Origin: Desulfolithobacter dissulfuricans
GTDB taxonomy: Bacteria; Desulfobacterota; Desulfobulbia; Desulfobulbales; Desulfobulbaceae
Length of the DNA stretch: 64,000 nt
Reading direction: 5' to 3'
Assembly: GCF_025998535.1 (NCBI RefSeq)
Contig: NZ_AP024233.1
Span: forward strand, 62,001 to 126,000
Shown here: positions 1 through 64,000 of the stretch, one piece after another
How the letters are laid out: the number at the start of each line of letters is the position of its first letter
Numbering within the stretch: the stretch's first letter is position 1
Program-made: the position numbers and the translations under genes
The notes under the pieces: model-generated
What the model was told of the DNA's origin: nothing
What the model saw: only the letters and a program-made list of their open reading frames with translations
Databases searched by the model: none

Positions 1-2
1 AT

Positions 3-224
3 TTCAGGTTTATCTGGAGGGTCCAGAAATGGTTACTGGCAGAGAATCTGCATAAACTGTATTTGAAATCAGTTTCCATTGAAAGTGCATTTGTCGCGTT
101 CCTTGTTCCGGCTCTTTTTATAGATCGATTGTATGCCCAGTCTCTTTACATCGACATCGCCCTTATAGCATGTTTTGGTAATATCTATATGCTCCAGCTC
201 CAGAAGAAGGATAATGAACAATAA
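3..224 (+). CDS. 3' end of a membrane protein, possibly a polysaccharide polymerase/ligase (partial)
   Basis: An open frame runs in from the left edge without a start and stops at TAA. It encodes about 73 C-terminal residues, with a hydrophobic segment (AFVAFLVPALFI), a short loop, a second hydrophobic stretch (YIDIALIACFGNIYML) and a short charged tail ending KKDNEQ. This is how the last helices of Wzy/O-antigen-ligase-type or other EPS membrane proteins look, and the downstream genes are EPS genes. The fragment is too short to assign a family. Its end overlaps the next gene's ATG by 11 bases, so the two are probably translationally coupled. Confidence 0.55.
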   Translation, partial: FRFIWRVQKWLLAENLHKLYLKSVSIESAFVAFLVPALFIDRLYAQSLYIDIALIACFGNIYMLQLQKKDNEQ

Positions 225-990
225 TGATGTCGTAAAAGTAATTATCAATGCCGACGACCTCGGCATGGATGCGCGAACCAATGAACTTGTGTTTGAGCTG
301 ATGGCAAAGAAGAAAATTACCTCTGCCACTATTATGGCCAATGGATCTGCATGCGAAGAGGCCGTGGCCTTGCATGAAAAATTTCCTGCTTGTTCCTTTG
401 GTGTGCATTTGAACCTGACTTCCGGTATGCCGTTATCTGGCAATTTGGCATCCCTGGCACCTATTACAGATAGTGATGGGAGGTTTACCGGTCTTGACTC
501 CCTTCTTTATGCTCCAAAAACGAGGATACTCATAAAAGGAGTTTATAATGAATTATCCTTGCAGATAAAGAAGTTACTGTCCTTGGGCTTGGACATAAGT
601 CATATAGATTCTCATCAGCATATTCATAATATTCCCAGTATTTTTCCTGCGGTAAAGATGTTGCAGAAAAAATATGGTATACGGAGGATCCGGTTATCAA
701 AAAATCTTTATTTACCTGATGATCATAATGTAATGCGTTACTTGAAGAAAAAAGCATTCAATTTTATTTTGAAAAAAATCGATAATTCTTTATCGACCGA
801 CCTGTTTACAGGTTTTGATACATTTTACCAGATCGGTAAAAGGGAAATGGTTGGATGTAACAGTGTAGAGGTAATGGTACATCTAAGAGAAGACTTTCAG
901 CGTTGGTCAGATTATAAGATGTTGCAGAGTTCATGGGAAAGTGATTTGGTTTTTCCAGTTAAATTGATTTCTTACAATCAAATTAACTGA
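214..990 (+). CDS. ChbG/YdjC-HpnK-type carbohydrate deacetylase
   Basis: A 258-residue protein of the YdjC/ChbG deacetylase family, which removes N-acetyl groups from sugars using a divalent metal. Visible motifs are the N-terminal VIINADDLGMD with the Asp pair at residues 14-15, FGVHLNLTSG, and DSHQHIHN, which supply the Asp/His metal ligands of the family; the C-terminus ends with the typical LISY. The ATG at 214 is preferred over an upstream start because AGAAGG sits just before it and it overlaps the preceding stop. In an EPS locus a nascent or lipid-linked sugar is the likely substrate; this is inference. Length is normal for the family. Confidence 0.85.
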   Translation: MNNNDVVKVIINADDLGMDARTNELVFELMAKKKITSATIMANGSACEEAVALHEKFPACSFGVHLNLTSGMPLSGNLASLAPITDSDGRFTGLDSLLYAPKTRILIKGVYNELSLQIKKLLSLGLDISHIDSHQHIHNIPSIFPAVKMLQKKYGIRRIRLSKNLYLPDDHNVMRYLKKKAFNFILKKIDNSLSTDLFTGFDTFYQIGKREMVGCNSVEVMVHLREDFQRWSDYKMLQSSWESDLVFPVKLISYNQIN

Positions 991-1002
991 ATTTGTATTG
1001 TT

Positions 1003-3288
1003 ATGAATCCGACAATCGCTCACTGGTTATTTTTTGTTCCTGTTCGCTTGCTGCGTGGAGAGCCTATCTTGCAGTCGCTTTCTTTTGTGCGAAAATTCAG
1101 GATGATGGAGAGGGCGGAATTGTATCGGGTTCAGTTTGAGCTTTTACAGGCGCAGGTAACGCGTGCATATGATAACGTTCCGTATTTTCGTAATAGATGG
1201 AATTCACTGTTGGGTAATAAAGGCCAGGTTTCAACTTTACAGGACTTTGCCCGTCTTCCGATCATTGAAAAAAAAGATATTAAAGAGAATCGCGGGTTAC
1301 TTGCCAATCCAGAAATAAAAAAATTTGATGTCAGGGGGACCAGTGGTTCTACCGGGACACCTTTGCAGTTCATAAAGGACAGACGGGCAACAGCCTTCAT
1401 GGACGCTGTCATGTATGATGCATATTCCTGGCACGGAATTAACCTTGGAGATCGGCAGGCACGATTCTGGGGAATGCCCCATGATAAAAAAAATGAAACA
1501 ATTGCCAGGTTAAAGGATTTTCTCATGAACAGGAAGCGGTTGTCCGCATTCCAGTTGTCGCAAGTTGAATACCAGAGATTTGCGGACCTTTTGAAAATCT
1601 GGCGTCCTCATTACTGTTATGGCTATCCGAGCCTGTTGTGTGAATTTGCTGGTTTTATTCTGTCGCATGACATCAATTTAGCTTCTCTTCGCATGAAAGC
1701 GGTTATTTGCACGGGAGAAGAACTGAAGGAGCAACAGAAAAAACTTTTAGGGCAAACTTTTCATTGCCCTGTAGTGAATGAGTATGGGTGTACAGAGGTT
1801 GGTGTCATAGGCTTTGAATGTACTGAGGGAAATATGCATGAAATGTCGCCCAATATTTATTTTGAGATTTTGAAGGGTGGGCAGCCGGTGCTTGACCAGG
1901 AAGGCGAGGTAGTTGTCACCGAACTGCATGCACAGACCTCTCCCTTTATTCGCTATAAAACAGGGGATCGTGGCATTCGCAGCAGTTCGACCTGTTCCTG
2001 CGGCTTGCCGTACCCGGTAATAAAAATTTTATCAGGTCGCATTGACGACTATATCCTCACGCCGGATGGGAGGAAAGTGTATGATGCAATTCTGGCATAT
2101 ACTCTGAAAAAGGGAATAAAAAAGTTTAAAGCTGTGCAACGGGACACAGGAACGCTTGAAATTATGATTGTCCCTGACCAGGGACTGACCGGGGAGCTAT
2201 TAGAAACCTATGAAAAAAAATTTAAGAAGCACATATCTTCTGAAATGGAGTTTGTTTTTGTGAAAGTAGAAAATATCCCCAAGAGCGATCTGGCAAGTTA
2301 CGTTATTTTAGGTCAGAAATTCATTAGGATGAGCAATAGCGATACATCTCCCATATTGCCGTCTGTTACAGTCGTCGTGCCTGTGAAAAATGAGGCAGCG
2401 TATATTAATCAGTGTTTACAGTCGCTGGTCAGTCAGGATTATCCGCAGGGCAAGGTCACTATTGTCGTTGTAGATAATGGATCAACTGATGGCACTCTGG
2501 AGATTGTCAGGTCCTACAGCGACAGGGTTGTTTTACTGGAAAAAAAAGACGGTACTATTGCGTCGTTGAGAAATTATGGTGCCCGATATCGGGACAGTGA
2601 GCTGATAGCTTTTCTTGATGGTGATTGTGTGGCTCCGATTAATTGGTTAAGTACAGGTAGCAAGATGTTAATGGCTGGTGAACGTCTATCATGCGTTGGC
2701 TTTGCCATGGCTCCTCCTGAAGAGAACAGTAGTTTTGTTGAAAAAATATGGTACGGTCTCGGAAATTCCAGTAGGCATGTGGGTACGGTTGAAGTTGATT
2801 GGCTGTGCAGCTTTAATTTAATGGTTAAAAAGAGTTTTTTTGATCGTGTTAATGGGTTTGATGAGCAACTTGAGACTGGCGAAGATTTTGATTTTGGCAT
2901 TAGGCTGAATAAGATATCCAACGTATTGTTTTGTGATGATATTTTAATAGATCATCTAGATAATGTTTCGGGCTGGATAGTTTTTTTTAAGAAAGAGTTC
3001 TGGCGTGGTCGTGGTGCTCTATGGAATTACATGCGAAGCAAGGATAGAAGACGAGAATTTGTAAGCGTTGTGGTGCCGGTCACATATGTTTTAGTTTTAT
3101 TGGCCTTCTTGATACTTTTCGTGATGGGGAGTATTTTTTCTCTATCCTGTTTGTTTTTCGTTCTGTTTTTGCCTCTTGTTGCCCTCTGCAAAAAGAAAGT
3201 TTTCACTATGGATACTCTGTTGCCAGGATGGTTGTTTTATTTTGTCTATTTAGTTGCTAGGGGAGTTTCTGCTTTTTGGAGGAAATAG
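1003..3288 (+). CDS. CapK/PaaK-like AMP-dependent ligase joined in frame to a GT2 glycosyltransferase (probable frameshift fusion)
   Basis: As given, this is one 761-residue frame. Residues 1-440 are a CapK/phenylacetate-CoA-ligase-like adenylating enzyme with the P-loop-like GTSGSTGTP at 112-120, YGCTEVG and a C-terminal domain. Residues from about 450 are a family 2 glycosyltransferase (VVVPVKNEAAYINQ, VDNGSTDG, AFLDGDC) ending in hydrophobic membrane segments. The junction looks artificial. One extra base near 2287-2290 would make the ligase end PKSGSGKLRYFRSEIH and stop at TAG 2325-2327, one base before an ATG at 2329 that opens the GT2. That C-terminus is what CapK proteins normally have. 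So two coupled genes, 1003-2327 and 2329-3288, are likelier than a natural fusion. Both fit polysaccharide assembly. Confidence 0.8.
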   Translation: MNPTIAHWLFFVPVRLLRGEPILQSLSFVRKFRMMERAELYRVQFELLQAQVTRAYDNVPYFRNRWNSLLGNKGQVSTLQDFARLPIIEKKDIKENRGLLANPEIKKFDVRGTSGSTGTPLQFIKDRRATAFMDAVMYDAYSWHGINLGDRQARFWGMPHDKKNETIARLKDFLMNRKRLSAFQLSQVEYQRFADLLKIWRPHYCYGYPSLLCEFAGFILSHDINLASLRMKAVICTGEELKEQQKKLLGQTFHCPVVNEYGCTEVGVIGFECTEGNMHEMSPNIYFEILKGGQPVLDQEGEVVVTELHAQTSPFIRYKTGDRGIRSSSTCSCGLPYPVIKILSGRIDDYILTPDGRKVYDAILAYTLKKGIKKFKAVQRDTGTLEIMIVPDQGLTGELLETYEKKFKKHISSEMEFVFVKVENIPKSDLASYVILGQKFIRMSNSDTSPILPSVTVVVPVKNEAAYINQCLQSLVSQDYPQGKVTIVVVDNGSTDGTLEIVRSYSDRVVLLEKKDGTIASLRNYGARYRDSELIAFLDGDCVAPINWLSTGSKMLMAGERLSCVGFAMAPPEENSSFVEKIWYGLGNSSRHVGTVEVDWLCSFNLMVKKSFFDRVNGFDEQLETGEDFDFGIRLNKISNVLFCDDILIDHLDNVSGWIVFFKKEFWRGRGALWNYMRSKDRRREFVSVVVPVTYVLVLLAFLILFVMGSIFSLSCLFFVLFLPLVALCKKKVFTMDTLLPGWLFYFVYLVARGVSAFWRK

Positions 3289-3373
3289 TGGATCGAAAAT
3301 TGCGAGCACTCTCTTGGCAGAGTAAAAAATCTTGGTTTAATTTTTGTTCCCTGTGGGGAAAGGAGAGTATGTC

Positions 3374-4501
3374 ATGAATTTAAGGTGGACATGTTCCTGT
3401 TTTGTTTGTTTTGGCGTGTTGTTGGTTCCGAACTTATCATTATCTGCAGATTGGCAGCAAGCTTTGGAGGCGCAATTTGATATCGTTGAGACATTCGACC
3501 AATTACAGGACTGGCGGGGTGGCAACTATACGAGGGGCAGGAATCTTGATCAAGCTAATATGCCGAAAAAATTAGACGGATCGATTTCAATTTGGAATAT
3601 GTTTGACTACTGGCCCACTGAACCCTCCCCAAACGATTGGATAGCTCATCATAGCGATGCGGATGTATGGCGTGCAACAGGGAAGTCATTACGAATGACT
3701 ATGTGGGGGACAACAGGCCCTGGTCGTCTCGGAGCCTATTTCGGTGGAAGCAGTGTTGGTAGCATTGACCCGTACAGCACAAGTGGAGTGGTGACCTCTG
3801 GCTATCAGCAAGATGTTTATTTGTTTGAGATGATAAAGTTTGAACCTAATGCTTTCCCAAAAGATGCTGACGGTAATTATGCATATTATGCTTATTTTAA
3901 GTGGTTTGTTTTGTCAACAGGCAATACCGCTGCTAATGTGTGCGTAGAGGGTAGAGATGACTGTACTTACGGTGCATCTAACGTTCACACTATGTTGTAC
4001 AGAAATGTAGATGACCAGCAGTTTAAGTTAGAGTATTATAATGACGCTAACTGGCCAGACTTTCCTGCAGATTTTCAAATGTGGAAGCCACTTAATAATA
4101 TAGGAAACTTGAAAGAGTATATTGAAAATGAAAGGTGGTTTGGGCTAGAAGTGCATGTCCACATGGGTACTCCTGGGCAATATGATGGATACCAAGAGTA
4201 TTGGATTTATGATGATACAGGTACAGAGCATTATGTCGGAAAATCACAGGGGATGATAATGATGACCGCCGCGCCAGGCCATGAGGATTGGGGATTTAAT
4301 TATTTTTTTCAAGGTGGCAATATATCATACGGCTCTGTAGCCGATGAGCAAGGTTTAGATGTTAGTTTTTTTGTGGATGATATTATCATCGATGACCAGC
4401 GTATAGGCCCCGCTTATTTTCAGTTACTTTCCGGGAATGCGGTGAACAGTATGAACGTAACAGATGTAGAGCCTTCTCCGGGTATCTGGCTGAACAATTA
4501 A
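3374..4501 (+). CDS. secreted protein, possibly a polysaccharide-lyase-like beta-sandwich protein
   Basis: A 375-residue protein with a clear Sec signal peptide (MNLRWTCSCFVCFGVLLVPNL, cleavage likely after LSLSA). The ATG is chosen because AGGAG lies 8 bases upstream and the signal peptide begins there. The mature part is rich in aromatic residues, Asp and Gly (WYI, YYAYFKWFVLS, WFGLEVHVHMG, FFVDDIIIDD), a pattern seen in concanavalin-like or polysaccharide-lyase jelly-roll folds. I do not recognise a specific family or catalytic residues. Its place in the EPS locus suggests it binds or trims the polymer outside the cytoplasm; that is inference. Confidence 0.6.
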   Translation: MNLRWTCSCFVCFGVLLVPNLSLSADWQQALEAQFDIVETFDQLQDWRGGNYTRGRNLDQANMPKKLDGSISIWNMFDYWPTEPSPNDWIAHHSDADVWRATGKSLRMTMWGTTGPGRLGAYFGGSSVGSIDPYSTSGVVTSGYQQDVYLFEMIKFEPNAFPKDADGNYAYYAYFKWFVLSTGNTAANVCVEGRDDCTYGASNVHTMLYRNVDDQQFKLEYYNDANWPDFPADFQMWKPLNNIGNLKEYIENERWFGLEVHVHMGTPGQYDGYQEYWIYDDTGTEHYVGKSQGMIMMTAAPGHEDWGFNYFFQGGNISYGSVADEQGLDVSFFVDDIIIDDQRIGPAYFQLLSGNAVNSMNVTDVEPSPGIWLNN

Positions 4502-4586
4502 CCTTATTAGTATTTATTGCATCTGGTTATTAATGGGTAGGCATTGGTCTGCCCATTATTGTTTATGATCCTGGTACGTGGAAAAC

Positions 4587-5867
4587 ATGAGCCAAAATCT
4601 GAAAAAATTTTTCCTTATATTTGGTCTGTTGCTCATTGCCGCTACGGCAGGCTCTGTTTATTGGCAACTTTCTCCTGGCAAATTTATTATTCACGGTGGG
4701 CGGTTGCTCGTGGCTCGGGTGTTGGGTACCGTTTATTTGAGCGACAATGCTGACGCCCGGAGAATACGGGTCAACTATTATCATGGAGGGGCTCGCACCC
4801 AGGATTATGTTGCTCCCGGTAACTCGTGGAAAAAACTTGATCAAGCGATTCCTGGCTTCACCTTTCTTGATGACTTGAGCAGGAATTACAGCCTGCCGTC
4901 AGAAGTACCATTTATTTATGAGGATTTGAAAGCTCCCTACTTGGTACTGTTGCGTACAAAATACGGCTTAGACGCGATTACGGCTGATTCTCCGGATGAG
5001 TTTTCGTCTATGCTGCAGCTGGGTAAATGGGTTGGTTCACTCTGGGATCATGGGGTCGATCCTTTGCCTGAAGAAGGGAAATATGATCCTCTTGCTATTT
5101 TGAGCAAATCGGAGCAGGGGAGCTCCTACTGGTGCGAGATCGCAGCTATCGTCATGGTCCAGGCCGCGACATCAATGGGATGGCCGTCCAGATTGGTTAC
5201 AGCCTCTCGTGACGGATATCGTTGGGAACATGCTGTTGCAGAGCTCTGGTCAAATCAATTTGAGAAATGGTTTGTCATTGATGCCGATTATAATATTTTT
5301 TACATGGCCGATGGAAAGCCACTGTCAGCGTATGAATTATGTCGCTTCGGGCCGACCCTGCAGCAGAAGGGTAAGCTGCAGGTAAAAAAAATTGCTCCAA
5401 TGAAGCCAAGTCTGAAACTCCAGGATTTGCTGCCTTATTATCGCTATGTCCATATTGATTTGCGGAACGACTGGTATTCCCGCAAACTGCGCCGGGGAAG
5501 TCCGGCCGGCGGTGACTTGGCGACTTGGTGGACGGCCCGGCCCGGCCTTGAACATCTTTTGACGGCAAAGAAGCGTGTCGATGACCAGTCTGTCTTTGAC
5601 TGGCCTGTAAACATCGTATCAATTATTCCCGAAAAGCTCTCGTACAAAAAAAATAGTGATAATCCTGAACTTTATCTATCTTTATCAGGATATAGTCCTT
5701 ATTTTGAGAGATTTCAAATTTCGTTGGATACTGCTGAATTTAAGAATTTGCAGGGTAGTATCTTTAGGATAGATTTGCAATCCGGAAGACATTGCCTGAG
5801 AGCGAGGATGATAACATCGGCCGGAAGTGCAGGGCCAGTAAGTTCAGTCTGTTTTGAGTATCAGTAA
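4587..5867 (+). CDS. membrane-anchored transglutaminase-like (papain-fold) protein
   Basis: A 426-residue protein with an N-terminal membrane anchor (FFLIFGLLLIAATAGSVYW) and a transglutaminase-like core. The Cys-His-Asp triad can be placed at SYWCEIAA (C183), WEHAVAEL (H215) and WFVIDADYN (D232), the usual order and spacing of the fold. The C-terminal 150 residues look like a beta-sandwich. Such proteins occur in EPS/exosortase loci but their substrates are mostly unknown. A GTG at 4578 is an alternative start; neither start has a strong ribosome site. Confidence 0.7.
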   Translation: MSQNLKKFFLIFGLLLIAATAGSVYWQLSPGKFIIHGGRLLVARVLGTVYLSDNADARRIRVNYYHGGARTQDYVAPGNSWKKLDQAIPGFTFLDDLSRNYSLPSEVPFIYEDLKAPYLVLLRTKYGLDAITADSPDEFSSMLQLGKWVGSLWDHGVDPLPEEGKYDPLAILSKSEQGSSYWCEIAAIVMVQAATSMGWPSRLVTASRDGYRWEHAVAELWSNQFEKWFVIDADYNIFYMADGKPLSAYELCRFGPTLQQKGKLQVKKIAPMKPSLKLQDLLPYYRYVHIDLRNDWYSRKLRRGSPAGGDLATWWTARPGLEHLLTAKKRVDDQSVFDWPVNIVSIIPEKLSYKKNSDNPELYLSLSGYSPYFERFQISLDTAEFKNLQGSIFRIDLQSGRHCLRARMITSAGSAGPVSSVCFEYQ

Positions 5868-5876
5868 TGAAGTTAT

Positions 5877-7394
5877 ATGGATATTAAACAACTTATTAAA
5901 AATATTTTTTCTAACTGGGGCATCTATGCATTAAGCATGATTGTCTCAATATTTCTTACTCCATTTATTATAGGATCATTGGGAAAAGGGTATTATGGTA
6001 TATGGGTGCTGATTAATAGTTTAGTTGGTTATATGAATATCCTTGATTTTGGGGTTAGGCCAGCTGTTAACAGATATGTAGCAAAATATATCGGACTAGA
6101 TGACAATGACGGTATTAGGCGTGTTATTTCCTCGTCAAGTATTATTCTGCTAGGAGTTGCTTGCATAGTGGTTGTCATCACATTTATTTTTGCTCATTTT
6201 TTGCCATTAATCTTTAATATTCATGAGTTAGATTTTCATGCCATTAAACTTTCGTTAATCGTTGTCGGGTTGGGTTTCGCTATTAGTTTGCCGTTGCAAA
6301 TATCTGGCGCAGTTCTTGGAGCGTATGAGAGGTATGATATTCAGAATTTGAATAAATTTTTGATGCTAATAGCTCGGACTTTATTGATTGTTTATTTTTT
6401 GAAAAATAATAAAGGAATATTGTGCTTATCTCTTATTGTGTCGATAACCGGAATTGTTCAGTACTTGTTGGATTATATATCAGTTTCGACAATTTTTCAC
6501 AAAGTGACGATTTCTTTGGGTTATTTTGACCCTGATCTTCTAAAGAAAATTTTATCGTTCGGATTTTTTAGTTTTATTATCCAAGTTAGTCTCCAGATTA
6601 CTTATTATATAGATGTGACTGTTGTTGGTGTATTTTTATCAACATCTGCTGTTGCGGTATATTCGATATCGGCATCATTGGTTGAATATAGCAGGCAGCT
6701 TGTTGGTAATATGACTAGAGTATTTACACCTTCTTTGACAAAGCTTTTTTATAAAAAACGTGTGGATAAGATTTCAGAATATTATGTAGTGGCCACGCAT
6801 TATACATCTGCTATATCTTTTCCGCTTGTTGCTGGTTTGGCAATACTGGGAGATGAGTTTATATTGCTTTGGGTAGGGGATGGCTTTTCGTCATCATATA
6901 GTATTATGTTGATTCTGTTGATTCCTCAAATAGTTGGACTTTCGCAGCAAATGTCAGCTCAGGTAATGTTTGGGTTTGGTAGAAATGACGTTTTGGCTTA
7001 TCTTGAGATGGTATCTGCGTTTTTTAATTTGTGTTTAAGTATTGTTTTGGTGAAATTATTAGGGATGATTGGGGTGGCGTTGGCTACAGCTGTTCCTCTT
7101 CTAATAACGCATACTTTTCTTCTGCCATATATCGTTTGTCGTCGTTTAGATTTGTCAATAAGTAAATACATAAAAGACGGATATTTTAAGTCAATTCTCA
7201 ATACATCAATCATGGCATTATATATTCTTTGTGTTAAAAGTATTTGGCCATCAGATTCTTGGATTGTTTTCTTGTCAACAGTAACTACTGCCGTACTGCT
7301 ATATGGCTCAACGGGTTGGTTTATTTTGTTAGATGTCCGGACTAGAGAGAAAATATTAAGATATGTTAATGGGTTAAGTCAATATAATGTTTGA
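5877..7394 (+). CDS. polysaccharide (Wzx-type) flippase of the MATE/MOP superfamily
   Basis: A 505-residue integral membrane protein with about 12-14 hydrophobic helices and the N-terminal pattern of the polysaccharide-export MOP family (NWGIYALSMIVSIFLTPFII, GYYGIWVLINSLVGYMNILD, GVRPAVNRYVAKY). Wzx-type proteins move lipid-linked oligosaccharide across the inner membrane. The gene and the following glycosyltransferase are visibly more AT-rich than the rest of the window, as is common for horizontally acquired O-antigen/EPS genes. It overlaps the next gene by 8 bases. Confidence 0.9.
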   Translation: MDIKQLIKNIFSNWGIYALSMIVSIFLTPFIIGSLGKGYYGIWVLINSLVGYMNILDFGVRPAVNRYVAKYIGLDDNDGIRRVISSSSIILLGVACIVVVITFIFAHFLPLIFNIHELDFHAIKLSLIVVGLGFAISLPLQISGAVLGAYERYDIQNLNKFLMLIARTLLIVYFLKNNKGILCLSLIVSITGIVQYLLDYISVSTIFHKVTISLGYFDPDLLKKILSFGFFSFIIQVSLQITYYIDVTVVGVFLSTSAVAVYSISASLVEYSRQLVGNMTRVFTPSLTKLFYKKRVDKISEYYVVATHYTSAISFPLVAGLAILGDEFILLWVGDGFSSSYSIMLILLIPQIVGLSQQMSAQVMFGFGRNDVLAYLEMVSAFFNLCLSIVLVKLLGMIGVALATAVPLLITHTFLLPYIVCRRLDLSISKYIKDGYFKSILNTSIMALYILCVKSIWPSDSWIVFLSTVTTAVLLYGSTGWFILLDVRTREKILRYVNGLSQYNV

Positions 7395-8334
7395 TCTGTC
7401 TATTATTGTTTGCACTTATAATCGTGCGATCTCTCTCCAGAGGCTTGTAGATGGTTTTTGCCGTTGTATTGCGCCATCAGATTTAACTTGGGAACTGATT
7501 ATAGTTGATAATAACTCCACTGATAATACATATTCTGTCCTGGAGGAAGCAAAAGAAAGTCTTGAGAATGTGACATATGTTAAGGAGCTGAAACAGGGGC
7601 TTTCGTTCGCAAGAAACAGGGGGATAGTTGAGGCAACGGGGCGTTTTCTTTTTTTTATGGATGATGACGCTGTTCCCTGTAGGAAATTTTTAGTTGCAAT
7701 TCAGGAGGCTTTTGATCGATTTCCTGGGATTAGATGTTTTGGGACTAGGGTGATTTCATACTTCCCAAATAAGCCTGAATGGTTTGCGGTTGAGGGGCCT
7801 TATGCGTTAACTGGTATATTGGGAATATTTGACTTGGGGGACGAGGCAAGGCCGTTAACAGAAAGGGACCCAAATCCCCTAGGTTCCGGTTTATTAATTG
7901 AAAAGGAAATATTTTCCGAGGTAGGCTATTTCGACACGGATTTAGGGGTCAAGGGGGGGCAAAAATATCCAAGGCGTTCAGAGGATAGTGAGTTGATGAG
8001 GAGGGTCAGGGAGAAAGGGATTACTATTTGCTATCTCCCAAAACCGTTAGTGCACCACTATCCAGACTTGAATCGTTTTAATATGAAACATCTTAAAAAA
8101 ATGTATATTGGAAGTGGGCTCGGAATTGGCGAAACTGTAAAATTCGAGGGGAAAAGAATATTTGGCGTTCCTCGATATTATTTGCGTGTTCTTTTGTCAT
8201 GTTTTGGTAAATTTGTATGGTTTTATCTGCATGGAAATGGTGAGGCCTATGTTTATTATAAAACTCGATTCTGGCTTCATTTGGGGATGGTGTTAGGATC
8301 TTTAAGATTTCCCTTCTTCTCCTCAAAAACATAG
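7387..8334 (+). CDS. family 2 glycosyltransferase
   Basis: A 315-residue GT-A fold enzyme: nucleotide-binding start (LSIIVCTYNRAISLQRLV), VDNNSTDNT, QGLSFARNRGI, and a DxD-type metal site FFMDDDAVP near residue 95. The acceptor half carries SEDSELMRRVREKG. It would transfer a sugar from a nucleotide donor to the growing EPS repeat unit at the cytoplasmic membrane. Its start overlaps the flippase end, so the two are coupled. Donor and acceptor cannot be read from sequence. Confidence 0.88.
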   Translation: MFDLSIIVCTYNRAISLQRLVDGFCRCIAPSDLTWELIIVDNNSTDNTYSVLEEAKESLENVTYVKELKQGLSFARNRGIVEATGRFLFFMDDDAVPCRKFLVAIQEAFDRFPGIRCFGTRVISYFPNKPEWFAVEGPYALTGILGIFDLGDEARPLTERDPNPLGSGLLIEKEIFSEVGYFDTDLGVKGGQKYPRRSEDSELMRRVREKGITICYLPKPLVHHYPDLNRFNMKHLKKMYIGSGLGIGETVKFEGKRIFGVPRYYLRVLLSCFGKFVWFYLHGNGEAYVYYKTRFWLHLGMVLGSLRFPFFSSKT

Positions 8335-8355
8335 CATTTTTCTGAATTAAAAAAA

Positions 8356-8386
8356 GGCAGTGCGTCGGTGGTAAAAACACACTGCC
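8356..8386. terminator. bidirectional terminator-like hairpin between converging genes
   Basis: GGCAGTG at 8356-8362 pairs with CACTGCC at 8380-8386. An A-run precedes it and a T-rich stretch follows, so it could end transcription from both converging genes. Confidence 0.6.
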
Positions 8387-8410
8387 TGCCTTAATAATTT
8401 TGCCTGTAGA

Positions 8411-9238
8411 TTATGGCGCTGGTGTAATCTTAATCCAGCATAGCTTAGTGTATGGGTCACTACCTGTAAATGTCAATGTTAGCCTTGAGTCTTTGACTTG
8501 TATAGTTTGTGTCCTTGTTATCCATGGATTTGATGAATCAACCCCTTCCTGATTTATTATAGTAACTCCTTCTGCATGTACGCTATTGAGTTCTTCTGGG
8601 GTTGGCCATGCGGGATCTCCTACTGATACTTCAACATCATAACTTCCGTTTGGAACAGATATTTCCCAAATCGCAGTTGGGTTGACAGCAATAAATGTAT
8701 CATAAGCTTGGTCAGGAGACAATGTGCTATTTCTGTCTCTGATCGCTTCAATGTCATTGTTTATCCATCCATAACCATCGGTAGTGTTAAAGTCGTTTCC
8801 TGTGTCGGGAAGATAATCACTTGGAATTTCAGAGGTCTCTGGTTGGAAGTTAATGGCGTAACTTGCCGTGCTTTCAGTTGTGCTCGGTACTACCTGGAAA
8901 TCTTGTACAGTGGAAATAAATTCGATGATCTGCTGTGGTGCAGAAAGTATTTCTGGGCTACCGTCTGATGGGACGGCAGCGATCTGGACAAAAAATGGGT
9001 ATTGGTCTACGTCAAAACTGCAGGTAAGGGATGATGTTGTTGCCGGGTTTTCGTAGTTCTCGCAAGCGACGGTTTTGTTGGTCATCTGATCGTCATAGGC
9101 GTAATACATTTTATAGCCGCTGATACCGGAGGAATCGGCGATATTCCAGCTAATGGTCAAGGTTTGGCTTGATGCCAGTGAAATTGCAGGCATAAGCAGG
9201 GTCAATACGATAGCCCCCCAGATTCCTTTTTTACTCAT
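8411..9238 (-). CDS. secreted protein with FN3-like module and C-terminal carbohydrate-binding-like domain
   Basis: A 275-residue secreted protein. The start is set at the ATG opening MSKKGIWGAIVLTLLMPA because it begins a signal peptide (cleaved near SLASS) and has AGTGAGGT upstream; the frame stays open further but without a signal. After the signal comes an FN3-like module (LTISWNIADSSGISGYKMYY). The C-terminal part (INFQPETSEIPSDYLPDTG, GYGW, WEISVPNGSYDVEVSVGDP) resembles galactose-binding/malectin-like sandwiches found with extracellular enzymes. No catalytic site is seen; a role in binding EPS is plausible. Confidence 0.6.
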   Translation of the reverse strand: MSKKGIWGAIVLTLLMPAISLASSQTLTISWNIADSSGISGYKMYYAYDDQMTNKTVACENYENPATTSSLTCSFDVDQYPFFVQIAAVPSDGSPEILSAPQQIIEFISTVQDFQVVPSTTESTASYAINFQPETSEIPSDYLPDTGNDFNTTDGYGWINNDIEAIRDRNSTLSPDQAYDTFIAVNPTAIWEISVPNGSYDVEVSVGDPAWPTPEELNSVHAEGVTIINQEGVDSSNPWITRTQTIQVKDSRLTLTFTGSDPYTKLCWIKITPAP

Positions 9239-9663
9239 GGTAACCTCACTTGATGGATAATCCGTTTTGGCAGCAAAAGTCGTTTCTTTTGTGTTTTTTT
9301 TGGACCTGTTTGTTAATATGCAAATTAGGTGCCTGTTTGAGCTGCTGCCCCGGTGGAGAAGGTTGTACAAGCGGTGTGCCTGTTCGGCATCAGTGAATTA
9401 CAGGCATAATACATTTACCGCCTTTAAGAACTTTAATTTTTAGAAATCTGCCAGTGTGGAATATTCAGGGTCTGTGATCATGCTTCCAGAAGTGCTGGAA
9501 AGAAACTTTGAGTATTAAGAGTGCAATTTGTCAGACTGTGAACAGATCTTTTCCCGCGCAGATGCATTGATAAAAAACATCAGGGCAGTACGCCGATTTT
9601 GATCTTGAGCATTCTTTAAGAATGATCAGGTCGAAAGTATAAACCTGCTCCAGGAGATATTCA
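9239..9663. other. intergenic region between divergent genes
   Basis: This carries the start regions of the secreted protein on the left and the glycosyltransferase operon on the right. A perfect short dyad, CATTCTTTAAGAATG at 9610-9624, lies just upstream of the right-hand gene's ribosome site and could be an operator. I see no convincing small gene. Confidence 0.35.
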
Positions 9664-11052
9664 ATGAAAAGGAAGAAAATTCTGTTCGTTTCTTACTACT
9701 ATCCTCCGGCCGCTGGCCAGGCGCTTCCAGGAACCCAGCGCAGCGTGAAATTTATTCGCTACATGGATAGGTTTGAAAAATATGTTATGACAGTACGGCC
9801 AGAGTTGTATCCTGGTTATTTTACTCTGGACCATCCTGCCAGCTTGCCGGTGAATGGAGAGCAGATCGTCAGGACCGAAGTTTACGATATTTTCCAATTT
9901 TTAGTAAAGGTCAAAAACAGGCTACTGTTTCGACAGAATGGATCTGGTGCAGATGAAAATGAGCAGGATACAGGATCATCGGCTTGTAGTGGCGTATGCG
10001 GAAATGGAAATGCAGGGACTTTTCAAAAGTTGAAAGATATTGTTTCCGCTATGCTGACCTATCCAGATGAGGCAAACTGTTGGATTTTGCCTGCTGTCAG
10101 AAAAGGCAGAAAGTTGATAAAACAGGAAGGTGTTGATTATGTCTTTGCCACCGGCAAGCCGTGGTCTGCGCTTATTGTTGCTTTTTTCCTGAAAAAAAAA
10201 GGAGTTCAGCTCGTTATTGATTTTCGAGATCCCTGGGTCAATAACCCTTTTGAAACCAATATTTCAGGAGTGAGAAAAGCTGTTGATAAATTTCTCGAGA
10301 AAAAAGTGGTTCGAAAAGCCGACAGGGTTTTGCTGAATACTGAAGATCTGCGGCAGGAGTTTCTGAGACGTTACCCGACAGAACCAAAAGAAAAGTTTAT
10401 TACCATGACAAATGGATATGATGCTGCCGACTTTGCTGTCAGTCTACAGGCCCCGAAAGACGGGGTGGCTTGTGAAGATAGAGATAACCTGGTTTTGACG
10501 CATGCCGGTCTGCTCTATGGTCTGCGTGATCCTATTGCCGTATTTAAGGCACTGGATCGGTATTATCAGCAATATAAAGAAAATCCTGAGGTAAATGTCA
10601 TCTTTCGTCAGCTGGGAGACATTACTCTGGATTATAATTACCAGGATTATCTGCAATTCGATTCAAATGTAGAGGTATTTGACAATGTTGGGCAGGTACC
10701 ATACAGCGAGTGCCTCGGCTATTTGTCCAGGTCGGATGTGCTCCTGATTATACAGCCTGATACAAAAACACAGATCCCCTCCAAGCTGTTTGAGTATATT
10801 TTCTTGAACAAGCCCATTCTGACCATTGCGCCACTGGATGGGGCGCTGGCCGCCATGATTAAACAGTACGGATTCGGTAAAATTTACGATCCCAGCGATG
10901 TAGATGGTATTCTGTCGTACTTTCATGATAAGGTGAAGGAGAAAAAGGAAAAGGGATACCTGCGCTGTGATTATGTTCATAGAGAGCGCTTTGATATAAA
11001 AAACATTACGGCTGAGTTTGAGCAGCTGCTGTTGGACGGGGCTGTCGCTTGA
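9664..11052 (+). CDS. GT4-like (GT-B fold) glycosyltransferase
   Basis: A 462-residue glycosyltransferase with the N-terminal signature of EPS GT-B enzymes (KKILFVSYYYPPAAG, GTQRSVKFIRYM), a central FATGKPWSALIVA/VIDFRDPWV segment, and a C-terminal donor domain (VLTHAGLLYGLRDP, QIPSKLFEYIFLNKPIL). The SKLFEYI motif lies where the donor-binding Glu of GT4 enzymes is found. A Cys/Gly/Asn-rich insertion around residues 97-115 is unusual. CAGGAG precedes the ATG. It is three bases from the next gene and probably co-transcribed with it. Confidence 0.82.
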   Translation: MKRKKILFVSYYYPPAAGQALPGTQRSVKFIRYMDRFEKYVMTVRPELYPGYFTLDHPASLPVNGEQIVRTEVYDIFQFLVKVKNRLLFRQNGSGADENEQDTGSSACSGVCGNGNAGTFQKLKDIVSAMLTYPDEANCWILPAVRKGRKLIKQEGVDYVFATGKPWSALIVAFFLKKKGVQLVIDFRDPWVNNPFETNISGVRKAVDKFLEKKVVRKADRVLLNTEDLRQEFLRRYPTEPKEKFITMTNGYDAADFAVSLQAPKDGVACEDRDNLVLTHAGLLYGLRDPIAVFKALDRYYQQYKENPEVNVIFRQLGDITLDYNYQDYLQFDSNVEVFDNVGQVPYSECLGYLSRSDVLLIIQPDTKTQIPSKLFEYIFLNKPILTIAPLDGALAAMIKQYGFGKIYDPSDVDGILSYFHDKVKEKKEKGYLRCDYVHRERFDIKNITAEFEQLLLDGAVA

Positions 11053-11055
11053 GAT

Positions 11056-12391
11056 ATGAGAAGCTACAGGGTGCGGTCGACTTGCGGATTTCTCCTGTTG
11101 CTCTTCAACTTTTTCCTTTCCATGAATGGTATTGTGCATGGTGCGACAGAGGAAGAGAGCCAGCAGGTTTATCGAGTTGAGATCTCCCGAGATACTGTAG
11201 TTTCATCGGTTCCCGGTGAACAGTCCGGTAATTGCGGTAAAAATAAAAGATTAAAAGTGAAGAGCCTGCAGGAGATGGTGCTCTTTGACATTGACTACCG
11301 TGCTGTACAGGGCAGGCTCATCTCTTCCGCTCTGCTTCATGTTCGTTCTGCTTCCCCGGTTAAAGCACCCCTTGCCCGGATAAGCGTATCTTCACTGGCC
11401 AGTCCTTGGGTGGAGGGCAATTCATCACGATATAAACCTGAAACAGGTAGTTCCTGTTTCAGGCAGGCCCGTTACCAGCAGCAGGAGTGGGCGTATCCAG
11501 GGAGTGATCTGATGGATGTTGTGCTGGGCCGGGGGAATACACTGTGGCGGTTTGCAGACTGTACTATGCCGGATGCTCAGGGGTGGCAAACCTGTGCAGT
11601 TGATCCAGCTGTAGTCGCAGCCCGTGTGAGTGGCCTGAGTTACGGTTTCTGTATGTATGATGACCTCGGTACAACCTGGTCGATTGTTTCCGGAAAGTTT
11701 GCAGAGGATATCCTGCCCAATCGTTTTTTTTACAGCCGGGAATCGTTGATAGGCAAGCCATTTCTGGAAATCCGTGTGGGGGACAGGGATACTGTTGCAC
11801 CGCAGTCGGTGGAGAATGTTGACGTTGTTACCAATGGTCTTCCTGCCGGTGAAGCCGTTGTTTCCTGGAAGACTCCTTCTGATTACGGTGGAGGCAGAAC
11901 CCTTGGTTTTCATGTAGAATATGAACGCGGAGATGGAACCAGGGCTGCATTCCCCCGTTATCTGGTTCCAATGGCCAGTCAGACCGGCGAAACTGTCCGC
12001 ATGCGTATCAGGGATTTGTCTTTTGAAGGGGGCGAGACCATTACGCTCTCGATTACTGCTGTGGACAGTGTGGGGAACAGGAGTGCGCCGTTCATAAAGA
12101 ACATTACCCTTGCCTCGGATCCCAGCCGTGCAGAACTGGAGGAATCTGACATCACGCCATTCTCTTCCTCAACAGACCTGCCTGTGGTTCATGGTCTTAA
12201 AGTTTCCGTTGTTGATGTTCTGGATAAGATAGACCCTGTTACCGGGAAAATGATTCCTGTTCAACAGCACGGGTATAAAGGCGGGAACCATCTCTATTCA
12301 GCCGAGAAACGGCTTGTACGCCTGCAATCTGCACGAAACGAATTTGTTGCTTTTCAGTTGAACCTGAACGGAGATTCGCCTCGTGTCAGGG
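11056..12391 (+). pseudogene. 5' part of a DUF4091-type secreted protein gene, split by IS21
   Basis: This fragment encodes a signal peptide (FLLLLFNFFLSMNGIVHG), a long beta-rich region and an FN3-like segment (ENVDVVTNGLPAGEAVVSW). It is broken after the codons for GDSPRVRV by the insertion element. Removing the element and one copy of the 7-bp target duplication joins it exactly in frame to the segment starting at 14984 (SPRV-RVTLNFPGHP). The joined gene, with a one-base correction near its 3' end, would encode about 983 residues. As it stands, translation runs on into the element for about 20 codons. Confidence 0.85.
12385..12391. repeat. left 7-bp target site duplication of the IS21 element
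   Basis: GTCAGGG abuts the left inverted repeat and is repeated directly after the right one. An 8-bp duplication would be possible if the element were taken to start one base later. Confidence 0.8.
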
Positions 12392-12441
12392 TGTCAATGG
12401 CCAAGTATATTGACCCACATAAGGCCAACAATTTTGACCCA
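12392..12441. repeat. left end of IS21 element with internal TGACCCA repeats
   Basis: The terminal TGTCAATGGCCAA is followed by two TTGACCCA copies spaced about 25 bases apart. The complement of the right end has the same arrangement. Confidence 0.8.
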
Positions 12442-12521
12442 TTTCGAGGCTGAAACGGCAGCCGTTTGGCTGTATCCTCTCTCCTTTTCCCAACCATACA
12501 AACCGGGAGGAGGAGGCAACC

Positions 12522-14063
12522 TTGAAGGGGTGGAACATGATACACAAAATCAAAGCGTTACATAGCAATGGGTCGGGGATGTCCATCCGTGGCATTGCGC
12601 GACGGCTGGGGATCTCCCGCAACACGGTCCGGAAGTACCTGGCCATGTCCGAGGAGGAGATCCAGGCCCGGCAGAGCAACCGTGAGAGGCGCAAGCTCCT
12701 CGATCCCCACCGGGCCTACATCCGGCATCTCATGGAGTCGTTTCCCGGCTTGAGCGCGGTGAAGATCCACCGCAAACTTAAGGAGAAACACCCTGACCTG
12801 CCGGTGTCGATCCGTACGGTGCGAAGATACGTGGCCCGGCTCAAGCAGACCTCCACGCTCAAGCAGGAGCGCTATTACGAGCCGGTTCTGGACATGGTCC
12901 CCGGGGTCCAATGCCAGGTGGACCCCGGCGAGTTGCGGGGAGTCCTGGTGGCCGGCCAGCCGACGACCGTCTACTTCGTGGTCTTTGTCCTCTCCTATTC
13001 GAGGCTGATGTACGTGGGGCTTTCTCCCCGGCCTATCGACACCGGCACGTTCATCCGCATGCACGACGCAGCGTTTCGGTACTTCGGCGGTCGGCCCGAG
13101 GAGTGCGTCTACGACCAGACCAGGCTGGTGGTGATCAAGGAACGCTACCGGGAGCTGACCCTCAACGAGCAGTTCCATGGCTATGCCACCGTAGCCGGTT
13201 TCCGGATCCGGGCCTGCGAGGGATACGACCCCGAGAGCAAGGGCAAGGTGGAAGCCGGGGTCCGGTACTTAAAGGGTAATGGACTGGCCGGGGAGCATTT
13301 TGACTCCTGGGCCGACCTGGAAGCCTATATGGCCGAATGGCTCGACGCCACGGCCAACGCCAGAAAGCACGGCAGCACTGGCGAGTCACCGCGGCAGCGC
13401 TACGAGCGGGACGAACGCGGCCACATGCGGCCGTACCTCACCCCGAGCATCGACTTCACCCCCGCCTGCCGGGAGACCCGCAAGGCGGACAAGACCGGGC
13501 TCGTCTCCTGGAAGAGCAACCGTTACTCGGTGCCCATGCGTTACCAGCGCGCCACGGTGGGGGTGCGCGAGGAGCAGGACTTCCTGGTGTTCCTGGACCT
13601 GGAGACCGGCGAGGAGATCACGCGGCACGCCCTGTGTCACGGCCGGGGCCAGGTGATCAAGAAGAAGTCCCACTACCGGGACAAGGCCCGGCGGATCGCC
13701 GACTGCGAGGCGGAGATCCAGCGCCGCCTGGGCGACGACGGCATCCGCATGAGCGCCCTGCTCAAGAAGGGCGCGCCGGACATCTACAAGGACCAGCTGA
13801 CCGGCCTGATCCGCCTGCTGGACCGCCACGGGATCCCGGCCCCCCTGCTGGCGCATCTCCTCGACCAGCCGCGCCTGACCACCTCCCGCATTGAGGACTA
13901 CCTGGAGGCGTACCGGAAGCGCCCGGACCTGCTCGACGAACTGCGGACAGGCCAGGAGCCCCGGGAGCGGCCGGCAGCCGCGGCCGACAGCGCCACCAGG
14001 GCCATGCTGCGCCCATACGCCGCTATCTGCGAGACAGGGGAGGTGAGCGATGCCGTCCATTGA
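12522..14063 (+). CDS. istA: IS21-family transposase IstA
   Basis: A 513-residue transposase. An N-terminal helix-turn-helix (MSIRGIARRLGISRNTVRKY) is followed by the integrase core, whose DDE residues can be placed at D134 (CQVDPGE), D198 (CVYDQTRL) and E244 (GKVEAGVRYL). The C-terminal half contains the Mu-type transposase tail. The start is taken as TTG because GGAGGAGGAGG lies 8 bases upstream; ATG at 12537 is an alternative. It overlaps istB by 14 bases. Confidence 0.95.
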   Translation: MKGWNMIHKIKALHSNGSGMSIRGIARRLGISRNTVRKYLAMSEEEIQARQSNRERRKLLDPHRAYIRHLMESFPGLSAVKIHRKLKEKHPDLPVSIRTVRRYVARLKQTSTLKQERYYEPVLDMVPGVQCQVDPGELRGVLVAGQPTTVYFVVFVLSYSRLMYVGLSPRPIDTGTFIRMHDAAFRYFGGRPEECVYDQTRLVVIKERYRELTLNEQFHGYATVAGFRIRACEGYDPESKGKVEAGVRYLKGNGLAGEHFDSWADLEAYMAEWLDATANARKHGSTGESPRQRYERDERGHMRPYLTPSIDFTPACRETRKADKTGLVSWKSNRYSVPMRYQRATVGVREEQDFLVFLDLETGEEITRHALCHGRGQVIKKKSHYRDKARRIADCEAEIQRRLGDDGIRMSALLKKGAPDIYKDQLTGLIRLLDRHGIPAPLLAHLLDQPRLTTSRIEDYLEAYRKRPDLLDELRTGQEPRERPAAAADSATRAMLRPYAAICETGEVSDAVH

Positions 14064-14790
14064 GACCACCGTTGCCAAGTTCCGCGGCCTGCGCTGTACC
14101 AGCATCGCCGCCGGCCTCCCGGACCTGCTCGCCGCCGCCGAGACCAACGAGGTCTCATACCTGGAGTTCGCCGACATGCTGGTGGAGCACGAGCGCCGGC
14201 AGCGCAACCACAAGCGCATCCTCCGCAACCGCAAGGCGGCGGGCTTCCCCACAATCAAGCGGCTGGAGGAGTTCGACTACAGATACCAGACCACCATCAC
14301 CAAGCGCCAGGTCAACGCCCTGCTCGATTTCTCCTTCATCGACAACCGCGAGAACCTGATCTTCATCGGCCCCCCGGGCGTGGGCAAGACCCACCTGGCC
14401 ATCGGCATCGGCCACAAGGCCGTCGAGGCCGGCTACAAGGTCCTCTTCACCCGGGCCGCCGAACTGGTGGAGTCACTCGACCTGGCCCTGGCCAAGGGCG
14501 AGCTCAAGGCCAGGATAACGGCCCTGGCCAAAAACGACCTCCTGATCATCGACGAGCTCGGCTACCTGCCCATGAACAAAACCGCGCTCTACAACCTCTT
14601 CCAGCTCGTCAACAGCCTGTACGAGTACCGCTCCATCGTCGTCACCACCAACAAGGAGTTCACCGCCTGGGGCGACTTCTTCCACGACGACAACGTGGCG
14701 GTGCCCATCATCGACCGCCTGGTCCACCACTCCCGCGTCTTCATGCTCGGCGGCGAGAGCTACAGGCTGCGCCAGAAGCTGACAGGGTGA
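14050..14790 (+). CDS. istB: IS21 helper ATPase IstB
   Basis: A 246-residue AAA+ ATPase of the DnaC/IstB type. It has a Walker A motif GPPGVGKT at 107-114, a Walker B motif LLIIDELGYLPM, and a sensor-1 region IVVTTNKEF. IstB binds target DNA and activates IstA. The start lies within the end of istA, the standard arrangement for this family. It appears full length. Confidence 0.95.
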   Translation: MPSIETTVAKFRGLRCTSIAAGLPDLLAAAETNEVSYLEFADMLVEHERRQRNHKRILRNRKAAGFPTIKRLEEFDYRYQTTITKRQVNALLDFSFIDNRENLIFIGPPGVGKTHLAIGIGHKAVEAGYKVLFTRAAELVESLDLALAKGELKARITALAKNDLLIIDELGYLPMNKTALYNLFQLVNSLYEYRSIVVTTNKEFTAWGDFFHDDNVAVPIIDRLVHHSRVFMLGGESYRLRQKLTG

Positions 14791-14926
14791 CCGCCATGCA
14801 GGAGCGTCACGACAACGCATATCGCCTCCGTGGTCTCGACCTGGAACTCTCCCAGCCCGCTCTCCTTTCGGGCACCGGACAGGCTCTTGGCCAGGGGCCT
14901 CGGGTGGGTCAATTTTTTTGTCCGGG

Positions 14927-14976
14927 TGGGTCAATTTTGTCGTCCGGTAGTGGGTCAGTTTTTTTGGCTATTGACA
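14927..14976. repeat. right end of IS21 element
   Basis: This ends ...GGCTATTGACA, the imperfect inverse of the left end. TGGGTCA copies are visible at 14905, 14927 and 14951, matching the internal TGACCCA copies of the left end. Confidence 0.8.
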
Positions 14977-14983
14977 GTCAGGG
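14977..14983. repeat. right 7-bp target site duplication of the IS21 element
   Basis: GTCAGGG, identical to the seven bases just left of the element. Confidence 0.8.
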
Positions 14984-16598
14984 TAACCTTGAACTTTCCT
15001 GGTCATCCGAGGATCAAAACCAGGGTGTATCGATTTTCTTATGTGGAGTTGCCGAGCAAGGACTTGGGGCCAACACGCTATCTTCCCGATCCGCTTGTTG
15101 AGGAAAGGGGAGAGTTCGTAGTTCCGTCAAATGTCGGCCCTGTCAAGATTCCTGGTCAGCAAAACGTTTCTCTGCTCTGTGAGTTGTATGTTCCGCATGA
15201 TTTTCCGGCCGGAACTGTTCTGGGGCAGCTGTCTATTACTTCCGGTCCGGAGACTTTCGAGATTCCTGTAATGCTAACAGTATGGAATTTTACCTTGCCC
15301 AACAAACTCTCGTTTGTTCCGGAGATGAACGCCTATGGAACGGTCTCTCCTTTTGAGGGGTATGACTATTACCGGCTGGCCCACGAGCATCGGACCTGCC
15401 TTAATCGCCTGCCCTACGGTTGGACAGGTAACCCTGCCTTTGCACCAAAGTGGGATGGAGAAAGGTTTACATGGACATCCTGGGACCGGGCCGTTGGACC
15501 GCTGCTTGACGGTACGGCCTTCCAAGGTCTGCCCCGCAGTGAGGAGCCGGTTGATGTTTTTTATCTTCCTTTTAATGAAAACTGGCCCGTCAATCTGTTT
15601 GATCATTATACGCCTTCGTACTGGGCAGACAGCGCGTTTGATGCGAATTATGAAGATGAACTCACCCGGGCCTTTTCCCTGTTTGCCGAACACTGTAATG
15701 AAAAGGCCTGGCATGAAACTATGCTGCAGTTTTACCTGAACAATAAATTACGGTACAGGCGGAAGAATCCAGCAAGCTCCGCACCCTGGACTTTTGATGA
15801 GCCTGTAGACCTGAAAGACTTCTGGGCGCTGCGTTGGTATGGCAACCTTTTTCACGCTGCAGTGGCAGCAAGCAGTGGGAAAGCTAAGCTTTGCTATAGG
15901 GCTGATATTTCGTACTCCCAGTTCGGTAGGAACACTCTTGTGGGGGTGACTGATATGGAGTATCTAGGCGGAAATACTCCCCAGAAAATCAGGATGAAAG
16001 AGAATGACGCATTACTTGCTGAAGGTTATTTTGCAGAATATGGAAACGTGAACCGGATTAACGCGGAAAATACCCTGCCGGTTCTCTGGTGCCTGGCTGC
16101 CTGGAGCAGGGGAGCAATCGGGGTGCTACCCTGGCAAACTGTGGGGACCAGTCGCAGCTGGCTCCTCGCTGATCAGAATGCACTGTTTTATCCAACGGAA
16201 AATGGTCCGGTGCCATCGTTGCGTCTGAAAGCATTTACCAGGGGGCAGCAGGATGTTGAATATCTTGTTCTATACAGTTTTGCTCATGACCAGCCGTTTC
16301 GGGTAACTGCTGGACTGCTTAAGAGTGAACTCGGGGACTGCAGTCGAGTGTGTACAGAAGTTCTGCAGAAGATGCAGGCCTGCAGAAGTTTCAGCCTGTA
16401 AGTCCTGCCAGATTGTGGGAACTGCGTTACAGAGTCGGGCGGATGGTTTCAGAAAAGTCCCCACCATACCAGAGGGAGCTTGTACGTCGAAACAGGCTGA
16501 TCAGGGAAGGTGTTTCATTGCCGGAGATTGGCTATGTGCCCTCGGCACCACCGGTTGTGCCGCTGAAGCCGGCCTGTGACAGGTTTGCCCCCCGCTAA
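14984..16598 (+). pseudogene. 3' part of the IS-split DUF4091-type gene, with a second frameshift
   Basis: This resumes the reading frame broken by the element (TLNFPGHPRIKTRVYRFSYV). It contains DUF4091/glycoside-hydrolase-like features: FEGYDYYRLAHEHRTC, a Trp-rich middle, and SLRLKAFTRGQQDVEYLVLY, typical of these C-terminal domains. Translation then stops early at 16401. One extra G in the GGGG run at 16333-16336 would carry the frame on through ARLWELRYRVGRMV to a stop at 16598, a more natural C-terminus. The intact protein was probably exported and acted on polysaccharide. Expression of this half alone would need an internal start. Confidence 0.75.
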
Positions 16599-16736
16599 AA
16601 ACGGACATAAACAAATTCCTGTACTTCGGGCTGGATGTACATGAGAATAAAAAAAACTTGAATGAAATAGAATGTAATTATTGCATTGACTTTGATATAG
16701 TGAATAATTTGTTTTCTGTGGTGCTGCTTCATTTGG

Positions 16737-17588
16737 CTACCTGTTAAAAATTCTTCGCAGAATTCTCTTGAAACGCCACTGGTACTGGATCTGTATTTCT
16801 CCTATTATAGCCTGTTGCAGATAAAACCAGAATTTAAGCGGGGGAGAGATGTTGATTTTTGAGCCGATGGGTTCATATCCGAGTTGTGTTAGTGTCTCTC
16901 CGGCAACGGTTTCAAACACATTGATCTGAAATGATGATAGATCCGTCATCCATTTTTGGGTAAGCCGTATGTCCGGTTTCCTGAACACATTTTTGCTCTG
17001 TTTCCGTTTGGTAATTACAGTTGAGTGTTCATAGTAATTCGTTAACTCACTCGCGTAGGGTTCATCGATGAAATCGCATATTTTTTTCAGCTCTTCCACA
17101 TGGTTTCCGATCAGGTCTTCAAACTTGATAATATAGCACCTTTCCTGGTGCTGTCGGGCAAATTCCAGTTGGGTGTTGACCTCGCGCTGCCAGCGGAGGG
17201 CCCCATAGTATGTATTTACTCCAAGTCCCCACATGTTTTTGATGTAGGAGTTGGCAACAGCCCTTCCGTCTCGAATTATGAATATGATTCTGGCATCTGG
17301 AAAGGCAGCGCTCAGCGGGCCGAGACAGTGTGTAAGGTCTGGATCTTTTAATCCCCACCTCTTTTTCTTATTCTGTTCAAGAAATTTTTCCAGGTTTGCC
17401 CCCAATGACTCTTCCATGGCAAGGTCGATGTCTGCCATGATCTGTTCGCGGGTTCTTCCTTCACTGAAAATTTTTGTGACACCAGGAATTTCATTGCGGA
17501 TAAAGATGTCCGGATGAACGGTGAGGATTCTGCACAATAACGTTGTTCCCGACCGTTGTGTGCCGATGATGAAAATGGGAGGCTTCAT
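16737..17588 (-). CDS. PAPS-dependent sulfotransferase family protein
   Basis: A 283-residue sulfotransferase. The 5'-phosphosulfate loop is IIGTQRSGTTLLCR near the N-terminus and the 3'-phosphate-binding region is IIFIIRDGRAVANSYI. Such enzymes transfer sulfate from PAPS to a hydroxyl or amino group of a sugar, lipid or peptide. It is the last gene of the EPS-modification operon, and its ATG would overlap the upstream gene's TGA once a frameshift there is corrected. A PAPS-making enzyme lies at 33.2 kb, so a sulfated polymer is plausible. The acceptor is unknown. Confidence 0.85.
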   Translation of the reverse strand: MKPPIFIIGTQRSGTTLLCRILTVHPDIFIRNEIPGVTKIFSEGRTREQIMADIDLAMEESLGANLEKFLEQNKKKRWGLKDPDLTHCLGPLSAAFPDARIIFIIRDGRAVANSYIKNMWGLGVNTYYGALRWQREVNTQLEFARQHQERCYIIKFEDLIGNHVEELKKICDFIDEPYASELTNYYEHSTVITKRKQSKNVFRKPDIRLTQKWMTDLSSFQINVFETVAGETLTQLGYEPIGSKINISPPLKFWFYLQQAIIGEIQIQYQWRFKRILRRIFNR

Positions 17589-18726
17589 TGGGCGTCCTGC
17601 TGGAGTTGAATGGATGTGTTTGAATAGGGAGGTTAGGTATCAGTTTTTCAGCAATAATAGCGCTGAGTCTCTTGTTACCATCGATGTTCGGATGACCATC
17701 TCGAAAAAACAGTTTTTTTTGTTCCTTACCTTTGCGTAATTGTTCATATTCCTGGAAAACAGGAATATAGGGGATATTGTTCACCCTGCAGAATTCTTGC
17801 AGGTTTTTATTCTGGTATACTCCTCCGAATTCATCAGTGATAATCCGACCGTCTATCAGTATGAAGTGAGCACCATCTTTGTTAACATCTGATTGAAATT
17901 GTTGTAAAATTCTTAAGGTGACCGGCCAGGCCTTCTCGCGCATTACTTTTTTTCTGGCTTCCCTGGGATCTGTAATATTTGTGTTATCCTCGGTGGTTTC
18001 CTGGTTGAGCCGAAAGCGTATTTGCTCGAGAAGCGTATTGGCCTCGTTATATAACCTGCTTTCAAGGAGTTTGTTGGCCAGGAGGCGAAAGAGCAGGGAT
18101 GATTTTTTTATGCGTGCCATTATGCTGGTCTCATCAACCGGCTGGGGAGGCACAAAGATTAGCTCATTGTTTTTGTTAATTTCAAAATAGGGGGATCGTG
18201 TTCTTTTGTGCGTCTCGAAAATATTGTCATGGAAGTCACTCATGAAATAACAGATGACGATATCCGGTGAAAAATATTTACCAATATATTTATAGGTGAG
18301 GTATTGACTTACTGTGGAGTCCTCAGCTGACGCCATATTAAGGACTTCAACAGTAATGCTTGGCTGCTTCCGGTTGATGTAGGTCTCAAGCAGGCTGGGA
18401 ATAGTGTACTCTATCGGTACGCCTTCCGCTGTGGTCAGCGAATCTCCATAAATATGAATTCGCAGTGTGTTTTCTTTTTTCTGCCGGGTTCGCTCTATAT
18501 CATGGAACCCCTGGCTGTTACTTCTGAAGATATTTGAATAACCTTTCTCGACATATCCATATGTCTCCTGGTTAGGGCAGAATCTGTCTCCCATGACAGG
18601 GTCATGGTAATAACAGGTGTTGTCGACCGGGATAAAAATTCTGGTCCATAGTTCGGCAACGCCTGTGGCAATCAGGAAATCAATACTAATAAAGAGTGAC
18701 CAGAGAAGAAGTTTGCCTTTGTTCAC
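17585..18726 (-). CDS. membrane-anchored SGNH/GDSL hydrolase-like protein (apparent frameshift near 3' end)
   Basis: An N-terminal hydrophobic anchor (LLLWSLFISIDFLIATGVAE) is followed by an SGNH hydrolase fold: IYGDSLTTAEGV with the block I Ser at residue 95, and a C-terminal FRDGHPNIDGNKRLS supplying the Asp-x-x-His-type pair. Such proteins add or remove O-acetyl groups on polysaccharides. As written, the frame runs 98 bases into the sulfotransferase and ends in an unlikely His-rich tail. One extra base in the GGG at 17627-17629 gives an end at TGA 17585-17587, overlapping the next ATG (ATGA), and a protein of about 380 residues. I prefer that reading. Confidence 0.75.
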
Positions 18727-18777
18727 GATTGCTGTTCAGTCTTTCTCTGGAGTTTGATATTGTGGTGTGTCTGTTTT

Positions 18778-19644
18778 TTATTTGGATTGTTCTGCCAGTT
18801 CAGCCAGAAAAAGAAGAAATTTTTCGCCAAGTATTCTCTGCCCTTTTTCATTGAGATGTCCGCCATCAGTTGTATAGGTGGGTACGAGCTCAAAGTTTAC
18901 TATTCCTCCTTTCTTGACCACGCGTCTGCTGCCATCTGGGTTTGTTGATTCATGTTTTGCAAGATCGAAAATAGGTAATTCGTTCTCATATGTTGCAAGG
19001 AGCAGTTCATTGAATCGGTTAGCAGAACTGTGGTCATACTGATTAACCTTGCCGATGATTTTTTTAATGATATCTTTAACTCGCTTTTCCAGGCCACTCA
19101 ATCCAGGTGCATAGCATGTCAGCGGAGTTGTAACAACGGCAAAGGTAGTGTTAGGGTATTTTTTGATCAGGTAATTCATTGTTGCACTGTACTTGTCAAA
19201 AACATCTTTGATATCTGTTTCAGGATTAAAGTCAACAAAACAGAACTTGAAGAAAGCTATGTCAGTGGAGTCACCATAGCCTGCTTCAATCTGTTCGCGA
19301 AATCCGTCGATCTTGGTGTAGGGATAAAAATTTTTTCCTACCCCGCCATGGACAAGCGCAGGCTTTGTGATGATTTTTCCAACATTTTTGGTCAGCAGTA
19401 TGTTGAGTTTGATATTTTGATGTTCTTCAAGAATCAAGGTCAATCCCTGCAGGATGTTATTGCCGACAGAATGGTGGCCAAAGAATATCTTTTTCTGTGC
19501 AAGTTTGTCCCAGGTTGATTGTGGCACGTCCTGCAGTGAACTGTAAGCGGGTCGAGGCCCGCTGGCAGCTGACGCCGTCATTACCGAGCATATCATGACA
19601 AGGATGAACAGTACCATGGGAAAGATTTTGTGGTCTGCACACAT
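18778..19644 (-). CDS. secreted SGNH-hydrolase-like protein
   Basis: A 288-residue protein with a signal peptide (FPMVLFILVMICSVMTASA, cleaved near ASAAS). KKIFFGHHSVGNNILQGL stands in the position of block I of the SGNH fold, though a plain GDS is not seen there, and TDGGHLNEKGQRILGEKF resembles block V with its His. It may be a divergent or non-hydrolytic member. It sits next to a second SGNH-like gene, an MBOAT and a deacetylase, a set known from polymer O-acetylation systems. An internal start at the second Met is possible. Confidence 0.65.
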   Translation of the reverse strand: MCADHKIFPMVLFILVMICSVMTASAASGPRPAYSSLQDVPQSTWDKLAQKKIFFGHHSVGNNILQGLTLILEEHQNIKLNILLTKNVGKIITKPALVHGGVGKNFYPYTKIDGFREQIEAGYGDSTDIAFFKFCFVDFNPETDIKDVFDKYSATMNYLIKKYPNTTFAVVTTPLTCYAPGLSGLEKRVKDIIKKIIGKVNQYDHSSANRFNELLLATYENELPIFDLAKHESTNPDGSRRVVKKGGIVNFELVPTYTTDGGHLNEKGQRILGEKFLLFLAELAEQSK

Positions 19645-19719
19645 GTTACGCCTCTTTCTGTTAAGCTTATCTGAAGGTATATGAAGGACGAGTTTAAATG
19701 TACTGTAAAAAAGTTTTTA

Positions 19720-20820
19720 TTACAACCCGGTCAAGATCTGTTCAAAGCGTTGTATAAATAGTAATCTTCTGTTTTCAGAGGAAAAATCCATGATCGGGAT
19801 GTGGATTAGGTGTTGGGAAAGAAAGCGCGTGTTTTCGTATCCACAGGGAAAGGTCGCCTGCATATTGCGGTAATAGTTTGGCGGATCAGGCCAGGCATTG
19901 AAGAGAAAGTATCCTGATCGATTGAGTTTCTGCAGGAAAAGATGAATATTTGAAATGCCGGACATTGTGAAAGATAGAAAGGCATACGACGGTACAGTCT
20001 CCGGTCTAACATGGATGAGTTGTATCTCCGGGTATTGTCTCAGGCTGTTATAAAGGTCTTTCCAGGCCCATCCTTGTTTCTGGTGTACTTTGTCAACCTG
20101 GTTCAGATTTTTGAGGAATCGCCGGGTAATTAAAGTGCTCGGCAGTCCGGTTTCCAGAGAGCAGGTCAGGTTTTCCTGCATGGGAGGCTCAGACCCCAGT
20201 GGAGGAGTCCGACTCTTCAGATAAGCATGAATGATACGAAGTGCTTTTATGGTTGAGAGGTATTCCCGTGGTGAGCTGCGGGCAGCGGCACCATCTGTAG
20301 TGCAGGGCAATGGTTTGCGTGATAACACGATTCCCCCGTGTTCATTCCCCAGTACTGTTTTGTACATGGAGAGTATTACCCAGTCACCAAAAGAACCCGC
20401 TGGTGTCTGGTTGCAGGAACCGCCGAAGGCCCGAGCACAGTCCTCAATGATGAGCAGGTCCGGATATTCAGCTTTAATCAGGGCTATGTCAGGATTGATA
20501 TAGCCAAAGGAATGATCAATGAGAAGGCTGGCATCTGCCGGGGAGTGGTTATTCAGATAGTCGCGCAGCAGGTTAACGCGCATGTGCATGGTTTGAGGAT
20601 CAACATCTATATGAACAGGAATTTTGCCTGCCTGAAGAACCAGTGCGGAAATTTCAGGACAGATAAAGCCGGGTAAAACGACAGTGGATCGTTTTTCATG
20701 CTTCAGTGCCTGAAAAAGTAATGTCCCGGCCCGTTTGCCCAAATAGATACACGGATATTGCGGAAATATTTCCTTTAGGCGGTGTCGCACTTGTGAAAAT
20801 ATCTCTGCGTAACCAAGCAT
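19720..20820 (-). CDS. DegT/DnrJ/EryC1-type PLP aminotransferase-like protein
   Basis: A 366-residue fold-type I PLP protein. Recognisable are the LPGFICPEIS region, IIEDCARAFGG with the PLP-contacting Asp at 127, and the Schiff-base Lys in SMYKTVLGNEHGG at about 154. DegT-family enzymes make amino sugars for surface polysaccharides. A final C-terminal segment with FPCGYENTRFLSQHLIHIPI fits the family. The sugar substrate is not predictable. Confidence 0.8.
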   Translation of the reverse strand: MLGYAEIFSQVRHRLKEIFPQYPCIYLGKRAGTLLFQALKHEKRSTVVLPGFICPEISALVLQAGKIPVHIDVDPQTMHMRVNLLRDYLNNHSPADASLLIDHSFGYINPDIALIKAEYPDLLIIEDCARAFGGSCNQTPAGSFGDWVILSMYKTVLGNEHGGIVLSRKPLPCTTDGAAARSSPREYLSTIKALRIIHAYLKSRTPPLGSEPPMQENLTCSLETGLPSTLITRRFLKNLNQVDKVHQKQGWAWKDLYNSLRQYPEIQLIHVRPETVPSYAFLSFTMSGISNIHLFLQKLNRSGYFLFNAWPDPPNYYRNMQATFPCGYENTRFLSQHLIHIPIMDFSSENRRLLFIQRFEQILTGL

Positions 20821-20900
20821 GGATTGTTATTTTCAGGTTTTTCAGTGGTGTTGTTATGGGGCTGAAGGGCCCATGTCACACCCTGGCCGAGGATAGCAGG

Positions 20901-21073
20901 CCGTTGAAAAGCTGCCGCGCTTGATGATCCTGCGTCAAAATTCGGCTCAGGTAAGCAAGCTCGAAGTCTGCGCTTATCTGCGAAACTCCGAAATGCTCCT
21001 GCACTCCGTGTACACTACGCTTTTTCGCCTCATTTTTCCTTGTCTCATCTTCGTTCGCTACGTTTTTCAATGG
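20901..21073. repeat. dispersed palindromic repeat, copy A
   Basis: A MITE-like unit of about 173 bp bounded by inverted CCGTTGAAAA and TTTTTCAATGG. The complement of its body contains CGGAGTTTCGCAGATAAGCG and CTTGCTTACCTGAG, related to the GGAGTCTC...CGCTTACC core of the copies at 24.8 and 31.3 kb. It fills most of the gap between two genes of the operon. Confidence 0.6.
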
Positions 21074-21082
21074 TCTGATAGC

Positions 21083-22285
21083 CTATTGTTTTCGTTTGAG
21101 GATTTTTCGTAATCTTGTTTCCATATTCATTTTCTTGACAAGGGATCGCAGGGCTTCTTCTGTGGAGCTTAGGAAGCGCTGCAACTTTACCGCAACTCTC
21201 CAGAAACCTGGAGATGTAATGCGGGCCTCATAAGCGTCACATGAGTCATTGCCCAGAATTTTTTTGTATTCATTCTCTCCGAAACCAAAATTCAGTTCAG
21301 TCGGTTTGTCATGTTTGTAGAGATCCTGTAGGGCAAGAAAGTTTAATACAGAGCCGACCCCTGACTTTGAAAATGCAGGATCGTATCCGCATTCAGCATG
21401 ATGGAAAACCCCATTGTATTGAAAACCAATCAGAAATGCCACGGGCTTCCTGTCAATTTGGATGAGATAGCTGCGCAACCATCCTCTTTCGGCTATATGC
21501 TGGTAAAATGCGATATCCCGGTCACTGTTTCTTGTTTTGGTGCCGAAAGTTTTAGCCTGCCATGTTTTTGGAAACAACGTATTGATGGCATTGAGGAAGT
21601 CTGGAACATGTGAAGGTTTCGTGGTTTTTAGGAACTCCACCCGGTCCGGAAATTTTTTATACAGACTGCGGACTCTACGACGAATTTTACCCCGGGTTTT
21701 GCCCTTGAGAGAGGCAAGCCAGGTTTCATAGGAATCTCCCAGGATGTGTTTCCGTATTTTTTCTGTTTTAGGTGAGGTAAATGTGAGTTTAAAATTCATG
21801 ATCTGAAACTTGTTGTTTTTGCATTGTTCGTACAGGCGAGAGCTGCGGGTCAGATTTTCCAGGAGAATCAGATCAAAAGCGGAGTGCTGTTTTTTCAGAA
21901 CATGGAAAATTGTTTCTATGCAATGGTAGGTATCAGCATGTCGTGAAAAAATAAAATCGCTATCCAGGACTTTCAGCAGCCGGACCTTGGGGCCGGGAAA
22001 ATGAAACACACTGAAGGTGAAAGTAAGTCGGGTTTCAAGAATCAGGCACGGGGCCACGCATTCTATTGTGTTTTCATGAAGCAGTAAAATAATGAGCGGT
22101 TTGGCGTTCCCGGTTTTTTCCAGGTGATATTGTATGATTTCCGGATCCTGCCAGAAGCTGAAGTGTTCCGCGTGTTCACTCAGGAACTGTTTCCATGCAG
22201 GGGTGATCTTCTGAAGGTCATGAATGCTGGAAATAAGCTGTATCGTGTCAGGATGATTTTTTCCTGCAGGCTGTTTCATGGGCAT
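21083..22285 (-). CDS. GNAT-fold protein of the CelD/BcsL-FemAB type
   Basis: A 400-residue protein of the Acetyltransf_6/CelD-like group. The N-terminal half holds FSFWQDPEIIQYHLEKTG. The C-terminal GNAT domain holds KGKTRGKIRRRVR, LIQIDRKPVAFLIGFQYNG and GVGSVLNFLALQDL, followed by ELNFGFGENEYKKILG. These are found in EPS and PEP-CTERM loci and are thought to transfer acyl or aminoacyl groups. It overlaps the upstream deacetylase by 10 bases, so the two are coupled. The exact substrate is unknown. Confidence 0.75.
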   Translation of the reverse strand: MPMKQPAGKNHPDTIQLISSIHDLQKITPAWKQFLSEHAEHFSFWQDPEIIQYHLEKTGNAKPLIILLLHENTIECVAPCLILETRLTFTFSVFHFPGPKVRLLKVLDSDFIFSRHADTYHCIETIFHVLKKQHSAFDLILLENLTRSSRLYEQCKNNKFQIMNFKLTFTSPKTEKIRKHILGDSYETWLASLKGKTRGKIRRRVRSLYKKFPDRVEFLKTTKPSHVPDFLNAINTLFPKTWQAKTFGTKTRNSDRDIAFYQHIAERGWLRSYLIQIDRKPVAFLIGFQYNGVFHHAECGYDPAFSKSGVGSVLNFLALQDLYKHDKPTELNFGFGENEYKKILGNDSCDAYEARITSPGFWRVAVKLQRFLSSTEEALRSLVKKMNMETRLRKILKRKQ

Positions 22286-22932
22286 ATGGCATGTACCCCG
22301 TGTTGAAGATCTATGCTACGGTTTTTCAGAGCAGGAAGTATCATCTCCATAATAAATGGTACTTTTTCGTTGTTGTCGTGCAGAAGAACAATGTCCCGTG
22401 GTTGAAGAGTGTTTATGAGGCGGTTACCTATCGTGGAGGCAGTATCCTGTTTGTTGACTCCCCATTCACCTCCCTCATTGGACCATAGAACCGTTTTTAA
22501 TCCTTGTGTTCTGGCAAGCAGAAGGGTGATGGGTGAAATAAAGCCTGCTGGTGGACGATAAAGAATCGGTTTATTGCCGGTTTTTTCTTCAATAATTTGC
22601 TGGCATCGGATAATGTCTCTTAAATATACTTTAAAAGAGGGTATCTTTTTATAATGGTGTGAGTAGGTATGGTTGCCGATGGTATGTCCCCGTTGAACAA
22701 TCATTTCAAAGATATTGGGGAACATCGCAACTTTTTCCCCAATCACAAAAAAAACCGCATGAACATTATACTCTTCTAGCTGCTCCAGTATCCGAGGAGT
22801 AATTTTTTCGTCCGGGCCATCATCAAAGGTGAGAATAACAGCGTTGCCCGCAGAGGATGGAAGCCTGTGTACAAGAAAACTGTCTGGAATGAGAGATTTT
22901 ATAGTATTTTTTATATATCCCGGCGAAAACAT
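22276..22932 (-). CDS. polysaccharide deacetylase (NodB/CE4)
   Basis: A 218-residue CE4 deacetylase with the full motif set: TFDDGPDE (residues 35-42, catalytic base and metal Asp), HTYSHH (metal His pair), RPPAGF, and LLHDN near the C-terminus. It would remove N-acetyl groups from a polymer or oligosaccharide. It has no clear signal peptide, so a lipid-linked cytoplasmic substrate, as in exosortase-linked EPS loci, is possible. It lies directly after the MBOAT gene on the same strand. Confidence 0.92.
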   Translation of the reverse strand: MFSPGYIKNTIKSLIPDSFLVHRLPSSAGNAVILTFDDGPDEKITPRILEQLEEYNVHAVFFVIGEKVAMFPNIFEMIVQRGHTIGNHTYSHHYKKIPSFKVYLRDIIRCQQIIEEKTGNKPILYRPPAGFISPITLLLARTQGLKTVLWSNEGGEWGVNKQDTASTIGNRLINTLQPRDIVLLHDNNEKVPFIMEMILPALKNRSIDLQHGVHAICP

Positions 22933-22969
22933 TAGATACTGGGCTGCTCTCTGTTTGGGTGGTTATCTG

Positions 22970-24214
22970 TCAAAAAAACAGACTTGATATTCTGCTTAGT
23001 TTTTCCATATCGCAGGCAAATAATAAAAATCCTAACGCCACATACTGAAAGGTAATGATGTTGCTTATCCCGTATGCAACTGGAGAGTTATGAACAAATT
23101 TTTTAATATTTCTGCTGGTATGTTTCTTGATGAAGTGGGTATACCCGTTCAGTATGGCCAGTCCGATGCCATGATAGAGACCCCAGAGGATAAAGTTCAG
23201 TCCGTCGCCGTGCCAGAGACCACAGACAAGGAAGGTGATCACAATGCAGATATTTGAAATTGTGACGGGCTTTTTCCGAAGTTTCTGGATGTTTCGAAAT
23301 TTTCTTGCCAGTGGCCAGTAAATGTAATCGGTGAGCCAGGTGGTCAGTGACATGTGCCAGTTTGCCCAGAATTGTTGAAGATTTCGTTTGAAAAAAGGAT
23401 AATTAAAGTTCTCCGGTAGATCAATCCCGACCATTCTTCCACATCCGATAGCCATGTCCGTGTAGCCGGAAAAATTAAAGTATATATACAGCATGTAGGC
23501 GTAGACGCCGATAACAATGTCTGTCTGTCTGGCTGTGCTTATATCCAGGGCTGCAATCGAGAACGGGTACAAAGAATCGCCGAGGACAATTTTTTTGAAA
23601 AGACCTGTTATGATTCGCTGGATACCCTTAAGCAGATTACGGCGCAAGTCTGAACCGGTGGCAATACTTTCTGCAAAGGCTGTATATCGGTTAATGGGTC
23701 CACTGAAAAAACTTGGAAAAAAAAGTGTGTAGTTGATGAATGTCAGCAGATTGAGATCGTGAATTTTTCCATTTCTGCTTTCGACGAGAAAATGTATGAA
23801 TTTGAAGGAGAAATATGAAACTCCTATAAAAAATATGTGCTGTCCGGATGCAGAAAGAGGCAAGCCTCCTTGAAGAAGGTTGTTAAAGAATGATTGAATG
23901 ATTGAATATTTGAAATAACAGAGAAAAAGTATGATCATCACAATTACAACTGTGATAATCCTGTTTTTCTTGATGCCTTTGTTTTCTGCAAGGTATCTTC
24001 CTGTGAAGTAGACAATGGCTGTCAGTGCGAGTAGGAGGGGAATAAGAACTGAGGAATTACTGACTGCAAGGCTGATAACCAGTAGGCTTACAGATATCAT
24101 GAAACAGTTTCTGGTTAGGAGGCTTGCTTGAGTCCTCTGAAAAACTGTATAACAGGCAATGAAAATGACGGTAATGAGCCAGAATATTGTACCGGCATAT
24201 GGTGTAATAGTCAT
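22970..24214 (-). CDS. MBOAT-family O-acyltransferase (AlgI/DltB-like)
   Basis: A 414-residue multi-spanning protein with MBOAT hallmarks: FNFSGYTDMAIGCGRMVG, QQFWANWHMSLTTWLTDY, and the conserved His in VCGLWHGDGLNFILWGLYHG. AlgI-like proteins bring acyl groups across the membrane for polymer O-acetylation, usually with an SGNH partner, two of which follow in this operon. It is somewhat shorter than typical AlgI. It is the first gene of the - strand modification operon. Confidence 0.9.
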   Translation of the reverse strand: MTITPYAGTIFWLITVIFIACYTVFQRTQASLLTRNCFMISVSLLVISLAVSNSSVLIPLLLALTAIVYFTGRYLAENKGIKKNRIITVVIVMIILFLCYFKYSIIQSFFNNLLQGGLPLSASGQHIFFIGVSYFSFKFIHFLVESRNGKIHDLNLLTFINYTLFFPSFFSGPINRYTAFAESIATGSDLRRNLLKGIQRIITGLFKKIVLGDSLYPFSIAALDISTARQTDIVIGVYAYMLYIYFNFSGYTDMAIGCGRMVGIDLPENFNYPFFKRNLQQFWANWHMSLTTWLTDYIYWPLARKFRNIQKLRKKPVTISNICIVITFLVCGLWHGDGLNFILWGLYHGIGLAILNGYTHFIKKHTSRNIKKFVHNSPVAYGISNIITFQYVALGFLLFACDMEKLSRISSLFF

Positions 24215-24705
24215 TGCGCGTCCTTGGATATCCCTTCCTGTCTATTCTTGCTGGAATGGGTATGGGGCTCGAGTCTTGGTATGTGGTCGAGCCGGGGAAA
24301 TCAGTTTTCAGGCCACCGGTAGTCTGATTAGCGCGATCGGCGCCTAACTTTGATGCCGATCTACTCTTATAGGTTTTGCAAACTTGGCTTTATGAATTTT
24401 ATACGTTAGTACGAATGTACGATGTGTTTAACGGTGTCGTTGCCGCTGTTGCACTGGGTTTGTCCTTAAAAATGCACAGAAATAGAACCCTAATTTAACC
24501 GAGTTTCAGGCTAGCTTTCAACATGTATCTGTTATGAAGTAAATGATAACTATTTTATAGTACGGTATCAACGCGGGGGTTACAAATAACTGAAGGGAAT
24601 ATTCTGAGAGAAAATTACGCACACCCTTGCGGAGTTGGGCAGAATAGCCGCATCCTCCTCAGAAAACTGAGCGATCATCGTTTTTTTGTCTCTGCTAAAC
24701 AATTT

Positions 24706-24734
24706 GGGCCGGATCCATTCCTGGAGTCCGGCCC
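24706..24734. terminator. GC-rich hairpin, possible terminator of the upstream - strand unit
   Basis: GGGCCGGA and TCCGGCCC form a perfect 8-bp stem with a 13-base loop. There is no good T-run on the - strand side, so intrinsic termination is uncertain. Confidence 0.4.
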
Positions 24735-24795
24735 ATGCTTTCCACGTTTCAGGTAGCCTGAAAAAATATTTCTCTATAGAGTCGATATAAGGCTA

Positions 24796-24967
24796 CCTTG
24801 AAAAATTGTATTTCGGAGTCTCGCAGGCTCGCTTACCTCGTCCTATCTCTGCGTCACAGCAAAATGAAAAATGCTCACATATGCTTAATATGCTGCGCTT
24901 TTTAATTTTGCTGTTCCTCGGAGTCTCCGCTTACCTGATCTTGAACGAAAATCCTAATTTTTCAAGG
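24796..24967. repeat. dispersed palindromic repeat, copy B
   Basis: A 172-bp unit with inverted ends CCTTGAAAAATT and AATTTTTCAAGG. The body holds CGGAGTCTCGCAGGCTCGCTTACC near the left and CGGAGTCTCCGCTTACC near the right. It is closely related to copy C, though the terminal repeats differ. No coding capacity; MITE-like. Confidence 0.75.
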
Positions 24968-25001
24968 CACCCATAAGATAATCTTTACCTTGTTAATATA
25001 T

Positions 25002-26750
25002 TCATTTTATTTCTATAATGTTGTTTATTTGAGGTGCAACGAGTTTGTTCCCGATAATTATTTCCCCAGTATATTCTCCCTCTTGACCATCGCTTGTGTA
25101 GGCAGTGATGGTGAATCTGTATGTCAGCTGTGGGTCGAGTCCGCTAATGGTGAAGCGTGTTACGTTGCCCACGTCTATGGGCGAGTTTCCTTCTGGCAGG
25201 CCTGTGCCGTCGTATGGCGGACCGGAGTCGCCAGTTTTGTAATAGAGTTTGTAGCCTGCCACTGGTTCAGGGTTGAGGCTCCAGATGAAGGTGACCGTGT
25301 CGCTTGTGGGCTCGGCAATGGAAACAGTCATGGTGGCGGTGTTGGAGTCCTGGATGCCATCATTCGCCTTGAAGGTAAAGGAATAGGACGCGTCCATGGA
25401 ATCCGATAACAGTATGGTGAATTCTCCTGTTGCCGGATTGGTAAGGGTTACTGCGCTCAGCGGATCCGAGACGATGGTATAGGTCAGGGTATCGTTGTCT
25501 GCGTCTTCGGCTGTGAGGAAACCTGTAACAGACTGGCCTCGGGTTCCATTCATGGTGCCGTTGTTAGCCACTGGTGGGGTGTTGGTCGTTGCAATAGTGA
25601 CGCTAACAGTGGCCGTGTTCGAGGTTGTAATGCCATCGCTGACAGCGAAAGTGAATGAGTCTGTTCCGCTGGCGTTCTGGTTTGGAGTGTAGGTGAACGC
25701 GCCGGTATTCTGGTCGGTTATGGTTGCCGTGCCAAGCGATCCGTTGCTGACGATGGTGTATGTGAGCGGATCCTTTTCCGGGTCGCTGGCCTGGAGTTGA
25801 CCGTTGACCGGTGTGTTGCTTATCGTGCTCAGGGAGACATCGTAGGCTGTCGGCTGATCGTTTGTCGGCGTGATGGTGATGGAGACCGTTGCCGTGTTAG
25901 AGCTTGAGCTGCCGTCGCTTACGGACCAGGTGAAGGAATCGGTGCCGAAAAAGTCCGGGTTGGGCGTGTAGACAAAACTGCCGCTGGCACTGTCCGTGAT
26001 GACGGCGAGTCCATGTTGTGCGTTGGACTGTAAGGTGTAGGTTAAGGTTGTTGAGTCGATATCCGCGGCGAGCAGGTTACCTGCCAGGGCGGTGTCTTCA
26101 GGACCGGAGAGGGTGACATCCTCTGCTGTTGGCGGGTCGTTCGCCGGGGTAATGGTGATGGCGACTGAGGCTGCATTGGATGTGCCGTTGTCATCAGTGG
26201 CGACGAACGTGAAGGTGTCGTTTCCGTTAACGTTGGGATTGGGCGTATAGGTATAGCTTCCTGACGTTCCATCCAGGGTGACAGTTCCCAGGCTGGGAAG
26301 AGCCTGTAGCTGATAGGTTATTGGCAGTCCGGACGAGTTTGTAGCGGTGACTGTGCCGGTTATCGTCTGGTCTTCGAGAGTGCTGATAGAACTGTCCAGG
26401 GCCACCGGTGGCTCTGCAGGTGGAGCGATTGTGGTGACTGGTTCAAGGATGACTTCCGGAGCATACGGGCTTTCATCGGTGCCTATATAGGCCGTAATGG
26501 TAAAATAATAGGTCGTGTTGTCGTCCAGGTTCGTGACTGTGTAGGTCGTTACATTGCCGACATCGATGGAGTTGGCATACGGCGGGCCAGAGGTTCCGGT
26601 GTTGTAATAGATGGTGTAGCCTTCCACCGGCTCGGGGTTCGCGGTCCAGGTGAACGTGGCATCCCGGGCAAAAGAAGGTATTGCCGACAGGAGAAAGCAC
26701 ACCGAAGCGAAGAGCGTGATGAGTGTTATGAAGTGTTTTCTTTTGCCCAT
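25002..26750 (-). CDS. secreted multi-Ig protein: FN3-like ends with four tandem cadherin-like repeats
   Basis: A 582-residue exported protein with signal peptide (LITLFASVCFLLSAIPSFA). An FN3-like module (TFTWTANPEPVEGYTIYY) opens it and a near copy (VTFIWSLNPEPVAGYKLYYK) closes it. Between lie four repeats of about 95 residues of the tandem-95/cadherin-like kind, each with signatures such as PPVA/PPTAEDVTL, LTYT, YTPNPNFNG-like and DSFTF.VSDG. Such stalks are typical adhesins or matrix proteins. No sortase, PEP-CTERM or autotransporter end is seen, so release or binding to EPS is likely. Confidence 0.8.
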   Translation of the reverse strand: MGKRKHFITLITLFASVCFLLSAIPSFARDATFTWTANPEPVEGYTIYYNTGTSGPPYANSIDVGNVTTYTVTNLDDNTTYYFTITAYIGTDESPYAPEVILEPVTTIAPPAEPPVALDSSISTLEDQTITGTVTATNSSGLPITYQLQALPSLGTVTLDGTSGSYTYTPNPNVNGNDTFTFVATDDNGTSNAASVAITITPANDPPTAEDVTLSGPEDTALAGNLLAADIDSTTLTYTLQSNAQHGLAVITDSASGSFVYTPNPDFFGTDSFTWSVSDGSSSSNTATVSITITPTNDQPTAYDVSLSTISNTPVNGQLQASDPEKDPLTYTIVSNGSLGTATITDQNTGAFTYTPNQNASGTDSFTFAVSDGITTSNTATVSVTIATTNTPPVANNGTMNGTRGQSVTGFLTAEDADNDTLTYTIVSDPLSAVTLTNPATGEFTILLSDSMDASYSFTFKANDGIQDSNTATMTVSIAEPTSDTVTFIWSLNPEPVAGYKLYYKTGDSGPPYDGTGLPEGNSPIDVGNVTRFTISGLDPQLTYRFTITAYTSDGQEGEYTGEIIIGNKLVAPQINNIIEIK

Positions 26751-26776
26751 TATGCAGCCAGTGAGTTGGTATTTTT

Positions 26777-27958
26777 TTATTTTTTGTTGAACAGCAGAAG
26801 TTTGTAGATTGCCGGCAGAATCCGAGAGGCCTTGTACTGTTGTTCGGTCATGATCTGTACCCTTGCCGTGGCGGTGTCCTGCTTACCGCTGTCGTCAGTA
26901 ATGGTCAGCGTGATGGTATAGGTGCCTACGGCGCTATAGGTATGACTTGCGATCGGGCCGGTTCCTGTGGAACCGTCGCCGAAGTTCCAGCTGTACTGGA
27001 CAATGGTCCCTGTTGTTGTAGATGGGGTGGAACTGGTGGCATCAGCTGTAACATACAGCGGCGCCGTGCCTGTGGTGCTGTTCAGCGAAATTATGGCTGT
27101 TGGCTCCGGGGTTGTCGTGCCGGTGTCGGTTGGGGCCGAAACAATGACCGGCAGGGTGGCACTGGCCGTTGCTCCGGCAGAGTCTTGAACTGTCAGCTCG
27201 GCGGTATAGTTGCCTGCTGCCAGGTACACGTGTGAGACCTGGGCCCCGGTTGCTGTGGATCCGTCGCCGAAATTCCACACGTAGGTCAGGGGATCGTTAT
27301 CCGGGTCGGATGATCCTGATCCGTCGAAACTGATGGTCAAAGGGCTGGTGCCAACGGTGGTGCTGGCGGATATTGCCGCAACCGGTGGATTGTTGGGATT
27401 TGAAAGGTCGGTAACAGCAATTTGCACCGAGGTTGTCTGTATGGCGCCGGTATCGTCCTGTATGGTAAGGGAGACAGTGTATTCTCCTGCAGCAACAAAG
27501 GTGTGTTCTGTTACAGATTCGTAACTAGAAGCACTTCCGTCGCCGAAATTCCAGGTGTAGTTTGTAATGGTTCCACTACTGGTGGAGCCTGTGGCGTCAA
27601 AGGAGTAGGTGAAAGAGTTTTGGGTCTGCGCATACTGGATAGAGGGGACAAGCGCATCGTTGAAATATACTGTGAACGGTTGCGAGTGGGGGCTCTCTTC
27701 ACCCGTGGTTGAGAAAGTGGTCATGGTGAAGGTGGTGCTGTTGTCGGCAACTTCGACGTCGCAGAGCATGGATGTCGCGTTGGGGTCGTTGATTTCACAG
27801 ACATTGTTACCTGTCGCGTCATACAGCCGGTAGCCGGCGATGGTCACGTCAGAGTATTGCGCCGCGGTCCAGGTGATTTCAAGATGACGTTGCACAGCCA
27901 GAGCCGGGCCCGTGAGCATCAGGCTGAAGAGTATAAGGAGCGGCAGGAGGATTCTCAT
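26777..27958 (-). CDS. secreted protein with three PKD domains
   Basis: A 393-residue protein. The start is the ATG opening the signal peptide MRILLPLLILFSLMLTGPAL; longer starts lack any signal. An FN3-like N-terminal module (LEITWTAAQYSDVTIAGYRL) is followed by three PKD domains, each with the hallmark WNFGDGS: YTWNFGDGSASS, YVWNFGDGSTAT and YSWNFGDGSTGT. PKD domains mediate protein-carbohydrate or protein-protein contacts outside the cell. The FN3-like module is shared with the two other secreted proteins in this region. Confidence 0.85.
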   Translation of the reverse strand: MRILLPLLILFSLMLTGPALAVQRHLEITWTAAQYSDVTIAGYRLYDATGNNVCEINDPNATSMLCDVEVADNSTTFTMTTFSTTGEESPHSQPFTVYFNDALVPSIQYAQTQNSFTYSFDATGSTSSGTITNYTWNFGDGSASSYESVTEHTFVAAGEYTVSLTIQDDTGAIQTTSVQIAVTDLSNPNNPPVAAISASTTVGTSPLTISFDGSGSSDPDNDPLTYVWNFGDGSTATGAQVSHVYLAAGNYTAELTVQDSAGATASATLPVIVSAPTDTGTTTPEPTAIISLNSTTGTAPLYVTADATSSTPSTTTGTIVQYSWNFGDGSTGTGPIASHTYSAVGTYTITLTITDDSGKQDTATARVQIMTEQQYKASRILPAIYKLLLFNKK

Positions 27959-28134
27959 ATTATGTACTGGGAGTTGAAGTTGCTGAAAAGTCCATTTATG
28001 ACACGCTGATTGTCTAGCAGGATTCGTGCCATGGTGCACCTGCTTGTGGCTGGAGCCGTGGACAGAGGAACATCGGATGCTGTCTGCAGGTGGCCCGGGG
28101 CGAAGGCAGGGTGGAACACGTCATCTCCTGCAGA

Positions 28135-28931
28135 CTATCTGGGCTGTTGCTGTTCGGCCATGGCCCATTGAAGCCATGAGAGCTGCTTGCCGGAAAAATC
28201 GTCTTTTTTTCTTTCGATGAATTGTTTCAGCAGGTCAAGGCTGTCAAAGGTTATGGAATAGTAGCCAGACGAATAGGCGCCGTGTCCGAGAAGGGAGGCC
28301 TTGCCGTTGTCGGCGAACTTCAGGATAAGTTCGTGGTTTTCATAGGAAGTGGCGGTGTCAGTGCGGGTAATGTTGCCATATTCTTCCCTGGTTTTGTCAT
28401 TGTAATATTGCTGGACCAGGACAATAACCAGAATCAGGGCTGCGGTGGCCAGTAATCCGGCAATGCGGGTGGAGGTCCGGTTGTTGAAGAGGTCCCTGAT
28501 GGACCAGGGGATCAGTTTGGTAATCGACGATTCTATGTCGCTGTGCGATGCCAGGACCGGTTCCAGCACTTTGCCGGTGTATTTTTCAATGGTGGATACC
28601 GCCTCACTGTCCGAAGGGTCGATCATGGCGATTTTGAGGGTATTATGTTCGCCGGTGGAGAGTGGTATCGCATTGTATTTTCTGCAGATATGTCTCGGCA
28701 GGATTTTTTTGACTTCTGGTGAAAACTCCTCCTTCACCCTGACGATATCAAGGCCAAGTTGTCTTGCCAGGGCCGAGTGGAGTTGTTCTTCCGAGATAAT
28801 ATTCATCTTGATCAGAAGATAACCCAGTCTGCGATTCCCCCGACCTGCAACTGCAGGGCCTTGTCCAGGTCTTCCTGGGTAATTACTCCAGCGGAAAGAA
28901 GCAGTTCGCCAAGACGTTGTTTTGTCGCCAT
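28135..28931 (-). CDS. GspE-N/MshEN-like domain protein with one membrane segment (frameshift near 5' end)
   Basis: The frame from 28938 begins with an unlikely sequence. Adding one base to the CCCCC at 28837-28841 lets the gene start at ATG 28931 with MATKQRLGELLLSAGVITQE and gives about 265 residues. Two 24-residue motifs of the form RLG-x8-I/V-I-x4-L-x3-L-x2-Q then follow (residues 6-29 and 35-58), the pattern of type II secretion ATPase N-terminal and c-di-GMP-binding MshEN domains. Next come the rest of the GspE-N domain, a membrane helix (IAGLLATAALILVIVLVQQY) and a C-terminal domain. The ATPase half is absent, so this is likely a sensor or adaptor. Confidence 0.7.
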
Positions 28932-29069
28932 TGTGCACCTTCTGGTAAAGATATATTCTTTGTTGTGTTCAAGACACCCCAAGATAATTATAGGCCACCG
29001 GAGAGTCCTTTTGCAAGGCAGGACTTGCAGGAGGTGAATTGTATCTGATTGGAGCTGCAGGGAAATTGG

Positions 29070-31238
29070 TCAGGGAAGGGATTGCAGGAGGTCCTCTATT
29101 GTCTGGCGCAGTAGGGGATCGCTGGTTTTCGTTTTTGCCTTGAGCAGGTTTTGCCTGGCAGGAGCTACTTGTTTCTGCTTCAGCTGGACCATGGCCAGGT
29201 GATAGAGAATCTGCGGATTATCCGGTTCAAGGCCGACGGCTTCTTCCAGGAGCCAGCCGGCCCGGACGGGCAGGTTTTTTTTGTAATAAACCCAGCCCAG
29301 CGTATCTGCGATGGCTGCATTGTCAGCAAGCCTGTCATAGGCTAGGGTGGCCAGACGCAGGGTTTCGTCTATATTTTCCGGTTGGTGTTCAAGGTAGAGC
29401 CAGGCCAGGTTATTGGCCAGCAGGGGAGAATCCGGTCTCTGGGACAAGGCTTCCTGAAGCAGGCCGATGGCTTTTTCAGGTTGTCCGGTGGAATTATAAT
29501 ACGACGCCAGTTTGATCTGTGCTTCCTCGAAGTTTTTAATACGGCTGGTCGCCTGCAGGAGTACCTGTTCCAGCTTTTCGGAGTGTTGAGGATACAGTTT
29601 AAAAAGTTGCAGGTATGTTTCCTTCATCTCGGGGTTTGCCTGGAGAGCCTGTTCGAAAGCATTTACGGCTTCTTCTTGGTTGCCAGCTGATAACAGGGTG
29701 AGGCCGTAGATATGGTACAGGTAGGCGGTGTTTCGGGCTTGGGCCTGGGCCTGTCTGAGAAATTTCAGGGCTTCTTCCTGGCGGCCCTGCTGGCAGAGAA
29801 GCCGGGTGTAGAGGAGGGTGGCATCAGCCAGGCTGGGTTCTTTGTCGATCAACTTCTGGAGGAGTGCCAGGGCCTGCTGTGGTTTGCCGGTGGTCGAAGA
29901 GATGATGCCTGCATAGTACACTGGGCCGGTCAGTGTCGAGTCAAGCAGAAAGGCCTTGTGAAGCCCTGTAAGAGCGTCGGTGTATTGTTTTCGCGCCAGC
30001 TGGATATTGCCCTGGATCTGGAAGGCCCGGGCATTTTCCGGTTCTCGCTCCTGGATACGCTGCACATGTTCAAGGGCCAGGTCGTACTCTCCGGTTTTGT
30101 AATAATAATCGGCAAGGGTTAGTTCGGCGGCGGTGAAATAGGAGTTCTGGGTCAAAGATGTAATCAGGCTCTTCTGGCCCAGGTTGTTCTGGCCGCTGGC
30201 CAGGTGCGCCAGGGCCAGTAGGTAATGGGCAATCGGCAGGCGGGGCTCTTTTTCCAGGGCCAGCTCCAGCTGAGATGCTGCAACCAGGTACTCTCCGGTA
30301 TTCAGGTAGTATTTGCCCTTTAGCAGCAGAAAATCCACGTCCTGGTTTTCTGCTGGCGACAGCGTGGCCAGCAGGCTCTCTGCCTGGTCAAACTGTTCAT
30401 CCAGGAGCAGGCTTTCCAGTTCCATTTTTTTGTAGAAACGGTTCTGGGGTGCTTGTTCCATCAGTTTTTTGTAGATGGACGCGGCCCTGGCGTAGTCGCC
30501 AGCCTCCAGAAACAGCTCAGCCCGTTGGACTTGGAGGTGCTGGTTGTTTGGAGCCTGGTCCAGGGCCTGCTGGAAAAAAAGATCAGCCTTTTCCCGCTCT
30601 CCTGTCAGCAGCCAGTAGTTGCCCATCTGCAGGAGAATCTCAGGAGATTTTGGCTGCTGAGCTGCCAGCTGTTCATAGACGGCGGCCGCTGCTGCGGTTT
30701 TATTCTGGCCCAGAAGGATAATGGCCAGTCGGGCCAGGGCCATCTGATTGCCCGGATCAAGGGCCAGTGCCTTCCGGTACTCATCGGTGGCAGGGAGGTA
30801 GCGTTCCTGGGCCGCAAGCAGGTCGCCGTGGAGGATCAGGTTGTCAGGGTCGTCTGGAAAAGATTTGAGTTTCTCCCAGCTGGCACGTGCTCCGGCCAGA
30901 TCGAAAATTTGAAGTTGGAGCTTCAGGAGGTTGCGCAGTGTTTCCTGTGAATCCGGGTGGCTGGCAAGGTGTTTCTGGAAAGCCTGAAGAGCCTTGGGGT
31001 ATTGGCCGCTCAGTTCGTAGGATTTGGCCAGGTTGTAATAAATATCGGGAGTCTCCGGGTTCAGGGAGAGCAGTTCGGTCCAGGTGGCAATGGCCTGGGC
31101 ATACTGTCGAGAGGCCATATATTCCTTCGCCTGGCTGTAGAGCCGCTGGTTGCGCTGTTCTGGAGATTCACTGCAGGAAGCGCAAGCCAAAGCCGTTCCG
31201 ATCAGCAATACGAGGAGAGGAATCCGGGCAGAATACAA
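29070..31238 (-). CDS. TPR-repeat lipoprotein of the PEP-CTERM/EPS type (PrsT-like)
   Basis: About 720 residues, almost all tetratricopeptide repeats (e.g. YYNLAKSYELSGQYPKALQA, LLANNLAWLYLEH, ADTLGWVYYKKNLP), after a hydrophobic signal (IPLLVLLIGTALACASC) that looks like a lipoprotein leader although the lipobox is not ideal. Length and repeat type match the giant TPR lipoproteins of exosortase/PEP-CTERM loci. The frame is open up to 31487, but those extra 84 codons mostly lie in repeat copy C and carry no signal peptide. I take the in-frame TTG at 31238, five bases from the repeat, as the best remaining start. The native start may have been lost by the insertion. Confidence 0.75.
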   Translation of the reverse strand: MYSARIPLLVLLIGTALACASCSESPEQRNQRLYSQAKEYMASRQYAQAIATWTELLSLNPETPDIYYNLAKSYELSGQYPKALQAFQKHLASHPDSQETLRNLLKLQLQIFDLAGARASWEKLKSFPDDPDNLILHGDLLAAQERYLPATDEYRKALALDPGNQMALARLAIILLGQNKTAAAAAVYEQLAAQQPKSPEILLQMGNYWLLTGEREKADLFFQQALDQAPNNQHLQVQRAELFLEAGDYARAASIYKKLMEQAPQNRFYKKMELESLLLDEQFDQAESLLATLSPAENQDVDFLLLKGKYYLNTGEYLVAASQLELALEKEPRLPIAHYLLALAHLASGQNNLGQKSLITSLTQNSYFTAAELTLADYYYKTGEYDLALEHVQRIQEREPENARAFQIQGNIQLARKQYTDALTGLHKAFLLDSTLTGPVYYAGIISSTTGKPQQALALLQKLIDKEPSLADATLLYTRLLCQQGRQEEALKFLRQAQAQARNTAYLYHIYGLTLLSAGNQEEAVNAFEQALQANPEMKETYLQLFKLYPQHSEKLEQVLLQATSRIKNFEEAQIKLASYYNSTGQPEKAIGLLQEALSQRPDSPLLANNLAWLYLEHQPENIDETLRLATLAYDRLADNAAIADTLGWVYYKKNLPVRAGWLLEEAVGLEPDNPQILYHLAMVQLKQKQVAPARQNLLKAKTKTSDPLLRQTIEDLLQSLP

Positions 31239-31242
31239 GTTA

Positions 31243-31407
31243 GTGCCTGTCCAGAAATGGTCTTTCGGAGTCTCGCAGGCTCGCTTACCTCGCCCGATCT
31301 CTGCGTCATGCTCAAAAAATAATGCTCGGAATATTACGCATATGCCTGCGCTTATTTTTTTCGCATTCCTTGATCTCGAACGAAAATCCTCATTTCTGGA
31401 CAGACAC
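31243..31407. repeat. dispersed palindromic repeat, copy C, at the 5' end of the TPR gene
   Basis: A 165-bp unit bounded by 17-bp inverted repeats, GTGCCTGTCCAGAAATG and CATTTCTGGACAGACAC (one mismatch). The core CGGAGTCTCGCAGGCTCGCTTACC is the same as in copy B, but the ends are unrelated to those of copies A and B. It lies where the promoter and ribosome site of the TPR gene should be. Confidence 0.8.
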
Positions 31408-31483
31408 AAGTTACCATGCCTTGCTCGGAAAGAGTCCAAAACAGCTGAAATCGTATGTTCAAACTGTCGAGCCAGCGAGTGTC

Positions 31484-32442
31484 TCACGATCTGGATCCAA
31501 AGATGATATTGAGAAAAATCAGGCAGAAGAACCCGATAACAAGGGACAGGACCTTGTGGGACAGGGCGTAGTCAAAAAGTTTGAAGGGCAGGTCCAGGAT
31601 CCAGGGTAGGCTGACCTCGCCTGATCCTCTGAAAGAGGCCCGGTCAGGGGCCTGTTGCCGGATGTTGTCGGATTCTGTATGTGGCTGGAACGTGTAACCA
31701 CTGCCGGGCACTGCGAAGGATCTCGGGGGGAGGCCTGTATCAGCTTGTTTCTCTGGACTAATACTGTCTGTAATTCCTGGAAGGAGGCTATACCATTTTT
31801 GTTGTCACCCCTCGGGCTGGATCCGGCCTGGGCGGGCCTTGGAGCGGTCGATACCTGTCCCTGGACGGTTGCCAGTCGCTGCTGGAGCTTGCCAACCTCC
31901 CGTGCCAGACCATTTTGTTGTGCCAGAGTGTTTTTGATAGCCTGTATCCGCTGCCTTTCGCCTGATGCATTGGTCATAAGATCGATCATGCCTGACTGAT
32001 ACGAGCTGCCGAGCAACACCTTGGCCCGCTCCTGTATCTTTGCATATTCATCCAGGAGTTTTTTGATGCGCAGGTTGGCATACAGAAAGTTGGCAAAGGG
32101 GTCCTGGCTCGCGGTCAGCGGGTTCCTGAACAGGGAAAAGATGGGCATATTACTTTCGATAATGTCGGCAGGCACGAAGTTGTCCGAAGCCGGCAGCAGG
32201 ATCGGTGGCGAGAGCGTCTTTTCTGTAAAGAGGTTAAGGTTATCCTGAACAGTGAAGGCAACCTGCCTTGAGCGGGCAGGAGCGTTTTCGCGCAGCAATA
32301 CCGGGCTGTTCTCGGCCGGGTCCAGATAATATCCCCAGGCTGTCGGCCGGAGTGCAGCCAATGAGCACCCACAGGCGAGGCTCATGAAAAAGAAGAGGCG
32401 GAGTATCAGCACAGTATGAATGGAGTGAGATTGTGACGGCAA
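31484..32442 (-). CDS. uncharacterised exported protein with C-terminal membrane anchor (frameshift)
   Basis: An N-terminal hydrophobic signal (TVLILRLFFFMSLACGCSLA) is followed by a helical, Gln-rich middle likely to form a coiled coil (LAREVGKLQQRLATVQ). As written, the frame ends in a Pro/Ser-rich tail. Adding one base to the GGGGGG at 31725-31730 lets it continue as SFAVPGSGYTFQPHTESDN and end with a membrane helix (VLSLVIGFFCLIFLNIIFG), giving about 319 residues. I do not recognise the family. It lies just upstream of the TPR lipoprotein gene and may work with it. Confidence 0.55.
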
Positions 32443-32673
32443 TGATTGCTGGGCCGGGAACCGTTGTCGGCATTATGCGTCTGGCAGCGCAGCTATGCTG
32501 TATCGCTGTGGAAAATGTAAAGAGATATTTTATCTGTAAAGAGGTCCTGGAGCAAGGGTTATTTTTGTTTCAGGCTAGGAACACTGGTGCAGGGCATAGG
32601 AAGTCTGGTTGTTTCTGGAGACGGAGGGCGAAGGGAGGATGCGGTCTGGTGGTTGCAGCCAGAAGAGACAGGT

Positions 32674-32699
32674 GGGGCAGTCCGCACGGGCACTGCCCC
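32674..32699. terminator. hairpin after the helix-hairpin-helix gene
   Basis: GGGGCAGT and ACTGCCCC form a perfect 8-bp stem 13 bases beyond the stop codon of the - strand gene. No strong T-run follows, so it is only a possible terminator. Confidence 0.4.
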
Positions 32700-32711
32700 G
32701 TCCTTGAGCAA

Positions 32712-32966
32712 TTATTCTTCGACAGTTACTTCATCTTCTATTTTTTTGATAATTTTTTTGCCGATGCCTTTGACCTTGATAAGGTCCTCGATTGTTTTGA
32801 AGTTGCCTTTCTCCTGACGGTACCTGATGATAGCCTCGGCTTTGGCCTTTCCTATGCCGGGTAGGGTGGCCAGTTCCTTGGCATCGGCGGAGTTGATGTT
32901 GACCTTGGCAAAGGCGGCGGTGGCCAGGAAGAGGAGCAGGACGAGGGCGAGACAGATTCTTTTCAT
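32712..32966 (-). CDS. small exported helix-hairpin-helix protein (ComEA-like)
   Basis: An 84-residue protein with a signal peptide (MKRICLALVLLLFLATAAFA) and a ComEA-type double helix-hairpin-helix: VNINSADAKELATLPGIGKA, then IEDLIKVKGIGKKIIKKI. ComEA-like proteins bind DNA outside the membrane during uptake. The ATG is chosen for GGAGG upstream and the signal peptide. No other competence genes are nearby, so the function is uncertain. The 150-odd bases upstream separate it from the divergent sat-cysC fusion and must hold both promoters. Confidence 0.85.
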   Translation of the reverse strand: MKRICLALVLLLFLATAAFAKVNINSADAKELATLPGIGKAKAEAIIRYRQEKGNFKTIEDLIKVKGIGKKIIKKIEDEVTVEE

Positions 32967-33191
32967 GGAGACCTCCGTGGTGAAAATAGTGGATGAGAAG
33001 GTTGATATGAGGTAAGTGTAGGGGCGCGACTTTTGATGTGTCAAGGTGTAAAAAGTATACAAAATTGAAGTGTTATGATTTTTCGTTGTCCTGCAATGTC
33101 TCTCGGCGAAAGGGATTGCGGGAAAAAATTATGGAGCCGTGGTATGGTTTCTTTTTGTTCTTCAGAAACGAGCAGGTAATAGAGTAGGGAT

Positions 33192-34901
33192 ATGCAGAAA
33201 AACAACAACACAAGTGAATATTCCGAGACCCTTGTCGTGCACTTTCGGCGGGCCGAAATGCTGCGCCAGGAGGCGGTGGGGCTGGTCTCCCTGGATTTGA
33301 ATATCCGGCAGCTATGTGATCTGGAGCAACTGCTCAACCGGGCCTATTATCCCCTGTCAGGCTATCTGGGCCGGGCGAACTATGAAAGTGTGCTCGAGAA
33401 AATGCGCCTTGCCGACGGCACGGTCTGGCCGATACCGGTCTGTCTGGACGTGTCCGGCGAATTTGCCGAAAAACTGCAGCCAGGACAGCGACTGGCGCTC
33501 AATGACCAGGAGGGATTTCTGCTGGCCCTGCTCACCATCGAGGAGATCTGGCAATCGGACAAGCGGGCCGAGGCCCAGGCCGTGTATGGAACAGACGACC
33601 CGGCTGCCCATCCCGGTGTCAAGGCCCTTTACGAGCAGGTGGGAGAATACTACGTCGCCGGGTCGGTGGAAGGGGTTACCCTGCCCATTCATTACGATTT
33701 TCGTGATCTCCGGTTGACGCCCTCGGAGACGCACCGCCGTTTTACCCAGTATGGCTGGCGCCGGGTGCTTGGTTTCCATACCAGGGAATACCTGCACTGC
33801 GCCCACCGGGAAATGGTTCTGGCGGCGGCCCGGGAAGCGGGGGCCAGTATTTTTCTCCATCCTGTGGTGGGGCTTGAGCATCCCGGTAACATGGAGCATT
33901 ACACCCATGTCCACTGTTACCAGGAGTTTGTGAAGCATTTTCCCAACAACATGATCATGCTGGGGATCACCCCGCTTGCCGAACGGTTTGCCGGGCCCCG
34001 TGAGGCCCTCTGGCACGCCCTGATCCGCCGGAACTACGGTTGCAGCCATTTCATGGTCGCGGAAGACCATGGTGATCCCTTTGCCGGTACCGGGCAGGAG
34101 CTGTTCTATCCCCGCCATGCGGCGCAGGAGCTGGTGGATTCGTTCAGTGAGGAATGTGGCATCAAGATGGTGCCGCAGCGGCAGATGGGCTACGTGGAGG
34201 ATAAGGCGCAGTACGTGTTTCTGGACCAGGTCCAGAATGAAACGGTCAAGAACATCACCTCCGAGGAGTTGAAACGGCGCCTGGAGTGGGGGCTGGAGAT
34301 ACCGGACTGGTTCTCCTATCCGGAAGTGGTGGAGGAACTCAAGCGCGCCTTCCCGCCCCGCTCCAAACAGGGGTTTACTATTTTTCTCACCGGGCTCTCC
34401 GGCTCGGGAAAATCCACCATTGCCAAGGTCCTCATGGTGCGGTTCATGGAGATGCGCGATCGGCCGGTGACCCTGCTTGACGGTGATATTGTCCGGAAAA
34501 ACCTCTCCTCGGAACTGAGCTTTAGCAAGGAGCACCGGAACCTAAACGTGACCCGCATCGGGTTCGTGGCCTCTGAGATCACCAAGAACGGCGGGATAGC
34601 CCTGTGTGCGCCCATCGCTCCCTACGAGGAGTCCCGCCAGGCAAACCGTGAGCTGATCAGCCGCTACGGCGGCTATATCGAGGTCTATGTCGCCACTCCG
34701 CTGGAGGTGTGTGAGCAGCGGGATCGCAAGGGGTTGTACGCCAAGGCCCGGGCCGGGCTGGTCAAGGGGGTTACCGGTGTCTCGGATCCCTATATCCCGC
34801 CCTCCAATCCCGAGATTGTCATCGATACCACCCGGCTGACTCCTGCCGAGGCCGTGCAGGAAATCTTTCTCTATCTCGAAGAACAGGGGTACATCAGGTA
34901 G
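33192..34901 (+). CDS. bifunctional sulfate adenylyltransferase/adenylylsulfate kinase (PAPS synthesis)
   Basis: A 569-residue fusion. Residues 1-390 are ATP sulfurylase (sulfate + ATP to APS), containing AYYPLSGYLG and ITPLAERFAGPREAL-like blocks. From about 395 comes APS kinase (APS to PAPS) with P-loop GLSGSGKST, LLDGDIVRKNLSSELSFS and ALCAPIAPYEESRQ. The sulfurylase active-site block, usually QxRNPxHxxH, reads HTREYLHCAH at 196-205; both His are kept but three positions differ. A fused kinase points to PAPS for sulfation rather than to dissimilatory sulfate reduction. This matches the sulfotransferase at 16.7 kb. Confidence 0.93.
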   Translation: MQKNNNTSEYSETLVVHFRRAEMLRQEAVGLVSLDLNIRQLCDLEQLLNRAYYPLSGYLGRANYESVLEKMRLADGTVWPIPVCLDVSGEFAEKLQPGQRLALNDQEGFLLALLTIEEIWQSDKRAEAQAVYGTDDPAAHPGVKALYEQVGEYYVAGSVEGVTLPIHYDFRDLRLTPSETHRRFTQYGWRRVLGFHTREYLHCAHREMVLAAAREAGASIFLHPVVGLEHPGNMEHYTHVHCYQEFVKHFPNNMIMLGITPLAERFAGPREALWHALIRRNYGCSHFMVAEDHGDPFAGTGQELFYPRHAAQELVDSFSEECGIKMVPQRQMGYVEDKAQYVFLDQVQNETVKNITSEELKRRLEWGLEIPDWFSYPEVVEELKRAFPPRSKQGFTIFLTGLSGSGKSTIAKVLMVRFMEMRDRPVTLLDGDIVRKNLSSELSFSKEHRNLNVTRIGFVASEITKNGGIALCAPIAPYEESRQANRELISRYGGYIEVYVATPLEVCEQRDRKGLYAKARAGLVKGVTGVSDPYIPPSNPEIVIDTTRLTPAEAVQEIFLYLEEQGYIR

Positions 34902-34905
34902 TTTC

Positions 34906-35838
34906 GTGCAGGTCAGAAACAGACACTGGCTGGTTCTTTTCCTTATTTTTTTCGGTATTCCATTTTTTTTCTGGGGCGGACCGGGATACCATGCCGCCCG
35001 CTCCTTCAAGGCAGCCTGGGATCTCGGTCATATCCTCTTCTTCGGATGTTTCTCCTGGCTTGTCTTCCAGTATTATCAGACCCGGGAAGAGCTGCGATGT
35101 ACCCTGCGGCTGTTCCTGGGCATCTTTATTCTCGTCCTGGTCCTTGGGATCGGGGTCGAGTTCATGCAGCTGGGCATTACCGGCCGTCATCCAGACCCTT
35201 ATGATGTCCTGCGCAACCAGCTTGGATGCCTGGTGGCCTATGTTTTTTTCTGCTGCCGGAAGGAAAAATATCTTACCCTGCTGCGCACAACGGTACTGCT
35301 CATGCTGCTGCTTGCCGCCTGGCCCCTTTGCCGGGCACTGATCGACGAGCTGATCGCCAGAGAACAGTTCCCTGTCCTTGCCGATTTCGAGACCCCCTTT
35401 GAACTTGCAAGGTGGCGCGAGGGGAGGCAGCTGGCCTTTGACCGGACCCTGGCCCGCCATGGCAGAAAATCCATGCGGGTCCAGCTCAGCACGGCCATGT
35501 ATTCGGGAACAGCTCTTTTCTACTTCCCCCATGACTGGCGTGGATATCGCTGGCTATCGTTGAGTGTGTACAATCCAGAGCCGGAGCCTGTTACCCTTCA
35601 CTGCCGGATCCACGATCGGTGGCACAACAAATCCGGCCAGGCCTTTTCTGACCGTTTTCACGACAAATTTATCCTCCGGCCAGGGTGGAATGACCTGCGG
35701 ATCAGCCTGGAGGCGGTCCGCCTCGCTCCGGCGGGACGCGAAATGGACATGCAGTATATTGAAAGTTTTGGTATATTTGTGATTCGGCGTGCAAAACCAA
35801 TGGTGCTCCATGTCGATTATGTCTATCTTTCCAACTGA
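34906..35838 (+). CDS. VanZ-like membrane protein with C-terminal beta-sandwich domain
   Basis: A 310-residue protein. The first 150 residues hold several membrane helices and VanZ-family features (FKAAWDLGHILFFGCFSWLV, GVEFMQLGITGRHPDPYDVL). A final helix is followed by about 165 residues resembling a carbohydrate-binding or CIA30-like sandwich (VLADFETPFELARWREG, WLSLSVYNPEPEPVTLHCRI, FGIFVIRRAKPMVLHVDYV). VanZ-type proteins of this kind occur in EPS loci, with unknown role. The start is GTG with AGGTAG upstream, four bases after the PAPS synthase gene, so it is likely co-transcribed. Confidence 0.7.
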   Translation: MQVRNRHWLVLFLIFFGIPFFFWGGPGYHAARSFKAAWDLGHILFFGCFSWLVFQYYQTREELRCTLRLFLGIFILVLVLGIGVEFMQLGITGRHPDPYDVLRNQLGCLVAYVFFCCRKEKYLTLLRTTVLLMLLLAAWPLCRALIDELIAREQFPVLADFETPFELARWREGRQLAFDRTLARHGRKSMRVQLSTAMYSGTALFYFPHDWRGYRWLSLSVYNPEPEPVTLHCRIHDRWHNKSGQAFSDRFHDKFILRPGWNDLRISLEAVRLAPAGREMDMQYIESFGIFVIRRAKPMVLHVDYVYLSN

Positions 35839-35844
35839 GATGCC

Positions 35845-37284
35845 GTGAGATTCTATCGCCCTCACTCCTTTTTCGCCCTCCTGCTGACCGGCTTTGTCTT
35901 TGTCTCCCTGCCGCTCTTGACCGCCCTGTACAGTTCGGTGCAGGTCATGGAAGACCTGGTGCAGCAGTCTGCGTTTGCCGTCTATCGTTCCGTGGATCGG
36001 GTTTCCAACAGTCGGCACCTGGTTGAACTGCTCCTTGACCAGGAACGCAAGGCCAGGCTGTACAACGTGCTGGGCGAGCCGTCCCAACTCGATGCGGTCA
36101 ATCAAATACATGAGCAGGTTGCGGATATCCTGGAGCATTTTTCCATGGGCAGTGAAGATGCGGATCTCCTTGAACAGCTGGAGCAGTTGCGCGCCATGGA
36201 ACAGTACCAGGTGGCGGTGCTCAACCGGATGACCTCGGGGCCGGAACTGCGCAAGAAAGAGCTGGAACAGGTGCTGGCCAGGTACCGCGATCTGAATGCC
36301 CTGGCCCTCAACGTGGCCCAGGCCAGCAATCAGCTGATGATTTCAGAGGTCGAGGCGCTTAAGGAAAAGGTTCGGGAGAACAAACAGATGCTTGCATGGC
36401 AGACCTCCGGTCTCATTGGTTTTTCTCTCCTGCTCATCGCCCTCTTCGTGGTCCTTATCTCCAAGCCGGTGGCCCAGATCGACCGGGGTATCGAACAGCT
36501 CGGTGATGGCGATTTCCAGACTCCCATCCACGTCTCCGGGCCCAAGGATCTGGAGGTCCTGGGGCAGAAACTGGACTGGCTTCGTAAGCGTCTGGCCCAG
36601 CTGGACCGGGAGAAGGTCAAGCTGGTGGCCCATATCTCCCACGAACTCAAGACCCCTCTTTCCTCCATCAAGGAGGGGGCCGGGCTGCTCAAGGAGGAGG
36701 TGGTCGGCGCCATGAACAGTCGTCAGCAGGATGTGGTCAGGATTCTTGATAAAAACTGTACCAAGCTACAGAAGCTCATCGAGAATATCCTTGATTTCAA
36801 CATGGCCCAGGCGAGAAAAATACCCCTGGAGAAAAAACCGGTGCGGCTTGATGCGGTGATCGATGAGGTGGTTGCCGACCAGCGCAACTCCATCATTGCC
36901 CGCAGGATCAAACTGGATGTCCAGGTCTCCAAGGCTGTGGTCTCCGGTGACCGTACCCAGCTGAAGACCATTTTCGATAACCTGCTCTCCAATGCGATAA
37001 AGTTTGTCGCCGATGAGGGCGAGATCTCCATTCGGATGCATCAGGAAGACCGCAAGGTCACGGTGATGGTCGAAGACAACGGACCGGGTATCCGCGATCA
37101 GGAACGGTCCCGCATTTTTTCACCCTTTTACCAGGGAAAGAGCGCGAAAAGTACGGTGGTCAAGGGCTCTGGCCTCGGACTTGCAATTGCTAAAGAGTAT
37201 GTGCAGAACCACGGCGGCTCAATCCGTCTGCTGTCCTCCCGCCAGGGGGCCAGATTTGCCGTGATTCTGCCACTGACCTCATGA
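35845..37284 (+). CDS. sensor histidine kinase (GlrK/QseE-like)
   Basis: A 479-residue sensor kinase. It has two membrane helices (residues 9-28 and 189-206) flanking a helical extracytoplasmic domain, a HAMP-like linker (KPVAQIDRGIEQLGDGDF), a HisKA domain with phospho-acceptor H266 in AHISHELKTPLS, and a HATPase domain with N box (IFDNLLSNAIKFV), G1 (VEDNGPGI) and G2 (GSGLGLAIAKEY). Gene order kinase, lipoprotein, sigma-54 regulator matches glrK-qseG-glrR of enterobacteria. The signal is unknown. The start is GTG. Confidence 0.9.
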   Translation: MRFYRPHSFFALLLTGFVFVSLPLLTALYSSVQVMEDLVQQSAFAVYRSVDRVSNSRHLVELLLDQERKARLYNVLGEPSQLDAVNQIHEQVADILEHFSMGSEDADLLEQLEQLRAMEQYQVAVLNRMTSGPELRKKELEQVLARYRDLNALALNVAQASNQLMISEVEALKEKVRENKQMLAWQTSGLIGFSLLLIALFVVLISKPVAQIDRGIEQLGDGDFQTPIHVSGPKDLEVLGQKLDWLRKRLAQLDREKVKLVAHISHELKTPLSSIKEGAGLLKEEVVGAMNSRQQDVVRILDKNCTKLQKLIENILDFNMAQARKIPLEKKPVRLDAVIDEVVADQRNSIIARRIKLDVQVSKAVVSGDRTQLKTIFDNLLSNAIKFVADEGEISIRMHQEDRKVTVMVEDNGPGIRDQERSRIFSPFYQGKSAKSTVVKGSGLGLAIAKEYVQNHGGSIRLLSSRQGARFAVILPLTS

Positions 37285-37296
37285 TGGGATTAACCT

Positions 37297-37890
37297 ATGA
37301 AATTAACGTGTACCTGTCTGCTGCTGGCCTTTTTTCTTGTCGGTTGTGCCGAACTGGGGACACAGGGGAACGGTTCTGCCGGAAAATCGGTGCCGGCGGT
37401 GGTGTTTCAGTCCACCGATGCCAGTTACATCCTCGCCTGCATGGAGGAATTGCAGGGTATTAAAAGGAGTGAGTTCAATCGCTATTTCAAGACGCTGGCT
37501 GCCGGTATCGATCAGCGGCCCGACCGGGACAAGCTCCGTCTGATCTGTTTGAGCCTTAATCCAAAGGCCAGTTATAAACAGTTCCGGCTGGGGTTCACGC
37601 TTCTGCAACGCTATATCGAGTCCCATCCGGAAAACCGCGCTGACCTGAAAGGGTTGCTGGCTTTAGCGGCTCGCCTCGATCAGGCCAAGATCCAGCGCTG
37701 GACCGGCAGGAAAAAGCTCGAGGAAGAAAAAAAGGCCCTGGAGCAGAAAATTGACGAGTTGACCAATGAGCTGCAGCAGCGCGAGGTACGGATCCACGAG
37801 TTGCAGCAGCAGATCGAACAGCTGAAAAACATCGAGAACATCATAAAGAGTAGGGAACATTCCGCTGTGGGGACAGGTAGTTATGACTGA
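37297..37890 (+). CDS. QseG-like lipoprotein with C-terminal coiled coil
   Basis: A 197-residue lipoprotein with signal sequence and lipobox FFLVGC, lipidated Cys at 17. The middle is helical, and the last third (EEKKALEQKIDELTNELQQ) is a coiled coil. Its position between a GlrK-like kinase and a GlrR-like regulator is that of QseG/YfhG, an outer-membrane lipoprotein that interacts with the kinase in enterobacteria. Sequence similarity to QseG is not obvious, so the analogy rests on context. It overlaps the next gene by 8 bases. Confidence 0.75.
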   Translation: MKLTCTCLLLAFFLVGCAELGTQGNGSAGKSVPAVVFQSTDASYILACMEELQGIKRSEFNRYFKTLAAGIDQRPDRDKLRLICLSLNPKASYKQFRLGFTLLQRYIESHPENRADLKGLLALAARLDQAKIQRWTGRKKLEEEKKALEQKIDELTNELQQREVRIHELQQQIEQLKNIENIIKSREHSAVGTGSYD

Positions 37891-39229
37891 CGGGCACACA
37901 ATTTTACTGGTGGATGACGAGGCCGATCTGCTCAGTCTCTGGAAGCTCAGGCTGGAGAGCCATGGTTTTCAGGTGGAAACCGCGCTCAGCGGTGAAGAGG
38001 CGCTGGCCAAGATGCCGATCATTAATCCGCACCTGGTAATAACCGATCTGCGGATGCCGGGAATCGACGGGCTGGCCCTGTATGAGGCGGTACGCGAACG
38101 CAATCGCAGCGTCCCGGTCATTATCATCACCGCCCACGGTTCCATCCCCGAGGCCGTCGAGGCTACCAGGCAGGGCGTGTTCTCCTTTCTCACCAAGCCC
38201 ATTGACGGCAAGGATCTGATCGAGGAGGCAGCCCGGGCCATCCGGCTTTCGGCCGGCGGAGGCGGGTCCGAGGAGGATGAGGAAGAGTGGCGCTCGGGCA
38301 TCATCGGCAAGAGCGCGGTCATGGAGGAGCTTCTCTCCCGGGCAAGGCTGGTGGCAGAGACCGATGCCACAGTCCTGATCCGGGGCGAGAGCGGTACTGG
38401 CAAGGAGTTGCTGGCCATTGCCATTCACCGGGCAAGCTCCCGCAAAGATGGCCCTTTTATCCCGGTGAACTGCACGGCCATTCCCGAATCCCTGCTTGAA
38501 TCCGAGCTTTTCGGCCATGTCAAGGGGTCGTTCACCGGCGCCACCAAAAGCTATGCCGGGCTGTTTCTCTCTGCCGACAAGGGGACGCTGTTCCTCGATG
38601 AAATCGGCGATATGCCGCTGCACCTGCAGGTCAAGCTGCTGCGGGTCCTGCAGGAGCGCCAGGTACGGCCGGTGGGCTCCACCCAGCCCGTACCGGTGGA
38701 CGTGCGCATCATCTCCGCCACCCACCGGAACCTGGAAGAGGCCATCGAGAAAAAACAGTTCCGGGAGGACCTGTTCTACCGCCTCAACGTGGTTGGCCTG
38801 GAGCTGCCCCCCCTGCACGAGCGCAAGGAGGATATTCCCGTGCTGGCCGAATACTTTATCGACCAGCTCTCCAAAAACGGTGAGAAGAAGGTCAAGGGGT
38901 TCACCCCGGATGCCATGCAGACCCTGCTGGACGCGGCCTGGCCCGGCAATGTGCGCCAGCTCTACAATGTTATCGAGCATGCCGTGGCCCTGGCCACCTC
39001 GCCGCTCATTTCCGAAGACCTGCTCCATGACGCCATCAAGCAACATCAGAAAAAGATTCTTCCCCTGGCCGAGGCCCGCCGGCGGTTCGAGCAACAGTAC
39101 CTGGTGCAGCTCCTGCAGACCACCCGGGGCAATGTCTCCCAGGCTGCCCGTATTGCCCGCCGCAACCGGACCGATTTCTACAAACTCCTTAACCGGCACC
39201 ATATTGTGCCGTCCCTGTTCAAGTCCTGA
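37883..39229 (+). CDS. sigma-54-dependent response regulator (GlrR/NtrC family)
   Basis: A 448-residue regulator. The receiver domain has acidic pair D11-D12, phospho-acceptor D55 (VITDLRMPG) and Lys in FLTKPID. A sigma-54 AAA+ domain follows with Walker A GESGTGKE, a sigma-54 contact loop reading GSFTGA (the common form is GAFTGA), and Walker [12 protein letters not shown]. The C-terminal Fis-type helix-turn-helix is [20 protein letters not shown]. It would activate sigma-54 promoters in response to the adjacent kinase. Its targets cannot be read from this window. Confidence 0.93.
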
Positions 39230-39314
39230 GCCGCACGGTCTGCCAACGGCGCGGGCTGACCAGCGGCCGTCTTCCTCCGGCCGGATCTGGCCTACGGGCC
39301 TGCTTCCCAGCCTC

Positions 39315-39399
39315 TGTCGCAAAAACGCGACTTCATTTCGTTCTTCAGCAGGCAACGGACGCAGCAGGGCCGCATGACGTTGTCGCAAAAACGCGACTT
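39315..39399. repeat. two copies of a 19-bp hairpin-forming repeat
   Basis: TGTCGCAAAAACGCGACTT occurs at 39315-39333 and again at 39381-39399, 66 bases apart. Each copy contains GTCGC/GCGAC arms, so each can form a small hairpin or serve as a protein-binding dyad. Confidence 0.7.
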
Positions 39400-39646
39400 G
39401 CTTTTTGCCGGGAGGCTCCGGGAGCAGGCTCCGGAGAGATCCTCTCTTCGCCCTGTCCGGTGGATATCCCTGATCTGGCCGCAGCTGGCTCGGCCAGCCT
39501 GGAGAGTCGGCAGGCTCTGGTCTCGATCATCAATACGCTGCTCCTCGGCTTGAATTAGCCACAGCGTCGGAGCGGTGCGGCTTGGCCTGGACACATGGAA
39601 TCAGGCCGCATCCCAACGGTTCCCATGATTAATTCCGTCGAAATAA

Positions 39647-39675
39647 TTGACAGATGGTGCTGTATACAGTAATCT
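39647..39675 (+). promoter_or_regulatory. sigma-70-type promoter for the HdrC/MvhD genes
   Basis: A perfect -35 box TTGACA (39647-39652), a 17-base spacer and a -10 box TAATCT (39670-39675) precede the first gene by about 190 bases, implying a long leader. Confidence 0.55.
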
Positions 39676-39864
39676 TTCTCGAACCTGAATCCGGGTGATT
39701 CGCCTGGTTCGGGCCGAGTATTGGCCATCGTCGTACGCTGTTCCAGACCGTATCGGCCATCTTTCCCCCTTTCTTGTCATCAATGGATTGCAGGCAGTCT
39801 GCCGGTGTACAGCTGTATGCCTGAGCGTCGTGCACATGATGTAACTTTGGATTGTGGAGTTCGT

Positions 39865-40425
39865 ATGTCAAAAAAAGCCATGGAGATGAACCCGGCCTTC
39901 AGCGCAGAAGTTGTTGCCGAGCCCGGCGGATCGCATCTCAACAGTTGTTTTTCCTGTGGTGCCTGCAGCGGCGCCTGTCCTGTCAGCCAGGCCATTCCGG
40001 AATTTGATCCCCGCAAGATAATCCACATGGTCCGCATGGGCATGGAAGAGCGGCTCCTGGGATCGGATATGCTCTGGTACTGTTCCAGCTGCCGCAGCTG
40101 TGTCTTTGTCTGTCCCCAGGATGTCAGCTTTGCCGATATCATGGGCGCGCTCTCCCGACTGGCCCTGAAAAAGGGTTTTGTCACTCCGCAGCAGCTGGTG
40201 GAAAAGGGCAAGGCTGCCCAGGTACAGCGCGATCTCTGTGTCTCCTGTCTGACCTGTGTCCGGGTCTGCCCCTGGGATATTCCGAAAATTGACGAGGGCG
40301 GCTTTGCCACCATCGATGTGGAAGCCTGCCGGGCGTGCGGCATCTGTGTGGCCGAATGTCCCGCCCAGGCCATCGTGCTCAATGAGTCTGAAGACGAAAA
40401 GCTGATCGCTGCCTGCGGCGCCTGA
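39865..40425 (+). CDS. HdrC-like iron-sulfur protein with four [4Fe-4S] motifs
   Basis: A 186-residue cytoplasmic electron carrier. Two HdrC-type motifs (CFSCGACSGACP and CSSCRSCVFVCP) are followed by two ferredoxin-type motifs (CVSCLTCVRVCP and CRACGICVAECP), so it should bind four [4Fe-4S] clusters; classical HdrC has two. The start is the ATG opening MSKKAMEMN, because the longer frame has no iron-sulfur or signal features. It precedes an MvhD-like gene and a MetV-like gene. Such sets pass electrons between ferredoxin or NADH modules and methylene-tetrahydrofolate reductase in acetogens and sulfate reducers. Confidence 0.87.
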   Translation: MSKKAMEMNPAFSAEVVAEPGGSHLNSCFSCGACSGACPVSQAIPEFDPRKIIHMVRMGMEERLLGSDMLWYCSSCRSCVFVCPQDVSFADIMGALSRLALKKGFVTPQQLVEKGKAAQVQRDLCVSCLTCVRVCPWDIPKIDEGGFATIDVEACRACGICVAECPAQAIVLNESEDEKLIAACGA

Positions 40426-40443
40426 TACGACGAGGAACGAGAA

Positions 40444-40854
40444 ATGAGTTTTACACCAGATATTCGTGTTTTCAGCTGTCATTACACCTCGCAGCAGGGC
40501 TGTGTGCATGAGGGAAAGGAGCTCGCCGAGCTGGGTTTTCCAGAAAATGTCCGCCTGACCCGGGTGACCTGCACCGGCAAGCTTGAGGTGGTTACCCTGC
40601 TCAAGGCCTTTGAAGAGGGTGCCGATGGCGTTTATGTGGTAGGCTGTCCGGTGGATGGCTGCCATAACGTGAAAGGCTCGCAGCGGGCGGCCAAGAGGGT
40701 GGCCGCTGTCCGGGATGCCCTCAAGGAGCTCGACGTGGAGCCGGGCCGGGTGGAGATGTACCATCTGCCCCGTGGCCTGCACCCCGAATTCATCGATGCG
40801 GCCCGGGAGATGAACGAGCGCATCCAGGGGTTTGGCCCCAGCCCATTCAAGTAA
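40444..40854 (+). CDS. MvhD-like hydrogenase/heterodisulfide-reductase iron-sulfur subunit
   Basis: A 136-residue MvhD-family protein, whose conserved Cys residues can be seen in VFSCHYTSQQGC, RVTCTGKLE and VVGCPVDGCHNVKG; they bind a [2Fe-2S] cluster linking electron donors to HdrA-type flavoproteins. A GAGGAACGAG ribosome site precedes the ATG. It is 18 bases after the HdrC-like gene and clearly in its operon. No HdrA gene lies in this window, so the partner is encoded elsewhere or has been replaced. Confidence 0.92.
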   Translation: MSFTPDIRVFSCHYTSQQGCVHEGKELAELGFPENVRLTRVTCTGKLEVVTLLKAFEEGADGVYVVGCPVDGCHNVKGSQRAAKRVAAVRDALKELDVEPGRVEMYHLPRGLHPEFIDAAREMNERIQGFGPSPFK

Positions 40855-40872
40855 CCAGCATGGCTGGACCAG

Positions 40873-40947
40873 GTAAGCGACCGAAGGGAGACTCCGGGTA
40901 AGCGACCGAAGGGAGACTCCGGGTAAGCGACCGAAGGGAGACTCCGG
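40873..40947. repeat. 25-bp sequence repeated three times in tandem
   Basis: GTAAGCGACCGAAGGGAGAC plus TCCGG, three identical adjacent copies. The complement, GGAGTCTC-CCTTCGGT-CGCTTACC, matches the core of the dispersed repeats at 24.8 and 31.3 kb, so this looks like an amplified fragment of that family. It lies between a stop codon and a terminator-like hairpin. Confidence 0.85.
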
Positions 40948-40980
40948 ATTTCGGCACTGTCCAGCCACAACCAGCTATGA

Positions 40981-41018
40981 AAATCACCCTGCAATTACTT
41001 AAGGTTGTGGTGATTTTT
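40981..41018 (+). terminator. rho-independent terminator after the MvhD-like gene
   Basis: AAATCACC (40981-40988) pairs with GGTGATTT (41009-41016), which runs straight into further T residues. It may separate the HdrC/MvhD unit from the MetV-like gene. Confidence 0.55.
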
Positions 41019-41118
41019 GGATAAACACAACAGTATTGAGATCCCTGATAAATGATATATGCGCCGGCCAGCCTGACCCGGCCGGGTGCAACAGAGTGAC
41101 GAACCACAGGAGCTATTC

Positions 41119-41787
41119 ATGATTGTAGCCGAGCGGAAACCGCTTTCTGAAATACTGGACATGGTGAAGGATTGTACGAAGATTCTGGTTCTGGCCTGCC
41201 GGGGCTGTGTTACGGTTTGCTCGGCCGGTGGCGAACGGGAAGCGGAAATCCTGGCCTCTCTTATCCGTCTTGGCATGAAGAAAAACGGTCGGGACGCCGA
41301 GGTGATCGTGGGCTCGCTGGTCCGCCAGTGTGACCGGGAGTATGTGGACACCATCGATGCCTGGAAGGGGCAGTACGATGCCATTGTCTCCACGGCCTGC
41401 GGGGTCGGGGTCAACTTTATCGCCAACCTGCGTCCGGAGGACAATGTCTTTCCTGCCCTCAACACCACTTTTTTCGGTGGTTCCGCCGAGCAGGGGATCT
41501 GGAGCGAGCAGTGTGCCGGCTGCGGAGACTGTGTCCTGCACCTCACCGGTGGTCTCTGTCCGGTGGCCCGTTGTGCCAAGAGCCTGATGAACGGTCCCTG
41601 TGGCGGTTCCGTCGATGGCCATTGCGAGATCCATCCGGAAGTGGACTGTGTCTGGCAGATGATCTATGACCGCATGGGACGGCTTGACCGGCAGAAGGAG
41701 CTGGTTGATTCCGCGCCTATCCGTGACTGGTCCACGGCCGGCCATGGTGGGCCCAGAAAACAGGTCCGGGAAGATCTGACCGTCTGA
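41119..41787 (+). CDS. MetV-like methylenetetrahydrofolate reductase C-terminal/zinc-binding protein
   Basis: A 222-residue protein of the MetV family. It has the early CRGCVTVC motif and a Cys-rich C-terminal block (CAGCGDCVL, GGLCPVARC, LMNGPCGG, then CEIHPEVDC) typical of the zinc-binding partner of MetF in the acetyl-CoA pathway. AGGAG stands before the ATG. The usual MetF partner is not next to it; a molybdopterin gene follows. The neighbourhood suggests that it joins HdrC/MvhD in an electron-transfer complex for methylene-tetrahydrofolate reduction. Confidence 0.85.
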   Translation: MIVAERKPLSEILDMVKDCTKILVLACRGCVTVCSAGGEREAEILASLIRLGMKKNGRDAEVIVGSLVRQCDREYVDTIDAWKGQYDAIVSTACGVGVNFIANLRPEDNVFPALNTTFFGGSAEQGIWSEQCAGCGDCVLHLTGGLCPVARCAKSLMNGPCGGSVDGHCEIHPEVDCVWQMIYDRMGRLDRQKELVDSAPIRDWSTAGHGGPRKQVREDLTV

Positions 41788-41926
41788 GAGTTTAAAACAC
41801 GGTCTGGCCATGCTGCGGCGCCTGAGCCCCTTTTTTGTCGGTTTCCGGGTCGTCTCTCTTCCCGTCGGCCTCCGGGCGCCTTTTTTGCACACCATCTGAA
41901 AGAAATCATGACCTGCGCATTTCGAA

Positions 41927-43135
41927 ATGACTGAGTTATCGCTTCGAGATGCGCAGCGCCTCGTCCTGGCCCATTGCGCGCCGCTCTCCTCCACCACGCT
42001 TCCGCTTCAGTACGGATATGGCCGCGTTCTGGCCGCATCACTTAAAAGTACCCGCCCCAAACCCTCCTATTCCCAGTCCACCCGGGACGGTTTTGCCGTG
42101 CCCGGCGTGAGTGCGGCAGAGCTGCGGGACCGCGCTGTCACTTTTCGCCTGACCGGGGAGATTGCCGCCGGTACCCTGGAAAGCGGCGCCCTGGCCCCGG
42201 GCTGTGTTATGCGGATCATGACCGGCGGTATGGTTCCGCGCCGCTGCGAACGGGTTGTACCCTTTGAAGACTGCCATGAAGAGGGAGAGCGGGTGGTGAT
42301 ACCCGCCAGCGCCCTCAGGCGGCAACAGACCTTTATCCGCAAAAAAGGCAGTGTCATGGGACGCGGCCGGGTGCTCGTTTCCAGAGGCACCAGGTTGCAG
42401 CCGGATCACTCCCTGCTCCTGGCGGAAAACGGCTATCACGAGGTCCCGGTCTACCGGCGGCCGCGGGTCTGGCTGCTGTGTACAGGCAGTGAACTGGTCA
42501 AGCCGGGCGGCGAAATCCTGCCCGGGCAGAAGATATCGGGCAATTCCGTCCTGCTCTCCGGACTGCTGGAAGCAGACGGCACCGGTTGCGAGGTGGCGGA
42601 TCCGGTACCGGACGAGGCCGGGGCCATTGGTTCTGCCATCCGGGGTATCCTGCAACAGGAGCCCGACGTTCTGGTGACGACCGGTGGTATGGGGCCGGGA
42701 AAGTTTGATCTCATCGAACAGGTTTTCCAGGAGCTTGGCGGCCAGGTGCTCTATAACAGCCTTCGGGTTCGGCCTGGCAAGGCGACCCTCTTTGGTCTCC
42801 TGGGCCGGGTACGCTGTTTTGCCCTGCCCGGTCCGCCTCCGGCGGTCCGGCTGCTCTATCACGAGCTGGTCGCGCCAGCATTGCGAAGCCTGCAGGGGTT
42901 CTCCCGCCCGCTGCCCCTTCGGGTTCGGGCCTGGCTGAGCGAGTCGCTCTGTCTGCGCGGACAGGGTGTCATGAACATGAAAGGCGCGGTTGCCACTCTC
43001 CAGGATGGCCGGCTTGTGGTCCGCCAGGCCGGATTTCAGGACCGGGTCAACGCTATTCTGCTCTTTTCCGGCCGCAAAAAGACCTACCGGGCAGGCGATA
43101 CCGTGTCCCTGCACCTGGTCGGTCCCCTGGCCTGA
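41927..43135 (+). CDS. moeA: molybdopterin molybdenumtransferase MoeA
   Basis: A 402-residue MoeA, which inserts molybdate into adenylated molybdopterin. Recognisable blocks are SQSTRDGFAV, VMRIMTGGMVP, the MoCF-binding core (LLCTGSELVKPG, VTTGGMGPGKFD, RVRPGKATLFG) and ALPGPPPAVRLLY. It is full length. Sulfur- and formate-metabolising anaerobes need molybdenum/tungsten cofactor, so its presence is expected. It has no strong ribosome site; the chosen ATG is the first that fits the family start. About 140 bases with no clear terminator separate it from the MetV-like gene. Confidence 0.93.
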   Translation: MTELSLRDAQRLVLAHCAPLSSTTLPLQYGYGRVLAASLKSTRPKPSYSQSTRDGFAVPGVSAAELRDRAVTFRLTGEIAAGTLESGALAPGCVMRIMTGGMVPRRCERVVPFEDCHEEGERVVIPASALRRQQTFIRKKGSVMGRGRVLVSRGTRLQPDHSLLLAENGYHEVPVYRRPRVWLLCTGSELVKPGGEILPGQKISGNSVLLSGLLEADGTGCEVADPVPDEAGAIGSAIRGILQQEPDVLVTTGGMGPGKFDLIEQVFQELGGQVLYNSLRVRPGKATLFGLLGRVRCFALPGPPPAVRLLYHELVAPALRSLQGFSRPLPLRVRAWLSESLCLRGQGVMNMKGAVATLQDGRLVVRQAGFQDRVNAILLFSGRKKTYRAGDTVSLHLVGPLA

Positions 43136-43284
43136 CCCCAGCACCATCGACCAACGTAACCTGCCGGGTTATGTGATCCCTCCATAGGAGACCATCGCTC
43201 CATCTGTCCACTACCACCATGCCAGGTCTTCAGCACCCACCCCACGATCTTCATCCGCCCAAAAGACAATGTCTTTTCTACAGG

Positions 43285-44130
43285 TTATCCCTGAGGCTTC
43301 ATCCCCTGGCAGGAAGGACAGAACCAGGTGGCCCTCCCGCCAAGCGCTGTCTTTTCAATGGGCGACCGGCAGTGTGGGCAGGGGTCTCCCGCCCGGTCAT
43401 ATACGCTGAGCTGGAGCTGGAAATAACCCGGCTTGCCACTGGAGCCCAGGAAATCGGAAATGGTACTGCCGCCGGCCCTGATGGCTGCCCGCAGGATCTC
43501 AGGAGTGGCGCCGGCGATCTGTTCCCATTGCTCCGGGTCAAGAAGGTTGACCGGAGTGGCCGGGTGTATTCTGGCGGCAAAAAGAATCTCATTGGCGTAG
43601 ATATTGCCGATTCCAGCTACGCGTCGGCTGTCCATTAAAAAATTCTTTACCGGCTGTCGCCTCCCCGTGGCCAGGTGGGCCAGGGCTTCGCCGGTGAAGC
43701 CCCGCTCCAGTGGTTCCAGACCCCGCGAGCTGGAAAAATCATCTTCCATCTCCCTGGCATGTTTCCCCGGCCAGACCTCCACGCTGCCGAACCGGCGGCT
43801 GTCATTGAGCCGCAGCTCCAGGTCGTTGTCGAGCAGGAGACGGAGATGGTCGTGGCGCTCGCGGGGGGAGGCGGCTGGAAAGAGGCCCAGTCGTCCGGTC
43901 ATCCCGAGGTGGATGACCAGCACGGCCTTGTTGCTCATCCGCAGGAGCAGGTATTTTGCCCGCCGGTCAATGGTCTCGATACGCTGGCCGCTGATCTCAC
44001 GTTCCAGCAGTTCTCCAGGGATGGGAAAACGGAGCGGTTTGTCGCCCCAGCGGACCCGGACGACTCGTCGGTCCGGCAGGTGAGGCAGCAGGCCACGGCG
44101 GGTCACTTCAACTTCAGGAAGTTCTGGCAT
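43285..44130 (-). CDS. mutM: formamidopyrimidine-DNA glycosylase MutM (Fpg)
   Basis: A 281-residue base-excision repair enzyme that removes 8-oxoguanine. It begins MPELPEVEVTRRGL, with the catalytic P2 and E3 after Met removal. The lesion-binding helix-two-turn-helix GIGNIYANEILF and the C-terminal zinc finger (CPHCRS...CPSCQ) are all present. Its start overlaps the end of the phosphopantetheinyl transferase gene by 28 bases, so they are coupled. Confidence 0.97.
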   Translation of the reverse strand: MPELPEVEVTRRGLLPHLPDRRVVRVRWGDKPLRFPIPGELLEREISGQRIETIDRRAKYLLLRMSNKAVLVIHLGMTGRLGLFPAASPRERHDHLRLLLDNDLELRLNDSRRFGSVEVWPGKHAREMEDDFSSSRGLEPLERGFTGEALAHLATGRRQPVKNFLMDSRRVAGIGNIYANEILFAARIHPATPVNLLDPEQWEQIAGATPEILRAAIRAGGSTISDFLGSSGKPGYFQLQLSVYDRAGDPCPHCRSPIEKTALGGRATWFCPSCQGMKPQG

Positions 44131-44975
44131 GGATCATGTAATCGTTGTGCAAGGGTGGTCTGTCCGGTCAGATGGCTGTCCAAGGTGACGGCCAGGATAT
44201 AGGGTTCCAGGTCATATAGCATGACCTCGGCTGCCGGGGCAAGATCCAGGATTCGGAAGACAAGGAGAAGATCCTCTTTTCCGGCCCGGGCCGCAATGAG
44301 GCTGGTATCACCGAAAATGGCCGACCGGTCATGGAGGAAGCATTTCTTGATGGCCTCCTTGGCCGTCCAGATCATGGTCAGCAGTTTCTGCTCCGGGGCG
44401 TCTATCATCCGGGCCAGTATTTTTTTTTCTCCCGGGCTGGTGAACCGATCCTGGACGCCAGTGAGTCTGGCGCTGATCTCCTGGAGGTCCAGGCCACAGG
44501 GCACGTGTGCCGCCATCCCGCCCGCGTGGCGTCCGGAGTGGGTGATGGAGAGGAACAGCGGCTGGTTTGTCTTGCTTTCCTGTCTCTCAGGAAAAGGACG
44601 CCCCCCGGGTTCCATGCCTATGGCCAGTGACTGCAGTCGTTCCCTGTTCCGGCCGAGCAGTGTGAGGGCCGCCAGCTTGGCAACGATCCGGCCGGCCAGC
44701 CATTCCCGGCGTCGTTTTTCCCTGGAGAAGTCGTGGAAGCGCGTCAGCTCCCGCCTGTCCAGCACCTCTTCCGGCGGGTGGTTTTGGTACAGGGTGTCCT
44801 GGGGTGCCAGGGTGATGCAGTGGCGGACAGGGCTCTCCTGCAGGGAAATCCACGGTGCAGAAAGGGACAGGGAGGCAGGGAAGGGCGGAAACTCCCGGCT
44901 GGATCCTGGCTCTGGGTGGTGGTATATGGCTTCTTTTCCGGTCACGTCGACGGTGGGCTTGTTTTGTTTTTTCAT
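44103..44975 (-). CDS. 4'-phosphopantetheinyl transferase family protein
   Basis: A 290-residue Sfp-type enzyme that attaches the phosphopantetheine arm to carrier proteins. Conserved elements are LSITHSGRHAGG, the magnesium-binding GLDLQEIS and the helix IWTAKEAIKKCFL. The size fits the Sfp rather than the AcpS class. No polyketide or peptide synthase is visible nearby, so the carrier protein is unknown. Confidence 0.88.
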   Translation of the reverse strand: MKKQNKPTVDVTGKEAIYHHPEPGSSREFPPFPASLSLSAPWISLQESPVRHCITLAPQDTLYQNHPPEEVLDRRELTRFHDFSREKRRREWLAGRIVAKLAALTLLGRNRERLQSLAIGMEPGGRPFPERQESKTNQPLFLSITHSGRHAGGMAAHVPCGLDLQEISARLTGVQDRFTSPGEKKILARMIDAPEQKLLTMIWTAKEAIKKCFLHDRSAIFGDTSLIAARAGKEDLLLVFRILDLAPAAEVMLYDLEPYILAVTLDSHLTGQTTLAQRLHDPCQNFLKLK

Positions 44976-45106
44976 CGCTTTGGTACCGTGGCAGCGGGAT
45001 GGGAGGTTGTCGGTTATTTTACCCTATGCTTCCAGCGGTTTTTCAGGCTATAATACCGGAACTTTGTGGCTGCGCCTCCACCATTTTCTCTTTCTGAGAG
45101 TTTTTT

Positions 45107-45676
45107 ATGGATTTTCTTGGCAATATCACCTCATTTGACGTCATTGTCGGGCTGATTTTTTTCTTTTTCCTCATCCGCGGGGGCTGGATCGGCTTCATGC
45201 GTCAGCTGGCCGCCTTTCTGGCCCTGGTAGGCAGTTACTGGGTTGCCGGCAGGTATACCAGCGAGATCGAACCCTATGTGAGCCGGGTGATGGATAATCC
45301 CAAGCTGATTTTCCTGGTCAGCTTCAGTCTGCTTTTTCTGGTCATGGCCATGCTCTTTATCCTCGGTGGCAAGGTGTTGCGCCGGGTCATGGAAATTTCC
45401 CTGCTCGGCTGGTTCGATCGCTTTCTCGGCCTCCTGCTTGGCGGGGTCAAGGGTATGGTGGTTGTTTCGCTCATGTACATGATCCTGGCCTCCAGCCTTT
45501 CCGGCTCAAACGAGCTGCTCCGCAAATCCCTCACCTCACCCTACCTGGCCCGGGGAGCCAATATCCTCTATGGCCTGCTTAACGATCCCCAGGTCCGGGC
45601 GCTTTTTCTACCCAAAGAGCCGGCCATCAAGGCGGAACCTGTTCCCGAGCACCGCGACCAGTATCAGGAGGAGTAA
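45107..45676 (+). CDS. CvpA family membrane protein
   Basis: A 189-residue protein with four membrane helices and the CvpA-type start (FDVIVGLIFFFFLIRGGWIG), followed by GLLLGGVKGMVVVSLMYMIL. CvpA proteins affect envelope stress resistance, with mechanism unclear. The stop overlaps the converging glycosyltransferase gene by 13 bases. Confidence 0.88.
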   Translation: MDFLGNITSFDVIVGLIFFFFLIRGGWIGFMRQLAAFLALVGSYWVAGRYTSEIEPYVSRVMDNPKLIFLVSFSLLFLVMAMLFILGGKVLRRVMEISLLGWFDRFLGLLLGGVKGMVVVSLMYMILASSLSGSNELLRKSLTSPYLARGANILYGLLNDPQVRALFLPKEPAIKAEPVPEHRDQYQEE

Positions 45677-46343
45677 TACCACCTGGCCAGTCGCCCGGGT
45701 GAGACTCCCAGGAGGCTGGCCGCCTGGATAAGCTGGTTGCGGAGTGTGGTCCGCACAAGTCCCAGCCGTTCCCAGCGGCGGGCCGAGGTGGTGACCCTGG
45801 CCCGGGCAAGCCGGATCCGGCCGATCTTTCGCAGTTGCCGGACCAGGGCAACGTCTTCCATGAGCGGCCAGTCCGGAAAGCCTCCGGCCTGAAAATAGGT
45901 TTCCCGCAGCATGAACAGGGCCTGGTCACCGTAGGGTTTCTGCAGCAGATGTGAACGGAGATTGGCCCCGAACTCGATGAGCCGAAAGCCCTTTTCCGGA
46001 GAGCCGATTCCGATCCGGAAGGCCCCGGCCGCGGTCCGGGGCCTGGCCAGGATCTCGAGCACATGGGTGGTCCAGTTGCCGGGCAGCAGTGTGTCGGCAT
46101 GGAGGAAGAGCAGTATCCCCCCCGCGCGGCAAGGGCGCCCAGGTGCTGCTGAACCCCGCGCCCGGATGGGGAGCTGAGCAGTTGAACCGGAAAGGAAGCG
46201 GCGATGTCCCGGGTCTGGTCCGTGCTGCCGCCATCCACCACCAGGATTTCTTCTCCCGGGTGTGGGATCAGTTGTTCCAGGGTGGTGGCGATGGTTCCGG
46301 CTTCATTGTACACCGGGATGATGATGGAGATGGGCAAGGTCAT
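45664..46343 (-). CDS. TIGR04283-type family 2 glycosyltransferase (frameshifted)
   Basis: The N-terminal half reads as a GT2 (ISIIIPVYNEAGTIATTLEQ, VVDGGSTDQT, SPSGRGVQQHLGALAARG). The frame is then lost. One extra base in the CCCCCCC run at 46117-46123 restores ILLFLHADTLLPGNW, a standard DxD-type block of this family, and carries on through RIGIGSPEKGFRLIEFGANL to the stop at 45664, about 226 residues. The family is normally found beside a TIGR04282/DUF2064 protein, as it is here. The start may be either of two ATGs 18 bases apart. The function is a sugar transferase of unknown specificity. Confidence 0.8.
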
Positions 46344-46947
46344 CGGGTCGGTCGATATCACGGTGTCGAGGAAGAAGAGAGCAGCTCAGGCCGGCTTCCC
46401 GGATCCGCTCCATGGTCCGGGCGAAGACCCGGGAGCTGCCCCAGGGAATATTTTCAAACAGGTGTCGCAGCGCATGGACCTTTACCCCCCTGTGAATACC
46501 GATGAGATAGTAGCCGCCATCCACCGCCGGACCGAGCACGGCATCCTTGTGGCGGAGCCTGTCCAGAGCGGTGGCCAGCAGGTCGGGGTCGAGAAACGGG
46601 CAGTCGGATCCGACCAGGAGGATCCGACTGCCCCCGGCTTCGATCATGGTTTCCAGGGCATGGGCCATGCGCTCGCCCAGGGTTGCTCCCTCCTGGACAT
46701 GGTAGGTCGCCTCACTACCCAGCCACTGCTGCATCAGCGATATGTCGGCGCCGGTATAAAAGATATGCAGATCAACCGGACGGAGGCTGGCAAGTATTCG
46801 GCCGCTGGTCATCATCCGTTCGGTGAGCGTTCTGTGCAGGTCTGTCGCCCCTTCCGGGCCCAGGGCAGGGATCAACCGGGTCTTGACTTCACCCGGCCGG
46901 GGATATCTGGTAAAGATAATGAGCTGTTCTGCGTGGAGGGTATCCAT
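46303..46947 (-). CDS. TIGR04282/DUF2064 glycosyltransferase-like protein
   Basis: A 214-residue protein of the DUF2064 family, a GT-A-like fold related to nucleotidyltransferases. It has the conserved start LIIFTRYPRPGEVKTRLIPA, then LVGSDCPFLDPDLL and VLGPAVDGGYYLIGI. The ATG opening MDTLHAEQ is chosen because the longer frame runs back into repeat sequence. It is paired with the TIGR04283 gene, whose start it overlaps by about 40 bases. Confidence 0.85.
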   Translation of the reverse strand: MDTLHAEQLIIFTRYPRPGEVKTRLIPALGPEGATDLHRTLTERMMTSGRILASLRPVDLHIFYTGADISLMQQWLGSEATYHVQEGATLGERMAHALETMIEAGGSRILLVGSDCPFLDPDLLATALDRLRHKDAVLGPAVDGGYYLIGIHRGVKVHALRHLFENIPWGSSRVFARTMERIREAGLSCSLLPRHRDIDRPDDLAHLHHHPGVQ

Positions 46948-47040
46948 GGTGCCATGGTAAAATACTCCCGCCAAAAAGCCAATGAAAAGACCTGCCCGGA
47001 CAGCCGAGATGATGCCGGAATGAAAAGAGGCTCCTCCGAT

Positions 47041-47080
47041 CCTCGACCTGGAACGAAAATTCTCATTTTTCAAGGTAACC
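47041..47080. repeat. partial copy of the dispersed repeat (one end)
   Basis: CCTCGACCTGGAACGAAAAT followed by TCTCATTTTTCAAGGTAACC closely matches the right end of copy B (ATCTTGAACGAAAATCCTAA then TTTTTCAAGG). The rest of the unit is not recognisable. Confidence 0.55.
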
Positions 47081-47086
47081 AAGAGA

Positions 47087-47848
47087 ATGAAACGTGGACT
47101 ACGCCGGAAAAAGACACCGGACGCCTACCGGGAACGGGTGTACCGGAGGGTGGCGGGCAGCGGACTGGTCTCCACCTTTGTCCGCATGGTGGAGACCGAT
47201 CTCCATATCCTGGCCAGTTGCCCTGTGGAGGACCCGGCCCTGCTACTGGTTACCGAAACCCGGCGACAGCTTGAACACTACATTGCTGATCACCCCCTCT
47301 TTCTTGAATCCCTGATCCCGCTGCCCGATGATCCGCAGGCACCACCGCTGATCCGGGAGATGCTGTTGGCAGGCCGGCAGGCCGGGGTCGGGCCTATGGC
47401 GGCCGTAGCCGGGGTGGTAGCCGAGGCCGTGGGCCGTGGGCTGCTGGCAAGGGACGATGTCGCCGAGGTGATCGTGGAGAACGGTGGTGACATCTTCCTG
47501 GCCCGGCAGGTGGCAAGTGTGGTTTCGGTCTATGCCGGCGAATCCCCCTTAAGCGGACGGGTGGGGCTACGGATAGCAGCGCAGCGGATGCCGCTTGGGG
47601 TCTGCTGTTCCTCCGGGGCCATCGGCCACTCGCTCAGTCTTGGGCAGGCGGACGCGGTGGTGGTGACCGCCCCGTCCACTGCCCTGGCCGATGCCGCGGC
47701 CACACGCCTTGGTAACGAGGCCACGGGTCGAAGGCCGGTGGAGCGGGCCCTGGAGGTTGCCCGCGGGATCAAGGGGATCTCAGGGGTGCTCGTTATCGTC
47801 GGTGAGCAGCTTGGCGCCTGGGGCGATATTGAATTGGTGAAACCCTGA
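47087..47848 (+). CDS. UPF0280 family protein
   Basis: A 253-residue protein with the conserved UPF0280 blocks: YRERVYRRV near the start, GVGPMAAVAGVVAEAVGRGL, VIVENGGDIFLAR, and a C-terminal CCSSGAIGHSLSLGQADAVV. The fold is related to ApbE/FAD-type flavin transferases, but the biochemical role of UPF0280 is not established. It converges on rmlD, one base apart. Confidence 0.88.
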   Translation: MKRGLRRKKTPDAYRERVYRRVAGSGLVSTFVRMVETDLHILASCPVEDPALLLVTETRRQLEHYIADHPLFLESLIPLPDDPQAPPLIREMLLAGRQAGVGPMAAVAGVVAEAVGRGLLARDDVAEVIVENGGDIFLARQVASVVSVYAGESPLSGRVGLRIAAQRMPLGVCCSSGAIGHSLSLGQADAVVVTAPSTALADAAATRLGNEATGRRPVERALEVARGIKGISGVLVIVGEQLGAWGDIELVKP

Positions 47849-47849
47849 G

Positions 47850-48728
47850 TCAGCAGCCGGCCTCGGCCAGCAATGCTTCCCGGTGGCAGCGGGCAAAGAG
47901 GGTCACGTCCTCCTCCCAGGAGGCCATGCGGTTGATGCCCGCCTCACTCAGCCGTTTGTTCTCAAGGATCGAGTTGGTCGGGCGGGGGGCCGGAGTGGGG
48001 TAGTCGGCCGTGGTGCAGGGTTCGAGTCGGTACGGGATCTCCATGGCGCGCAGGAAGTGATCCGCACCGGCAAACCAGGTGGAAAAGCCCTCGGCCGTGG
48101 CATGGACAATGCCCGTCATGTCCGTTGGCAGCAGGGCCTCGATCTGCCTGGCCAGGCGCCAGGTCCAGGTGAGCGAGCCATACTGGTCGTCCACGACCCG
48201 CAGGGTGCGCCCGGGGTCGGCCAGGGCCAGCCGCAGCATGGTCTTGAGGAAATTCGGCCCGCCCATGCCGTAGAGCCAGGCCGTGCGCAGGATGAGAAAG
48301 TTATCCATCTCCCGGGCAATGGCCTGTTCGCCGGCCAGCTTGCTCCGGCCGTAGGTTGACAGCGGCTCGGTGGGATCTCCTTCCACCCAGGCCTGGGGGA
48401 CCGGTTTTCTGCCGTCAAAGACATAATCGGTGGAGATATGGATGAGTCGGGCTCCCTGCCTCCTGGCGGCCCGGGCCAGGTGGGCCGGCCCGGAACCATT
48501 GACCGCCATGCATCGCTCCCTGTCTTCCTCGGCCTGGTCCACCCGGGTGTAGGCGGCGCAGTTGATTATCAAACCCGGGGCCAGGGCCTGGACTACCTCC
48601 GTCACCTGGTCCGGATCGGTGATGTCCAGCCGGGCGGAGGTCAGAGCGTCGACGCTATGTTTTTCAGAAAGAACGGCCTGGCAGTCCTGGCCGAGCTGGC
48701 CGCCTCCACCGGTGATCAGGATCTTCAC
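47850..48728 (-). CDS. rmlD: dTDP-4-dehydrorhamnose reductase
   Basis: A 292-residue short-chain reductase for the last step of dTDP-L-rhamnose synthesis. It has an N-terminal NADPH-binding site ([15 protein letters not shown]), [24 protein letters not shown] and the catalytic YGRSK (Tyr/Lys pair). It overlaps rmlA by 4 bases (ATGA), so they form an operon in the order rmlA-rmlD. rmlB and rmlC are not in the window. Confidence 0.95.
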
Positions 48729-49618
48729 TGTTCGGCCCGTCCATCGGGAATGGTATCCTGGAGCAGCTGCATGAGGTACTGGCCATACTGGTTCTTCAGC
48801 ATTTTTGTCGCCAGTCGCTCCACCTGTTCCCGGTCGATATAACCCAGCCGGTAGGCGATCTCTTCCAGGCAGGCGATCTTGAGTCCCTGGCGTTCCTGGA
48901 CTGCCTGGACATAGCTGGCTGCCTGCTGGAGGGAGTCGTGGGTGCCGGTGTCGAGCCAGCAGAAACCCCGCCCCAGCAGTTCCACCTTCAGCTTGCCTCG
49001 TTGCAGATAGGTGTTGTTGACATCGGTTATCTCCAGTTCGCCCCGGGCCGATGGTTTGATGGAGGCGGCAATGTCGACCACCTCGTTATCGTAAAAATAG
49101 AGCCCCGGGACTGCATAGCGTGACTTGGGATGGGCCGGTTTTTCTTCGATGCCGATCACCCTGTTGTTCCGGTCAAACTCGACCACGCCGTAGCGCTGGG
49201 GATCCTTGACCAGGTAGCCGAAGATGATGCCGCCGTCGGTGAGCTGGCTGCACCGCTTGACAATGTCGGCAAACCCGTGGCCGAAAAAGATATTGTCCCC
49301 CAGGACCAGGCAGACCGAATCGTTACCGATGAAATCGCGACCGATGACAAAGGCCTGGGCCAGCCCTTCGGGCCGTGGCTGCTCGGCATAGGAGATGTTG
49401 AGCCCCAGGTCGTGGCCGTTACCGAAGAGTTCGGAGAACCGGGGCAGGTCATAGGGCGTGGAGATGATCAGGATATCCCGGATACCGGCCAGCATGAGCA
49501 CGGAAAGGGGGTAGTAGATCATCGGCTTGTCGTAGACCGGGATAAGCTGCTTGCTGATGACCCGGGTCAGGGGATAGAGGCGGGTGCCGGAGCCGCCGGC
49601 AAGAACGATACCCTTCAT
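48725..49618 (-). CDS. rmlA: glucose-1-phosphate thymidylyltransferase
   Basis: A 297-residue nucleotidyltransferase making dTDP-glucose. It has the signature [18 protein letters not shown], the sugar/metal site [11 protein letters not shown], and [20 protein letters not shown]. This is the first step of dTDP-rhamnose synthesis, and it is coupled to rmlD. The 150 bases upstream lie between it and the divergent phosphomannomutase gene and must hold both promoters. Confidence 0.96.
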
Positions 49619-49772
49619 TGATCGAGATTCCTTGAATGCCCCCTTTGACTACTGCGCCAGGGATTTTGATGAATTGATGCTTCTAACTGGACCAAATCCT
49701 TGGAATAATATACCATAAGACGTGATGATTCTTCATACATCAAAATCCATTCGATAGCAACAGAGGTTTCCT

Positions 49773-51146
49773 ATGGCTGCTCCCCTTAGCTGTTTTACCG
49801 CCTATGACGTCCGTGGTCGGCTTCCCGACGAGCTCAACAGTGATATTGTCCGCCGGATCGGTCTGGCCTTTGCTGACCAGTTCGGTATGCGCAGGGTGGT
49901 TGTCGGCCGTGACATGCGGCTCTCCAGCCCCGAGCTGGCGCAGGCCCTGGTGGAGGTCCTGACTTCCCAAGGCATCGATGTGGTCGATATCGGGCTCTGC
50001 GGCACGGAAGAGGTCTACTTTACCGTGTTTGCCGGAGAAAAGGAAGGGATCGACGGCGGCATCATGGTCACGGCCAGCCATAATCCGGCCGATTATAACG
50101 GCATGAAACTGGTCCAGCGCGGCGCCCGGCCCGTCTCCCGGGACTCGGGCCTGGATGCGGTGGCCGAAAAAGCAGCCTCCGAGTCCTGGTTCGCCGACAT
50201 GCAGGCCCATTTTTCCGGTCGGCCCGGGACCTGTATCCGGGCCGAGGACAAGTCCGCCTATATCGACCACCTGCTTTCCTATGTGGATGTCTCGGCCCTG
50301 CCGCCGCTCAAGCTGTTGGTCAACCCGGGCAACGGCTGTGCCGGACCGGTGGTGGACCTGCTGGCGGAAAAACTGCCGTTCGAGTTTGTCCGGCTGTACT
50401 GGGAGCCGGACGGAACTTTCCCCAATGGCGTGCCCAACCCCCTGCTGCCGGAAAAGCGCGAGGCTACGGCCCGGGCCGTGCGGGAACACGGCGCGGACCT
50501 GGGAATCGCCTGGGACGGCGATTTTGACCGCTGTTTCTTCTACGACCATACCGGCCGGTTCATCGAGGGATACTATATGGTGGGGCTCCTGGCCGTGGCC
50601 ATGCTGGCCAGGCATCCCGGGGCCACCATTCTCCATGATCCGCGGCTGGTCTGGAACACCATCGAGATGGTGACCGAGGCCGGCGGCTTCCCGGTGATGA
50701 CCAAGACCGGTCACGCCTTCATAAAGGAGCGGATGCGTGAGCTCGATGCGGTCTACGGGGGCGAGATGTCGGCCCACCATTATTTCCGTGATTTTGGCTA
50801 CTGTGATTCCGGGATGATCCCCTGGCTCTTGGTGGCCCAGCTCATGGGCCGCAGCGGGACGCCGCTGGCCGACATGGTGGATGCGCGGATGGAGAGATAC
50901 CCGGTCAGTGGGGAGATAAACTCCCGGGTTTCGGATCCGGACGCGGTGATTGCCCGGGTGGAGGAGCGCTACGGTGATGGCGAGAAGGACTACACCGACG
51001 GGCTCAGCGTGAGTTATCCCCGCTATCGTTTCAATCTCCGCAAGTCCAATACCGAGCCGGTGCTGCGGCTCAACGTGGAAACCCGGGGTGACCGGGCCCT
51101 GCTCAGGGAAAAGACCGACGAGCTCCTGGCCCTGATCCGCTCCTGA
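49773..51146 (+). CDS. manB: phosphomannomutase/phosphoglucomutase (ManB/AlgC type)
   Basis: A 457-residue alpha-D-phosphohexomutase. The active-site phosphoserine lies in IMVTASHNPADYNGMKL, the magnesium loop is WDGDFDRCFFY, the sugar-binding loop is GGEMSAHHYF, and the phosphate-binding domain is FNLRKSNTEPVLRLNVE. It interconverts mannose-6-P and mannose-1-P for GDP-mannose. GAGGT precedes the ATG. It lies directly upstream of manC. Confidence 0.94.
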   Translation: MAAPLSCFTAYDVRGRLPDELNSDIVRRIGLAFADQFGMRRVVVGRDMRLSSPELAQALVEVLTSQGIDVVDIGLCGTEEVYFTVFAGEKEGIDGGIMVTASHNPADYNGMKLVQRGARPVSRDSGLDAVAEKAASESWFADMQAHFSGRPGTCIRAEDKSAYIDHLLSYVDVSALPPLKLLVNPGNGCAGPVVDLLAEKLPFEFVRLYWEPDGTFPNGVPNPLLPEKREATARAVREHGADLGIAWDGDFDRCFFYDHTGRFIEGYYMVGLLAVAMLARHPGATILHDPRLVWNTIEMVTEAGGFPVMTKTGHAFIKERMRELDAVYGGEMSAHHYFRDFGYCDSGMIPWLLVAQLMGRSGTPLADMVDARMERYPVSGEINSRVSDPDAVIARVEERYGDGEKDYTDGLSVSYPRYRFNLRKSNTEPVLRLNVETRGDRALLREKTDELLALIRS

Positions 51147-51210
51147 TAAGCGGCCCGCAAGGAATCGTCCTCGCCGGTCCTGTCTTAACAATGATGTAAA
51201 GGAGTCCTGC

Positions 51211-52650
51211 ATGTCCATACAACCCGTGATTCTTGCCGGTGGCACCGGTACCCGGCTCTGGCCTCTGTCCCGCGAGCTCTATCCCAAGCAGGTCATCCGG
51301 CTGCTGGATGATCTTTCGCTCCTCCAGGCGACCCTTGAGCGGGTGGCCCTGCTGCCCGGGGTTTTGCCACCTGTTATCGTGGTCGGCGAAGAGCACCGGT
51401 TTCTGGTGAAGAACCAGGTGGAGGAATTGGGGACCTTTCCCCGTTATCATCTTCTTCTCGAGTCGGCGGGCCGCAATACGGCTCCGGCCGTCTGTGGCGC
51501 GGCCCTGTATGGCCGGCAACATGTGGGTGATGATGCGGTTCTCCTGGTATTGCCCGCCGATCACCTGGTGACCCGGCCCGAGGCCTTTGTCAAGGCAGTG
51601 ACCCGGGCGGAAGTCCTGGCCCGGGACGGCTACCTGACCACCTTTGGCATCGTCCCCGAACGGCCGGAGACCGGCTATGGCTACATCGCCCGGGGGCAGG
51701 GGAGCCGGGTGGAAAAGTTTGTCGAGAAACCGGATCTGGAGACAGCGAAAGAGTATGTGGCCAGCGGTCGCTACTTCTGGAACTCAGGAATGTTTGCCTT
51801 TACCATTGAAACGCTTGTCCAGGAGATGGAGCGGTATGCGCCACAGATCGTGGAATCCATGAAGGAGGCCGTGGCCCGGGGAACGAGCGATGGGGTCTTC
51901 TTCCGGTTCGCGTCCGAGCAGATGGCCCGGTGCCCGTCCGACTCCATCGATTACGCCCTGATGGAGAAAACCGACCGGGCCGCCATGGTGGAGGCCGATA
52001 TGGGCTGGAGTGATATCGGCTCCTGGCAGACCCTGTACGAGGTCTCGGACAAGGATGACCGGGGCAATGTCCTCCACGGTGATGTTGTGGCCGAGGATGT
52101 GGAGAACTGCCTTATCCGGGCCGAGGATACCCTGGTGGCGGCTCTGGGGCTGCGCGACACCATGATCCTCGAGACCGCGGATGCGGTGCTGGTGGCGCCG
52201 CTGGAGCGCTCCCAGGATGTGAAGAAGATCGTCGAGCGGCTGAAAAAGGAGGGCCGGGATGAATTCCGCTTCCACCGGACCGTGTACCGGCCGTGGGGCA
52301 GCTATACCAGCCTGGAGCTGGCCGGTCGGTTCCAGATCAAGCGGATATCCGTCAATCCCGGGGCCAAGCTCTCCCTGCAGATGCACCATCATCGGCATGA
52401 GCACTGGGTGGTGGTGGCGGGTACGGCCCGGGTGACCGTGGGGGACGAAGAGATTCTCCTGTTTGAAAATCAGTCCACCTATATTCCGGCCGGCTGCCGC
52501 CACCGGCTGGAAAATCCCGGCGTGATTCCCCTGGAACTCATTGAGGTCCAGATCGGCAGCTACCTGGGTGAGGATGATATCGTCCGCTTTGATGACGTGT
52601 ATGGCCGGCAGGAGGAAACAGCCGGCGCTTCCCGGCAGGATGCTCAGTAG
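51211..52650 (+). CDS. manC: mannose-1-phosphate guanylyltransferase/mannose-6-phosphate isomerase
   Basis: A 479-residue bifunctional enzyme of the AlgA/ManC type. The N-terminal pyrophosphorylase has PVILAGGTGTRLWPLSRELY, VLPADHLV and FVEKPD. The C-terminal type II isomerase cupin has RPWGSYTSLE, LSLQMHHHRHEHWVVVAGTA and a closing RLENPG. A strong AAAGGAG ribosome site precedes it. The product GDP-mannose feeds the EPS. Its stop overlaps the converging PilZ gene by 7 bases. Confidence 0.95.
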   Translation: MSIQPVILAGGTGTRLWPLSRELYPKQVIRLLDDLSLLQATLERVALLPGVLPPVIVVGEEHRFLVKNQVEELGTFPRYHLLLESAGRNTAPAVCGAALYGRQHVGDDAVLLVLPADHLVTRPEAFVKAVTRAEVLARDGYLTTFGIVPERPETGYGYIARGQGSRVEKFVEKPDLETAKEYVASGRYFWNSGMFAFTIETLVQEMERYAPQIVESMKEAVARGTSDGVFFRFASEQMARCPSDSIDYALMEKTDRAAMVEADMGWSDIGSWQTLYEVSDKDDRGNVLHGDVVAEDVENCLIRAEDTLVAALGLRDTMILETADAVLVAPLERSQDVKKIVERLKKEGRDEFRFHRTVYRPWGSYTSLELAGRFQIKRISVNPGAKLSLQMHHHRHEHWVVVAGTARVTVGDEEILLFENQSTYIPAGCRHRLENPGVIPLELIEVQIGSYLGEDDIVRFDDVYGRQEETAGASRQDAQ

Positions 52651-53012
52651 AGGGGCTGGTTCCGGGTCTCTGGATAGAGCTTGTGGAAGGCCTTGACGTA
52701 GTGTGAAATGGCCTTTTTGTCGTACTGGGCCACGTGGAAGAACTCGATGCCGCTCTGGTGCCGTTCGGCCACGGTCTTGGTATGGACAACCCGGCCCATC
52801 ACGTCCACCAGCTCATCTTTGAGGCCCATGGTCAGCATGACCTGTTGGCCCAGGGCCAGGGGCAGGTGGGTCTCGATGAGCACCCCACCTTCACTGACAT
52901 TGATGGTCCTGCCCATGGAGTATTCGCCCTGTTTCCCCTCCTTGTCCACCACAAGGTAGTCCAGGAGGTTCAGGGACTCCGGTCGAATCTCGCGCCTTCG
53001 TTCTTCAGTCAT
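52644..53012 (-). CDS. PilZ domain protein (c-di-GMP receptor candidate)
   Basis: A 122-residue single-domain protein. The two PilZ signatures are visible: an Arg cluster near the N-terminus (RRREIR, residues 5-10) and TINVSEGGVLIET, matching D/NxSxxG. It could bind c-di-GMP and control EPS or motility, which fits its position beside nucleotide-sugar genes. A final HYVKAFHKLYP tail is helical. Its target is unknown. Confidence 0.85.
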   Translation of the reverse strand: MTEERRREIRPESLNLLDYLVVDKEGKQGEYSMGRTINVSEGGVLIETHLPLALGQQVMLTMGLKDELVDVMGRVVHTKTVAERHQSGIEFFHVAQYDKKAISHYVKAFHKLYPETRNQPLY

Positions 53013-53484
53013 GGAATCTCTGTTCAGGTGGTTATAGTTTCGACCGCCGCTGTTCTCTGCCGTCCGGGTATTGGGGCATTCGCCCTCGCTGCCAGTATAT
53101 TTTCCCGGACTTGAAAAGTCTACATTGTTCCATCTTTCTTGTCAAACCGTGCTTCCCTGAACAGGTCCGGGGGTCCGGGCGGCTCGCCATATTTTCACAT
53201 GTTTGTAATTTTTTTTGACAGAATTGACATTATTGTGAAGATGTGTTGGCGGCGAGCGCCACCTTATTTGGGCGGTAAAAGTATTAAAATCAATATATTA
53301 TGATTTTTGTTCGGGTCTGGCATACCATTTGATAACCTCTCCGTAACTGGTTTCCTGTGTCAGGCTGTGGAGGGTCTGGCGCAGGTGGTTTGAACTGTAC
53401 TTTGTACTGTCTCTGAAAAAGATCAGAGGGGGAGCAGTGCATAACCAAAAAACAAGCAAAAGAAAAAAATGAGGAGAGTGTCTT
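53013..53484. other. intergenic region between pilZ-type and amt genes
   Basis: A divergent promoter region. Visible are two overlapping TTGACA boxes near 53225-53237, a TGGCG-GCGAG-CGCCA hairpin at 53247-53261, and an AT-rich stretch. There is no credible coding sequence. A strong ribosome site, GAGGAGAG, lies just before the amt start. Confidence 0.4.
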
Positions 53485-54699
53485 ATGAATTCCGGTGATA
53501 CCGCCTTCATGCTGGTGGCAACCGCCATGGTCATGCTCATGACTCCCGGCCTGGCACTTTTTTACGGGGGGCTGGTCAGGTCGAAGAACGTGTTGTCCAC
53601 GACCATGCAGAGTTTTTTCTGTCTGGGTATTATTTCCATTATCTGGGTGCTCTATGGCTACACCCTCTCCTTTGGTCCGGATATCGGCGGCTTTGTCGGC
53701 GGCCTCAAGTATCTCGGTCTCAAGGGTGTGGGGACGGGTATCGGCCCCTATTCCGATACCATTCCGGATCTGCTCTTTGTCGCCTTTCAGCTGATGTTCG
53801 CGATTATCACGCCGGCACTGATCACCGGCGCCTATGCCGAGCGGATGAAATTCACCGCCTTTGTTCTGTTCACTATTCTCTGGTCGACCCTGGTCTATTT
53901 TCCGGTCTGTCACTGGGTCTGGGGCGGTGGCTGGCTCGGTGAGATGGGGGCGCTGGATTTTGCCGGCGGCACGGTTATTCATATCAATTCCGGCGCCGCA
54001 GCGCTGGTGGCAGCCATTGTTATCGGCAAGCGCAAGGGCTGGGGGCGGGAAGCCATGCATCCGCATAACCTGCCCATGACCATTCTGGGTGCCGGAGTAC
54101 TCTGGTTTGGCTGGTTCGGCTTCAATGCCGGATCTGCCCTCTCCGCCGGGCCCATAGCCGTTCTGGCCCTGTTCACCACCCAGGTGGCCACCGGCGCTGG
54201 CGCCGTGTCCTGGGTCCTGGCCGAATGGAAAATCCAGGGAAAACCCACTACTCTGGGCGCTGCGTCCGGTGCAGTGGCCGGCCTGGTCGCCATTACTCCG
54301 GGGGCCGGTTTTGTCGGGCCCATGTCCGCCATTCTGATCGGTCTGGTCGCCGGGGCGCTGTGTTACCTGGCTGTCCTGGCCAAGTCGCGGCTTGGTTATG
54401 ACGATGCCCTGGACGTGGTCGGCGTCCACGGTGTTGGCGGCCTCTGGGGTGCGCTGGCCACCGGTATCTTTGCCTCCACGGCCTGGAATCCCGATGGAGC
54501 CAACGGTCTGCTGTACGGTAATGCCAATCAGCTGGTCATCCAGGCCATTGGTGCTGCGGCCGCTATCGGGTACTCGGTTGTCCTGACCTACATCATTCTC
54601 AAGGTCATTGACCTGATGATAGGACTGCGGGCAGATCAGGAAGACGAGGTCCAGGGTCTGGACGTGAGCGATCACAAAGAGGTCGGCTATACTTTCTGA
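53485..54699 (+). CDS. amt: ammonium transporter Amt (first copy)
   Basis: A 404-residue transporter of the Amt/MEP/Rh family with the expected 11 helices. Characteristic segments are LMTPGLALFYGGLVRSKNVL, PVCHWVWGGGWLGEMGALDF, WFGWFGFNAGSALSA and DVVGVHGVGGLWGAL (pore His region). It conducts ammonium/ammonia inward and is controlled by PII protein, which is encoded downstream. It is followed by a GC-rich hairpin and a second amt gene. Confidence 0.95.
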   Translation: MNSGDTAFMLVATAMVMLMTPGLALFYGGLVRSKNVLSTTMQSFFCLGIISIIWVLYGYTLSFGPDIGGFVGGLKYLGLKGVGTGIGPYSDTIPDLLFVAFQLMFAIITPALITGAYAERMKFTAFVLFTILWSTLVYFPVCHWVWGGGWLGEMGALDFAGGTVIHINSGAAALVAAIVIGKRKGWGREAMHPHNLPMTILGAGVLWFGWFGFNAGSALSAGPIAVLALFTTQVATGAGAVSWVLAEWKIQGKPTTLGAASGAVAGLVAITPGAGFVGPMSAILIGLVAGALCYLAVLAKSRLGYDDALDVVGVHGVGGLWGALATGIFASTAWNPDGANGLLYGNANQLVIQAIGAAAAIGYSVVLTYIILKVIDLMIGLRADQEDEVQGLDVSDHKEVGYTF

Positions 54700-54713
54700 T
54701 CACTGAAAACGAC

Positions 54714-54747
54714 CCGCCGGTCCGAAATCAGTTCTTCGGGCCGGCGG
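54714..54747. terminator. GC-rich hairpin after the first amt gene
   Basis: CCGCCGGTCCGAA pairs with TTCGGGCCGGCGG across an 8-base loop, with one mismatch. There is no T-run, so it may act as a weak terminator or mRNA stabiliser. Confidence 0.4.
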
Positions 54748-54830
54748 CCTGGCCTGCCGTCCAGCCGCGTCTTGTCTGGATGGAGGTGAATTGTTCCTTG
54801 ATAATTTTGCTCTCTTCGTTACAATAATGT

Positions 54831-54860
54831 CTTAAATTTTACATTTTTGTAAATATTAAG
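54831..54860. promoter_or_regulatory. AT-rich dyad upstream of the second amt gene
   Basis: CTTAAATTTTACA and TGTAAATATTAAG form 13-base inverted arms with two mismatches around a TTTT spacer. It lies about 28 bases before the start codon. This is a candidate operator; the regulator is unknown. Confidence 0.45.
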
Positions 54861-54888
54861 ATAAATGTAACCACAGGAGGGAGCAGTT

Positions 54889-56034
54889 ATGAATGCAGCG
54901 GATACCGCCTTTATCCTGGCGGCAGCTGGACTGGTATTGTTGATGACCCCGGGTCTGGCCCTTTTCTATGCCGGGATGGTACGGAGCAACAACGTGCTCG
55001 GCACCATCATGCAGAGCCTGATCATGATTTCGATCATTTCGTTTGAATGGGTCTATATCGGCTACACCATGTCCTTTGGTCCGGATATCGGCGGTTTCAT
55101 CGGCGATCTGTCCTGGTTTGCCCTCAAGGGGGTGACAACGGCGCCCAGTGACACCTATGCCACCACGATCCCGCAGATCGTGTTCATGATTTACCAGTGC
55201 ATGTTCGCGGTGATCACTCCGGCGCTCATCACCGGTGCCTTCGCCGAACGGGTCCGTTTCGCCCCGTTCGTGGTCTTCAGCCTCCTGTGGGCCATCCTGG
55301 TCTACAATCCGGTCTGTCACTGGATCTGGGGGTCTGGCGGCTGGCTCGGCAAGATGGGAGTTCTGGACTTTGCCGGCGGCCTGGTGGTTCATGTAACCTG
55401 TGGGGCGGCGGCCCTGGCAGCGATTCTGGTCATCGGTCCGCGTCGGGGGTATGGTAAGGAAAATTTCATGCCCCACAACCTGCCCATGACCATGCTGGGT
55501 ACCGGGTTGCTCTGGTTTGGCTGGTTCGGCTTCAACGGCGGTTCGGCCCTGGCGGCGGACAACGTGGCCGCCACGGCCTTTGTGGCCACCCATCTGGCCG
55601 GCATGGCGGGTATGGCCATGTGGACCATTATGGAATGGATAAAGCTTGGCAAACCGACTACCCTGGGAGCAGCATCCGGGGCCATTGCCGGCCTGGTCTG
55701 CTACCTGGCGGTCAGCGCCAAGACGCGGCTCGGCTATGACGACAGTCTCGACGTGGTCGGTATCCACGGCGTGGGCGGCGCGGTCGGCACCCTGCTGCTG
55801 GGGGTCTTTGCCTCCAGGGCGGTGAACCCGGGCGGCGTGGACGGCCTGATCGCCGGTGCCACCTCCCAGCTGGTCAGCCAGTTTATCGGTGTGGTCGTGG
55901 TCGGGGTCTACGCCTTTGTGGTCAGCTATGTCCTGGTCAAGGTGATTCACGCCACCATGGGGCTCAGGGTCAGCGAGGAATCCGAGGTCCAGGGCCTGGA
56001 TTATGCCGAGCATTCGGAAACAGCGTACAATTAA
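54889..56034 (+). CDS. amt: ammonium transporter Amt (second copy, with internal deletion)
   Basis: A 381-residue paralog of the first amt, with the same conserved segments (LMTPGLALFYAGMVRSNNVL, WFGWFGFNGGSALAA, DVVGIHGVGGAVGTLL). It lacks about 23 residues that the first copy has between GAxAGLV and CYLAV (AITPGAGFVGPMSA and the helix after it). That segment is nearly invariant in Amt proteins and spans parts of two helices. The deletion is in frame, so the protein can be made, but its topology would change. A strong ACAGGAGGG ribosome site precedes it. Confidence 0.9.
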   Translation: MNAADTAFILAAAGLVLLMTPGLALFYAGMVRSNNVLGTIMQSLIMISIISFEWVYIGYTMSFGPDIGGFIGDLSWFALKGVTTAPSDTYATTIPQIVFMIYQCMFAVITPALITGAFAERVRFAPFVVFSLLWAILVYNPVCHWIWGSGGWLGKMGVLDFAGGLVVHVTCGAAALAAILVIGPRRGYGKENFMPHNLPMTMLGTGLLWFGWFGFNGGSALAADNVAATAFVATHLAGMAGMAMWTIMEWIKLGKPTTLGAASGAIAGLVCYLAVSAKTRLGYDDSLDVVGIHGVGGAVGTLLLGVFASRAVNPGGVDGLIAGATSQLVSQFIGVVVVGVYAFVVSYVLVKVIHATMGLRVSEESEVQGLDYAEHSETAYN

Positions 56035-56075
56035 AAAAAACATTCTGATTACCATCAATCTTCAGCATTGAAACC

Positions 56076-56180
56076 GGTGTCGGCCTCCCTTGTTTCACGG
56101 GACGCCATAAACCCGTCCCTGGGGGCTTGACTGTGGCCATCCAGGCCACAGACACCCGTGAAACAAGGGAGGCCGACACC
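56076..56180. repeat. long hairpin with perfect 26-bp arms
   Basis: GGTGTCGGCCTCCCTTGTTT followed by CACGGG (56076-56101) is repeated exactly in inverted form at 56155-56180. The 53-base loop holds a nested TGTGGCC/GGCCACA hairpin. A further small hairpin, TTCATCC/GGATGAA (56181-56200), adjoins it. It lies after the second amt stop and well before glnB. It could be an mRNA-processing or termination structure, or a small palindromic mobile repeat. Confidence 0.75.
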
Positions 56181-56199
56181 TTCATCCATCGAAGGATGA

Positions 56200-56727
<528 letters not shown>

Positions 56728-56821
56728 TGTTGGCATATCCGGTCTGTTTTGCTGCTCCGGCAGGGTCTGACGCTGTCTGTCTTCGACACACTGCGGGGCA
56801 TGGGTCCTGCGGGACCGCAAG

Positions 56822-59413
56822 GTGAGTGGACAACAGAAAAATCTGCGGGTCCAGCGGGAGGCCCTGGAAGAGCTGTGGCGCCTGGGACTTTCCGGGCACG
56901 AGCTCCTGAGCCGGCACACGACCCTGGTCGACCAGTTCATCATCGACCAGTTCCAGGCTTCCGAGGCCGTGGCCAGGGCCCGCGGCAATATCGCCCTTAT
57001 AGCTCTCGGTGGCTACGGCCGCCGGGAGCTGTATCCGTTTTCAGACATCGATCTTTTGCTCCTGCACGACTGGAAGGCCGGCCGGTACATGCAGGATGTG
57101 GCCGAATCCATCCTCTATCCCCTTTGGGATGCCAATTTCGATGTGGGCCATTCGGTCCGTTCGGTCAAGGGGGCGGTCAACTTCGCCCGGGAGGATTTCA
57201 TCTTTCAGGTCTCCCTCCTGGATGCCCGTTTCCTGGCCGGGTCGGAAGAGCTCTTTGACAAACTGTGGAAACGCTATCGGGCCAAGCTGCTCGACGGCAA
57301 GCGCAACCGTTTTGTCCAGACCATGGACCATTTCCGGGAGCAGCGGCGGGAGAAATATGGGAGCCACGCCTACCTGCTGGAGCCGCATATCAAGGAAGGC
57401 AAGGGTGGTATGCGCGATATCCAGGCCATGCTCTGGGTGGCCAAGGCGGTCTTTGGGCTGCCCGATCTCAGGGCCATTGAAGAGTCCGGCATGCTCCAGG
57501 CCGAGGAATGCCGTGCCTTCCAGGAGTCCTGGGACATGCTGGCCCGGATTCGTAACCGGCTCCATTACGTGAGCCGGCGCAAGAACGACCAGCTGATCTT
57601 TGAGTACCAGGAAGAGATCGCCACTGCTTTTGGCTATCATGACCAGGAGGGGCTGCTCGGGGTGGAGCAGTTCATGCGCCAGGTGTATGGTCATCTGCAG
57701 ACCATTGCCGTGACCACGGATTATTTCTTCGAGCATGTGCATGAAGTGCTGGGGATCACCGGTACCGGGCGGGATGAAAAAAATCTGGAAAAGGCCGTCG
57801 TGCTCCGGGCCGGGACCATCCGGCTGGCGCGCCCCGATGAACTGGTCCAGCGGCCCTATCTCCTGATGCGGCTTTTCCTCCAGGCCGGGCGGACCGGTAT
57901 GCCGCTCCACCACCGGACCCGGCAGCTGGTCAGTGCGCACCTCGGCCTGGTGGATGACCGGTTCCGGAGTTCCAGGCGGGTGGCCGGGATCTTCCTCGAT
58001 CTTCTCATGGGGCCCGACCCCATGCCGGTTCTGGAAACCATGCTGGAGACCGGTCTGCTGACGGCCTACATCCCGGAGTTCGCCCGGGTGGAATCCCTGG
58101 CCCAGCATGATCTCTACCATATCTATACCGTGGATCGGCACCAGCTGCAGGCTGTGTCCGAACTAACCCGGCTCAAGCAGGAGGAGGATTCGGACCTGTT
58201 CCTCTCCCTGGCCTCCCCGCACCTGGTCTATCTCGCCGCGCTCCTGCACGATATCGGCAAGGGACAGGGAGTGGATCACAGCGTGCTCGGGGCCGAGCTG
58301 GTAGAGGATATCGGCCGTAGGCTCGGACTCCCGGCAGAGGAGCGGGCCTGTCTTTCTTTTCTGATCCGCTACCATCTCTACCTGCCGGAAAACGCCATGC
58401 GCCGCGATCTGGAAGACCAGGCCTTCATCGAGCAGGCCGCCGGCCTGATCGGCGATGTGGATCGGCTGACCATGCTCTACCTGCTCACCATTGCCGATTC
58501 CCGGGCCACAGGACCATCGGCCTGGTCGAGCTGGAAGGCGACCCTGCTGGCCGACATGTTTCTCAAGGTCAAGACCTGCCTCGAGGCCGGCTGCGGAAAC
58601 GGGGACGAGGTGGATGACGGCTCCGAGGAGCAGGGCGTCAACTGGTTGCGCGAGCAGGTGCACTCTCTCCTTGAACCGGGTGAAGAGCTGCGGATGGATG
58701 TGGCCGGTCTCCCGGCCGACTACCTGACCAGTTTTACCCCCGAGATGGTGGTCCGTCACCTGCGCCTGCACCGGGATCAGGCCACGGTGCTGCAGCAGAA
58801 GGTGCTGATCTTTCCCGAGGCCAGGCCTGGGAGCTGGTCTCTGCTGATCATGAGCAAGGACCGGCCCGGACTGCTGGCAAAGCTCTGCGGGGTGCTGGCC
58901 CTGCACAACCTCTCGGTGCTGGCGGCCCAGATCTTCACCTGGCCCGACACCACGGTGGTGGATGTGCTCGATGTGGTGCCGGTGGCCCAGTCGGATTTCG
59001 AAGAGCAGGACTGGGAGGCCCTGGAGCGCGATGTCAATCTGGCTGTGAATCACCGGCTGGATGTCACCTACCAGCTTCATAAGCGGTTGCACGGGGTGGT
59101 GGGGATGCGGCCCCGGCGCAAGGTTCAGCAGCTGGTGCAGGAAGTGGTGGTTGATAACGAGACCTCCAGGCGCTTCACCGTTATCGAGGTCTACGGCGGC
59201 GACCGGCCGGGCACCCTGTACCGGCTCGCCCAGACCCTGGCCGATTTCGGCCTCGATATTCATCGGGCCCGGATCGCCACCGAGGTGGAACAGCTCATCG
59301 ATATCTTTTACGTTACCCTTCGCAGCGGCGACAAGCTGACCGACGAAGAGATGGTGGACAAGGTGCGCAGCACGCTTTTGCACATCATTGCCGAGGATGG
59401 TAAAAACGCATGA
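56822..59413 (+). CDS. glnD: [protein-PII] uridylyltransferase/uridylyl-removing enzyme GlnD
   Basis: An 863-residue bifunctional enzyme of normal length. It has a nucleotidyltransferase domain with GGYGRRELYPFSDIDLLLL (residues 63-81), an HD phosphohydrolase domain with LLHDIGKGQGVDHS for deuridylylation, and two C-terminal ACT domains (SLLIMSKDRPGLLAKLCG and VIEVYGGDRPGTLYRLAQ) that sense glutamine. The start is GTG. Together with glnB it forms the nitrogen-sensing pair. Confidence 0.97.
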   Translation: MSGQQKNLRVQREALEELWRLGLSGHELLSRHTTLVDQFIIDQFQASEAVARARGNIALIALGGYGRRELYPFSDIDLLLLHDWKAGRYMQDVAESILYPLWDANFDVGHSVRSVKGAVNFAREDFIFQVSLLDARFLAGSEELFDKLWKRYRAKLLDGKRNRFVQTMDHFREQRREKYGSHAYLLEPHIKEGKGGMRDIQAMLWVAKAVFGLPDLRAIEESGMLQAEECRAFQESWDMLARIRNRLHYVSRRKNDQLIFEYQEEIATAFGYHDQEGLLGVEQFMRQVYGHLQTIAVTTDYFFEHVHEVLGITGTGRDEKNLEKAVVLRAGTIRLARPDELVQRPYLLMRLFLQAGRTGMPLHHRTRQLVSAHLGLVDDRFRSSRRVAGIFLDLLMGPDPMPVLETMLETGLLTAYIPEFARVESLAQHDLYHIYTVDRHQLQAVSELTRLKQEEDSDLFLSLASPHLVYLAALLHDIGKGQGVDHSVLGAELVEDIGRRLGLPAEERACLSFLIRYHLYLPENAMRRDLEDQAFIEQAAGLIGDVDRLTMLYLLTIADSRATGPSAWSSWKATLLADMFLKVKTCLEAGCGNGDEVDDGSEEQGVNWLREQVHSLLEPGEELRMDVAGLPADYLTSFTPEMVVRHLRLHRDQATVLQQKVLIFPEARPGSWSLLIMSKDRPGLLAKLCGVLALHNLSVLAAQIFTWPDTTVVDVLDVVPVAQSDFEEQDWEALERDVNLAVNHRLDVTYQLHKRLHGVVGMRPRRKVQQLVQEVVVDNETSRRFTVIEVYGGDRPGTLYRLAQTLADFGLDIHRARIATEVEQLIDIFYVTLRSGDKLTDEEMVDKVRSTLLHIIAEDGKNA

Positions 59414-59555
59414 TTTTGATGCAGTTTCAGCGAGAAAATGGTATATCCTGGACAGCTGCCGGGCCGCATGGCACCGCGCAGGTTCAGTGGTATAGGGGAA
59501 AACGCCGGGTCAACCGGTTTAAGGCAATCATCCAATAATTGAAAGGAGATGAAAC

Positions 59556-60886
59556 ATGACACGCGATGAAATAATGAAAATCATTGAAGAGGAGAACGTG
59601 CATTTCTTCCGGCTGCAGTTCGTGGATATCTTCGGCTTTACGAAGAATATCGCGATTCCGCGCAGCCAGATCGAAAAAGCCCTTGACGGCGACATGATGT
59701 TCGACGGCTCTTCCATTGACGGCTTTGTCCGCATCAACGAGTCTGACATGTACCTGAAGCCGGATTATGACACCTTTACCGTCCTTCCCTGGAGGAACCA
59801 GGACGGGACCAACGCGGCCCGGATTATCTGCGATATTTACAAATCTGACGGAACCACTCCTTTCGAAGGTTGCCCCCGCAATAACCTCAAGCGTGTCCTG
59901 GCTGAGGCCAAGGAACTCGGCTACACCATGAACGTCGGTACCGAGTGCGAGTTCTTCCTGTTTGAAAAGGATGAGGCCGGTCGTCCCACCACCAACACCC
60001 ATGACGTGGCCGGCTACTTTGACGTGGATCCCGACGACTGTGGCATCGACTGCCGCCGGGAGATCATCCACACCCTGGAGGCCATGGGTTTTGAGATCGA
60101 GGCGTCCCATCACGAGGTTGCCGAAGGTCAGCATGAGATCAACTTCAAGTATGCCGATGCCCTGGCAGCGGCCGACAACACCGTGACCTTTAAGTGGGTT
60201 GTCCGCTCCATCGCCGCCAAGTACGGCCTGCATGCCACCTTCATGCCCAAGCCTGTTTTCGGCATTAACGGTTCCGGCATGCACACCAACCAGTCGCTCT
60301 TCAACCTGGACGGCACCAACGCCTTCTTTGACGAGAACGGCCCCTGCAGCTCAGCGAAACCGCCTACCACTACATCGCCGGTATTGCCAAGAACGCCAAG
60401 GGCTTTGTTGCGGTAACCAACCCGCTGGTCAACTCCTACAAGCGCCTGGTGCCCGGCTACGAAGCCCCGGTCTACATTGCCTGGTCCGCTTCCAACCGCT
60501 CCGCCCTGATCCGGATTCCGGCTGCCCGCGGCCTGGCCACCCGGACCGAGGTTCGCTGCCCGGATCCGACCTGCAACCCCTACCTGGCTCTGGCCATCAT
60601 GCTCAAATCCGGCCTGGACGGTGTGGTCAACAAGCTCGAGGCCCCGCCCTCTGTTGACCAGGACATCTTCTCCATGACCCCGGCCGAGAAGGAAGCCGCC
60701 GGTATCGACAGCCTGCCCGCCAACCTGCACGAGGCCATCGAGGCCATGAAGGCAAACCCCATTGCCAAGGATGCCCTTGGAGAGCATATCTTCACCAAGT
60801 ACATCGAAGGCAAGGAAAAAGAGTGGGACTGCTACCGTACCGCTGTGACCGACTGGGAGATCAACAATTACATCGCCCGATACTAA
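59556..60886 (+). CDS. glnA: glutamine synthetase type I (apparent frameshift)
   Basis: The frame from ATG 59556 (AAAGGAG ribosome site) encodes a GS I ([50 protein letters not shown]), but breaks after FFDENGP. The rest is in another frame ([52 protein letters not shown]). One extra C in the CCCC run at 60341-60344 gives [12 protein letters not shown] and an intact 443-residue enzyme, the length of alpha-type GS I. The enzyme is essential for ammonium assimilation, so a consensus error is the simplest explanation. The gene follows glnD and ends in a strong terminator. Confidence 0.93.
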
Positions 60887-60918
60887 AATTTTTCCGATTT
60901 TCCGGAATTAAAGAATTG

Positions 60919-60953
60919 AAAGGCCGCTGCCCGGGAATGGGCAGCGGCCTTTT
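60919..60953 (+). terminator. strong rho-independent terminator of glnA
   Basis: AAAGGCCGCTGCCC and GGGCAGCGGCCTTTT form a stem of about 12-14 bp with a short GGAAT loop and a T-run. It is followed at once by the group II intron. Confidence 0.9.
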
Positions 60954-61662
60954 GTGTTTGCCCGGCATGGCGGGCAAACCCAGCCTGCGGAACGCAGGCG
61001 TCACCCCGACCAGGGGGAAGACAATCCGAATCGCAAGGGCGTTGCTGGCAACGGCAGGGTCTGAAGGAAGCGATAGGAAGTGAGCGGTACATAGCGTAAG
61101 TGAACCTGATTCGGCGTCATAGGTGGGTAAGCGTGCACAATAGCGTGAAGCCCGATACCTGGTCAGACCTTTGGCGTGATTGAGGATGGGATTGCTCACC
61201 GGGAGTTCGCCTTAACCGGGGAAGCCTCCTAGCGTACTTGCAGTACGAGAGTTAAGGAAGGTTCAAGGAGAGATCCAAGGCCTACCGAAGCGGTGGGAGG
61301 TGGCAGATGATTCCGTAGTAGTGATGAAATCCCGGCCGGAGAAGCCTGGTAACAGCGTGGAGGATAAAACCGGGATGACCTGTCAGCGTTGTTTGACAGG
61401 GGCTGGTATTTGCCAAAAGCGGTATCAGTTGCGAAGGGATGAAGTTTATTTGAAGGTTCCCTGAAGATCATGGAGGTCTGGAGTCAGAACACAAGCTGCC
61501 CGACGGGGCGGGGCACATTTTCGGCGGTATGCTGTGAGAGGCCGTCTGCTGATTTTGGCCGTTCATCGGAGTAACCTGAACAGTTGAGCGTACATTGCCC
61601 ATTGGGATAGAAGGCGCTCTCATTTGGGTGAAGACCCGGGGATTCCAGGCAGAAGTGGAGGG

Positions 61663-62952
61663 ATGGGGACGCAGGACAGGAGCATGGTTGACGTTTGGTA
61701 CAGTCTGTATGACCGGATGCTGAGCAGGGACGCTCTGCACAAGGCGTTTGGGAAGGTGAGGTCTGCGAAGGGAGCTGCCGGAATAGACGGCCAGTCCATC
61801 AAGGACTTTGCCGCATCAGCCGAAGCCAACATCGACTGTCTCCTGAAGGAACTGTGGGAAAAGAGTTACCAGCCACTGGCCGTGCGCCGGGTAGAGATAC
61901 CCAAGCCAACCGGAGGAGTTCGGTTGCTCGGTATTCCAGCAGTCCGTGACCGTGTAGTGCAGCAGGCACTGCTCGACATTCTCCTGCCGATATTCGATCG
62001 GGATTTCCACCCGTCGAGCTATGGCTATCGCCCAGGCCGCAGTTGTCATCAGGCGATATCCAAGGCGACGATGTTTATCCGTGACTACGATCGAAAGTGG
62101 GTAGTTGATATGGATCTGTCCAAATGCTTTGACACCTTGGACCATGATCTCATCCTCAGCGCCTTTCGTCGCCGGATCAGGGACGGGAGTATCCTCGGTC
62201 TCCTGGAGAAGTTTCTGAAGAGCGGTGTAATGACGGATTCGGGATTTACGGCTAGCGAGATCGGCAGTCCACAGGGCGGCGTGATCAGCCCTCTGATAGC
62301 CAATGTGTATCTCGATTCTTTTGATCAATTCATGAAGAATCGTGGCCACCGAATAGTCCGCTATGCGGACGATATCCTGATTCTGTGCCAATCAAAGAAA
62401 GCGGCCGAGAATGCTCTTGAGCAGGCACGGCACTATCTTGAAGGAGAATTGCTGCTGACTGTCAACCGTGAAAAGACCCATATCTGCCACAGCAGTCGGG
62501 GCGTAAACTTTCTGGGAGTATCCGTATGCTCTCAGTATACGCAAATCCAGCGAGGCAAGATTAAGTCTTTCAAGGCAAAGGTCAAGGCAATGACCCGGCG
62601 TAATTCCCCGGTGAATCTTGAGAAAGTGATTGCAGATCTCAATCCGCTCTTGAGGGGATTTGCCAACTACTTCCGGATAGCGAACTGCACAGGAGAATTT
62701 TCAAGGCTGATGAGATGGATTCGGAGAAGACTGCGAGCCATCCAGCTGAAATTGTGGAAGAAGCCCAATCGGCTTCACCGCAGGCTGAGGCAGCTTGGAT
62801 ACAGGGGGAAGTTTGATGCGATCAAAATGAACTCCTGGGCCAATGCGGCAAGTCCTTTGAGCCATTATGCCCTGCCCAACGGATATTTACACCGGGGCTT
62901 GGGTCTCTTTGATCTTGGTGCTGTATCTACTGGAATCTCTGTTTCAATATGA
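61663..62952 (+). CDS. ltrA: group II intron reverse transcriptase/maturase
   Basis: About 429 residues from the ATG with AGTGGAG upstream; a GTG start 39 bases earlier is possible. Reverse transcriptase motifs include GIDGQSI, IPKPTGGVRLLGIP, PSSYGYRPGRS, VDMDLSKCFD, GSPQGGVISP and the catalytic YADD. They are followed by the maturase X region (LNPLLRGFANYFRI, WIRRRLRAIQLKLWKK). No HNH endonuclease domain follows, as in class C introns. It appears intact. It helps the intron splice and insert into DNA or single-stranded targets. Confidence 0.95.
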   Translation: MGTQDRSMVDVWYSLYDRMLSRDALHKAFGKVRSAKGAAGIDGQSIKDFAASAEANIDCLLKELWEKSYQPLAVRRVEIPKPTGGVRLLGIPAVRDRVVQQALLDILLPIFDRDFHPSSYGYRPGRSCHQAISKATMFIRDYDRKWVVDMDLSKCFDTLDHDLILSAFRRRIRDGSILGLLEKFLKSGVMTDSGFTASEIGSPQGGVISPLIANVYLDSFDQFMKNRGHRIVRYADDILILCQSKKAAENALEQARHYLEGELLLTVNREKTHICHSSRGVNFLGVSVCSQYTQIQRGKIKSFKAKVKAMTRRNSPVNLEKVIADLNPLLRGFANYFRIANCTGEFSRLMRWIRRRLRAIQLKLWKKPNRLHRRLRQLGYRGKFDAIKMNSWANAASPLSHYALPNGYLHRGLGLFDLGAVSTGISVSI

Positions 62953-62966
62953 AGGAAAATAAACAG

Positions 62967-62998
62967 GAGCCGTATACGAGACCCGTACGTACGGTTCT
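62967..62998 (+). ncRNA. group II intron domain V catalytic hairpin
   Basis: GAGCCGTATACGAG...TACGTACGGTTCT has the typical domain V form, with GAGCCGTA pairing with TACGGTTC around a central bulge. A GGATGAGGCAAG/CTTGCCTCACC stem just downstream would be domain VI, with its branch-point A in the purine-rich strand. Confidence 0.75.
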
Positions 62999-63068
62999 GT
63001 GAGAGGGATGAGGCAAGCGTAATTAACTTGCCTCACCCTACTCGATCGTTTTATGGCGAAATGCGGCC

Positions 63069-63101
63069 AAAAAAAGGCGCATGCCCGACCGGGCATGCGC
63101 C
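63069..63101 (-). terminator. rho-independent terminator of the PEP-CTERM gene
   Basis: On the - strand a perfect 12-bp stem (GGCGCATGCCCG with its complement) is followed by seven T residues. It lies 39 bases beyond the stop codon. Confidence 0.9.
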
Positions 63102-63139
63102 GGTGGTCGGAGAGGTTGCCATCCCTCCGACCCTTCCTC

Positions 63140-63934
63140 CTAGCGGTGCCTCTTCTTTCTGGCAAAACCTGCCAGTCCTGCCAGCCCGGCCCCGAACAGC
63201 ACCATGGTGGCCGGTTCCGGTACCGGTGCCACGGCGACCGGTACTCCTCCTTCAATCACGTCGTTTGCCCCTGTATCAGTCCAGTGGAGGCCAATTTCCG
63301 CCCCGGGGTCCAGTGAATCAAGATCCATGGTGATCACTATGGAGTCGGTGGCCCCGTTCTGGTCTTCATCCTCCAGGGTCCAGCTGCCCTCTCCCAGCGA
63401 AATCTCCGTGTCCCCGGGATCATACCAGGTCTCCTGAAGTTCATCCGGACCGCCGTACACGATACTGCTGTCGTCCACTGCAAAGAGCGTGGCCGCTCCA
63501 CCGCTGCTCAGGCCACTGGGTCCGGAAAACAGCCCGCTAAGATGAATGACCGCCTCCCATTGTTCCCCATTGCCGAAATAGTCTTCGTTGTAGCTGGTCG
63601 CCGCCGTGCCGTCGGGATTCCAGCCATCGGTGCTGATGAAAAGGTCGCCCGGTGCCTCGATAAACGGCAGGCCTGCCTGCCAGTAGAGAAAGAGGTTGGA
63701 GCGGATGGTGACCTCCAGGAGGGTGTCGGCAAAGGCGACCTCCATGGCGGTGATGTCATAGATGAAGCCGGGTCCGCGGACATCACGGTCCCCGGGAATC
63801 ACCGTACCGGTGCTGCTGTTCCAGCCGCTCGCGCCCCAGTAGTTGTCAATGATTGGTATCGCCCCGGCCTCCTGCGTGGCAGCAAGGGGGATGGAGAGCA
63901 CGCCGGCGATGAGAGCGGCACCAATCTTGTTCAT
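63140..63934 (-). CDS. PEP-CTERM sorting domain protein
   Basis: A 264-residue exported protein with signal peptide (MNKIGAALIAGVLSIPLAAT). The mature part is acidic, Gly/Asp-rich and beta-like. The C-terminus is a textbook PEP-CTERM signal: VPEPATMVLFGAGLAGLAG (from residue 238), a membrane helix and a basic tail FARKKRHR. An exosortase recognises and cleaves this signal. None is encoded in the window, so it must lie elsewhere, perhaps left of the EPS locus. The middle domain resembles no enzyme I know. The gene is isolated, with its own terminator. Confidence 0.93.
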   Translation of the reverse strand: MNKIGAALIAGVLSIPLAATQEAGAIPIIDNYWGASGWNSSTGTVIPGDRDVRGPGFIYDITAMEVAFADTLLEVTIRSNLFLYWQAGLPFIEAPGDLFISTDGWNPDGTAATSYNEDYFGNGEQWEAVIHLSGLFSGPSGLSSGGAATLFAVDDSSIVYGGPDELQETWYDPGDTEISLGEGSWTLEDEDQNGATDSIVITMDLDSLDPGAEIGLHWTDTGANDVIEGGVPVAVAPVPEPATMVLFGAGLAGLAGFARKKRHR

Positions 63935-64000
63935 GGAAAAACCTCGGATGTTTTTTGTCTGTTGGCTTTTTCAACTGCAAGTAGCATGCCTCCTTCTTTT

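Follow-up and report, generated by a model that had tools for sequence, protein, structure and literature searches.

The DNA analysed here, hereafter the window, is a stretch of 64,000 nucleotides from the single-contig genome of Desulfolithobacter dissulfuricans. On its minus strand, between positions 28135 and 28931 (stop codon included), lies the gene of a membrane-anchored protein carrying an MshEN domain, delimited with the help of open reading frames, Pfam, NCBIfam and 40 full-length relatives. The next gene downstream (26777 to 28039, minus) encodes a protein with three PKD domains according to Pfam, and beyond it lies the gene of a second repeat protein, with fn3, Big_9 and cadherin-like matches in Pfam (25002 to 26750, minus). 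Upstream (29070 to 31487, minus) stands the gene of a PrsT-like TPR protein, which scored 311.9 bits with the TIGR02917 model, just under the cut-off of 312.2.

The receptor gene is interrupted by one frame break. The ATG frame starting at 28931 ends after 39 codons, and an overlapping open reading frame, 28135 to 28938, is open to its own stop, which confirms both the coordinates given in a preliminary description of this DNA and the need, also noted there, to cross frames. Translated across the break, 28931 to 28135 (minus) yields a product of 265 residues. The break falls inside the codons of a five-residue spacer (28831 to 28844, minus), some 235 codons on its 3′ side are open, and G+C content per codon position has a similar shape before and after it. 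As deposited, the window copy does not encode the whole receptor in one frame, the cause being either a mistake in the assembly or a genuine, recent loss. All 40 relatives have the spacer region uninterrupted, i. e. without frameshift. In three of them (G013, G085 and G074) a stop was flagged within the match; as their open reading frames span the family length, the match was taken as overrunning the true stop. A second possible break was seen in the cluster, upstream of the TPR gene: the stretch 31519 to 32442 (minus) has an apparent frame change near its end, with a likely membrane helix in another frame.

The N-terminal part of the corrected product contains two adjacent 24-residue motifs of the RLG...Q type, as had been described. 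Motif 1, RLGELLLSAGVITQEDLDKALQLQ (residues 6–29; 28845 to 28916, minus), matches the strict motif published for MshEN domains (PMC5013675). Motif 2, RLGYLLIKMNIISEEQLHSALARQ (residues 35–58; 28759 to 28830, minus), misses the strict and the relaxed motif at one place only, where the turn Gly is replaced by Asn. The NCBIfam model for the c-di-GMP motif, NF053729, covers residues 6–58 over all of its 53 positions, with 62.3 bits for a cut-off of 38. A second MshEN subdomain, MshEN_C (residues 59–140; 28513 to 28758, minus), follows, as judged from the Pfam MshEN match (residues 71–140, E 3.8e-15) and from MshE and PilB chains of the PDB. With phmmer, residues 4–112 were aligned to VcMshE (5htl) at E 7.7e-14, and a better and longer match was obtained with PilB chains. 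The spacer between the two motifs has 5 residues (30–34). It had been held to be shorter than in MshE; this was mistaken, as Wang et al. 2016 (PMC5013675) describe VcMshE itself as having 5 residues between its two 24-residue motifs. The spacing being canonical, the case for a true MshEN domain is stronger than first thought, and “MshEN-like” may be replaced by “MshEN”.

Conservation of the putative ligand site was then scored by our own scheme over 41 aligned family rows, window included. Both half-sites of the window protein have the contact residues Arg, Leu, Gly, Leu, Leu and Gln. In the family, all 12 contact positions are kept in 22 rows, at least 11 in 36 and at least 10 in 40. Individually, Gly8 and Gly37 are present in 41/41 rows, Leu7, Gln29, Arg35, Leu51 and Leu55 in 40 and Gln58 in 39; Arg6 is kept in 27 and lost in 14. 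No row has a gap over the 53 positions (the window row crosses its break), and the spacer reads VGGNR in 20 of the 41; the family spacer is thus conserved, whereas that of VcMshE has been called non-conserved (PMC5013675). NF053729 matched the 28 relatives that were scanned with it (E 0.001). The published strict motif is met by few rows (2/41 for motif 1, 7/41 for motif 2) and the relaxed motif of Wang et al. by 15 and 27, because the turn residue varies freely in the family: it is G in both half-sites in 14 rows, and changed in one or both in 27. When any turn residue is accepted, together with a few additional residues at the first position, 34 and 35 of the 41 rows fit. According to Wang et al. 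(PMC5013675), perfect conservation of the motif may be dispensable, while XpsE, which is known not to bind, no longer has several of these residues. That this protein family may be c-di-GMP-responsive, as initially proposed, is supported by the conserved contact residues. The host probably makes the messenger, its genome having 19 GGDEF matches.

No ATPase family was detected by Pfam in the 265 residues, where MshEN was found alone, together with a sub-threshold DUF4388 match. In its place come a hydrophobic segment with a mean hydropathy of 2.42, probably a single membrane helix (residues 155–173; 28414 to 28470, minus), and an 83-residue C-terminal domain (28138 to 28386, minus). This layout, already recognised from the window protein, turned out to be conserved as a family architecture, the best 19-residue stretch reaching a hydropathy of at least 1.6 in 41 of 41 members. 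The C-terminal domain probably sits across the membrane from MshEN. An N-in topology would be expected, as MshEN needs access to c-di-GMP; the charges flanking the helix do not favour it (family mean of 1.5 Lys or Arg before and 2.2 after). A single-sequence AlphaFold model of the window C-terminal domain was fair (pLDDT 84.9, pTM 0.72) and has five strands followed by two helices, while a model of 236 residues was poor (pLDDT 47). Six residues of this domain, G4, G34, G41, F56, S65 and W71, are invariant over the 41 rows. None of the 41 members gave a Pfam match for it at E 0.001 (best E 0.024; nine families, each hit by one member); it had no sequence match in the PDB up to E 5, and its model no Foldseek match below E 0.5. 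The closest structural likenesses, to the KhtT N-domain (best Z 6.5) and to PURA and polo-box chains (Z about 6), were below trust level and were set aside.

To date, the family is known from one order. The 40 full-length relatives share 36–62% identity with the window protein, which places the architecture beyond chance, and all come from the order of the window genome. Among 56 other related genomes, 17 have a match that covers almost the full length. In the class, a search with query residues 59–265 at E 1e-20 gave 62 matches in 57 of 257 genomes (own genome included), all 57 belonging to the same family or the same order as the window genome. From the other 61 matches, 40 loci in 38 genomes were read, picked to span families and longer contigs, with 21 left out; each of the 40 encodes the full architecture. 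In a phylum-wide sample of 395 genomes, single-sequence and profile searches with the C-terminal domain alone each gave 4 genomes, again all from the window's order. A scan of genome contigs gave a single locus, in a MAG named Candidatus Anammoxibacter, where residues 6–62 only were matched. A tree of MshEN domains places the 41 family rows and the window gene row L004 in one group with moderate support (88/73), apart from ten ATPase-length MshEN proteins including the PilB of the genome; next to the group stand the long single branches L034 and L002 and the ATPase-length rows L025 and L035. The domain had been considered open to refutation if it grouped with ordinary GspE-N domains lacking the nucleotide site; it falls in a group of its own, with the site largely kept. 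So far, this is a one-order family of small membrane proteins with a motorless MshEN domain, frequently encoded next to secreted matrix proteins.

A simple script was used to call neighbouring open reading frames, and BLAST to group them. A same-strand frame of at least 200 codons was found within 1.5 kb downstream of the family gene in 37 of 41 loci, and was absent by this rule in the other 4. Of these 37 downstream proteins, 28 have PKD matches and 15 have H-type lectin matches (E 0.001). The 9 without PKD include a TPR protein (L073), a BrkB-like protein (L080), a solute-binding protein (L099), a sugar transferase (L100, in the same group as the TIGR03013 member of L072) and an XrtA polysaccharide deacetylase (L109). 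The pairing was also looked at from the side of the PKD domain, in 20 genomes chosen from the 57, mostly for long contigs, after PKD neighbours had been noticed. Among the matches listed, a PKD match lies within 3.5 kb of the family gene in 19 of the 20; none lies near the family gene of G141, or near the additional family copy of either G030 or G140. In five genomes with a complete list of matches (G000, G010, G074, G132 and G227) every PKD match is confined to the gene or the two genes adjoining the family gene. PKD genes are scarce: the own genome has three PKD matches, all within the gene next downstream of the receptor. A search for the same architecture beside PrsT-like genes had been suggested. 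This link is weak: the window's TPR group is present in 9 of 41 neighbourhoods, compared with 28 of 37 for PKD, and the PrsT-like gene was rejected as main partner. The main partner is the next downstream gene.

Some of the repeat proteins share a C-terminal tail, Y-[KRN]-LLL plus a few residues (for example ILPAIYKLLLFNKK and MLQVYKLLLLK), preceded by differing linkers. It was found at the C-terminus of the window protein 26777–28039 and in loci L072, L074, L075 and L106; over 1887 open segments there were 6 hits, one of them (L073) apparently unrelated. The tail-bearing gene comes directly after the receptor gene in the window, L072, L074 and L075, and about 6 kb upstream of it in L106. This is possibly a sorting or anchoring tail.

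From these data we propose, with a confidence somewhat short of even, that the protein is an inner-membrane c-di-GMP receptor governing export, assembly or surface retention of the neighbouring PKD/lectin matrix protein. The cytoplasmic MshEN domain would hold a single c-di-GMP molecule between the two half-sites of 24 residues, as suggested by the conserved contact residues. The change upon binding would pass through the single membrane helix to the small C-terminal domain across the membrane, which, to judge from the gene pairing, would act on export, assembly or retention of the adjoining PKD/lectin protein, with matrix deposition at high c-di-GMP as the outcome. In some genomes the receptor gene lies next to exosortase or exopolysaccharide genes. 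As its sequence stands, the window copy would not yield the full receptor. Being neighbours in the genome is not in itself evidence that the receptor acts physically on the PKD protein, and the “export component” of the preliminary description is one of several possible mechanisms. It is possible, though less likely than not, that MshEN, helix and new periplasmic domain together make up an inside-out device of a kind not described before, a direct, post-translational switch dedicated to the adjoining PKD/lectin matrix protein, which operates in one order with neither LapD/LapG nor PilZ. A link through RNA was also considered and rejected: no c-di-GMP riboswitch was matched at gathering thresholds in the window, nor in the 7 of 41 loci that were searched.

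The first alternative is that the protein is an exopolysaccharide co-polymerase comparable to Alg44, with a cytoplasmic c-di-GMP receptor, one helix and a periplasmic domain that would switch on a membrane glycosyltransferase or exporter of an exosortase-type locus, and that the PKD/lectin protein does no more than bind the resulting polymer. The layout of a receptor domain, one helix and a further domain is shared with Alg44 of Pseudomonas aeruginosa (PMC8461298), and NfrB of E. coli is a glycosyltransferase under MshEN control (PMC8669472). Given these two precedents, the receptor might switch either a matrix protein or a polysaccharide, and the gene pairing favours the former. The receptor of Alg44 is a PilZ domain, whereas the window protein has MshEN, no PilZ by Pfam, and a different C-terminal domain; NfrB resembles it by the use of MshEN in surface-polymer control, and differs by the glycosyltransferase that the window protein lacks. 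The N-terminal part of the window protein was matched by the NfrB model at 1.4e-14 and by a related glycosyltransferase model at 9.7e-23, both far under the whole-protein cut-offs. Its first 60 residues also match weakly (5.1e-6) the exopolysaccharide tyrosine kinase EpsG (TIGR03029), whose kinase domain is absent here; 20 of 28 relatives match this model too.

The genomic context bears on this alternative as well. Of the 57 genomes with the family, 38 have exosortase matches, compared with 55 of the 200 that lack it (Fisher p 1.2e-7); restricted to the better genomes, the figures are 26/38 and 37/110 (p 2.6e-4), kinship being ignored in both comparisons. Around the family genes we counted groups for XrtA-type sugar transferase, exosortase, EpsI, export protein and nucleotide-sugar dehydrogenase, each named from one representative, and scored PEP-CTERM-like tails with a self-made pattern. 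Within 10 kb, such groups were found in 13 of 41 loci, tails in 8, and either in 16, which together with the H-type lectin in 15 of 37 partners speaks for a polysaccharide role. In contrast, 25 of the 41 neighbourhoods, some of them cut by contig ends, have neither feature, and 19 of the 57 genomes with the family have no exosortase match. The own genome has one, 43 kb from the receptor gene and outside the window. Exosortase or exopolysaccharide genes thus co-occur with the family more weakly than PKD genes do, and we consider a co-polymerase unlikely, though worth real weight.

N-domains of the GspE/PilB type dock on platform proteins. The protein may be an adaptor of a type IV pilus or type II secretion system, a motorless N-domain that would dock on the platform, either replacing the ATPase or alongside it, and gate PKD export upon c-di-GMP binding. 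Compared to MshE, PilB and GspE ATPases, such as VcMshEN (5htl), the family has kept the two 24-residue motifs, the 5-residue spacer and the second subdomain, which matches MshE/PilB N-domains, and it has a membrane helix and C-terminal domain instead of the ATPase. Four other MshEN proteins of the genome are of the ATPase type (one above the PilB cut-off, one above that of GspE, two under both), and 3 of the 4 match the c-di-GMP motif model. Yet GspL, a platform protein of type II secretion, is only weakly seen in the genome (20.2 bits for a cut-off of 25.5), and no pil or gsp gene was found among 20 neighbour proteins scanned singly, a minority of the neighbours. We regard an adaptor as improbable, and favour the matrix-protein receptor. 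An ATPase of the PilB type in the own genome lies outside the window (L041:3329-5617); it has an N-terminal c-di-GMP motif, and its C-terminal stretch (residues 626–750) matches cyclic-nucleotide-binding regulators of the CRP type.

It is also conceivable, and quite improbable, that the MshEN domain is degenerate and has a structural role only, without ligand. Replacement of the turn Gly in at least one half-site of 27/41 rows and the loss of Arg6 in 14 would agree with this, while 39 to 41 of the 41 rows retain the main Leu, Gly and Gln positions as well as the second Arg; as noted above, perfect conservation may be dispensable, and the non-binder XpsE lost several of the same residues (PMC5013675). 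Finally, a decaying pseudogene of no account in the window genome, suggested by the break in the spacer codons and the possible frame change of the neighbour 31519–32442, is very unlikely in view of about 235 codons open past the break, a similar codon-position G+C, up to 62% identity to relatives and an intact spacer in 40 of 40 of these, and would in any case concern the window copy, not the family.

Receptors of the LapD type combine HAMP with degenerate GGDEF-EAL domains, whereas the window protein has no GGDEF, EAL, HD-GYP or HAMP domain by Pfam. What the protein proposed here would have in common with LapD/LapG, and with DvhD/DvhG of Desulfovibrio vulgaris (PMC13090378), is a transmembrane c-di-GMP receptor controlling a surface adhesin from inside. 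The LapG route was followed in 20 genomes and abandoned: no LapG-family match lies near the family gene in any of them, 13 having some elsewhere and 7 none at all, which makes a LapD-type control via the LapG protease unlikely. On a shared contig, the nearest match is 45 kb from the family gene, in the own genome. There, outside the window, a GGDEF gene adjoins a gene for a LapG-family protease (C1:134637-136313); this pair is perhaps a separate Lap-like system.

The receptor domain itself is already known, in many fusions. As MshEN is often fused to uncharacterised domains (Wang et al., PMC5013675), the present fusion may already stand in the supplementary tables of that work. In the literature searched, which included few subscription journals and no supplementary tables, we found neither the fusion of MshEN, helix and C-terminal domain nor its pairing with PKD/lectin proteins. 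In the same literature, no link of MshEN with exosortase or PEP-CTERM was found, nor a report uniting c-di-GMP, a PKD domain, an adhesin and the inner membrane. To our knowledge, membrane c-di-GMP receptors acting directly on surface adhesins are mainly LapD-type proteins and the DvhD variant. If the proposal is right, an MshEN receptor paired with a matrix protein of its own would add a further solution, compact (265 residues, one helix) and dissectable. The PKD/H-lectin proteins of this order would then have a function as well, and exosortase-type matrix loci might be reached by c-di-GMP along this path.

Other features of the window were recorded in passing. A single open reading frame at 1003–3288 (plus) combines a half resembling AMP-dependent CoA ligases with a glycosyltransferase half. 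An IS21 transposase and its IstB helper (12522–14790, plus) lie near glycosyltransferase and flippase genes, and Rfam matches to group II introns are present at 61042–61210 and 62965–63046 (plus).
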